In this document: piece after piece, positions 1 through 36,794 of the stretch
Position numbering within the stretch: the first letter of the stretch is position 1
How the letters are laid out: each line of letters begins with the position of its first letter
Origin: Candidatus Coprenecus pullistercoris
GTDB lineage: Bacteria > Bacteroidota > Bacteroidia > Bacteroidales > UBA932
Length of the DNA stretch: 36,794 bases
Direction of reading: 5' to 3'
NCBI GenBank assembly: GCA_019116965.1
Contig: DXAT01000006.1
Location: 1 to 36,794, forward strand
Translations under genes and position numbers: made by a program
Notes under the pieces: model-generated
Database searches by the model: none
What the model saw: only the letters and a program-made list of their open reading frames with translations
Told to the model about the DNA's origin: nothing

Positions 1-505
1 TGCGGAGGCCGTCGGAGAGGGCCTTCACTGCGGCCTTGGTGGCACAGTACACGCTGCCTCCGGGATAGGCGGCGTCACCGGCGATGGAGCCGAGGTTGAT
101 GATGTGGCCTCGTCCGCGCTCGACCATGCCCGGCACTACGAGGCGAGTCATCGAGAGCAGGCCGCGGATATTGGTGTCGAGCATGATGTCCCATTCGTCG
201 AGATTGCCCTCATGCTCCTTGTCCACGCCGAAGACGAGGCCGGCGTTGTTGATGAGAACATCGATATTTTTCCATTTGCCTTCAAGGGAGCCAAGAGCCG
301 TGATGATCTGATCCCTGTAGCGGACATCGAAAGGCAGCACCAAAGCGTCGGCTCCAAGTCCGGCCAGTTCGGCTTTCAGCGCTTCTCCTTTCTCCGGCTT
401 GCGGCAGTTGATGATGATGTCATAGCCGCCTGCTGCGAACTTTTTCGCGCAGGCTTCTCCGATACCGCTGACGGCACCGGTGATAAGAGCGATTTTTCTT
501 TCCAT
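1..505 (-). CDS. Short-chain dehydrogenase/reductase (YdfG-like), 3' end outside window
   Basis: This is an NAD(P)-dependent oxidoreductase of the classical SDR family; its closest look-alikes are YdfG-type serine/3-hydroxy acid dehydrogenases, but the substrate cannot be read from sequence. The 168 visible residues hold the cofactor motif TGAVSGIG (residues 9-16), the structural NNAG motif (86-89) and the catalytic Ser140, Tyr153 and Lys157 (YCATK). Only the C-terminal substrate-binding part is missing, cut by the window edge. The ATG at 503-505 gives a standard SDR N-terminus (MERKIALITG). It is divergent from the phosphate transporter gene, with 137 bp between the starts. A -7 box lies at 530-537. 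Family is certain, substrate is not. Confidence 0.93.
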   Translation of the reverse strand, partial: MERKIALITGAVSGIGEACAKKFAAGGYDIIINCRKPEKGEALKAELAGLGADALVLPFDVRYRDQIITALGSLEGKWKNIDVLINNAGLVFGVDKEHEGNLDEWDIMLDTNIRGLLSMTRLVVPGMVERGRGHIINLGSIAGDAAYPGGSVYCATKAAVKALSDGLR

Positions 506-529
506 ATCATGTGAAATTATCTTCTGAGG

Positions 530-537
530 CAAATTTA
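530..537 (-). promoter_or_regulatory. Bacteroidales -7 box for the SDR gene
   Basis: On the minus strand this reads TAAATTTG followed by C, matching TAnnTTTG. Transcription would begin about 20 nt before the ATG at 505. No clear TTG -33 element is visible 19-21 bp upstream. Confidence 0.45.
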
Positions 538-573
538 CATAAAATCGGAAAGTTAGAGAGTCATTTCATATTC

Positions 574-606
574 TTGTTACAATTTTGTAATATTTTTGTA
601 ACATTG
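574..606 (+). promoter_or_regulatory. Putative PhoB box, three 11-nt direct repeats
   Basis: Three units in exact 11-nt phase: TTGTTAC+AATT (574-584), TTGTAAT+ATTT (585-595) and TTGTAAC+ATTG (596-606). Known E. coli PhoB boxes are head-to-tail repeats of CTGTCAT or TTGTCAC, also with an 11-nt step, and sit where the upstream core element would be. Here the array ends 6 nt before the -7 box at 613-620, and the operon downstream encodes a phosphate transporter and a PhoB-like regulator. PhoB binding is inference. The array could also affect the divergent SDR gene. Confidence 0.6.
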
Positions 607-612
607 CAGGAA

Positions 613-620
613 TACTTTTG
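613..620 (+). promoter_or_regulatory. -7 box of the pit operon
   Basis: TACTTTTG followed by C fits TAnnTTTG. There is no TTG at the preferred 19-21 bp upstream. That area is filled by the direct repeats at 574-606, as expected of an activator-dependent promoter. The leader before the ATG at 643 would be about 15 nt. Confidence 0.5.
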
Positions 621-642
621 CAGCCGAAATTTATACACAGTT

Positions 643-2919
643 ATGGAGTTTTTGTATATAGGAATCATCGTTTTCCTTTTCTGCCTCGCCATCTCGGACA
701 TTATCGTCGGCGTGAGCAACGACGCTGTCAATTTTCTCAACTCCGCGGTAGGTTCCAAGACCGCCAAATTCCGCAATCTCATCATCATCGCATCCATCGG
801 AGTGTTCCTTGGCGCTTCTTTGAGCAACGGTATGATGGATATTGCAAGGCACGGTATCTTTCAGCCGCAGTATTTCTCGTTTGCGGAACTGTTGTGCATC
901 ATGCTGGCGGTGATGGTTACCGATGTGATACTTCTCGATGCGTTCAACTCCAGGGGACTGCCTACCTCTACTACTGTCTCGCTCGTGTTTGAGCTGCTTG
1001 GAGGAACCGTGGCTCTCGCTATGATCAAGAATATCCAGACAGACGGAACCCTCACATTCGCGCAGATGATCAATACGGACAAGGCTCTGTCAGTGATTCT
1101 CGGTATATTCCTTTCGATAGCCATAGCCTTTGTCTTCGGTATGGTGATTCAGTGGATAGTCCGTATTATATTTACCTTCAACTATAAGCCGAGAATGAAA
1201 TATCTGGCCGGAATCTTCGGCGGCATTGCCATAACTTCCATTGTGTATTTCCTTCTCATCAAGGGTCTGAAAGATTCTACCTTTATGACGGCTGAGGCAA
1301 ATGCCTGGGTTAAGGAGCATACCGGCATGCTGATTATCTGTCTTTTTGCGGGCAGCAGTATTCTGATGCAGGTTCTTTATTGGTGCAAAGTCAATATCCT
1401 TAAGGTAATAGTACTGACGGGAACTCTCTCCCTCGCCATGGCTTTCGCTGGCAACGACCTGGTGAACTTCGTCGGCGTGCCTCTTGCGGGTTACTCCGCA
1501 TGGCAGGACTATGCCGCCAACGGTACCGCAATAGGAGCGGACAATTATATGATGGGCAGTCTGCTCGAACCTGCCCATACTCCGATGATATTCCTGATTC
1601 TTTCCGGTGCTACCATGGTATTTGCCTTGGCTACCTCCCGGAAGGCCCGTAATGTTATAAACACGGAGGTCAACCTGACCAACCAGAACGAGTCTGAGGC
1701 TATGTTCGGAACTTCTGCTACCGGCCGCCGTTTAGTGCAGATAGCCAATTCGTTCTCGACCTGGCTGGTCAAAGTTACGCCTGTAAGGCTCCGTAGCTGG
1801 GTGGACAGCCGTTTCAACAAGGATGAGGCCATTCTCGTCAAGGGTGCCGCCTTTGACCAGATGAGGGCCGCTGTCAATCTGGTCGTGTCCTCCCTTCTGA
1901 TTGCCCTCGGTACATCCCTCAAGCTGCCTCTTTCCACGACTTTCGTGACATTCACCGTAGCGATGGGAACATCGCTGATGGACCGTGCATGGGACCGTGA
2001 GAGTGCTGTCGGCAGGGTTACCGGCATGATGTCCGTAATGGGCGGATGGCTGTTCACTGCGGTAATAGCTTTTGCGGTATGCTTTGTGATAGCATTGCTG
2101 ATGCATTTCGGCGGATTTGTAGCAATGATAATCCTCAGTATCGTGGCGATGGTCATCATCATCCGCAGCAATATCCGTTTCAACCGCAAATCGCGTGAGA
2201 AAGAAAAGAACAAGAGCAAGTCGGTATTCGAGCAGATGATGACATCCGATGATCCTGACCATGTATGGTCTCTGCTCAAGGGACAGGTGCGAGATACTAC
2301 TGTCAAGGAACTCAATTATGTGTCGGAGTATTACAGCAGTTTTATTGACTGCTTCATCGGAGAGAATCTAAAATGTCTCAAGAGGCGTTACAATACCCTG
2401 CATTCCGAGATAGATGATTACAAGTCTGTCAGAAGAAGGGAGATACTCGCGCTCAAACGCACTGACCCGACCATCTCCATGCAGGCCGGCACCTGGTTCC
2501 ATCTTGAGTCCAACCATCTCTCCCAGCTGCTGTACAGCCTCAAGCGTATCTCCGAACCGTGCAAGGAGCATATAGAGAATAATTTCAACCCTCTTCCAGC
2601 AAAGTGTGTGGAGGAGTTCGCACCTGTGAGCGAGGCTTTTCTCGTGCTGCTCCGAAGGACATCCGATTATGTCGCCTCAGGTCCTGATGATGCGGGATCG
2701 AAGGTTATCATCAAGGATATCTCGGCGTATAAGAAGCAGGTGGCCGTTCTGCGTAAGAACAATGTGGACCGTTTCAACTCTGAGGCCGACACCTCCAATT
2801 TCAATATATACATTCTCTATCAGACTATTCTTCAGGAGACTCAGCAGATGGCTGACGACCTCAAGCATCTTACCCGTGCGTATACATATCTTTCCTCGCT
2901 CAAGGGCAAGGAAGCGTAG
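643..2919 (+). CDS. pit: Pit-family inorganic phosphate transporter with long soluble C-terminal region
   Basis: This inner-membrane protein takes up inorganic phosphate (PHO4/Pit family, ion-coupled). It has 758 residues from the ATG at 643. The two family repeats are visible: GVSNDAVNFLNSAVG at residues 23-37 and GNDLVNFVGVPLAG from about residue 270. Many hydrophobic segments fill residues 1-505. A basic stretch rich in Lys/Arg follows, then about 250 soluble, probably helical residues (507-758). E. coli PitA is about 500 residues and lacks this tail. Long Pit proteins are usual in Bacteroidota, and a PhoU-like role for the tail is inference. The open frame extends upstream to 511, but that would run through the promoter, so 643 is preferred. 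It is first in an operon with a response regulator (21 bp gap) and a kinase. Confidence 0.93.
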   Translation: MEFLYIGIIVFLFCLAISDIIVGVSNDAVNFLNSAVGSKTAKFRNLIIIASIGVFLGASLSNGMMDIARHGIFQPQYFSFAELLCIMLAVMVTDVILLDAFNSRGLPTSTTVSLVFELLGGTVALAMIKNIQTDGTLTFAQMINTDKALSVILGIFLSIAIAFVFGMVIQWIVRIIFTFNYKPRMKYLAGIFGGIAITSIVYFLLIKGLKDSTFMTAEANAWVKEHTGMLIICLFAGSSILMQVLYWCKVNILKVIVLTGTLSLAMAFAGNDLVNFVGVPLAGYSAWQDYAANGTAIGADNYMMGSLLEPAHTPMIFLILSGATMVFALATSRKARNVINTEVNLTNQNESEAMFGTSATGRRLVQIANSFSTWLVKVTPVRLRSWVDSRFNKDEAILVKGAAFDQMRAAVNLVVSSLLIALGTSLKLPLSTTFVTFTVAMGTSLMDRAWDRESAVGRVTGMMSVMGGWLFTAVIAFAVCFVIALLMHFGGFVAMIILSIVAMVIIIRSNIRFNRKSREKEKNKSKSVFEQMMTSDDPDHVWSLLKGQVRDTTVKELNYVSEYYSSFIDCFIGENLKCLKRRYNTLHSEIDDYKSVRRREILALKRTDPTISMQAGTWFHLESNHLSQLLYSLKRISEPCKEHIENNFNPLPAKCVEEFAPVSEAFLVLLRRTSDYVASGPDDAGSKVIIKDISAYKKQVAVLRKNNVDRFNSEADTSNFNIYILYQTILQETQQMADDLKHLTRAYTYLSSLKGKEA

Positions 2920-2929
2920 TGAAATATAT

Positions 2930-2937
2930 TATATTTG
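2930..2937 (+). promoter_or_regulatory. -7-like box directly before the response regulator
   Basis: TATATTTG followed by C matches TAnnTTTG and lies only 3 nt before the ATG at 2941. No TTG is seen about 20 bp upstream. If used, it would give a leaderless transcript. It may simply be chance in an AT-rich gap. Confidence 0.3.
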
Positions 2938-2940
2938 CGT

Positions 2941-3657
2941 ATGCAAAAGATATTGATAGTCGATGACGAGGAGTCAATCTGTGAGATTCTCCAGTTCAAT
3001 CTCGAGGTCGAGGGTTACGAGGTGGAAGTAGCCTACAGTGCGGAGGAGGCCCTCGGCAAGGATATAAAAAGCTTCTCCCTCATCTTGCTGGATATCATGA
3101 TGGGAGGGATGAGCGGGTTCAAGATGGCCCAGATGCTGAAAAAGGATCCGGATACGGCTTCTATCCCGATTATCTTCTGTACAGCGAAGGATACGGAGGA
3201 CAATAAGATAGCGGGTCTTACTCTCGGCGCGGACGATTATATATCGAAACCATTCTCGGTGCGGGAGGTTGTGGCCAGGGTCAAGAGCGTGCTGCGCCGT
3301 TGTGACCGGCAGCCCCGACCTGGGGTACAGATGCAGGAGTCCTCGTCCAGGACTGAAATGGACGGAGACAGCATCACTTACAATGGCCTGCGTCTGGATT
3401 TACTCAAGCACAAGTGCTATATCGACGGACAGGAGGTGCAGCTCACCAAGAAGGAGATGGAGATTATGGTGCTCTTCCTGCGCAACTCCGGCAGGGTGCT
3501 TTCCCGTGAGGAGATTCTGCACAATGTCTGGAGCGATGAGGTGGTGGTCCTGGACCGTACCATAGATGTGAATATCACCCGCCTGCGCAAGAAGATAGGC
3601 GAGTACGGCAAGTTTATCGTCACCCGTCAGGGCTACGGTTACGGATTTGACGTATAA
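2941..3657 (+). CDS. PhoB-like response regulator (OmpR/PhoB family)
   Basis: This two-component transcription factor has 238 residues. The receiver domain (about 1-120) has the acidic pair D8-D9, phospho-acceptor D51 (LILLDIMM), T81 and K103. The winged-helix DNA-binding domain (about 145-238) ends with the typical wing GYGYGFDV. The ATG at 2941 gives the canonical MQKILIVDDEES start; an in-frame TTG at 2935 is less likely. It lies between the phosphate transporter (21 bp) and the kinase gene (5 bp), so a PhoB role is the natural reading. 11-nt direct repeats like PhoB boxes occur before this operon, before ppk, and before the TonB-receptor operon. The family is certain; the phosphate assignment is inferred from context. 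Confidence 0.93.
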   Translation: MQKILIVDDEESICEILQFNLEVEGYEVEVAYSAEEALGKDIKSFSLILLDIMMGGMSGFKMAQMLKKDPDTASIPIIFCTAKDTEDNKIAGLTLGADDYISKPFSVREVVARVKSVLRRCDRQPRPGVQMQESSSRTEMDGDSITYNGLRLDLLKHKCYIDGQEVQLTKKEMEIMVLFLRNSGRVLSREEILHNVWSDEVVVLDRTIDVNITRLRKKIGEYGKFIVTRQGYGYGFDV

Positions 3658-3662
3658 GGGTT

Positions 3663-4625
3663 ATGTTTAAGGACCTTTTCTATAGAAAAAGTATTTTAGC
3701 CCGCCTGGAGGAGTTCGTCTATATGGCGGAGAAAGGCAATCCTCTTGACAAGTCATTCCCGTCTTTCCCCGACACGAGGGAGGGCCGTCTGCTCAACCGT
3801 CTGGTACGGGTATATACCAGGGATATGTCAGACAGGGACACGCTTTCGGCTGCCAGGGAGCTTGTGGTGCGCGAGTCTCAGGACAATATCCGTCAGAAAA
3901 AGCAGCTTACACAGAATATCAGCCATGAGCTGAAGACTCCGGTCAGCAGCATCAACGGCTATCTGGAGACTATCATCAACAACCCTGCGCTCAGTACGCC
4001 CCAAAAGGAGATGTTCTTGCACAAGTGCTACGAGCAGTCCCAGCGTCTGTCCAACTTGCTGACGGACCTGTCTACCATTACGCGTATGGACGAGGCCAGT
4101 GACAAGATAGAGAAAGAGAGACTGTCGCTTTCCGATGTGGTCGCTGAGGCTGTGTCCGATATGGCTCCTGTGGCCGGCAAGTACGATACTGATTCAGGAG
4201 AGGAGTACAAGACCGGTCCTTCGGACAGAAGCACTATGAGGATAGTCAATGATTTCCCGGAAGGGAAAGAAATCGTGGGCAACCGCAACCTGCTATACTC
4301 TGTCTTCCGCAACCTGTTGGAAAATGCCATTTTCTATTCCAAGGGCACTGCTGTCACAGTCTCTCTGGACAAGGAGGACGGATGGCAGTACTGGGTATCG
4401 GTGGAAGATGACGGTGTGGGCGTGGACAGTGTGCATCTGACCCGTATATTCGAGCGTTTCTACCGGGTGGACAAGGGCCGCAGCCGCAAGATAGGCGGGA
4501 CCGGACTGGGACTTTCGATAGTCAAGAATGCCGTCAATCTGCATGGCGGCAGCATCAGGGCCGTATCGGCCAAGCCCTCTGGACTCAGGTTCGAGTTCAC
4601 TCTGAGCAAGGAAGGATTAGAATAA
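3663..4625 (+). CDS. Soluble sensor histidine kinase (PhoR-like catalytic core)
   Basis: This is the partner kinase of the preceding regulator, 320 residues. The phospho-acceptor is H88 in NISHELKTP. The ATPase domain shows the N box (RNLLENA, N217/N221), G1 (DDGVGVD, 249-255), F box (FERFYRVD) and G2 (GGTGLGLSI, 278-286). Usual PhoR-type kinases have membrane segments and often a PAS or HAMP domain. Here the first 80 residues are charged, with no membrane segment or recognisable sensor, so the protein looks cytoplasmic. The start is fixed by the 5-nt gap after the regulator. Its input must come from a partner protein; the adjacent Pit tail is a candidate (inference). Its 3' end overlaps convergent rnhB by 9 bp. 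Confidence 0.92.
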   Translation: MFKDLFYRKSILARLEEFVYMAEKGNPLDKSFPSFPDTREGRLLNRLVRVYTRDMSDRDTLSAARELVVRESQDNIRQKKQLTQNISHELKTPVSSINGYLETIINNPALSTPQKEMFLHKCYEQSQRLSNLLTDLSTITRMDEASDKIEKERLSLSDVVAEAVSDMAPVAGKYDTDSGEEYKTGPSDRSTMRIVNDFPEGKEIVGNRNLLYSVFRNLLENAIFYSKGTAVTVSLDKEDGWQYWVSVEDDGVGVDSVHLTRIFERFYRVDKGRSRKIGGTGLGLSIVKNAVNLHGGSIRAVSAKPSGLRFEFTLSKEGLE

Positions 4626-5210
4626 CTCCGGATCGGGAAGTATCTTGAATGATTTGCGGTGCAATGGGGTGATACCGTACTTGCGGACGGCTTCGCGGTG
4701 CGCTTTCGTCGGGTAGCCGCAGTTGACTTCCCATCCGTATTGCGGATACTGCGCGGCGGCTTCTCTCATGAAGTCATCCCTGAATGTCTTGGCGAGTATG
4801 GATGCTGCGGCTATGGACGCATATCTGCCGTCTCCCTTTACAAAGCAGGTGAAGGGAATGTCCCTGTATGGTTTGAACCGGTTGCCGTCCACTATAATGT
4901 GCTCTGGTATTATTCCAAGACCATCTATGGCTCTGTGCATCGAGAGTATGGAGGCGTTCAGTATGTTGATTGCGTCTATCTCCTCCGGGCTTGCCGAGGC
5001 GACACAGTAAGCGGCGGCTTCTTTTATGATCAGTTCTCTGAGTCTTTCCCTGCTTTTATGTGTTAGCTGCTTGGAGTCATTCAGCTCTTCATTGCGGAAA
5101 TCTTCCGGCAGAATCACGGCTGCGGCATATACCGGTCCTGCGATGCATCCGCGTCCGGCCTCGTCTGTCCCGGCTTCAATCGTGCCGGCTATATCGTAAG
5201 TTCTCAACAT
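4617..5210 (-). CDS. rnhB: Ribonuclease HII
   Basis: This enzyme cleaves the RNA strand of RNA-DNA hybrids and incises at single ribonucleotides in DNA. It has 197 residues, the normal length. The signature GTDEAGRGCIAGP holds the first catalytic Asp-Glu pair, followed by DSKQL and ASILAKTFRD and the C-terminal GYPTKAHREA motif. The ATG at 5208-5210 is chosen; an in-frame TTG four codons upstream is less likely. It starts 12 nt after the XRE gene stop, so the two are probably cotranscribed. Its 3' end overlaps the convergent kinase gene. Confidence 0.95.
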   Translation of the reverse strand: MLRTYDIAGTIEAGTDEAGRGCIAGPVYAAAVILPEDFRNEELNDSKQLTHKSRERLRELIIKEAAAYCVASASPEEIDAINILNASILSMHRAIDGLGIIPEHIIVDGNRFKPYRDIPFTCFVKGDGRYASIAAASILAKTFRDDFMREAAAQYPQYGWEVNCGYPTKAHREAVRKYGITPLHRKSFKILPDPELF

Positions 5211-5222
5211 GACGCAAAGCAA

Positions 5223-5549
5223 CTAAATTTTTTTCAAAAGTTCTGCCTGCAGTTCGATAATTCTGTTCTTGTCCGCGATAATCGATTCAAGTTCCGCGAT
5301 CCTCTTGTTCTTCTCGCTTATTATGCTGTCGATTTTGGAAAAATCGTATCCGAGGACCAATTCTTCTTCCGGGAGGTCGAGGATGGAGGCGATCTTGGAG
5401 AGGTGGTCGCTTATAAGTTGTGTATTGCCTTTTTCAATCTTGTAGTATGCTGTTTGGGAGATAGACAGTCTGTCAGCAATATCCGCTTGAGAGAGCTGTT
5501 GCTCCTTGCGTCTTGCCAATATCCTTTTTCTGATCTCCTCATTATTCAT
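5223..5549 (-). CDS. XRE-family helix-turn-helix protein with C-terminal coiled coil
   Basis: This small DNA-binding protein has 108 residues. The HTH_3/XRE domain (about residues 7-62) shows the pattern LSQADIADRLSISQ then YYKIEKG. Residues about 75-108 are a likely coiled coil with heptad-spaced Ile/Leu, probably for dimerisation. The target is unknown. It lies directly upstream of rnhB in the same direction, which may be only shared transcription. No phage or plasmid genes are near, so a chromosomal regulator is more likely than a phage repressor or antitoxin. Confidence 0.85.
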   Translation of the reverse strand: MNNEEIRKRILARRKEQQLSQADIADRLSISQTAYYKIEKGNTQLISDHLSKIASILDLPEEELVLGYDFSKIDSIISEKNKRIAELESIIADKNRIIELQAELLKKI

Positions 5550-5554
5550 ATAAA

Positions 5555-5562
5555 CAAAAATA
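5555..5562 (-). promoter_or_regulatory. -7-like box before the XRE gene
   Basis: The minus strand reads TATTTTTG, matching TAnnTTTG, 5 nt before the ATG at 5549. The 5'UTR would be absent or only a few nt. No TTG sits at the standard distance. Confidence 0.35.
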
Positions 5563-5734
5563 TGGTCAAAAGCAGAATTAAAAAATAAATCAAAAGTTAT
5601 AGAAAATAACTTTCATGCCATTTCAAAGGCTCTTAAAAGTTAAAAAATATAAAATAATGCTGTAAAACATTTCAAATTAGTAATAATAGGCACCGCATAT
5701 TATAACTTTAGGTTTTAATTAACATCTAAAGGAT

Positions 5735-5917
5735 ATGATTGTTTCAAGGATTTTCCGCGGACGCCGCGCAGACTGCGGCAGGGAGGTTGTCAGGGCAAGA
5801 CTTTTGTTTGCCCGTAAATTGATGATACAGTATGGGGTGCCGTATCAGTGTGTATGGCATTATGCCGGATTCTCTTCGGTCAGGGATATGGAAAAGGAGT
5901 GGGAGCGCATGTTCTGA
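5735..5917 (+). CDS. Possible 60-residue orphan HTH protein
   Basis: A short frame in an otherwise gene-free stretch. The second half (ARKLMIQYGVP, then HYAGFSSVRDME and EWERMF) resembles the last helix-turn-helix of AraC-type regulators, where a glycine-phenylalanine-serine turn is followed by a helix and a final aromatic pair. The N-terminus is rich in Arg. It could be a free-standing mini HTH protein or the remnant of a decayed AraC regulator. In support, AAAGGA lies just before the ATG and the stop codon abuts a strong hairpin terminator at 5918. Against it are the short length and the lack of a clear promoter; TAACTTTA near 5702 is only an approximate box. Confidence 0.45.
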   Translation: MIVSRIFRGRRADCGREVVRARLLFARKLMIQYGVPYQCVWHYAGFSSVRDMEKEWERMF

Positions 5918-5951
5918 AAAAAGGCCGCACCGTTTCCGATGCAGCCTTTTT
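5918..5951. terminator. Two-way intrinsic terminator
   Basis: The arms AAAAAGGCCGC (5918-5928) and GCAGCCTTTTT (5941-5951) pair at 10 of 11 positions around a 12-nt loop. The A tract on one side and T tract on the other let it work in both directions. It lies between the small gene ending at 5917 (plus) and the EF-G-like gene ending at 5989 (minus). Confidence 0.8.
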
Positions 5952-5988
5952 GTCTGAATCCAGTCCGCCGCTATGGCGCGCCGGAGGG

Positions 5989-8142
5989 TTATTCGTCTTT
6001 TTCCTCTTCCTGATAAGCCTTCAGCAGCTTGTCCTGGACATCGGCAGGTACCTGCTGGTACTCGGCCATCTCCATTGTGAAGGAAGCGCGTCCTGAGGTC
6101 AGGGAGCTGAGGGTGGTGGAGTATTTGTAAAGTTCAGCCAAAGGTACGCGTGCCTTGAGCACCTCGAAGCCCTTTACACTGCTCATGCCCTCGATCATGG
6201 CCCTGCGGCCCTGAAGGTCGGACATTACATCGCCCATGTATTCGCCGGGTACCATGATCTCGATGTTGCAGATAGGCTCCATGATTTTCGGGCCGGCGTT
6301 GCGGAATGCCTCCTTGAAGGCGTTGCGGGCAGCTAACTTGAAGGAGATTTCGTTGGAGTCCACCGGGTGCATCTTTCCGTCATATACATAGACGCGGATG
6401 TCGCGGGCGTAGGAACCGGTCAGAGGACCTTCCTCCATCTTCTCCATGATACCCTTGAGGATGGCGGGCATGAAGCGTGCGTCGATGGCACCGCCGACGA
6501 TACAGTTGTAGAACTCGAGCTTTCCGCCCCAGTCCATGGTATATTCTTCCTTGGATTTGATATTGAGTACCATCTCCTTGCCGTCCACTTTGAAGCGGTT
6601 GTTCTGGGGAGCACCCTCGACATAGGGCTCAAGGAGCAGATGCACTTCTCCGAACTGACCGGCGCCTCCGGACTGTTTCTTATGACGGTAGTTGGCAGCG
6701 GCGACCTTGGTGATGGTCTCGCGGTACGAGATACGGGGAGCCATGAATTCAATTTCCATCTTGTTGATGTTGTTGATCTGCCACTTGAGGATGTTGATGT
6801 GCTGCTCGCCCTGTCCGCTGAGGATGGTCTGCTTGAGTTCCTTGGCATATTGTACGATGTAGGTGGGATCCTCGGCGGCAGCCTTGTTGAGTATCTCGCC
6901 GAGTTTCTCCTCGTCCTTCTCGTCCACGGCCTTGATGGCTGTACGGAACTTGGCCTGAGGATATACTATGGGCTCAAAGACTATCTCCTCTCCGGGAATA
7001 CAGAGAGTCTGGTTGGACTTGACGGATTTCAGCTTGACTGTGCAGCCGATATCTCCTGCCACCATCTCGCTGACTTTCTCTCTTTTCTTGCCTGCTACGG
7101 CGAATATCTGGGATATACGCTCCTTGTTGCCTGTCTCCGGATTCACCAGATCCATTCCCTCTGTCAGTTTTCCGGACATGACCTTGAAGTATGATACATC
7201 TCCGAGGTGCTGTTCCAACGCGTTTTTGTAGATAAAGATAGCTGTGGGGCCGTCTTCGCTGCAGGGGATGCTCTTGCCGTCCTTTGTGGGTTCTTTGTCC
7301 TCCGCAGGAGAAGGAGCCACATTGATGGCGAATTCCATGAGTTTCTTTACTCCGATGTCCTTCTTTGCTGAGAGGCAGAATGTAGGCATGATAAGACCTT
7401 TCAGGAAGCCGAGGTTAAGGCCTTTCTCAATCTCCTCACGGGACAGTACGCCTGCGTCGAAGTATTTCTCCATAAGCTCCTCGTCGCTCTCTGCGGCCAT
7501 CTCTGTCAGAGCTGAGAGCACTTCATCGGCCTGGGCCTTGAACTGTTCGGGTATCTCTGACTCGACCCTGGTGCCGTTGTCGTCGGTGAAGGTGTACATC
7601 TTCATGGTGAGTACATCGATGAAACCGTTGAATCCTTCTCCTACTGCTACGGGGAACTGTACGAGGACGACTTTGTTGCCGAAGGCCTCCTTAAGTGAGT
7701 CGATGGTGTTCTCCCAGCTGGCCTTTTCGGCGTCGAGCTGGTTGACAGCCACTACTATAGGTTTTTTATACTCATCGGCATACCTTGCGAATATCTCCGT
7801 TCCCACTTCCACTCCCTGCTGGGCGTTGACAACGAGGATGCCTGAATCGCAGACCTTGAAAGCCGAGATTACACCGCCAATGAAGTCATCCGCACCCGGA
7901 GTATCCATTATGTTGAATTTTGTATTCATGAACTCCGTATAGAGAGGAGTGGAATAGATGGATCTCTGGTTGATCTGCTCGATTTCGGTGTTGTCGCTGA
8001 TTGTGTTCTTCGCTTCTACGCTTCCTCTGCGGTCGATGACCTTGCCTTCGAACATCATTGCTTCCGACAGGGTCGTCTTCCCAGACTTAGAGCTTCCCAG
8101 AAGCACGACATTTCTGATGTTTCCGGTCTGGTAGGTTTTCAT
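5989..8142 (-). CDS. fusA2: EF-G paralogue (EF-G2 type) with altered GTPase motifs
   Basis: A 717-residue translation-factor GTPase with the EF-G domain order. The P loop GSSKSGKT (16-23) is intact. The other motifs differ from classical EF-G: the switch I element RGIT is replaced by QRSIYST (59-65), DTPGHVDF has become DTPGADDF (80-87) so the catalytic histidine position holds Ala84, and NKxD is NQLD (134-137). lepA in this same window keeps the normal DTPGHVDF. As I recall, Bacteroides EF-G2, a paralogue that supports translocation without GTP hydrolysis during carbon starvation, has such changes; this gene fits that type. It is not the str-operon EF-G, as no rpsL, rpsG or tuf is nearby. 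It is monocistronic, with its own promoter at 8188-8218 and a terminator at 5918-5951. Confidence 0.92.
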   Translation of the reverse strand: MKTYQTGNIRNVVLLGSSKSGKTTLSEAMMFEGKVIDRRGSVEAKNTISDNTEIEQINQRSIYSTPLYTEFMNTKFNIMDTPGADDFIGGVISAFKVCDSGILVVNAQQGVEVGTEIFARYADEYKKPIVVAVNQLDAEKASWENTIDSLKEAFGNKVVLVQFPVAVGEGFNGFIDVLTMKMYTFTDDNGTRVESEIPEQFKAQADEVLSALTEMAAESDEELMEKYFDAGVLSREEIEKGLNLGFLKGLIMPTFCLSAKKDIGVKKLMEFAINVAPSPAEDKEPTKDGKSIPCSEDGPTAIFIYKNALEQHLGDVSYFKVMSGKLTEGMDLVNPETGNKERISQIFAVAGKKREKVSEMVAGDIGCTVKLKSVKSNQTLCIPGEEIVFEPIVYPQAKFRTAIKAVDEKDEEKLGEILNKAAAEDPTYIVQYAKELKQTILSGQGEQHINILKWQINNINKMEIEFMAPRISYRETITKVAAANYRHKKQSGGAGQFGEVHLLLEPYVEGAPQNNRFKVDGKEMVLNIKSKEEYTMDWGGKLEFYNCIVGGAIDARFMPAILKGIMEKMEEGPLTGSYARDIRVYVYDGKMHPVDSNEISFKLAARNAFKEAFRNAGPKIMEPICNIEIMVPGEYMGDVMSDLQGRRAMIEGMSSVKGFEVLKARVPLAELYKYSTTLSSLTSGRASFTMEMAEYQQVPADVQDKLLKAYQEEEKDE

Positions 8143-8187
8143 TGTGTCTAAAAGTTATTAGTTGTTAGTAATTTTGTCATTATCTCA

Positions 8188-8218
8188 CAAATATAAACAA
8201 TCCGTAAGACAAATGCAA
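8188..8218 (-). promoter_or_regulatory. Promoter of the EF-G2 gene
   Basis: On the minus strand TTG (8216-8218), a 20-bp spacer, then TATATTTG (8188-8195), a full match to the Bacteroidota consensus. The leader would be about 40 nt before the ATG at 8142. The 100-bp gap to the upstream ABC gene holds nothing else recognisable. Confidence 0.75.
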
Positions 8219-8242
8219 GTATCCCGAAACTTAAATGAAAGC

Positions 8243-8896
8243 CTACAGACAAAAAAGTCCGTCACGCATCTCGAGCATCCGGTCCGACATGGACGCGAGG
8301 TCGCGGTCGTGTGTCACAATGATGAATGTCTGTCCGGAACGGTCGCGCAGGTCGAAGAACAGCTGGTGTATATCTTTTTTTGTATGGCTGTCCAGATTGC
8401 CGGACGGCTCGTCCGCGAATATGACGGAAGGATTGTTGATCATGGCCCTCGCGATGGCTACTCTCTGCTGTTCACCGCCCGAGAGCTCGGACGGTTTGTG
8501 GGAAGTCCGGTGTCCTAATCCGAGGGAGCCGAGCAGCTCCGAGGCCCGCCTTCTTGCATCGGAGGCGGAAGTGCGTGCTATGAGCGCCGGTATCATGACA
8601 TTCTCCAGCGCCGTAAATTCCGGCAGAAGATGATGGAACTGAAACACGAAGCCGATATGCCTGTTCCGGAAGTCGGCAAGTGCGTCGGAAGACAGACCGA
8701 AGATGTCCGTGCCGTCGATGAGCACTTTTCCGCTGTCGGGCCTGGAAAGTGAGCCGAGTATCTGCAGCAGTGTGGATTTGCCGGCTCCGCTGGCTCCCAC
8801 GATGGAGATCACTTCGTGGTCTACGGCATGGAAGTCTATGCCCCTGAGCACTTTTACGGGGCCGAAGCTCTTAGTGATTCCGGTTGCCTGTATCAT
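8243..8896 (-). CDS. lolD: LolD-like ABC transporter ATPase
   Basis: A 217-residue ATPase of the LolD/MacB class. Walker A is GASGAGKST, the Q-loop segment is followed by the signature LSGGEQQR, Walker B is VIFADEPSG, and the H-loop is VTHD. LolD powers LolC/E in releasing lipoproteins from the inner membrane. No permease gene is adjacent, so the partner must be elsewhere; other members of this class serve MacB or FtsX-like permeases, so LolD is likely but not proven. Its ATG overlaps the stop region of the preceding Spy-like gene by 4 nt, showing translational coupling at the end of the sigma-factor unit. Confidence 0.85.
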
Positions 8897-9396
8897 GGTT
8901 TTCTGTCATGACGGTCCTGGCCCGGTTTTTTCCACATCTCTATCATTTTGGCCCGGAACTCCTCCTCGGCGATGTACATTCTGGCCACTTTGTCGACAGG
9001 CAGTATCCTGAGGAACTCATCAAGGTACAGTCTCTCGAGCTCATCGTCTTTAGTACATTCCTCTGTATACCGTATCATCAGCCGTTTCATCTCGGCTTCT
9101 GAATAGTTTTCTTTCGAGGCCAGTTCCTTGATAGCTTTAAAATTGTCCCGTGTGGCTTTGCGGGCGTCGCATATCGCCTTATGATATTCATTGTAGACGG
9201 GCCAGAACTTGCTTGCCTCCTCGGGGGTAAGCCCCATCTGAGTGGTGAAGAAGCCTATTTTGGCGCTTTCAAGCTGCTCCATGTTCTTCGGGCCGGGTCT
9301 TCCGGGCATCTTGCAGCCGGGGTCGGCCGGTGCTGGCTGTGCAGCTGCGGACAGCGATATTGCGGCTGCAGTGATAAAAAGGATGAATCGTTTCAT
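8893..9396 (-). CDS. Periplasmic Spy/CpxP-like protein
   Basis: This 167-residue exported protein has a signal peptide (about 1-20, ending AAAQ). The mature part is helical and highly charged, with the motif [16 protein letters not shown]. Similar proteins in Bacteroidota lie in ECF sigma-factor operons and resemble the Spy/CpxP fold with its LTxxQ-like motifs. The likely role is a periplasmic chaperone or stress sensor that feeds the sigma pathway. It lies 8 nt after the anti-sigma-like gene and overlaps the ABC ATPase gene by 4 nt. The function is inferred from fold pattern and position. Confidence 0.75.
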
Positions 9397-9404
9397 TACA
9401 TTGT

Positions 9405-9833
9405 CTATTTAAGGTCCAGGTATCTTATGATGTCTTCCTCCGTAAGCGAGGCTTCTATGTCTTTTGCCAGTTCCTCATCCATAGTCACGGTGCTTTCCAA
9501 AGAGTTGCCGAGTGCCTCACCGGCATCTATCTCGTCTCCGTAGGCATAGATGAAGCTGCTTTCGAGCCAACCTTCCTCAATCATAGCCGTTATGGGGTCG
9601 GAGGATTCCAGCGGATCCGTGTATATCAAGTCAGTGATTTTGGATACGATATAACCGAAGCCGGCTATGATGCCGAACATGAGGGCAAGCATGAATGCCG
9701 GCTTGATCCTCATGAGAAACATGTTGCCGCGAGAGGGCGGGGAAGCCAGTCTTTCGCGGATTCTGTCCTCTAAGGAGGAGAAATATCCCTCAGGTACTGT
9801 AAACGGGTCCGTATGTCTGTTCTCTTCGTTCAT
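9405..9833 (-). CDS. Single-pass membrane protein, probable anti-sigma factor
   Basis: A 142-residue protein with a cytoplasmic N-terminus carrying the motif FTVPEGYFSSLEDRI, common in Bacteroidota proteins next to ECF sigma factors, one membrane segment (about residues 46-65) and an acidic periplasmic tail. It follows the ECF sigma gene by 33 bp and precedes the Spy-like gene. Position and topology suggest it binds and holds the sigma factor. It lacks a zinc-type HxxxCxxC anti-sigma motif, so this assignment rests on context. Confidence 0.7.
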   Translation of the reverse strand: MNEENRHTDPFTVPEGYFSSLEDRIRERLASPPSRGNMFLMRIKPAFMLALMFGIIAGFGYIVSKITDLIYTDPLESSDPITAMIEEGWLESSFIYAYGDEIDAGEALGNSLESTVTMDEELAKDIEASLTEEDIIRYLDLK

Positions 9834-9866
9834 ACTGCTTATTAGACACCATGGAATCCAATTGGA

Positions 9867-10409
9867 TTAAAGATTTCCGTTCAAAATGTTCTGAATCTTC
9901 GTGAAGGCATGATGATAGGATGCCTTTACGGCTCCGACCGACCGGTCGAGGACTTGGGCTATCTCGGTGAATTTCATGTCCTCGAAGTATTTCATGGTGA
10001 AAATCATCTTTTGTCGTGGAGGAAGTTTTATGACGGCTCTGTAGAGTCTTGCCATGGCTTCGTCTCCGTTGAAATACGGATCGGCCTGGATTCTCTCCGC
10101 AAGTCCCCGCTCATGTCCGCTTATCGACAGCATAGTCCTCAGGCGCTTGCTTTTCAGGAAGTTGATGGTCTCATTGGTGGCTATTCTGTATAGCCATGTA
10201 TAAAGCCCGGATTCCTCCCTGAATCCGGGGAGGTATCTCCAGGCTTTGATAAAAGTATTCTGCAGCAGGTCGTCCGCGTCGTTGTGGTCGAATACGGCCC
10301 TGCGGATATGCCAGTAAAGACGCCGGGAGTATTTGCGCACTAAAAGATTGAAGGCATAGTCCTTCCTGTCCTCATCCCGCAGTGCGGCAAGTATCTCCCT
10401 GTCGTCCAT
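9867..10409 (-). CDS. ECF-type RNA polymerase sigma factor
   Basis: A 180-residue sigma-70 family factor containing only regions 2 and 4. Region 2 shows DADDLLQNTFIKAWRYLP and the promoter-melting part YTWLYRIATNETINFLKSK. Region 4 shows LPPRQKMIFTMKYFEDMKFTEIAQVL and a recognition helix with SVGAVKASYHHA. It starts 6 nt after the transketolase C-terminal subunit gene, so it is probably read from the promoter before 12227, which is unusual company. The anti-sigma-like and Spy-like genes follow. The regulon is likely envelope stress, by inference from these partners. Confidence 0.93.
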   Translation of the reverse strand: MDDREILAALRDEDRKDYAFNLLVRKYSRRLYWHIRRAVFDHNDADDLLQNTFIKAWRYLPGFREESGLYTWLYRIATNETINFLKSKRLRTMLSISGHERGLAERIQADPYFNGDEAMARLYRAVIKLPPRQKMIFTMKYFEDMKFTEIAQVLDRSVGAVKASYHHAFTKIQNILNGNL

Positions 10410-10415
10410 CGGTGG

Positions 10416-11369
10416 TTATTTTCTGGCTATGGCTTTAAGCGCGGCCGATACTATGTGGTCTTTGTCCAGACCGTACAGCTGCATCAGTCCGGCAGGAGTG
10501 CCGCTCTGTCCGAACTGGTCGTCCACGGCTACGAATTCCACAGGGCACGGACGGGTCCGTATGAGTACTCCGGCTATCAGCTCTCCGAGACCTCCGGCTA
10601 TCAGGTGCTCCTCTGCGGTGACTACAGCTCCTGTCTTGGCTGCGGATGCGAGTACGGCTTCCGTGTCCAGCGGCTTGATAGTATGTATGTCGATGACTTC
10701 TGCGGATATTCCCTGTTTCTCCAGCTCTTCGGCGGCAAGCAGAGCTTCCCATACTAAGTGACCGGTGGCGAATATGGATATGTCCTTTCCTTCCACAAGG
10801 CGCAGGGCCTTGCCTATCTCGAATATCTGATTCTCAGGGGTGAAATTGGGCACTGACGGGCGGCCGAAACGCAGGTATACGGGGCCGTTGTGCCTGGCGG
10901 CGGCTATCGTGGCGGCCTTGGTCTGGTTGTAGTCGCAGGGATTGATGACGGTCATGCGTGGCAGCATCCTCATCATGCCTATGTCCTCCATCACCTGATG
11001 CGTGGCTCCGTCCTCGCCGAGCGTGATGCCGGCGTGGGATGCGGCTATCTTTACATTGGCGTTGCCGTAGCACACGCACTGCCGTATCTGGTCGTACACT
11101 CTTGAGGTTACGAAATTGGCAAATGAGCCGGCGAAGGGAATCTTGCCGCTGAGGGACAGGCCGGCGGCCGCGTCTATCATGTCCGCCTCGGCGATTCCGC
11201 ACTGGAAGAAGCGGTCCGGATGCTCCTTGGCGAACTGGTCCATCTTGAGTGAGCCTGTGAGGTCGGCGCACAGTCCGACGACTCTCTCGTCCTCATTGCC
11301 TATCTCGGCGAGTCCTGCTCCGAAACCGGAACGGGTGTCCTTATTTCCTGTATTTATAAATTTTTCCAT
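10416..11369 (-). CDS. Transketolase, C-terminal subunit
   Basis: This 317-residue protein matches the pyrimidine-binding and C-terminal domains of transketolase. Conserved parts include RFFQCGIAEADMI, whose Glu activates the thiamine cofactor, SHAGITLGEDGATHQ, the stretch PVYLRFGRP, and VVTAEEH in the last domain. With the N-terminal subunit 12 bp upstream it forms a split transketolase. The usual reaction moves a two-carbon unit between sugar phosphates in the pentose phosphate pathway; split enzymes may have other sugar substrates. The ATG at 11369 is well placed after the partner's stop. Confidence 0.93.
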   Translation of the reverse strand: MEKFINTGNKDTRSGFGAGLAEIGNEDERVVGLCADLTGSLKMDQFAKEHPDRFFQCGIAEADMIDAAAGLSLSGKIPFAGSFANFVTSRVYDQIRQCVCYGNANVKIAASHAGITLGEDGATHQVMEDIGMMRMLPRMTVINPCDYNQTKAATIAAARHNGPVYLRFGRPSVPNFTPENQIFEIGKALRLVEGKDISIFATGHLVWEALLAAEELEKQGISAEVIDIHTIKPLDTEAVLASAAKTGAVVTAEEHLIAGGLGELIAGVLIRTRPCPVEFVAVDDQFGQSGTPAGLMQLYGLDKDHIVSAALKAIARK

Positions 11370-11381
11370 TTTTCAAAAATC

Positions 11382-12227
11382 TTAAAAATCTCCGAGAGTT
11401 TCTTTAATCTGAGCCAGGGCGGCCTCGCACTGCTCTGCAGAAGGGGCCTTGCCGTGCCATTTGTTGGTGCCTTCCATGAAGTCCACGCCCTTGCCCATGA
11501 CTGTCTTGAACAGAATCATCACCGGCTTGCCGTGTCCGCAGAGGCTGTGGGCCTTGTCAAAGGCTTCCAGCACTGCCTGCATGTCATTGCCCTCAGCGGT
11601 GATGCACTCCCATCCGAAGGCTTTCCATTTGACCTCCAGGTCGCCTAATCCGATGACAGACTCGACGGTTCCGTCTATCTGCTGGTGATTCCAGTCAGTC
11701 ATGGCGATGAGGTTGTCGATTTTGTGATGTGCGGCGAACATGGCGGCCTCCCATATCTGCCCTTCCTCACTCTCTCCGTCGCCTACAAGGACATATACCT
11801 TACGGTCTTCCTTGTCTAATTTCTTGCCGAGGGCTGCTCCGCAGGCTACCGACAGTCCCTGTCCGAGCGATCCGGACGGCATGTATACGCCCGGCAGGTT
11901 GTGATCCGTTGAGGGATGTCCCTGAAGCCTGGAACCGAGCTGCCTGAAAGTTGCCAGTTCCTTTACGGGGAAATAACAGCTTCTGGCAAGCACGCTGTAG
12001 AAAAGCGGAGACATGTGTCCTGCCGACAGGAAGAACATGTCATTTCCCTTGCCGTTGCGGTCCCAGTGCTCGGGAGAGTGTTTCATAACTTTGAAAAACA
12101 GGGCGGTGGCTATGTCAGTACTGCTCAACGAGCCGCCGGGATGCCCGGACCCGGCATTGCTGACCATTCTCACTATGTCCCTTCTTACCTGGGACGCTGT
12201 CTGAGTCAGTCTTTCTGTATCTGTCAT
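11382..12227 (-). CDS. Transketolase, N-terminal (thiamine diphosphate-binding) subunit
   Basis: A 281-residue protein with the pyrophosphate-binding half of transketolase: SGHPGGSLSSTDI near the N-terminus, the GDGESEEGQIWEA motif with the Mg-binding GDG-Asn pattern, and MTDWNHQQIDG. One-piece transketolases have about 660 residues, while this pair totals 598, the usual split form. It is the first gene of a six-gene minus-strand run and is divergent from lepA (88 bp between the starts). A weak -7 box is at 12250-12257. Confidence 0.93.
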   Translation of the reverse strand: MTDTERLTQTASQVRRDIVRMVSNAGSGHPGGSLSSTDIATALFFKVMKHSPEHWDRNGKGNDMFFLSAGHMSPLFYSVLARSCYFPVKELATFRQLGSRLQGHPSTDHNLPGVYMPSGSLGQGLSVACGAALGKKLDKEDRKVYVLVGDGESEEGQIWEAAMFAAHHKIDNLIAMTDWNHQQIDGTVESVIGLGDLEVKWKAFGWECITAEGNDMQAVLEAFDKAHSLCGHGKPVMILFKTVMGKGVDFMEGTNKWHGKAPSAEQCEAALAQIKETLGDF

Positions 12228-12249
12228 ATCAGTTAAAATGTTTATTGCG

Positions 12250-12257
12250 CTAAGATA
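12250..12257 (-). promoter_or_regulatory. Weak -7 box for the transketolase/sigma operon
   Basis: The minus strand reads TATCTTAG, one mismatch from TAnnTTTG, about 22 nt before the ATG at 12227. No good -33 element is seen. It lies back to back with the lepA promoter. Confidence 0.35.
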
Positions 12258-12287
12258 CTACGAATTTTAGAAACTGTGAAAATAATG

Positions 12288-12295
12288 TATCTTTG
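12288..12295 (+). promoter_or_regulatory. -7 box of lepA
   Basis: TATCTTTG followed by CA matches TAnnTTTG, 20 nt before the lepA ATG. The upstream element is weak (TTTTAG near 12265-12270). Confidence 0.55.
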
Positions 12296-12315
12296 CATCT
12301 AATTTTGCCATTGAG

Positions 12316-14103
12316 ATGAAAAATATCCGTAACTTTTGCATAATCGCCCATATAGACCATGGAAAGAGTACTCTGGCGGACCGTCTGCTGGAGTACACCC
12401 ACACCCTTACGGAGAGGGAGATGGAGGATCAGGTGCTGGATTCCATGGATCTGGAGCGGGAGAAGGGCATAACCATTAAGAGTCATGCCATACAGATGGT
12501 GTACAACTATAAAGGAGAGAAGTATATCCTCAACCTTATCGACACTCCCGGGCATGTGGACTTCTCCTACGAGGTGTCCCGAGCCATAGCTTCCTGCGAG
12601 GGAGCGCTGCTGGTGGTGGACGCCACGCAGGGCATACAGGCCCAGACCATATCCAATCTTTATCTGGCCATCAACCATGACCTGGAGATTATCCCCGTGC
12701 TCAACAAGATAGACATGGACGCCGCCATGGTGGATGTGGTCAGCGACCAGATAGTGGATCTGATAGGCTGTGACAGGGAGGAGATCCTGCTGTGCAGTGC
12801 GAAGACGGGAGAGGGGGTGCCGGCCATACTGGACGCGGTGGTCGAGCGTTTCCCCGCACCCAAGGGCGACCCCGAGGCTCCGCTGCAGGCCTTGATCTTC
12901 GATTCGGTGTTCAATCCCTTCCGTGGTGTGATAGCCTATTTCAAGGTGGTCAACGGCGTGATACGCAGGGGAGACAAGGTGAAATTCTTCAACACCGGCA
13001 AGGAATACGAGGCTGACGAGGTGGGTTATCTAAGGCTGAAGATGTGCCCTACGGAAGAGGTTACCACCGGCAATGTAGGCTATATCATCTCCGGCATCAA
13101 GACAGCCGTGGAGGTAAAGGTCGGCGATACTATCACCCATGTGGACCGGCCCTGTGCGGAGTCGATAGCCGGATTCGAGGAGGTAAAGCCGATGCTGTTC
13201 GCCGGAGTCTATCCGGTGGAGACGGACGAGTACGAGAACCTGCGGGCCTCGCTGGAGAAGCTCCAGCTCAACGACGCTTCTTTAGTCTTCGATCCCGAGT
13301 CCTCCCTGGCTCTCGGTTTCGGTTTCCGCTGCGGCTTTCTGGGCCTGCTCCATTTAGAGATCATGCAGGAGAGACTTTACAGGGAGTTCGACATGGATGT
13401 GATAACGACCGTGCCCAATGTGTCCTATAAGGTATATACCACTCAGGGCGAGGTGGTGGATGTGCATAATCCGTCCGGACTGCCTGCCCCGACATTGATC
13501 GACTATATAGAGGAGCCTTATATAAGGGCACAGATAATATCCAAGAGCGAGTATTTCGGTCAGATCATGAAGCTCTGCCTGGACAAGAGGGGAGTGCTGA
13601 AGGGACAGCATTTCCTGACGGCCGACAGGGTGGAGCTGACCTACGACATGCCTCTGGCCGAGATAGTGTTTGACTTCTATGACAAGCTCAAGTCCATCTC
13701 CAGAGGCTATGCCTCCTTCGACTACCATATCATCGGCTATCAGAAGGCTGACCTGGTAAAGCTGGACATCCTGCTCAACGGAGAGTCCGTAGATGCACTT
13801 TCATCACTGATTCACAGGGACAGGGCCTACGACTTCGGCCGCCGTATCTGCGAGAAACTCAAGGAACTCATCCCCCGCCAGCAGTTCGAGATAGCGATAC
13901 AGGCCGCCATCGGTGCCAAGATTATCGCCCGTGAGACTGTCAAGGCCGTGCGTAAGGATGTGCTGGCCAAGTGTTATGGCGGAGACATTACCCGTAAGCG
14001 CAAGCTGCTTGAGAAGCAGAAGAAGGGCAAGAAGCGTATGCGCCAGATAGGCAATGTCGAGGTACCGCAGTCAGCATTCATGGCGGTGCTTAAGCTGGAT
14101 TGA
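12316..14103 (+). CDS. lepA: Elongation factor 4 (LepA), back-translocating GTPase
   Basis: A 595-residue ribosome-bound GTPase of standard length. It has AHIDHGKST (G1), the intact switch motif [21 protein letters not shown] (G3) and NKIDMDAA (G4). The C-terminal domain specific to LepA is present, ending in the Lys/Arg-rich stretch with [15 protein letters not shown]. LepA rescues or paces ribosomes during initiation and under ionic stress. It stands alone with its own -7 box. Its normal GTPase motifs contrast with the altered ones in the EF-G paralogue at 5989-8142. Confidence 0.97.
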
Positions 14104-14120
14104 CGCCTGTATGTCCCCTT

Positions 14121-14142
14121 TTGTCATAATAATGTAACAATT
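14121..14142 (+). promoter_or_regulatory. Putative PhoB box before ppk
   Basis: Two direct units 11 nt apart: TTGTCAT+AATA (14121-14131) and ATGTAAC+AATT (14132-14142). The first equals a classical PhoB-box unit and the second occurs again before the TonB-receptor operon. The array ends 6 nt before a degenerate -7 box, TAACTTGC (14149-14156), the same offset as at the pit promoter. PhoB control is inference. Confidence 0.55.
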
Positions 14143-14172
14143 AATATCTAACTTGCGGCAAATTCGACAATT

Positions 14173-16260
14173 ATGGGGAAAAGTAAAGAAACCGGACCTT
14201 ATCTCGAGAGGGATATCAGCTGGATGTATTTCAACCGCAGGGTGCTCCAGGAGGCATGCAAGGAAGAAGTGCCTCTGTTGGAGAGGATTAATTTTTTAGG
14301 GATATACTCCAATAATCTGGATGAGTTTTTCCGTGTGAGAGTGGCGTCTCAGAACCGTGTCGCCGAGTGGGGCGGTAAGGCGGGACTGCGGGAGTCAAAG
14401 GCAGCGGCAGATATAGTCAGGCAGCTCGGCAAGATAAACGGCCGTTATGTAAAGGATTTTGAGGCGGCTGTAGAACAGGTCAACAAGTCCTTGGCGGATA
14501 ATAATATCTATATTATATCGGATACTGAGGCTGACGGAGAGCAGTTGGAATTCATACGCGGTTATTATCAGGAGAAAATAGACGGTTTCATCGTTCCGGT
14601 GTGGCTGTCGGCCGTGCGCCATCTTGACTATGAGACAGATGAGAATATTTATCTGGCTGTCAAGGCTTGCCGTTATACCGTAACGGGAAAGGAGGCTTAC
14701 GACTATGCTTATTTCAGCCTTCCGGTAAGAAGCTGCGGCCGTTTTGTTCGGCTTCCGGACAAGAACGGCAAAAGCTATATCATGTACATAGATGATGTGG
14801 TCAGATGCTGTCTTCCAAAGGTGTTTGAGGGTAACGGTTTCGTATCGTTCAGTGCCTATACCTTCAAGTTTACGAGAGATGCCGAGATGGAGATAGACAA
14901 TGACCAGCGCAGCGGGATTCTGCAGAAGATAGCCAAGGGTCTCAAGAACCGCAGGAAAGGCGAGCCTCTGAGGTTTATCTACGATGAGGATATGCCCGAG
15001 GATTTGTTGCGCAGGGTAATCCGCCGTCTTGAGCTCGGGGAGAGGGATACTGTCATGAAGGGCGGACGCTATCAGAATCATAAGGATCTGATGAAATTCC
15101 CGGATTTTCCCGACAGCAGACTGAAATATCCTCCGTTGTACAGTATACACCGCTCTTCCCTTGACGGTCCGGAGAGTCTGCTCGAACGCATAAAAGCTCA
15201 GGACCGCTTCCTGCATGTGCCCTATCACAGTTTCGACTCATTTATCAGGGTTCTGCATGAGGCAGCCACCAGCCGTAATGTAAGCAGCATCAAGATAACC
15301 CTCTATCGTCTGGCCAAGGACTCCAAGGTAGTCAGGGCTCTTATAGCGGCTGCCCGCAACGGCAAGAAAGTGACTGTGGTGATCGAGTTGCTGGCCCGTT
15401 TCGACGAGGAGTCCAACATGCAATGGTCTCAGAAACTCGAGGAGGCCGGAGTCAAGGTCATATTCGGAGTCGAGGGCCTCAAGGTTCACTCAAAGGTGCT
15501 GCATATAGGGATGAAGAAGGGGCCGGACATAGCCTGCATCAGTACAGGCAATTTCCATGAGGGCAATGCAAGGGCCTATACGGACTGCATCCTCATGACA
15601 TCATCCCGCCGTATTGTAAAGGAAGTGGACGAGGTGTTTGATTTTATAGAGAAACCGTATACGCAGATTCATTTCAAGGAACTGCTGGTTTCTCCCAATG
15701 AGATGAAAAATAAGTTCTTGTCGCTTATCAACGCTGAGATCAGGAATAAGAAAAACGGCAGGCCTGCATATATAAAAATGAAGGTCAATCATATAACGGA
15801 CCCTGAGATGGTGAGCAGGCTCTATGAGGCGGCTTATGCCGGAGTGGATGTGGATTTATCGGTACGCGGCAACTGCTCGTTGGTCACGGACAAGCTGCCC
15901 GGAAACTGTCATCTGAGGATAAACGGTATCATAGACCGCTATCTGGAGCATTCCAGAATTTTCATCTTCGCAGCAGGAGGAGAGGAGAAAGTGTTTATCG
16001 GCTCGGCGGACTGGATGCCCCGTAACTTGGACAACAGGATAGAAGTGGTAGTTCCGGTCTATGATCCGACAGTCAAGCAGGAGATGAAGAGGATAGTTGA
16101 CTATGCCTTGAAGGATGTCCGACAGGGCCGGACTGTGGACGGTACGGGGCGCAACCAGGCGTGGACATGCGTGGATCCTCTGGAGACAGGCTCGCAGCAG
16201 GCATTGTATCAGTATTATCAGCAGTTGGAAAACAAAGAGGCTCAATATGGAAACAAATGA
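14173..16260 (+). CDS. ppk: Polyphosphate kinase 1
   Basis: This enzyme reversibly moves the terminal phosphate of ATP onto polyphosphate chains. It has 695 residues (E. coli 688). The N-terminal domain starts with RDISWMYFNRRVL. The phospho-accepting histidine is H439 in LKVHSK, followed by STGNFHEGNARAYTD. The second conserved histidine is H593 in YLEHSRIF. The protein is membrane-associated in other bacteria. It overlaps ppx by 14 bp, so synthesis and degradation enzymes are coupled. The repeats at 14121-14142 suggest induction by phosphate shortage through the PhoB-like regulator in this window. Confidence 0.97.
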   Translation: MGKSKETGPYLERDISWMYFNRRVLQEACKEEVPLLERINFLGIYSNNLDEFFRVRVASQNRVAEWGGKAGLRESKAAADIVRQLGKINGRYVKDFEAAVEQVNKSLADNNIYIISDTEADGEQLEFIRGYYQEKIDGFIVPVWLSAVRHLDYETDENIYLAVKACRYTVTGKEAYDYAYFSLPVRSCGRFVRLPDKNGKSYIMYIDDVVRCCLPKVFEGNGFVSFSAYTFKFTRDAEMEIDNDQRSGILQKIAKGLKNRRKGEPLRFIYDEDMPEDLLRRVIRRLELGERDTVMKGGRYQNHKDLMKFPDFPDSRLKYPPLYSIHRSSLDGPESLLERIKAQDRFLHVPYHSFDSFIRVLHEAATSRNVSSIKITLYRLAKDSKVVRALIAAARNGKKVTVVIELLARFDEESNMQWSQKLEEAGVKVIFGVEGLKVHSKVLHIGMKKGPDIACISTGNFHEGNARAYTDCILMTSSRRIVKEVDEVFDFIEKPYTQIHFKELLVSPNEMKNKFLSLINAEIRNKKNGRPAYIKMKVNHITDPEMVSRLYEAAYAGVDVDLSVRGNCSLVTDKLPGNCHLRINGIIDRYLEHSRIFIFAAGGEEKVFIGSADWMPRNLDNRIEVVVPVYDPTVKQEMKRIVDYALKDVRQGRTVDGTGRNQAWTCVDPLETGSQQALYQYYQQLENKEAQYGNK

Positions 16261-17173
16261 ACTTAAGGACAATGTCGTGACATATGCCGCTATTGATGTG
16301 GGGTCCAATGCTGTTCGTCTTCTTATCAAGCAGCTGGAAGACGGTCCTCAGCTCCGCTTCAGCAAGGTGCAGCTCCTGAGGGTTCCGCTGCGTCTTGGCT
16401 TCGATGTGTTTTCCAACGGAGGCAGCATATCTGACCGCAAGCGCAAGGACCTCGTGCGTCTGATGAAGTCCTATAGGCAGCTTATGAAGATATACAATGT
16501 GTCGGATTACCGGGCATGTGCCACCTCTGCCATGCGTGACGCCGCAAACGGCAATGACATCATAAGGGAGGTCCGTAAGAAGACGGGGATTGACATAGAG
16601 ATCATCGACGGGCAGCAGGAGGCTAAGATGGTCTACAACAATCATATTGAGAGCATGAAGGAGCGTCGCGGCAATTTTATGTATGTGGATGTCGGTGGCG
16701 GCAGCACGGAGATAAATCTTCTGACAGACGGGGAGCTGGTATGTTCGCGCTCTTATAACATAGGGACGGTGCGTATGCTCAATGGTGCTGTCTCGGAGGG
16801 AGAAATGACACGCTTCAGGTCGGATCTTGAGGACCTTGCCGCATCGTATCCCGGAATCAGCATCATAGGCTCCGGAGGTAACATCAATAAGCTTTATAAA
16901 CTTGTCGAGCGCCGGGACAAGCGTTATTCCAGGATGCATGTCTCCTCACTTCAGGCTCTTCATGATAAATTGAAGAGTATGTCGGTAAGGCAAAGAATGG
17001 ATGAATATGCCTTAAAACCGGACAGGGCCGATGTTATCGTCCCTGCCGGTGAGATTTTCCTCACTATCGCCGCCATTACCGGAGCGGCGTATATTTATGT
17101 TCCTGTTATCGGCCTTGCCGACGGTATTATCGACGGCCTTTATACCAAGCACCTTTCCGAGGTCGGGCGATAG
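16247..17173 (+). CDS. ppx: Exopolyphosphatase, Ppx/GppA family, short form
   Basis: A 308-residue enzyme of the actin-like ASKHA fold that removes terminal phosphates from polyphosphate or from pppGpp. The two nucleotide-binding phosphate loops are seen: AAIDVGSNAVRLLI near the N-terminus and YVDVGGGSTEINLL in the middle; a third glycine motif is IIGSGGNINKL. E. coli Ppx has about 510 residues; this form lacks the C-terminal HD-like domain, as in many short Ppx proteins. The ATG at 16247 is chosen because homologues begin shortly before AAIDVG; it lies inside the end of ppk. The choice between Ppx and GppA is settled by the ppk neighbour. Confidence 0.92.
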   Translation: METNELKDNVVTYAAIDVGSNAVRLLIKQLEDGPQLRFSKVQLLRVPLRLGFDVFSNGGSISDRKRKDLVRLMKSYRQLMKIYNVSDYRACATSAMRDAANGNDIIREVRKKTGIDIEIIDGQQEAKMVYNNHIESMKERRGNFMYVDVGGGSTEINLLTDGELVCSRSYNIGTVRMLNGAVSEGEMTRFRSDLEDLAASYPGISIIGSGGNINKLYKLVERRDKRYSRMHVSSLQALHDKLKSMSVRQRMDEYALKPDRADVIVPAGEIFLTIAAITGAAYIYVPVIGLADGIIDGLYTKHLSEVGR

Positions 17174-17188
17174 CGAAAGTAGTTTTTG

Positions 17189-18385
17189 CTATTCGACAAA
17201 TTCAATGCTCTTCCAGGTCAGGGCAGTTCCGTCTGAGGTCGTCGACCATTGTTTCTCGGAATTGGCCTTGGGATAGGCGGTGCCATAGCTGAAATGCTTG
17301 TCTATATTGAGCTGAAGGTCACATGCCGATGTGTTGAAGTTGAACGCGAAGGTGTTCAGAGTGCCGTAAGGAGGAGTGTCGAAAGAGAAGTCTCCGGCTG
17401 CGGTAAGCACGAGGCTTGTGAGGCTGGGGCACTGTTCGAAGGAACCGTATCCGAAAAATGTGGCGCTTGGCAGGGTGATGCTTGTAAGGCTGGAGTATGC
17501 GAACGAATAGTTGTACAGCGTGGTGACTTTGGGGTAGGACAAGTCGGTAAGGGACTCGCAGTATGAGAAAGCGGACAGTCCGATGTGGGTGGCTCCGTCA
17601 GCTTTCACATTCTCCAGTTTTCCGTTGTACCAGAATGCCTGGACTCCGATGGCCTGTGCCTCATCAGCCAGGATTACTTCCCTGAGGTTGGGATATGTCT
17701 CAGTCTGCTCTTCTGTCTCCTGGTTTGTTACCCGTCCTACGAAAGCAAATGCAGGAAGGCCGTAGACGCCGTCAAGGTCCGGCTGCCATGTCTCGTAGTC
17801 GAGCTGTCCGTCCACATCCACTTCCGGCCAGTCAGTCACCTCGCTGAGGTCTATGACTTCCACATTGGAGCAGTAGAAGGGGTTCTGGTCGTACACGATG
17901 TTGACGGATGAGCCGTCAACAGGGATGCCGGTCTTTTCGAAAGGACCGATGAGCTTGAAGTTGACTTCTCCGGCGCTGAGTGCGGTCTGGATTTCGGTCT
18001 TTACCTCATCTGCGCTTTTTGCGGTCATGTCTATCTCATAGAAGTCTACAGGCTCTGCCTGTCCGGCGGTGACGGTTACGCTGCAGTTCGATACAAGTGA
18101 GCCTACACTTACCGTAATGCTTGCAGAACCTTCTCCGACAGCTGTTACGAGTCCGTTATCGGAAACGGTTGCTACGCTTTCCTTGTCGGAGCTCCATACA
18201 ATCTCAGAGGGATCTGTCTCGGGGGATGTCACTTCCAGTTGGAAAGTCTCGTTAACGGCCAGGGTTATGGATGTCTCGTTGAGTACGAGATCTCCGTTGT
18301 TTTCACCGGCAGGCTCTTTCTGGCATCCTGTCAATGCGGCGATAGCTGCTGCTGTAAGCAATAATGCTGTCTTAAGTGTTCTCAT
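17189..18385 (-). CDS. Lipoprotein with Ig-like (Big2) domain and BspA-type leucine-rich repeats
   Basis: A 398-residue lipoprotein. The signal peptide ends at lipobox ALTGC (Cys21). A bacterial Ig-like Big2 domain follows (about residues 33-110: ITLAVNETFQLEV, WSSDKESVATVSDNGLVTAV). The rest has BspA-like LRR_5 repeats, with IGVQAFWYNGKLENV, IGLSAFSYCESLTDL and FGYGSFEQCPSLTSL in about 245-340. Such proteins are often on the surface and bind proteins or host components. No catalytic motif is seen. It lies downstream of a terminator, and no clear promoter is seen in the 75-bp gap. Convergent with ppx, 15 bp apart. Confidence 0.85.
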   Translation of the reverse strand: MRTLKTALLLTAAAIAALTGCQKEPAGENNGDLVLNETSITLAVNETFQLEVTSPETDPSEIVWSSDKESVATVSDNGLVTAVGEGSASITVSVGSLVSNCSVTVTAGQAEPVDFYEIDMTAKSADEVKTEIQTALSAGEVNFKLIGPFEKTGIPVDGSSVNIVYDQNPFYCSNVEVIDLSEVTDWPEVDVDGQLDYETWQPDLDGVYGLPAFAFVGRVTNQETEEQTETYPNLREVILADEAQAIGVQAFWYNGKLENVKADGATHIGLSAFSYCESLTDLSYPKVTTLYNYSFAYSSLTSITLPSATFFGYGSFEQCPSLTSLVLTAAGDFSFDTPPYGTLNTFAFNFNTSACDLQLNIDKHFSYGTAYPKANSEKQWSTTSDGTALTWKSIEFVE

Positions 18386-18404
18386 ATTTCAGTGTTTGAT
18401 TAAT

Positions 18405-18443
18405 AAAAGAAGAGACTGCTTGATGTTCCAGGCAGTCTCTTTT
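18405..18443 (-). terminator. Intrinsic terminator of the OmpA-TPR gene
   Basis: Perfect 9-bp arms, AGAGACTGC (18411-18419) and GCAGTCTCT (18432-18440), with a 12-nt loop. In the minus direction the stem is followed by TCTTTTATT. It lies just past the stop of the gene at 18460-20115. Confidence 0.8.
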
Positions 18444-18459
18444 ATAATACATTGTTACA

Positions 18460-20115
18460 TTATCGGATGGTTGCGAACTCGATGTCATTCTCGGCGCGGG
18501 CCGCGAGATCCTCGTTCCCGCAGGCAATCTCGAGAGCAGCGTTCGCAGCCTCTGCATCACCCTGACGGGCGGCGATAATGGCTTTCAGGTAGCTGCCGTA
18601 TGCGCAGTCGCAGTCTGCTACTATGTCGGAAGCGGCGTCAAGGTTGTCGTTGAGGATGTTTACGAGTGCCTCATTGTAGCATCCGGCTCCGTTGAGCTTG
18701 GCGGCGGCGTCAGTGTAGTTGCCATTGAGGATGTCGATTACGGCCAGGTTGTACTGAGCTTCCTTGAGGTCGGACTTTCCGAAAGCTGCGGCAGCTGTCT
18801 CGCAGTCACCCTTACGGAGTGCTACTACACCGGTGGCGTTGTTGTAATATGTGCAGTTCTTGTCGGAAACACCTGCAAGAGCGTTCTCGGCGTCAGCGTT
18901 CTGTCCGAGGGCAAGGTATGCCACTCCGAGGTTGATCTTGGCGCGGTCGCTGTTGAACTTCTCGATGGCTTTCTGATAAACGGTTACTTTCTGAGCGGCG
19001 TCCTCCAACAGGGATGCTGCGCGGAGCAGAGCCTCTTCGTCAAGAATCTCGATGTTGTCATTGACCAGAGCGAGGAGCTCGTCGTTGGTATAGTTGGTAA
19101 ATTCGATGTTGGCGATGAACCTTGCGCGGCGGAGCTCAGGAAGGATGTCGTCTTTCAGGGTAGTGTAGACCTCTGACATGTTCTTGATCTCTCTCTCGCG
19201 GACAGCGGGATCGCTGTACATCTCAAGGACGCGGAGGATAAGATCCTTGTCCTCAATGTTGGAGCTGGTGACAAGCTCCTGGAATCCGTCCCAGTCCTCT
19301 TCCACATTAGTGGTGTTGACCGTAGTCTCGATGCCCACATTCTTGTTGTTGATCTTCTTGTTGAAAGCATCGCTGGCTGTCTTGGCGCGTCTCTCGGAGA
19401 GCTCGGCGTTGAAGTCCTCCTTTCCGTCGGGAGATGCGTATGCGATGATGTCCGTGCTTACAAGCTCACGGCGCTCATCGGCCTTGAGGTTGGTCAGGAA
19501 CTCCTGGAAAGCCTTGATCTCATCGCTTTTGAGCTGTGAGGGACGAACTGTGGCGCTGTTGATCAGATAGAGAATCTGTGCCTCGTTCTGTTCATTGATG
19601 ACGGCCTGGTATGCATCGGGTGCATAAGCAAGGCTGCCGTCCGTGTTGACGAGCATGTATGTGGTGTTGGCACCGTCCGCTACTTTATAAGGGGCCTCGA
19701 AAGGAATCCTCTTGTCCTTATTGATGACGGTAAGTCTGAGCTCGAGGCGGGAGTTCTCGACACCCTCTACATAGTCAAACTCGAAAGTCTTGGAGATGGT
19801 GGCTCCGGCTTTGGCCACTACCTCGTAGTTGTCGGTCACTTTCTCGCCTTGAAGCATTACAGGCTCGAGGGCTGTCTCCCCTCCGTTATATACAAGTACA
19901 GGAACGGCCTCAACGATTGCTTTGGGGTGGAAGAAGTCCTCGGGGAAGGTGACGGCAACATCAGCCTTGATCTTGCCGGCTACTACTTCGAGGACCTGCG
20001 GGTCACAGGTAACAGATACCTCATCGGCACTTTTCGCCATTTTCTTGGGGCTGCCGCAGGACTGGATCATCAATCCGGCAGCGACAATCATGAATGCGTA
20101 AAAAACTTTTTTCAT
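18460..20115 (-). CDS. Outer-membrane lipoprotein with OmpA-like domain and TPR repeats
   Basis: A 551-residue lipoprotein with lipobox MIQSC (Cys20). Residues about 30-170 are beta-rich. An OmpA-like peptidoglycan-binding part follows (about 180-345), with INSATVRPSQL and IIAYASPDGKE then LSERRAKTA. The C-terminal 180 residues are TPR-like helical repeats rich in Ala, with pairs such as AKINLGVAYLALGQNADAENAL. Homologous proteins are conserved in Bacteroidales; a role in anchoring the outer membrane to peptidoglycan is inferred. It has its own promoter, interlocked with that of the divergent activator gene, and a strong terminator at 18405-18443. Confidence 0.85.
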   Translation of the reverse strand: MKKVFYAFMIVAAGLMIQSCGSPKKMAKSADEVSVTCDPQVLEVVAGKIKADVAVTFPEDFFHPKAIVEAVPVLVYNGGETALEPVMLQGEKVTDNYEVVAKAGATISKTFEFDYVEGVENSRLELRLTVINKDKRIPFEAPYKVADGANTTYMLVNTDGSLAYAPDAYQAVINEQNEAQILYLINSATVRPSQLKSDEIKAFQEFLTNLKADERRELVSTDIIAYASPDGKEDFNAELSERRAKTASDAFNKKINNKNVGIETTVNTTNVEEDWDGFQELVTSSNIEDKDLILRVLEMYSDPAVREREIKNMSEVYTTLKDDILPELRRARFIANIEFTNYTNDELLALVNDNIEILDEEALLRAASLLEDAAQKVTVYQKAIEKFNSDRAKINLGVAYLALGQNADAENALAGVSDKNCTYYNNATGVVALRKGDCETAAAAFGKSDLKEAQYNLAVIDILNGNYTDAAAKLNGAGCYNEALVNILNDNLDAASDIVADCDCAYGSYLKAIIAARQGDAEAANAALEIACGNEDLAARAENDIEFATIR

Positions 20116-20161
20116 TTTAATTATTTTAAGATTGTGTTTCCAAAAACATCAATAGTAAACG

Positions 20162-20195
20162 CAAATATAATAATTATTTGATTTTTGATGACAAA
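20162..20195 (-). promoter_or_regulatory. Promoter of the OmpA-TPR gene
   Basis: On the minus strand TTTG (20192-20195), a 22-bp spacer, then TATATTTG (20162-20169) followed by CG. The spacer is slightly long. It overlaps the divergent plus-strand promoter at 20177-20209. The leader is about 40 nt. Confidence 0.6.
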
Positions 20196-20209
20196 AAATG
20201 ATAACTTTG
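20177..20209 (+). promoter_or_regulatory. Promoter of the NtrC-like activator operon
   Basis: TTTG (20177-20180), a 21-bp spacer, then TAACTTTG (20202-20209) followed by C. The ATG at 20214 is 4 nt after the box, so the transcript may be leaderless. A second TTG (20185-20187) lies only 14 bp away. Confidence 0.6.
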
Positions 20210-20213
20210 CGAT

Positions 20214-21425
20214 ATGGAACTTGATGAAATAAAAAACAGATTCGGAATCATCGGCAATGACCCCAGGCTCAACAGCGCCATTGATACCGCCATACAGGTG
20301 GCGGGCACCAACCTCTCAGTGCTGATTACCGGAGAGAGCGGCGTCGGAAAGGAAGCCATACCGAAAATCATACACGCATACAGTCCCCGCAAGCATAACA
20401 ACTACATAGCCGTCAACTGCGGAGCCATACCCGAGGGGACTATCGAATCGGAACTTTTCGGACATGAGAAAGGTTCTTTCACAGGAGCCAATGAGGCCCG
20501 CAAGGGCTATTTCGAGGTGGCTGACAAGGGCACCATATTTTTAGACGAGGTAGGTGAGCTGCCTCTGCCCACTCAGGCCCGCCTGCTCAGGGTGCTTGAG
20601 ACGGGCGATTTCATCCGCGTGGGCTCGTCCAGGGCACAGAAGACCGATGTGAGGGTAATCGCCGCGTCAAACATCAACTTCATGCATGCGATCAGCACCG
20701 GTAAGTTCAGGGAAGATCTGTATTACAGGCTGAATGCCATACCGATATATATTCCGCCTCTCAGGGAGCGCAAGGGCGATATCCATCTGCTGTTCCTGAA
20801 GTTCGCGCTGGACTGTGCGGACAAGTACAGGATGCCGGCCGTGCGTCTTACTCCCGAAGCGCGGACCATGCTCGAGGCCTACCGTTGGCCGGGCAACATA
20901 CGGGAACTCAAGAATGTGGCTGAGCGTATATCCGTTCTTGAGAGCAACCGTCAGATTACTCCGGAGGTGCTTGCCAGGTATCTCTCTCCCGATGATCCCG
21001 GTCATCTGCCTGTCCGCAGCTGTGACAGCGGGACGGCGGGGAACATACAGGACAGGGATATTATATTCAAGATGCTTTTCCAGCTCCAGGCAGAGGTGAG
21101 CGGGCTGAAATCCGCTTTGGCCTCGCTTACTGCGGACAGGACGCCTGTTGCGCATGTCGACAGGCCGGAAGGAGTCATCGCTGCCCATACGCCGTCGCTG
21201 CCTGTCAAGATATCCGACATGCACGATTTCATAGTAGTGCCTTCCGATGATGTGGAACAGGTGCGGGATGATGCGCCGAAGACCATACATGATGTCAGTG
21301 ACGATATGATCCGCAAGGCTCTGGAGAAACATGAGGGCCGCCGGAAGGCCGCTGCGGCCGAGCTGGGAATATCCGAGAGGACATTGTACCGTAAGATTAA
21401 GGAACTGAAGATAAACGACAGATAA
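20214..21425 (+). CDS. Sigma-54-interacting AAA+ activator without receiver domain
   Basis: A 403-residue NtrC-family protein. The AAA+ domain starts almost at the N-terminus: Walker A GESGVGKE (40-47), the sigma-54 contact loop GSFTGA (87-92, a variant of GAFTGA), Walker B GTIFLDE (106-112). A variable linker (about 265-350) leads to a Fis-type HTH at the C-terminus (RKAAAAELGISERTLYRKI). There is no receiver or other sensor domain, so activity may depend on level or on a partner. The start fits the family, as little lies before the RFGIIGNDP motif. It begins an operon with lptE (1-nt gap), a pairing common in Bacteroidota. Confidence 0.92.
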   Translation: MELDEIKNRFGIIGNDPRLNSAIDTAIQVAGTNLSVLITGESGVGKEAIPKIIHAYSPRKHNNYIAVNCGAIPEGTIESELFGHEKGSFTGANEARKGYFEVADKGTIFLDEVGELPLPTQARLLRVLETGDFIRVGSSRAQKTDVRVIAASNINFMHAISTGKFREDLYYRLNAIPIYIPPLRERKGDIHLLFLKFALDCADKYRMPAVRLTPEARTMLEAYRWPGNIRELKNVAERISVLESNRQITPEVLARYLSPDDPGHLPVRSCDSGTAGNIQDRDIIFKMLFQLQAEVSGLKSALASLTADRTPVAHVDRPEGVIAAHTPSLPVKISDMHDFIVVPSDDVEQVRDDAPKTIHDVSDDMIRKALEKHEGRRKAAAAELGISERTLYRKIKELKINDR

Positions 21426-21426
21426 T

Positions 21427-21933
21427 ATGAAAGCAATAAGGACCATGCTGCTGTGCGCTGTGGCGTGCTTGACTTTGTCGGGCTGTGGAATATATTCTTT
21501 CTCGGGAACATCCATACAGCCGGATGTGAAGACTATAGCTGTGGAATATTTCCAGAACAATGCCCTTAAGGTAAATCCGACTCTCGCGTCCAACCTGACG
21601 GACGCTCTGATAGACCAGTACCGCAGGCTTACGCCGTTGGATATTCTTACGGAGAACGGTGACCTTAATGTCTCGGGCGAGATTACTTCATACGATACCC
21701 GTCCCATGGCGGTGTCCGCCGATGAGGTCGCCACACAGAACCGACTGACTGTCAATGTGAAGATTTATTTTACCAATAGGCTGCATCCGGAAGAGGACTT
21801 TGAGAAATCCTTCTCTGCATATGCCGATTATGATTCCAATCAGTTGCTGGACGCTGTCGAGGGCTCTCTCTGCGATGAGATTATCGATATACTTGTCGAG
21901 GATATATTCAACGCCACTGTGGCCAACTGGTAG
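21427..21933 (+). CDS. lptE: LPS-assembly lipoprotein LptE
   Basis: A 168-residue outer-membrane lipoprotein with lipobox TLSGC (Cys20). LptE plugs the LptD barrel and helps place lipopolysaccharide in the outer leaflet. The Bacteroidota type is recognised by GIYSFSGTSIQPDVKTIAV after the lipid site, then ALKVNPTLASNLTDAL and GEITSYDTRP. It follows the AAA+ activator by 1 nt and precedes a TPR protein and secG, an order typical of the phylum. Sequence identity to E. coli LptE is expected to be very low; the call rests on the phylum pattern. Confidence 0.85.
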   Translation: MKAIRTMLLCAVACLTLSGCGIYSFSGTSIQPDVKTIAVEYFQNNALKVNPTLASNLTDALIDQYRRLTPLDILTENGDLNVSGEITSYDTRPMAVSADEVATQNRLTVNVKIYFTNRLHPEEDFEKSFSAYADYDSNQLLDAVEGSLCDEIIDILVEDIFNATVANW

Positions 21934-21941
21934 AGTCCGGT

Positions 21942-22559
21942 ATGAGTGCCTATAGCTTGAAAGATCATTCGATTGCCGAGCTGGAGAGGCTGCTGGAGGC
22001 CTATCCGTGGTTTTCCATTGCCCGTAAGGAACTGTTTCTGAAGATGTCGGCGATGGGGGACGAATACCGCAAGGACGCTCTGCGGAGAGCGGTACTGTTT
22101 CTGTATCCGTACAGTCCGGCTTTCAGGGAGGGGTATGTTCTCGCTTCCGGAAAGATCAGGCAGGAGCAGAACGGTCAGGACGATCGGGTGTATGATCTTG
22201 ATCTTGGCGTGGAAGCAGAGGAGGACGGTCACGATGAGGCGGCCGCCCATGTCCCCGCGAGGGAAGTCATTTTCGTGGGAGGGGATTATTTTATGCCTGA
22301 GGACCTTAAAAATGTACAGGATGCCGGTCTTTCCACGCTGATGCCGGATGCGTGTCAGGAGCAGTCCGCAGACAGGCTTCCCGTGGACAGCGGTGAGTTT
22401 ACGGACGAGACTCTTTATACGGAGACACTTGCCAAAGTATATGCAGATCAAGAGCTATATGACAGGGCAAATGAAGTTTATGAGAAACTAATTTTGCTAT
22501 ATCCGGAAAAAAGTGCTTACTTTGCAGCCCTTATAAACGATATTAAGAAACATTTATAA
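21942..22559 (+). CDS. Conserved TPR-type protein between lptE and secG
   Basis: A 205-residue cytoplasmic protein without a signal peptide. The N-terminal part has SIAELERLLEAYPWFSIARKE and a middle acidic, variable stretch (about 80-145). The last 50 residues form one clear TPR hairpin (ETLAKVYADQELYDRANEVY then EKLILLYPEKSAYFA). Genes of this kind sit in the same slot, lptE then this gene then secG, in many Bacteroidota. The function is unknown; a role near the Sec or Lpt machinery is only suggested by position. Gaps are 8 bp upstream and 6 bp downstream. Confidence 0.8.
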   Translation: MSAYSLKDHSIAELERLLEAYPWFSIARKELFLKMSAMGDEYRKDALRRAVLFLYPYSPAFREGYVLASGKIRQEQNGQDDRVYDLDLGVEAEEDGHDEAAAHVPAREVIFVGGDYFMPEDLKNVQDAGLSTLMPDACQEQSADRLPVDSGEFTDETLYTETLAKVYADQELYDRANEVYEKLILLYPEKSAYFAALINDIKKHL

Positions 22560-22565
22560 ACAGTC

Positions 22566-22943
22566 ATGTTCATAGCGATTTCTATTTTAGTGATACTTGC
22601 GAGCATTCTGCTCACCTTTGTAGTGCTTATTCAGAACTCCAAGGGAGGCGGACTTGCAGCCAATTTCGCAACCGGCAATCAGACTTTCGGAGTACGGCAG
22701 ACAGCGGATTTCCTGGAGAAGGCTACATGGACTCTGGCAATAATCATATTGGCCTTATGTATACTTGCCACGGCATTCACTCCTTCCAGAAAACAGGTGA
22801 ATGACTCTGTCGCTACGGAGATTCTCAAAGGTGCCGAGGCTACATCTGTACCGGTGATGCCTGTATTTCCTGCCGGTGATGCCGCAGACGGTGCGGCTGA
22901 GGTTCCTGCGGCTTCGGCTGAAGAACCTGTGTCCGGAAAGTAA
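22566..22943 (+). CDS. secG: Preprotein translocase subunit SecG
   Basis: A 125-residue inner-membrane protein with two membrane segments (about 3-23 and 54-76) joined by the SecG signature VVLIQNSKGGGLAANF. It assists SecYEG during export. The C-terminal 45 residues are a low-complexity Ala/Pro/Val-rich tail, longer than in E. coli and usual in this phylum. It lies in a run with lptE and a TPR protein. Confidence 0.94.
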   Translation: MFIAISILVILASILLTFVVLIQNSKGGGLAANFATGNQTFGVRQTADFLEKATWTLAIIILALCILATAFTPSRKQVNDSVATEILKGAEATSVPVMPVFPAGDAADGAAEVPAASAEEPVSGK

Positions 22944-22958
22944 TCTCCGGATCGAACT

Positions 22959-23507
22959 ATGGAAAAAGTCCTGAATGTCGGGATAGGCGGAAAAAAGTTC
23001 ACCCTTGAGGAGGACGCATATGCCCGCCTGAACGATTTTTTGGAAGTCTATAAGGAAAAAACCGGAGAGGATACCAGGGCGAAAGCCATGGAGGAGGTTG
23101 AGTCCAGGATTGCAGAAATTCTTGACGGAACACTTCCGGCAGGTCAGGAGGTGGTCACTACTGCATTGGTCGATGCCGCAATATCCCGTGTGGGCCTGCC
23201 TGACGGTACCCGTTATGCTCCGGATCCGGCAGAGGGCGCTCCTGTCAGAAAAAAACTGTTCCGCAATACAGACCGCAGGGTGTTCGGCGGGGTCTGTGCC
23301 GGACTTGCATGCCTGTTCAATATAAGCGTAGTCTGGATAAGGCTGATATTTGTCCTTATGTTTTTGATTCTGTCGTCCGGATTCTGGATATATGTCATAC
23401 TTTGGATAATAATTCCGAGTGCCAGATATCCTGAGGACAAATGTCTCATGTACGGGCTTCCGCCTACAGAGAGGAATCTCAGGTCTTTTGAGAGAAAGCG
23501 GCGTTAG
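22959..23507 (+). CDS. PspC-domain membrane protein
   Basis: A 182-residue protein. Residues about 1-75 are a soluble helical part (MEKVLNVGIGGKKFTLEEDA, then RAKAMEEVESRIAEIL), seen in Bacteroidota PspC proteins. The PspC domain follows (about 95-160), with NTDRRVFGGVCAGLA, where the Arg and Gly residues are typical, and a hydrophobic segment to IILWIIIPSAR-like residues. PspC proteins respond to envelope stress. In related genomes they often follow a PadR regulator, which is absent here; this one lies 15 bp after secG. It overlaps the convergent gene by 4 bp. Confidence 0.87.
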   Translation: MEKVLNVGIGGKKFTLEEDAYARLNDFLEVYKEKTGEDTRAKAMEEVESRIAEILDGTLPAGQEVVTTALVDAAISRVGLPDGTRYAPDPAEGAPVRKKLFRNTDRRVFGGVCAGLACLFNISVVWIRLIFVLMFLILSSGFWIYVILWIIIPSARYPEDKCLMYGLPPTERNLRSFERKRR

Positions 23508-24187
23508 CGGTTCTGCAGCCGATTGAACAGTATCCCCGCATATATGCGCAGGCCGCTTGGGAAATCCTCCTGGCAACCGGTCGCGTTGAGAAGCCAGTCG
23601 GCTTTGATGACCAAGCTGAGTTTCCGTGTGAGCGAAACTTCTATGCCGGCGAATGGTGCCACGGCCATGAATGCATATTTGTGCATGGCTGCGCTTGTCT
23701 CGACCGTATAATCGTGGACGCTGCCCTCGGCTATGATGTGGTTCTTTACTCCTCCGCCTCCGATTATGATTCCTGCAAAGGGATGTACATGGCCTTTAGT
23801 ACGGCGTATATAGTCTACTAACAGTCCTCCCCAGCCGATGTGGGAGTAGGACGGAGAGGGTCGGTAGGAGACATTGGAACTGTGCCCCTCGGCGCCTATG
23901 CGTATCATGTCCGTGGCTGTGCCGAAAGCGAACTTGACATGACCGCCGATGCCAGTGGCTCCTCCCTTGATCCGCATAATCCCCAAATCGGCTCCCGAAC
24001 TGCCGTATATCCGGAACCCGTTGCTTTGTATATAACCGCTGTGCAGCATCATGCCGCCGATATAGCCTCGGAAGCGGAACTGTGATGCGGAATCAGGATT
24101 GGCGCTCCTGCCGGAGGCAATGATATCCGCGTGTGCGGTCAGCAGTATGACAGCGACGGCAGCTGCCAGCAGTGGTTTTATCTTCAT
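23504..24187 (-). CDS. Exported beta-barrel-like protein of unknown function
   Basis: A 227-residue protein with a signal peptide (about 1-22, MKIKPLLAAAVAV) and alternating hydrophobic and polar strands, ending in an aromatic/basic terminus (YAGILFNRL), typical of small outer-membrane barrels such as OmpW/OmpX-like proteins. Gly-rich turns are frequent. No binding motif is seen. The ATG at 24187 gives a clean signal peptide; an upstream TTG (24214) would lie across the promoter-like TATCTTCG. Not cotranscribed with PspC, which is convergent. The LuxR-type gene upstream ends 33 bp before it. Confidence 0.72.
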   Translation of the reverse strand: MKIKPLLAAAVAVILLTAHADIIASGRSANPDSASQFRFRGYIGGMMLHSGYIQSNGFRIYGSSGADLGIMRIKGGATGIGGHVKFAFGTATDMIRIGAEGHSSNVSYRPSPSYSHIGWGGLLVDYIRRTKGHVHPFAGIIIGGGGVKNHIIAEGSVHDYTVETSAAMHKYAFMAVAPFAGIEVSLTRKLSLVIKADWLLNATGCQEDFPSGLRIYAGILFNRLQNR

Positions 24188-24220
24188 ACGGGAAATTTGC
24201 CGCGAAGATAGCAAAATTCC

Positions 24221-24826
24221 CTATTCCATCGTGGCCGGGTCGATGAGGTTGTTGAGCAAGGCATAGACCGTGAGCCCGGCTACGGTCTTGATACCGGTCT
24301 TGCGGGTAATGTTCTTGCGGTGGGTGATGACGGTGTATATCGAGATATGGTAACGGTCGGCTATCTCCTTGTTGAGCATGCCCTGAGCCACGCAGACTAA
24401 GATTTCCTTCTCGCGTGCCGACAACTCTTCCCGATTGTCGGCCGTCTGCTTGCCTGAAGAATGGGTCAGTGAGTTCCGAAGCTTGCTGATGAGCCCTGCC
24501 GGCGTGTCGTAAATGCTGATGGTCTCATCGTAATTCTTTGCGGATTCGTCACCTTGAAGGACAGTCGGCGCGGCAATCACGGCAGCGTCTGTTAGGTCTG
24601 ATATGCGGCTGCGTCCCTTGGCTCTGGATGTGTAGTCGAAGATGACGGGGTCCACTATGACTATATCCGCCATGGAGTCCCGGACCGTGGCCTCGTTCTC
24701 ATGTGAGAGATCTGTCAGGACAGTCTCTACTGTAAAGCCCCCGTGTTCTTCCAGGATGGCTGATATTCCGCGCGATATGATTCTGGACGGGGTTATGATC
24801 AGAATTCTCTTCTTTGTCATAGACAT
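24221..24826 (-). CDS. LuxR-type regulator with degenerate receiver domain
   Basis: A 201-residue protein with a receiver-like N-terminus (about 5-120) and a LuxR/NarL HTH (about 138-195: ELSAREKEILVCVAQGMLNKE, YHISIYTVITHRKNI in parts). A normal receiver has two acidic residues after the first strand; here that place reads ILIITPSR, so the metal-binding pair is missing, though an Asp remains at the end of strand 3 (DIVIVDP). Phosphorylation is therefore doubtful. Its ATG overlaps the hemerythrin gene's end by 10 bp, so the two proteins are made together and probably work together. Confidence 0.85.
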   Translation of the reverse strand: MSMTKKRILIITPSRIISRGISAILEEHGGFTVETVLTDLSHENEATVRDSMADIVIVDPVIFDYTSRAKGRSRISDLTDAAVIAAPTVLQGDESAKNYDETISIYDTPAGLISKLRNSLTHSSGKQTADNREELSAREKEILVCVAQGMLNKEIADRYHISIYTVITHRKNITRKTGIKTVAGLTVYALLNNLIDPATME

Positions 24827-25494
24827 TTTTCCTCCAGTCTGTTGACCATGGGAATCAGGATGGAGTTCTCTATCATGGTGTGTCTCTCAAGGTCTTCCTC
24901 AAGTACGCACAGTCTGGACAGTGCCCTTATGGCCAGGACAGTATCGCAGATATCAGGCAGATACTTCATCACTATGTTTCTCAGATCATTGAGTTTCTCA
25001 TCTATGTTGTTGTGGTTCTTCTCGAAGGTCTCCATGGAGTAGCCGTCCACTTTCTCACCGCCGGCTACGGCACGCACATACGGAAAAACGATGTCTTCCT
25101 CGTATGCAAAGTGATTTTCCACTTCTTTTCTGTATTCTGAGAAGAATCTCATTATGACATTCCTCTGCATTCCGGAGCATGGGTCGAGCAGGTCGGAGAA
25201 AAGTCTGTCCAGTTCCTTGAGCTCGTGGTCGAGATAATAGGAATGCGAAGCATGCAGGTATTTGACGATGTCTATAGCCGAAGCAGCGCTCATGGTCTCG
25301 GTCGTGGGGACATATCCGTTTGTAGCATAAATATTGGCGATAAGGAGGAATGTATCGCAGTTGACTCCGTTTTCCCGGCATATCTCCTCGACGGTTTTCT
25401 CTCCGAATCCCAATTTGATGCCCAGACGGTAGATGACTGTCAGCAGCCTGTAGTCCATGCCGAGCAGGTCGGCCATTTTCATGTTCTTTCTCAT
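24817..25494 (-). CDS. Hemerythrin HHE-domain protein
   Basis: A 225-residue cytoplasmic protein. After an N-terminal helical part of about 80 residues that resembles the ScdA/Ric family (GEKTVEEICRENGVN), four helices carry the di-iron ligand pattern: LHASHSYYLDHELKE, HFAYEEDIVF (HxxxE), EKNHNNIDEKL and ERHTMIENSILI (HxxxE). Such proteins bind oxygen or nitric oxide or repair iron-sulfur clusters, as E. coli YtfE does. It is coupled to a LuxR-type regulator and lies downstream of feoAB, so an iron or nitrosative-stress role is plausible. It has its own -7 box at 25511-25518. Confidence 0.9.
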   Translation of the reverse strand: MRKNMKMADLLGMDYRLLTVIYRLGIKLGFGEKTVEEICRENGVNCDTFLLIANIYATNGYVPTTETMSAASAIDIVKYLHASHSYYLDHELKELDRLFSDLLDPCSGMQRNVIMRFFSEYRKEVENHFAYEEDIVFPYVRAVAGGEKVDGYSMETFEKNHNNIDEKLNDLRNIVMKYLPDICDTVLAIRALSRLCVLEEDLERHTMIENSILIPMVNRLEEKCL

Positions 25495-25510
25495 CGTACT
25501 GTATTTTTTA

Positions 25511-25518
25511 CAAATATA
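25511..25518 (-). promoter_or_regulatory. -7 box of the hemerythrin operon
   Basis: The minus strand reads TATATTTG, a full match to TAnnTTTG, 16 nt before the ATG at 25494. A -33 TTG at standard spacing is missing. Confidence 0.5.
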
Positions 25519-25530
25519 CGAAATTCATTC

Positions 25531-25572
25531 AAAAGGAACGGACCCCGGGCCTGTCGCAGGTAAGGGGTCCGT
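25531..25572 (-). terminator. Hairpin with nested stem, probable terminator
   Basis: Perfect 9-bp arms, ACGGACCCC (25538-25546) and GGGGTCCGT (25564-25572). The 17-nt loop itself can form CCTG-TCG-CAGG. In the minus direction the stem is followed by TCCTTTTG. The T run is short, so an attenuator or structured RNA element is the alternative. Confidence 0.55.
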
Positions 25573-25636
25573 GCATTTCCAAACTTATGAGAAATAAGCA
25601 AAGATTGAAATAACAACACTACATTATGGATATAAC
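25531..25636 (-). ncRNA. Candidate small RNA or leader between feoAB and the hemerythrin gene
   Basis: The 236-bp gap between feoAB and the hemerythrin gene holds no open frame of note on the minus strand. It does hold a consensus promoter (25642-25672) and, about 65 nt further on, a strong hairpin (25538-25572) followed by a short T run. Together these outline a transcript of about 105 nt. The hemerythrin gene has a separate -7 box after the hairpin, so the RNA may be independent, or it may be an attenuated leader. I do not recognise a known RNA family. Confidence 0.45.
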
Positions 25637-25641
25637 GGGTG

Positions 25642-25672
25642 CAAAGGTATAGCCTTTCTTCTTCCGGGTCAA
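25642..25672 (-). promoter_or_regulatory. Consensus promoter downstream of feoAB
   Basis: Minus strand TTG (25670-25672), 20-bp spacer, TACCTTTG (25642-25649), then CAC. This is one of the best promoter matches in the window, yet the next gene starts about 140 nt away, beyond a strong hairpin. Confidence 0.7.
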
Positions 25673-25730
25673 TCCTCATAAGTGGCTATTCGCCTCAAGT
25701 CCGTTCCCACTTTGTAGGTATTCTGCCGGA

Positions 25731-28211
25731 TCAGAGCAGCAGGAGGGCGATGCGGTAGACGATGAAGGAGACTGCCCAGGCTAAGGCGATGGTATAGACG
25801 GCTGAGTAAATGGCCCATTTCCAGCCGCCGCTCTCGTTCTTGATGGCTACGAAAGTGGCGATGCACGGGAAGTAGAGCAGAACGAACACCATGAACGCCA
25901 AAGCCGCCGCAGGTGTGACGGTCTGTGACAGTGCATTCTGAAGCATAGTGTCTCCGCCTGCGTCCCCGTAACTGTCTGCCTCACCGCTGTAGAGTACGCC
26001 CATGGTGCTGACCACGAGTTCCTTGGCGGCCACTCCGGAGATGATGCCCACGCCCATTTTCCAGTCGAAGCCTAAGGGTTCAAGTACAGGCTCTATGGTC
26101 TTGCCTATCATGCCGATGTATGAGTTCTCCTGCTGCTCGGCCGGGGTGGAGTAGTCGTTATGGTGGGGGAAGTATCCTAAGAACCAGATGATGATGGATG
26201 CCACGAGTATGATCCCGGCCATCTTGTGCAGGTACTGCTTGCCTTTCTCCCAGGTATGGCGGAAGACTGACTTGGAGGTCGGGACACGGTAGGGCGGCAG
26301 CTCCATTACGAATGGCAGGTTGTCGTCCTTGATGAAACGGCTCATGATCTTGGCCGAGATGATGGCCATGATGATGCCGAGGGCGTAGAGTCCCAGCAGT
26401 ACCAGCGAGCCCTGTCTGGGAAAGAATGCTCCGGCCACCAGTATATATACCGGCAGACGTCCGGCGCAGGACATCATGGGGATGATGAGCATGGTTATCA
26501 GGCGGCTTTTGCGGTTCTCGATGGTGCGGGTGGCCATGATGGCCGGCACATTGCAGCCGAATCCCATGATCATCGGGATAAACGACTTGCCGTGCAGGCC
26601 TATCCTGTGCATCAGCTTGTCCATGATGAAAGCAGCCCTGGCCATATAGCCCGAGTCTTCTAATAGGGAAATGAACAGATATAGTATCAGGATGTTGGGC
26701 AGGAATACCAGAACGCTGCCCACTCCGCCGATGATGCCGTCCACTATCAGGTCCTTCAGCATGCCCTCCGGCATGGTGGTGGCCACGAAGGCCCCGAACT
26801 GCTCCACAAGCCATTCTATCCACTGCATCGGATAGTCCCCGAGGCGGAATGTGGCCTCGAATATGATGTACAGCAGAAGTATGAATATCGGGAAAGCTGC
26901 CCATCGGTTGGTAACTACAGCATCTATTTTGTCCGTTATTGTGCGCTTCTTTTTCACCTGCGCCGGGATATATGTCTCTTTCAGCGCGCCTTGGACAAAT
27001 GCGTATTTTGCGTCAACTATGGCAGATTCGGCATTGGTGCCTCCCAACAGACTCTCGATGCGCTTGTTCTCCTCGAAGCGGGCCGCGATGATCTCATCAT
27101 GGTTGGGCAGGGCCTCTACTGTCTTTTCCACATCGGAGTCATTCTCAAGGTACTTGATGGCCAGCCAGCGGGTGGAGTAATGGGTGCGGATGTCCTCGTT
27201 TTTCCATATCAGGTGCTGGATGCGGTCGATGCTGGTCTCCAGTTCCTGTCCGTGGTTGATGTGGATGTGACGGGCCACGGTCGGGTCGTTGTTCTCGTAG
27301 ACATGTATGACTGTGTCGAACAGCCGGTCTATGCCCTTGCCGCTGCGGCTTACCGTAGGGATTACGGGCATACCGAGCAGATGCCCGAGGGTGACGGTAT
27401 CCAGTTTGTCTCCCCTGGCTTCCAGCTCGTCGTACATGTTCAGGGCCATCACCACGCGGAGGTTCATGTCGATTATCTGGGCGGTCAGGTAGAGGTTCCT
27501 TTCTAAGTTGGAGGCGTCCACCACATTGATGACCACATCGGGTATGTTTTCTATCAGGTTCTTGCGCACATACAGCTCTTCGGGACTGTATGCCGACAGG
27601 GAATAGGTGCCGGGCAGGTCCACCAGCACGAACTGGTAGCCCTTGTATTCGAAATGTCCCTCTTTCGCATCGACAGTAACTCCGCTGTAGTTGCCCACAT
27701 GCTCATGTGAGCCGGAAGCGACATTGAAAAGGGAGGTCTTGCCGCAGTTGGGATTGCCCACCAGGGCGACGCGGACGATGTGGCGGCGCTCCTCGGCCAG
27801 TTCCCTCATCTTCCTGTCCAGAGCTTCTGCATCACCGCATCCAGTCTCGTTCCGGCTCAGATTGCCGGATCCGGCATCGGATTCTGCGACAGCATCCTGC
27901 ATTGCCGCATGACCTGCGTCTGCCGTGTCTGCATTGCCGGAAACTGCTGCCTTTGCTGTTTCCGCAGCCTCCTGAGCCCTGGCCTCGCTCTCGCTGATGA
28001 CCTCTATCTCCTCGGCCTCTTCCCGGCGCAGGGATATTTTGTAACCTATTATCTCGTACTCTATGGGGTCCTTAAGCGGGGCGTTGAGCACGACCCTGAC
28101 TTCCTTGCCCTTGATGAATCCCATCTCGGTGATACGCTTGCGGAAGGAGCCGTGGCCGCTTACCTTGACTATGATGCCTCTTTCGCCTGTCTTTAAATCC
28201 GATAATCTCAT
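25731..28211 (-). CDS. feoB: Ferrous iron transporter FeoA-FeoB fusion
   Basis: An 826-residue inner-membrane Fe(II) uptake protein. Residues 1-75 are the SH3-like FeoA domain (RKRITEMGFIKGKEVRV). A low-complexity Ala/Asp/Glu/Gly linker runs from about 76 to 130. The FeoB G domain follows: GNPNCGKTS (152-160), GVTVD switch I, DLPGTYSLS (198-206). The membrane part includes two Gate-type halves with VLVFLPNILILY, GFGCNVPAIMATR and GVAAKELVVSTM. FeoA-FeoB fusions are normal in Bacteroidales. The ATG at 28211 gives the FeoA start MRLSDLKTGERG; the longer frame upstream would cross the promoter. It is monocistronic in appearance. Confidence 0.96.
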   Translation of the reverse strand: MRLSDLKTGERGIIVKVSGHGSFRKRITEMGFIKGKEVRVVLNAPLKDPIEYEIIGYKISLRREEAEEIEVISESEARAQEAAETAKAAVSGNADTADAGHAAMQDAVAESDAGSGNLSRNETGCGDAEALDRKMRELAEERRHIVRVALVGNPNCGKTSLFNVASGSHEHVGNYSGVTVDAKEGHFEYKGYQFVLVDLPGTYSLSAYSPEELYVRKNLIENIPDVVINVVDASNLERNLYLTAQIIDMNLRVVMALNMYDELEARGDKLDTVTLGHLLGMPVIPTVSRSGKGIDRLFDTVIHVYENNDPTVARHIHINHGQELETSIDRIQHLIWKNEDIRTHYSTRWLAIKYLENDSDVEKTVEALPNHDEIIAARFEENKRIESLLGGTNAESAIVDAKYAFVQGALKETYIPAQVKKKRTITDKIDAVVTNRWAAFPIFILLLYIIFEATFRLGDYPMQWIEWLVEQFGAFVATTMPEGMLKDLIVDGIIGGVGSVLVFLPNILILYLFISLLEDSGYMARAAFIMDKLMHRIGLHGKSFIPMIMGFGCNVPAIMATRTIENRKSRLITMLIIPMMSCAGRLPVYILVAGAFFPRQGSLVLLGLYALGIIMAIISAKIMSRFIKDDNLPFVMELPPYRVPTSKSVFRHTWEKGKQYLHKMAGIILVASIIIWFLGYFPHHNDYSTPAEQQENSYIGMIGKTIEPVLEPLGFDWKMGVGIISGVAAKELVVSTMGVLYSGEADSYGDAGGDTMLQNALSQTVTPAAALAFMVFVLLYFPCIATFVAIKNESGGWKWAIYSAVYTIALAWAVSFIVYRIALLLL

Positions 28212-28238
28212 AATGGTTCCGCTCGAAATTCCAGCAGG

Positions 28239-28269
28239 CAAAAATACCACACTTTTCCGACCGGTGCAA
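28239..28269 (-). promoter_or_regulatory. Promoter of feoAB
   Basis: Minus strand TTG (28267-28269), 20-bp spacer, TATTTTTG (28239-28246), then CC. Full match to the Bacteroidota consensus, with a leader of about 20 nt. No Fur-box palindrome is obvious here. Confidence 0.75.
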
Positions 28270-28298
28270 TACCAATTAATGGCGATGCGATGCTGCAT

Positions 28299-28331
28299 AA
28301 AATGAGGCCGGCAGATCACTCCGACGGCCTC
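28299..28331 (-). terminator. Terminator of the TonB-receptor operon
   Basis: Perfect 7-bp arms, GAGGCCG (28304-28310) and CGGCCTC (28325-28331), with a 14-nt loop. In the minus direction it is followed by ATTTTA. It lies between the beta-helix lipoprotein stop at 28372 and the feoAB promoter. Confidence 0.65.
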
Positions 28332-28371
28332 GGTTGAAAAACAGGTATGACAGCTTCGAAAAGCAGTTGTG

Positions 28372-29571
28372 TTACAGTGCCCAGCCTTCTGTCCAGTCGT
28401 TGTCGGCCGAGATGGCGCCTATGAAGGAGGCGCTCTCGAAGAAGGAACCGAGGCCTGTGGCGTCGAAACCTCCGGAGATGGTTCCGAAGTAGTTGTCGGT
28501 CAGACTGAATGTATATCCGGTCTCGTTGTGATTGTCAGCGGCGAGGAAGTCTTCCTCGGTGTAGAGAACCTCGTCGCTGTCACTTGTAACATTCGTGGAG
28601 AGGTATATATACTGGAGCTTGGAAGTGCCGTCGGCCAGAGCGGACTCGGTGCCTTCGGTCTCTGTGGTCAGGGCACGGGTCTTTCCGGTTACTATGGCAT
28701 TGTAGATTTCGGCCTGTGTGCCGGCACGCAGGCGTACTCCGCGCTCGCTCTCACCGTTGTTGCCCACGAGGGTGAGGTTGGAGAGTACAGGATGGGATAT
28801 GGGGGAGGCCATGTTGTCGTTGTCGTTGTTGTCGGCCTCGATGAGGCAGTCGCATTCTGAGGATATCTGATGCGCGATCATGAACTGGCCGTTACCGCAC
28901 CATCCCTCAGTCCAGTCGAAGGAGTCGTCGGTGTTGTCGGTGGAAACGAGATATTTTACATTCACTGTGCCGCCGAACCACTCGAATCCGTCATCGGATC
29001 CTCCGTAAGCCTGGAGGTGATCGACAGTCGTGCCGTTACCTACACCGTAGAAAGTAAAGCCGTTGGCTTCTTTTTCCTCGGAGAAGGCATATCCGCCGTA
29101 CTCGACACGGATGTACTGGAGTGTACCGGAATTGTCGGCAGGATCGTTTCCTCCGTAGGATGCGTCACCTATCTCTGACTTGGCGTCTGTTCCGGCATTG
29201 ATGGGGGCCTTGCCGCATATATGGAGACCGCCCCACGCACCGGCTTCCTTTCTGGTGGAGGTCATCACGATGGGTGCGTCGGCTGTACCGCGGGCGTCGA
29301 TTCTGGCACCCTGCTCGATGAGTATATAGTCCACCTGGTCGTCATCCTGGGCGATGATGGTCACACCCGGCTCGATGGTCAGTGTAGCGCCTGCCTTTAC
29401 ATGCAGACCTCCCGTGAGAGTGTAGGTCTGACCCTGCTCAAGTGTCCTGTCCTCGGTGATGTCGCCTATGAGGTCAACATCTGAATCGATAACATTGCTG
29501 TTGTTGTCCTTTTCGCAGGATACGGCCATGACGGCTGCGCTGAGTGCGAGAAATAAAAGATTTTTTTTCAT
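28372..29571 (-). CDS. Surface lipoprotein with right-handed beta-helix-like repeats
   Basis: A 399-residue lipoprotein with lipobox AVSC (Cys19); the following EKDNN is acidic, as in Bacteroidota surface-export signals. Residues about 45-130 start a parallel beta-helix-like fold (YTLTGGLHVKAGATLTIEPG, then IDARGTADAPIVMTS), continuing with GGSDDGFEWFGGTVNVKYLV and DNTDDSFDWTEGW. Many Asp/Asn/Gly turns could bind cations. No polysaccharide-lyase catalytic motif is recognisable. It follows the TonB-dependent receptor by 39 bp and is probably its surface partner, in the way SusD-like proteins serve SusC, though it is not SusD-like. The repeats upstream of the operon suggest phosphate control (inference). 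Confidence 0.85.
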   Translation of the reverse strand: MKKNLLFLALSAAVMAVSCEKDNNSNVIDSDVDLIGDITEDRTLEQGQTYTLTGGLHVKAGATLTIEPGVTIIAQDDDQVDYILIEQGARIDARGTADAPIVMTSTRKEAGAWGGLHICGKAPINAGTDAKSEIGDASYGGNDPADNSGTLQYIRVEYGGYAFSEEKEANGFTFYGVGNGTTVDHLQAYGGSDDGFEWFGGTVNVKYLVSTDNTDDSFDWTEGWCGNGQFMIAHQISSECDCLIEADNNDNDNMASPISHPVLSNLTLVGNNGESERGVRLRAGTQAEIYNAIVTGKTRALTTETEGTESALADGTSKLQYIYLSTNVTSDSDEVLYTEEDFLAADNHNETGYTFSLTDNYFGTISGGFDATGLGSFFESASFIGAISADNDWTEGWAL

Positions 29572-29610
29572 TTTTAAAAAATTTAGAAATGTTATAAAAT
29601 ATTCATAATT

Positions 29611-32343
29611 TTAAAAATCCAGTTTTACTCCTATCCCTATGCCTCTTCCGAGCCGGTAGCTTTCTGTAAGCATGTCCTTTCCGAGGTCAGGTACATTTTG
29701 GGAGAAACGGTATTCGGAGTCGAGTAGATTGGTCATCGAGAGCTGTATGCTCCACAGCCGGTTGATCTGGTATGTGATGTTGGCGTCGATGGTGTGGATC
29801 GGAGCCTGCATGATGTTTCCGAGCCCGTAGATGCCCACTGCCTGGATTCTGGGGCCCTGGACATTGTATAGTACGGATATGGCCAGGGAAGATTCCTCGC
29901 CGAATTCTGGAGCGTAGGTGATGAAAGCGTTGCCGACATAGGGGGATGCACCCTGAAGGGCCCTGCGGCTGTCGGTGTAGATACCGCCGTCCAGAAGGGT
30001 AACATCGGTGTACATCAGGGAAATATTGCCGCCGATGGTGAAGTATCTGAAAGGTGTTGTGCGGAACTCCGCCTTAAGTCCTGCGGCCATTCCCTGCTGT
30101 GCATTTCTGAAGGTGTGTACTATGGCTCCGCCGGAAGTCTCCTGCACCCGTTCGATAGGATCCTTGAGGATCTTGTAGTAAGCGCCTACGGAGAACATGT
30201 GCTTGTTGTTTGTGGAGAAGTATTCGTATTTAAGGTCGAAGTTGTAGTTGTAGCCGTTGGTCAGCTGGTCATTACCTCGTATCTCCGCACTTCCGTAGGA
30301 CTCCTTGTAAAGGAAAGGGGCCATCTCTATGAATGAGGGGCGGGTCACGGTGATGGAGGAGGCGAAACGGAAGTTGTGACGGTTATTGAGGGTATACTTG
30401 ATGTTGAGGGCAGGGAAGAAATCTCCTTTGTCAAGGCGTGAGACATTTTCTCTGGAAGCGTCATTCCAGTACCTGACCCATTGCTGTGAGTATTCGTAGC
30501 GGACTCCGAGACTCAGCAGGAGCTGATCGACGGGATAGTACTCCACTTCTGCGAATCCCGCGAGAATCCTGTGTCCGGCGTAGTAGTTGTTTTTGGGCTG
30601 TGCGTCCCTTTCTATCTTTATCAGACCGTCGGCTATGCTCTGTTGGTTTATGAAAGATGACGGAGTGTAGATGTCGCTTATGACCGGATTGATGTCGCTC
30701 AGATTGTAGTAGAATCGGAGCGAGTTGTAATCGCGGGTCTTGTCCTTGTAGGCGGCTCCGAAAATCAGCTTGCTGTTATTGTCTCCGAAACTGAAAGTGG
30801 GTTTGATCTCTGCCACTACTTCCTGTTCGGCGAGTTCTCCGTAGTATCTCATGGTCTCCTGACGGTTGAGCTTGAACAGGGAAAGGGAACCGTCCTGACC
30901 CCTGCGGTACATCACCTGACGGCGGTCAGGCTCGTTGCTGTCAGTCATGCCGTATGATACTTTCCAGTCTATGTTCCATTTGGGATGCAGGGTGTGCGAT
31001 CCACCTAATTGGTTGTTCCACAAGGAATATGAGTGGGCAATGGAGTTGCTTCCGAGGAGCTGGTTATCCTCTGCGTCATAACCTTCGCGGAGTTTGTAGT
31101 CCTCCATTGCGTTCTTGGCGTAAAGCATGGTGAAGCCTATCTTGTCTCCGTTCTTGAAGAGATAGTTGAGACTCAGCAGGCCGGTCAGGTCCAGGCTGTG
31201 TTCGTATCCGTTGTAGTGGAACTCGTCCATATGCTGGCCCTGGGTGTTGATGTTGGTGATGTATGCGTCATAGATGTTCTGACTTCCGCTGGAGATGGAT
31301 GCCGATGCCAGCAGGCTCAGCTCGTCACCGTTGCGGAGCTGGAATGTGCGGCCTCCTGATACCGAGCCCGAGATGTCCGGTATGGCCATCGACTTGCTGA
31401 TGTCGAATGTGGTTCCGAACGGGTCGTTATTTACGATGTAGGTTCTGAAGTCGGACAGGCTCATGTTTCTGACATTGCCGGGAATATTGTTGTCGTGCAG
31501 CAGCCAGCCCTTTCTGTCCGGACGATAGGTGTCCTTGAATGTGGTACCGATGATACCATTGAATCCAAGTGATATGGAAAGGAAACTGTCTCCTACATTT
31601 TCCTTGGTGGAGATGTCGATATGGGCTCCGGAGTAGTCGGCGAAGCTGGTGGCTGTATAGACCTTGGTCACCGTTATGTCCTGAAGCACCGAACTTGAGA
31701 AGATATCCAGCGGTATCAGCTTGTTGTCTGGATTGGGGGAGGCTACTGGCAGACCGTTCAGGGTGGTCAGGCTGTAGCGGTCGCCGAGCCCGCGCACGAA
31801 GAGCTGGCCGGAGTTGTTGAACGATACTCCGCTCATGGTCTCCACGGCTTCCTCTACATTGGAGAGGCCCTTGATCCGGATTTCGGAAGCACCGATGTTC
31901 TCGACAGCCTGGGCCGAGACTTTCCTGTCATTGATCAGGGCACCTGTGGATCCGGGGTCTTTTCTTGCGATGACTGTTACGCCCTCCAGTACTTCCGACT
32001 GAAGCTCCATGCTGAAATCCATGGTCCTCTCTTCTCCTTTCTTAAGTATGATAACCTCTGACTTGAGATCATTGTAACCTATAAGGTAGAGACCAAGCAC
32101 ACCCTCGGCTCCTTCCGGGATCGTGATGGTGTAGCTTCCGTCCACCTCGGTCTGTACTCCTGTCATGCCTGAGCCGGCTCCATCCTGGATGCGTTCAAAC
32201 ATGATTACGACACCGGGCAGGGTCTCTGAAGTCGCCGCGTCTCGGACGACACCCCTGATGGTCTGCGCGTAAAGATTCCCGCAATGGAGGGATGCGGAGG
32301 CGATTAAAATGGAAAAAACTGCTTTTAGAAATCTTTTGCTCAT
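29611..32343 (-). CDS. TonB-dependent outer-membrane receptor
   Basis: A 910-residue receptor. After a signal peptide (about 1-26, ending NLYA) comes a carboxypeptidase-regulatory-like beta-sandwich (about 27-115: GVVRDAATSETLPGVVI), then the plug (about 130-240: IGASEIRIKGLSNVEEAVET, FVRGLGDRYSLTTLNG), then a large beta-barrel ending in the aromatic residue of GVKLDF. It lacks the SusC-type long N-terminal layout and no SusD partner is near. The start at 32343 (MSKRFLKAV) gives a good signal peptide; an in-frame ATG at 32367 lies inside the -7 box. The substrate is unknown. The 60-bp repeat array upstream hints at regulation by the PhoB-like protein. Confidence 0.93.
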   Translation of the reverse strand: MSKRFLKAVFSILIASASLHCGNLYAQTIRGVVRDAATSETLPGVVIMFERIQDGAGSGMTGVQTEVDGSYTITIPEGAEGVLGLYLIGYNDLKSEVIILKKGEERTMDFSMELQSEVLEGVTVIARKDPGSTGALINDRKVSAQAVENIGASEIRIKGLSNVEEAVETMSGVSFNNSGQLFVRGLGDRYSLTTLNGLPVASPNPDNKLIPLDIFSSSVLQDITVTKVYTATSFADYSGAHIDISTKENVGDSFLSISLGFNGIIGTTFKDTYRPDRKGWLLHDNNIPGNVRNMSLSDFRTYIVNNDPFGTTFDISKSMAIPDISGSVSGGRTFQLRNGDELSLLASASISSGSQNIYDAYITNINTQGQHMDEFHYNGYEHSLDLTGLLSLNYLFKNGDKIGFTMLYAKNAMEDYKLREGYDAEDNQLLGSNSIAHSYSLWNNQLGGSHTLHPKWNIDWKVSYGMTDSNEPDRRQVMYRRGQDGSLSLFKLNRQETMRYYGELAEQEVVAEIKPTFSFGDNNSKLIFGAAYKDKTRDYNSLRFYYNLSDINPVISDIYTPSSFINQQSIADGLIKIERDAQPKNNYYAGHRILAGFAEVEYYPVDQLLLSLGVRYEYSQQWVRYWNDASRENVSRLDKGDFFPALNIKYTLNNRHNFRFASSITVTRPSFIEMAPFLYKESYGSAEIRGNDQLTNGYNYNFDLKYEYFSTNNKHMFSVGAYYKILKDPIERVQETSGGAIVHTFRNAQQGMAAGLKAEFRTTPFRYFTIGGNISLMYTDVTLLDGGIYTDSRRALQGASPYVGNAFITYAPEFGEESSLAISVLYNVQGPRIQAVGIYGLGNIMQAPIHTIDANITYQINRLWSIQLSMTNLLDSEYRFSQNVPDLGKDMLTESYRLGRGIGIGVKLDF

Positions 32344-32364
32344 ATTGTCCTGCTTTTTCGGCGG

Positions 32365-32372
32365 CAAAAGTA
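32365..32372 (-). promoter_or_regulatory. -7 box of the TonB-receptor operon
   Basis: Minus strand TACTTTTG followed by CC, the same 8-mer as the pit promoter at 613-620. It is 21 nt before the ATG at 32343. No TTG stands at the -33 position. Direct repeats lie further upstream, as in an activated promoter. Confidence 0.55.
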
Positions 32373-32404
32373 TCGGGACGATATGTCATGGTTGATACGC
32401 GGTG

Positions 32405-32464
32405 GTTAAAATGCTGTTACGCAGGTTACGAACATGTTGCAGAAGTTTCATCCCTGTTACATCA
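32405..32464 (-). repeat. Three 20-bp direct repeats, each with two half-sites 11 nt apart
   Basis: On the plus strand GTT begins at 32405, 32416, 32425, 32436, 32445 and 32456, so steps are 11, 9, 11, 9, 11. On the minus (coding) strand of the receptor operon the half-sites read ATGTAAC, ATGAAAC, CTGCAAC, TCGTAAC, GCGTAAC and TTTTAAC, resembling the units before pit and ppk; ATGTAAC is identical to the ppk one. The array ends 32 bp before the -7 box. It lies in the 220-bp gap divergent to the GH20 gene and could affect both. PhoB as the binder is inference. Confidence 0.65.
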
Positions 32465-32563
32465 TCCCGTCCGTAATCTGTGATCCGTGGAAAACCGCTG
32501 GGGAAAGTGCCATGGTTTTGCGGGAAATCGGTTCATTTTCCTTATATTAGGGCTTTAATTCGG

Positions 32564-34528
32564 ATGAGTATGCTAAGAAAGATAGTGCCGGCTTTGTCAG
32601 CGGCCTTGTTGCTGACCTCTGTGAGCGCTTATAGCGGATCTGTATCGGATGTCATTCCCAGACCTGCGGAACTGCATTACGGTCAGGGATATTTTAAGAT
32701 GGATGCCGGGGATATCCTTTCCTCCGGCCGGGTGCGTCAGTCCATAGTCCGGGCCGAGCCGGAGTCCTATGTGCTGGATGTTACCCGGGATTCCGTCATT
32801 ATCGAGGCCGGAGACAGCGCGGGCCTTTTCTACGCCTGGCAGACTCTGAGCCAGCTTGTCGAGCCTGACGGGCGCCGTATACCCTGCGTCAGCATATCGG
32901 ACAGTCCCAGATTTGCCTGGAGAGGCTATATGCAGGATGTGTCGCGGCATTTCTTCGACATGGATTTTCTCAAGAAACAGATAGACGCGATGGCGGCCCT
33001 GAAGCTCAACCGCCTGCACCTGCATCTGACCGATGCCGCCGGCTGGAGGGTGGAGATCGACCGCTATCCCCTGCTGACCTCGCTGGCCGCCTGGAGGGAG
33101 GGCGACTTGTGGAAGGACTGGTGGTTCGGAGATCGGAAGTATCTTCCCGAGGGGACCCCCGGGGCGTATGGCGGGTATTATACCAAGGAGCAGCTGCGGG
33201 AGCTGGTGCGGTATGCCGCTGACCGCTATGTTACGATTGTGCCGGAGATAGAGATGCCATCGCACTCGGAGGAGGTGCTGACAGCATATCCGGAACTTTC
33301 CTGCACCGGCGAGCCTTATAAGCATCCGGATTTCTGCATAGGCAATGAGAAAACATTTGAGTTTCTTGAAGGGGTTCTCAGTGAGGTCATGGAGATTTTC
33401 CCGTCGCAGTACATCCATGTCGGAGGAGACGAGGCTTCCAAAAAAGCCTGGGCCGAGTGTCCTTTGTGTCAGGCCAGGATGGATGCTCTGGGATTGACGC
33501 ATGTGGACGAACTGCAAAGTTATATGATCAGACGCATAGGCACTTTCCTTGAGTCGCATGGCCGGACTCTGGTCGGCTGGGACGAGATAATGCAGGGAGG
33601 GGCAGACAGTGCCGCCGTGGTCATGGTCTGGAGAGGTGTGGACCAGGGCGTCCGTGCGGCCGAGGGCGGCAACAGGACGATCATGTCTCCGGGTGCGTTC
33701 TGCTATTTCGATACCTATCAGGATGATCCGTCCACGCTGCCTCCGGCTATGGGCGGATATACCCCGCTTTCCAAGGTCTATTCGTTCGAGCCGGTGCCGG
33801 ACGGTCTGGACTCAACGGCAGCTTCCAATATCATAGGTGTGCAGGCCAATCTCTGGTGCGAATATATTCCGACCGAGGAGCATGCCGAGCTGATGATATA
33901 CCCCCGTCTCTATGCCCTGGCCGAGATGGCCTGGAGCCCGGCTTCGGGTCGGGATTACGGGGACTTTCACCGTCGGGCCTTAGTGCTGTGTGATAGGATG
34001 AGGGCTGACGGATACAATGTCTTCGACCTGGCCCGTGAGGTGGGGAACCGTCCCGCCTCGCAGCAGCCTGTGGAGCATCTGGCCCGGGGCTGCAAGGTCA
34101 TCTACAACGCGCCTTATAACGCTACTTATGCCGCAGGAGGGGACACGGCTCTCACGGACGGTCTGCACGGAGGCTGGACTTACGGGGACGGCCGCTGGCA
34201 GGGCTTTATCTCGCGGGGCCGTCTGGATGTGACTGTAGACCTTGGCCGGCTGACGGATGTGCGTTCTGTGGAGGCGGACTTCATACAGGTCTGCGGCCCG
34301 GAGGTCTTCCTGCCGGCTGAGGTGGTGATTTCTGCATCGGAGGACGGTTCTGAGTTCCGGGAGCTGAGGCGCATCACCCGTGAGGTGGTCCGCGACGACC
34401 GCGTCACCTTCGTCACCGACGGCTGGCATGCTGCCGATGCCTCAGTCCGCGTCCGCTATATCCGCGTCCAGGCCCGTTCCGGCCAGTTCGGCGGCTGGGT
34501 CTTCACCGACGAGATAGTCGTCCGCTGA
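32564..34528 (+). CDS. GH20 beta-N-acetylhexosaminidase with C-terminal carbohydrate-binding-like domain
   Basis: A 654-residue exported glycoside hydrolase that removes terminal GlcNAc or GalNAc from glycans by substrate-assisted catalysis. The signal peptide covers about 1-24. A GH20b-type N-terminal domain (about 28-112) precedes the barrel, which starts near FAWRGYMQDVSRHF and contains LHLHLTDAAGWR (151-162), EIEMPSHS (228-235) and the catalytic pair D289-E290 in HVGGDEAS. The last 130 residues resemble an F5/8-type (CBM32-like) sandwich. The ATG at 32564 gives the signal peptide; a longer frame from 32480 reads through the leader. TATATTAG (32543-32550) is a weak -7 box. A role in host mucin or dietary glycan use is likely. 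Confidence 0.93.
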   Translation: MSMLRKIVPALSAALLLTSVSAYSGSVSDVIPRPAELHYGQGYFKMDAGDILSSGRVRQSIVRAEPESYVLDVTRDSVIIEAGDSAGLFYAWQTLSQLVEPDGRRIPCVSISDSPRFAWRGYMQDVSRHFFDMDFLKKQIDAMAALKLNRLHLHLTDAAGWRVEIDRYPLLTSLAAWREGDLWKDWWFGDRKYLPEGTPGAYGGYYTKEQLRELVRYAADRYVTIVPEIEMPSHSEEVLTAYPELSCTGEPYKHPDFCIGNEKTFEFLEGVLSEVMEIFPSQYIHVGGDEASKKAWAECPLCQARMDALGLTHVDELQSYMIRRIGTFLESHGRTLVGWDEIMQGGADSAAVVMVWRGVDQGVRAAEGGNRTIMSPGAFCYFDTYQDDPSTLPPAMGGYTPLSKVYSFEPVPDGLDSTAASNIIGVQANLWCEYIPTEEHAELMIYPRLYALAEMAWSPASGRDYGDFHRRALVLCDRMRADGYNVFDLAREVGNRPASQQPVEHLARGCKVIYNAPYNATYAAGGDTALTDGLHGGWTYGDGRWQGFISRGRLDVTVDLGRLTDVRSVEADFIQVCGPEVFLPAEVVISASEDGSEFRELRRITREVVRDDRVTFVTDGWHAADASVRVRYIRVQARSGQFGGWVFTDEIVVR

Positions 34529-36481
34529 TTATGACTGACGGATGCGGAGGGCGCGCATGGCGTTGAGGACGGCCAGGACGGTGACTCCTACATCGGCGAA
34601 TACTGCCATCCACATGGTGCCGAGGCCTACTGTGGCTAAGGCAAGTATGGTCACCTTTACTCCGACGGCGAACCAGATATTCTGACGGGCGATACGGAGA
34701 GTGCGGCGTGCTATGGCGATAGCTGTGGATATCTTGGTCGGCTTGTCGTCCATCAGTACCACATCGGCGGCCTCTATCGCTGCGTCGCTGCCCAGTCCGC
34801 CCATGGCGATGCCCACATCGGCCCGTTTGAGCACAGGCGCGTCGTTGATGCCGTCTCCCACGAAGGCCAGGCTGCGTCCGGCCGGCTTCGAGGCCAGCAG
34901 CTGTTCCAGATACGAGACCTTGTCAGCGGGCAGCAGGGTGGCGTGATATGCGTCCAGGCCGAGCCGGCCGGCCACATCACGGGCCGTTTCCTCCCGGTCT
35001 CCGGTCAGCATGACTGTCCGGCTGACACCCAGGCGTTTGAGTGCGGCGACGGCTTCCGCACTGTCCTCTTTCACTTTGTCGTTGATGACGATATGTCCGG
35101 CGTACTTGCCGTCCACGGCTACATGGATGATGGTACCTGTGCGGTGGCAGTCATGCCATGTTGCCCCGATATTGTCCATCATTTTAGCATTGCCAACGCA
35201 TACCGTGCGGCTTTCCACGCAGGCCCGGATACCCTGCCCGGCAATCTCCTCCACATCGGTGACCGAGCAGCCGTCGGTGGCTTCGTTGGGAAATGCCGCT
35301 CTAAGAGCCTCGCCTATCGGATGGGTGGAGAAATGCTCCACATGGGCGGCCAGATGCAGCAGCTCGTTCTCGTTGAAGTCCTCGGGATGAACGGCCTCCA
35401 CTGCAAATTCACCCTTTGTGAGTGTCCCGGTCTTGTCGAACACGACAGTCCCGATACGGGCCAGTGTATCCATATAGCTGCTGCCCTTGATGAGTATGCC
35501 TTTGCGCGAGGCTCCTCCAAGTCCGCCGAAAAATGTTAGCGGTACGCTTATGACCAGGGCGCAGGGACATGAGACTACAAGGAAAATCAGTGCCCGGTGC
35601 AGCCATGTGGCGAACGAGGCTGAAAAGCCGGCCTCTGAGAAAAGCGGAGGCAGGAAGGCCAGCAGCAGGGCGGCGAAGACCACGATCGGGGTATAGACAC
35701 GGGCGAAACGGGTGATGAACGACTCGCTTCGGGACTTCTGTCCGTCCGCGCTCTCCACCAGCCGGAGTATTTTCGACACGGTGCTTTCACCGAAAGATTT
35801 TGTCGTCCTCACGCGGAGCACGCCGGAGAGATTGATGCAGCCGGATATCACCTCGTCGTCGGTGCTTACATCCCGTGGCATACTCTCTCCTGTGAGCGCG
35901 ACGGTGTTGAGCGATGATGTACCCTCTATCACCGTACCGTCCAGAGGCACTTTCTCCCCCGGCCTTATGACTATGACCTCTCCGACGCGGACTTCTTCAG
36001 GCGGGACGGTCTCCACATGGCCGTTACGTTCCACGTCAGCCGTATCGGGCCGGATGTCCATCAGATGCGATATGCTGTCCCGGCTCCGGCCTTCGGCGTA
36101 GGTCTCGAACAGCTCTCCTACGGCGAAGAACAGCATGACGAAGACGGCTTCGGGAAACTCGGTCTCCGCTCCGGGCAGGAAGCCGATGCAAAGGGCCCCG
36201 AGGGTAGCTACGGTCATCAGGAAGTTCTCGTTGAACATGTCTCCGTGCGCGATGCCCTCGGCCGCCTCTTTCAGCGTAGGCGCTCCGACCAGCAGGTACG
36301 GTATCAGATAGACGAGAAGCAGCTGCCATGTCGGCAGGGCGCAGTGCTTTTCTATGATTACCGCCCCGGCCAGCAGGACTGCTGTGACGGCGATAATGAT
36401 GATGCGCCGTCTCATGCTCCTGCCTTCATGTCCGGATTGCCCGGAGTGATGATGTCCGTGATTATGATGTGCGTGTGCCAT
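34529..36481 (-). CDS. zntA: Heavy-metal P1B-type ATPase (Zn/Cd/Pb exporter type)
   Basis: A 650-residue inner-membrane metal pump. Motifs in order: TGES (197-200), the membrane CPC (305-307), phosphorylated D349 in DKTGTLT, the HP motif STHPIG (386-391), GDGINDAP (542-549), and a last membrane pair with K and the FADVG aspartate typical of Zn/Cd pumps (P1B-2). Unlike E. coli ZntA there is no CxxC HMA domain; instead the first 20 residues are His-rich (nine His), probably a metal-binding tail. It begins about 110 bp after a Fur-family gene, with two palindromes in the gap, so it is likely metal-controlled. The stop abuts that of the convergent GH20 gene. Confidence 0.94.
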   Translation of the reverse strand: MAHAHHNHGHHHSGQSGHEGRSMRRRIIIIAVTAVLLAGAVIIEKHCALPTWQLLLVYLIPYLLVGAPTLKEAAEGIAHGDMFNENFLMTVATLGALCIGFLPGAETEFPEAVFVMLFFAVGELFETYAEGRSRDSISHLMDIRPDTADVERNGHVETVPPEEVRVGEVIVIRPGEKVPLDGTVIEGTSSLNTVALTGESMPRDVSTDDEVISGCINLSGVLRVRTTKSFGESTVSKILRLVESADGQKSRSESFITRFARVYTPIVVFAALLLAFLPPLFSEAGFSASFATWLHRALIFLVVSCPCALVISVPLTFFGGLGGASRKGILIKGSSYMDTLARIGTVVFDKTGTLTKGEFAVEAVHPEDFNENELLHLAAHVEHFSTHPIGEALRAAFPNEATDGCSVTDVEEIAGQGIRACVESRTVCVGNAKMMDNIGATWHDCHRTGTIIHVAVDGKYAGHIVINDKVKEDSAEAVAALKRLGVSRTVMLTGDREETARDVAGRLGLDAYHATLLPADKVSYLEQLLASKPAGRSLAFVGDGINDAPVLKRADVGIAMGGLGSDAAIEAADVVLMDDKPTKISTAIAIARRTLRIARQNIWFAVGVKVTILALATVGLGTMWMAVFADVGVTVLAVLNAMRALRIRQS

Positions 36482-36506
36482 GATTCTGTCATTTTGGTTT
36501 CTGACA

Positions 36507-36514
36507 CAAAATTA
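36507..36514 (-). promoter_or_regulatory. -7 box of the metal ATPase gene
   Basis: Minus strand TAATTTTG, matching TAnnTTTG, 25 nt before the ATG at 36481. The -33 zone falls in the palindrome at 36527-36541. Confidence 0.55.
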
Positions 36515-36526
36515 CAGAGGACAGGA

Positions 36527-36541
36527 TGCAACCAGGTTTCA
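36527..36541. promoter_or_regulatory. Fur-type 7-1-7 palindrome, site 1
   Basis: TGCAACC-A-GGTTTCA pairs at 6 of 7 arm positions. It has the 7-1-7 layout and TGnAA outer bases typical of Fur-family operators. It overlaps the upstream promoter element of the ATPase gene, so bound protein would block polymerase. Confidence 0.55.
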
Positions 36542-36564
36542 TAAATGCGTCAGTCCGGTCACTT

Positions 36565-36579
36565 TGCAATCCGGTTGCA
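36565..36579. promoter_or_regulatory. Fur-type 7-1-7 palindrome, site 2
   Basis: TGCAATC-C-GGTTGCA pairs at 6 of 7 arm positions and matches site 1 at 12 of 15 bases. The centres of the two sites are 38 bp apart. It ends 10 bp before the stop of the Fur-family gene. Confidence 0.55.
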
Positions 36580-36589
36580 GTGACGGAAG

Positions 36590-36794
36590 TCAGGCTTTTC
36601 GGCCGGAACATTCGGGACAGAGGCCCTTGACGGTGTAGTTGATGGACTCAATCTCGTAGCCGTCAGGAAGTTCCACTACGGGAATCTTCACATCGTCAAT
36701 GCAGAATGTGCGGTTGCACTCCTCGCAGTAGAAATGGATATGGCGGTTCTCGACCCGGCAGACGGTGGACTCGCAGCGGCATATCTCGTATTTT
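36590..36794 (-). CDS. Fur-family metal-dependent regulator, 5' end outside window
   Basis: The last 67 codons of a ferric-uptake-regulator-type repressor. Visible are NRHIHFYCEEC (the metal-binding His cluster and first CxxC), DGYEIESINYTVKGLCPEC (second CxxC) and a short tail SGRKA. The two CxxC pairs are the usual structural zinc site of Fur, Zur and PerR. The DNA-binding domain lies beyond the edge. Directly downstream, in the same direction, are two Fur-type palindromes and the metal ATPase gene. Which metal it senses cannot be told from this part; Zur-like or a Zn/Cd-responsive variant is likely from context. Confidence 0.9.
   Translation of the reverse strand, partial: KYEICRCESTVCRVENRHIHFYCEECNRTFCIDDVKIPVVELPDGYEIESINYTVKGLCPECSGRKA

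Follow-up and report, generated by a model that had tools for sequence, protein, structure and literature searches.

The promoter of a TonB-dependent receptor/lipoprotein operon in the window (the whole 36,794-nt stretch of Candidatus Coprenecus pullistercoris DNA analysed here) very probably contains an extended Pho box array, that is, an operator for several dimers of the response regulator PhoB. Eight half-sites stand in a fixed register upstream of the receptor gene, the array is conserved in the genus, its half-site and promoter geometry are shared with phosphate genes, and a PhoB gene is present; binding, the pairing into dimers, cooperativity, induction and the substrate are what we infer from these features. 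We propose that phosphate starvation would cause phosphorylated PhoB to bind in head-to-tail dimers, with each dimer covering two half-sites spaced by 11 bp (offsets 20/31, 42/53, 62/73 and 82/93). The nearest pair occupies the place of a -33 element, with 10 bp between it and the -7 box, and would bring in RNA polymerase in the same way as at pit; the three upstream pairs would load cooperatively, making the operon strongly and steeply inducible. Its products, an outer-membrane receptor and a surface lipoprotein, may then capture phosphate or organic phosphate.

The receptor is read from the minus strand, and on this coding strand the half-sites are TGTAAC-like. The original prediction had described six GTT half-sites with steps of 11, 9, 11, 9 and 11; direct reading of the plus strand bears this out, with GTT starts at 32405, 32416, 32425, 32436, 32445 and 32456. 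It had also considered the regularity hard to explain by chance, and a six-copy GTT/AAC chain with such steps indeed occurs once in the window and in 0/100 dinucleotide-preserving shuffles. A wider class, six copies of any trinucleotide with steps a,b,a,b,a (a and b between 8 and 13), gave the same result, one in the window and 0/100 in the shuffles. Of the three 20-bp repeats originally proposed, the spacing held and the number of units did not: the array extends beyond 32405 to about 32382, where two further half-sites are found, one of them weak, and the resulting eight are best read as four pairs. With the offset of a half-site counted between the first A of its AAC-like core and the last G of the -7 box, the half-sites before the receptor gene lie at 20, 31, 42, 53, 62, 73, 82 and 93 nt (Table 1), those at 31 and 42 being weak. 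The 20-mers have little similarity beyond the half-sites (12/20 letters between units 1 and 2, by eye), and the units do not match over their full length as an expanded tandem repeat would. Plain tandem duplication was rejected because it is mainly the half-sites that are conserved. A uniform 10-bp, OmpR-like spacing was also tried and rejected, as half-site scores in the window peak at steps of 11 and 9.

Table 1. Features of the array, its operon and the phosphate loci of the window (offset in nt from the -7 box; "kept" refers to the 15 near orthologues)
Feature	Position	Strand	Offset	Sequence	Matrix score	Kept	Remarks
Half-site 8	32455..32461	-	93	TGTAACA	10.4	14/15	
Half-site 7	32444..32450	-	82	TGAAACT	6.7	14/15	11 nt from site 8
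Half-site 6	32435..32441	-	73	TGCAACA	6.9	14/15	9 nt from site 7
Half-site 5	32424..32430	-	62	CGTAACC	3.5	15/15	11 nt from site 6
Half-site 4	32415..32421	-	53	CGTAACA	6.4	15/15	9 nt from site 5
Half-site 3	32404..32410	-	42	TTTAACC	2.4	15/15	11 nt from site 4
Half-site 2	32393..32399	-	31	CGTATCA	1.4	14/15	11 nt from site 3; weak; missed by the original prediction
Half-site 1	32382..32388	-	20	TGACATA	7.6	15/15	11 nt from site 2; missed by the original prediction
-7 box	32365..32372	-		TACTTTTG			Bacteroidetes type TAnnTTTG
TonB-dependent receptor	29611..32343	-					first gene; 910 aa; Pfam domains
Lipoprotein-like protein	28372..29571	-					second gene; predicted beta-helix-type fold (AlphaFold2 model)
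pit promoter	564..620	+					half-sites 567, 578, 589, 600 (11-nt steps); -7 box 613-620
PhoB response regulator	2935..3657	+					proposed ligand; NCBIfam NF053854, 345 bits (cut-off 270)
PhoR-like histidine kinase	3663..4625	+					NF053855 positions 354-583 of 583; 302 bits (cut-off 500)
ppk promoter	14122..14156	+		TAACTTGC (-7-like box)			half-sites 14125, 14136

The array is placed relative to its promoter as a Pho box would be. The sequence TACTTTTG fits TAnnTTTG, the consensus of the Bacteroidetes -7 box; 10 nt separate it from the hexamer of half-site 1, and the same spacing is found in the pit, porin and second-receptor promoters, where the -7 element likewise lies 20 nt from a half-site. 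The E. coli Pho box is located directly upstream of the -10 element, and here too the box stands just upstream of an element of the -10 type, in the place of a -35 element. Distances of 44 nt at the array and 22 nt at pit had been reported for the nearest half-site, which is right if both ends are counted (42 and 20 nt from the first A of AAC to the last G). The doubling had been read as preserving the helical face, but the 44-nt gap contains a weak CGTATC and a TGACAT, and the doubled distance is therefore no empty helical-phase jump. Since the nearest half-site is at offset 20, as in pit, the one formerly regarded as nearest is the third from the promoter. Half-site 1 is kept as TGACAT or TGAAAY in 15/15 near orthologues, the sister clade has TGAAAC or TGAAAT at offset 20, and two of the porin promoters, L113 and L115, have TGACAT at offset 31.

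We compared orthologous receptor loci to assess the conservation of the array. Receptor matches were found in 18 of the 19 genomes of the genus; the close relatives that are named in GTDB contigs are Candidatus Coprenecus species and uncultured Bacteroidales. The 15 near orthologues are L001 (the window itself), L003-L015 and L017; L016, L018 and L019 (64%, 42% and 42% identity) were left out. Training of a 7-letter half-site matrix was limited to offsets 20 and 31 in the pit, porin-operon, second-receptor-operon and ppk promoters. The ppk box is in this register in 7/15 ppk orthologues, which served as training rows, and outside it in the other 8/15 (L123-L130), which were omitted. With this matrix and these offsets, both chosen after the sequences had been looked at, the top seven positions between offsets 8 and 149 of the window were 93, 20, 73, 82, 53, 62 and 42, and offset 31 ranked ninth (score 1.4). 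Offset 144 scored 1.6 in the window, above the site at 31, and is not among the best offsets listed for the clade average. Averaged over the seven members of the window's clade, the eight best offsets were exactly those of the array. Beyond offset 93 of the window no extension was found, offsets 102, 104 and 113 scoring negative; a weak site is present near 102-103 in some sister-clade members.

Scores above zero were obtained at offsets 20 to 93 in 15, 14, 15, 15, 15, 14, 14 and 14 of the 15 near orthologues, compared with 2.7% of 1365 other positions. The misses were confined to L014 (offset 31), L009 (73) and L003 (82 and 93). Three orthologues with one extra nucleotide upstream of 53 (L008, L010 and L011) were read one nucleotide further out in this tally and were excluded from the following two comparisons, which cover 12 of the 15. 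Permutation of alignment columns 37-100 reached the observed sum over offsets 42-93 in 0/2000 cases, and identity was higher in the half-site core columns than in the spacers (0.91 versus 0.76, p 2e-5). The array, whose 11/9 pattern the original prediction had asked to be sought before orthologous receptors on the understanding that a lack of conservation would speak against it, is conserved in the genus. A chance regularity, in favor of which nothing was found, has next to no standing as an explanation in view of this conservation and of the 0/100 and 0/300 shuffles. The array also lies between the receptor and a divergent GH20 hexosaminidase gene (32549, plus strand), and by position alone it might serve the latter in place of the receptor. 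We regard this as very improbable: the half-sites are phased with the receptor's -7 box, and orthologue sequences beyond the array differ (by eye) while the array itself stays.

Chains of half-sites were scored across the whole window. The best was the array (45.3, 8 sites), followed by pit at 31.6 and ppk at 19.1, against a maximum of 26.1 in 60 shuffles; by this test ppk alone is therefore not beyond chance, and a fifth member of the pit chain, at 611, is probably spurious. The pit promoter, which is probably also that of phoBR, has TGTAAC at offset 20, TGTAAT at 31, TGTTAC at 42 and a weaker half-site at 53. The resemblance to pit and ppk half-sites, noted from the outset, is real and extends to two more phosphate-type operons of the same genome. 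The exact sharing of ATGTAAC applies to ppk and not to pit, which has TTGTAAC. The genome was scanned for two half-sites plus a -7 box with at most three mismatches, yielding 21 matches versus 10 for the reversed pattern, so that many of the weak matches are noise. The best match was pit, without mismatches, followed with one mismatch each by an operon for a second receptor, a beta-helix lipoprotein and a metallophosphoesterase and by one for a phosphate-selective porin, a lamin-tail protein and a metallophosphoesterase. Two mismatches were found in a site that falls within a coding frame of contig C17, in a second register of the pit region and in ppk. The array promoter has three mismatches in this narrow two-site pattern and is one of 15 at that level; because 14 other matches equal it, the narrow scan alone would not single it out. 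In the second-receptor operon (L085 4217-9429) the mean of 12 orthologues has sites at 20, 31, 64 and 75, all separated by multiples of 11 nt. A PhoU-like domain was not found by Pfam in the C-terminal portion of pit, and the pit matches in L105 and L106 (genomes G018 and G004) carry one internal stop codon each.

The proposed ligand is encoded in the genome, by a gene adjoining pit. Its DNA-binding domain is closest in the PDB to that of E. coli PhoB, the best full-length match being RegX3. The neighboring PhoR-like kinase is without the N-terminal sensor half of its family; in L096, L103, L105 and L106, from the same genus, the stretch upstream of the HisKA motif is similarly short. Six genomes of a further genus, g21 (L073-L078), have the receptor gene in divergent orientation to a PhoB-like gene, and the frame after this PhoB-like gene, with a hydrophobic N-terminus, is probably phoR. 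Two contigs of the genome analysed here each carry a response regulator/histidine kinase pair (L086 and L087); the pairs are nearly identical, the result of a recent duplication or of an assembly effect.

Four OmpR-type DNA-binding domains are encoded in the genome, and the array could in principle bind one of the other three, an RprY-like or RppA-like regulator, instead of PhoB. Half-sites are alike within the family, and the DAP-seq motif TTTAACA of the Riemerella regulator PhoP, given in the part of PMC9603813 considered here, is close to site 3. Three of the four proteins were scanned, of which only that of the window satisfies the Bacteroidetes PhoB model, and the fourth is nearly identical to one of the two that do not. 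Similar sites with an equal distance to the -7 box precede pit, the phosphate porin operon and the second receptor/phosphoesterase operon. Moreover, by pattern match a PhoB-signature frame lies within 1.5 kb of pit in 19/19 pit loci of the genus, so that the pit box is probably autoregulatory. We therefore judge a different OmpR-type ligand improbable.

Somewhat less remote, though still unlikely, is that PhoB is the ligand and only the proximal sites (20/31, perhaps 42/53) act, the 11/9 part being a relic or a by-product of tandem duplication; this is a version of the multi-dimer reading, and the probabilities of the two overlap. No more than four sites, spaced at 11 nt, are present at pit and at the porin operon. 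The closest relative, L003 (89% receptor identity), has a shorter array without sites 82 and 93, and site number therefore changes between close species. Against a purely proximal function, the distal sites are kept in 14/15 orthologues, the core columns are more conserved than the spacers, and in genus g22 it is the upstream sites that are strong, sites 20 and 31 being weak or missing.

The multi-dimer operator thus remains our preferred reading, and its spacing was followed across lineages. A Pho box is defined as two direct-repeat units 11 nt apart, with about seven conserved positions each (PMC4415409, in part). The step inside each of the four pairs is 11 nt and agrees with this definition. 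Successive boxes do not hold an 11-nt register throughout: the step from 31 to 42 is 11, but those from 53 to 62 and from 73 to 82 are 9. Tandem boxes in E. coli keep 11, which may or may not be part of what defines them. Upstream pairs are joined by linkers of 9 nt in the window and in the orthologues that align without gaps; L008, L010 and L011 have 10 nt in the first of these linkers (53 to 63) and 9 nt in the second. Genus g22 has an 11/10 alternation in L140 (seven sites, offsets 53 to 116) and L142 (five sites) and partial 11/10 versions in L132, L136 and L141; L135 has it as well, with a score no better than shuffles (134/300). An upstream linker of 11 is found in L016 (64, 75), in L070 and L071 with weak scores, and in the second-receptor promoters (64, 75). 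The 20/31/42/53 core is shared by L133, L138 and L139, offset 42 of L138 being under the listing threshold.

A set of 26 more distant receptor upstream regions comprised L016, L018 and 24 of the 26 matching genomes outside the genus (G086, at a contig end, G148 and, inside the genus, L019 were left out). Eighteen of them beat all but at most 3/300 shuffles and eight are without a strong chain; many are close relatives of one another and hence not independent. The last site of the chain lies 20 nt from a -7-type box in 13/26, and in L133 in addition. The mean half-site step is 10.43 in the window (73/7) and 10.5 in L140 (63/6).

These series are most simply explained by dimers with an internal spacing of 11 bp that are connected by flexible linkers. 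A more specific version, which we hold tentatively and would rate a little short of even, is a phase-corrected Pho operator, in which 11-bp dimers would be joined by a linker set in each lineage to 9, 10 or 11 bp; in the window and in L140 the resulting mean steps of 10.43 and 10.5 bp would keep a long row of dimers on one helix face. The wing residue of PhoB aligned with an arginine of the E. coli protein, presumably Arg219 in its numbering, is Gln in this genus and Leu in g21. In E. coli PhoB, Arg219 inserts into the minor groove, in association with a bend of 40 degrees (PMC3264566, in part). It is perhaps the absence of this bend-linked arginine from the wing in the genus that makes phase correction possible, a suggestion that is speculation. 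With its unequal 11/9 steps, the array appears to represent a lineage-specific version of a known type of bacterial switch.

In the receptor encoded by the operon, OMP_b-brl_3, TonB_dep_Rec_b-barrel and Plug exceed the Pfam cut-offs and CarbopepD_reg_2 falls just under (30.4 bits, cut-off 32.2). The second gene had no Pfam or NCBIfam match; its AlphaFold2 model is mostly beta (pLDDT 81, pTM 0.83), with weak Foldseek matches, none at E <= 0.001, that are mostly to beta-helix proteins, the best being tailspikes, pectate lyases and epimerases. The portion of PMC8115612 considered here describes, in an operon entry together with phoBR of F. johnsoniae, a receptor, Fjoh_0545 (Plug, CarbopepD_reg_2, OMP_b-brl_3), and a lipoprotein, FII, Fjoh_0546 (IPR011050), with increases of log2 8.02 and 9.91, respectively, when phosphate is depleted; the paper relates FII to a lipoprotein of Caulobacter. 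ElpS of Caulobacter, a surface lipoprotein that rises in phosphate starvation, is encoded by a gene found together with one for a TonB receptor, and the ElpS-linked receptor cc0171 is reported as constitutive (PMC2996285, in part). Like F. johnsoniae PUSIV and Caulobacter ElpS, the window combines a receptor with a lipoprotein of predicted pectin-lyase-type fold, a homology to PUSIV suggested by domains, predicted fold and gene order; the word "promoter" is absent from PMC8115612. On the best reading of the sequence, the operon would belong to the Pho regulon as a receptor/lipoprotein operon.

Among known operators, the array is most readily compared with the Pho box and tandem boxes of E. coli, with which it shares head-to-tail half-sites, 11-nt steps within the pair and a TGTCAT-like half-site (TGTCAT itself occurs before ppk, TGACAT in the array). 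It differs from them in having four pairs with two inter-pair steps of 9 instead of 11, a Bacteroidetes -7 box, and a PhoB with Gln in the wing in place of arginine. OmpR half-sites are about 10 bp apart, and the F1-F2-F3 sites of ompF form a row of three 20-bp units that each contain two half-sites in tandem. The array departs from the OmpR F and C sites in its steps of 11 and 9, which do not follow a 10-bp spacing, and in half-sites shared with phosphate genes; 10-nt steps like those of OmpR sites do occur between pairs in L008, L010, L011 and genus g22. More than two direct repeats are also found in the complex operators of Streptomyces PhoP, where their number and organisation vary by promoter (PMC4415409, in part), and in E. 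coli ArcA sites, which often have three to five repeats with steps mainly of 11 or 22, a third repeat at a 12-bp step giving no protection (PMC3798270, in part). An alternating 11/9 operator is described in neither paper, as far as the parts considered extend, and none is announced in open-access titles or abstract openings; the same titles and abstract openings announce no mapped Bacteroidetes Pho box.

PhoB of gut Bacteroidales is already known genetically. In B. fragilis it binds the pstC promoter, as seen by mobility shift of a 512-bp fragment only, and the phosphate/sulphate permease BF3715 is listed with the entry -52.2 in a transcriptome table (PMC3547664, in part). If Riemerella PhoP is a PhoB orthologue, a related Bacteroidetes motif is already in print. 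A concrete, testable definition is given by the half-site TGTMAY/TGAMAY, its pairing at 11 bp and a constant distance of 20 nt to the -7 box, and the series of 9-, 10- and 11-bp linkers offers a natural test of the packing of OmpR-family dimers on DNA. Positions 36507-36541 of the window and G000:C8:97-131 are 35-mers that differ by one letter, both near a contig end, possibly a repeat at which the assembly broke.
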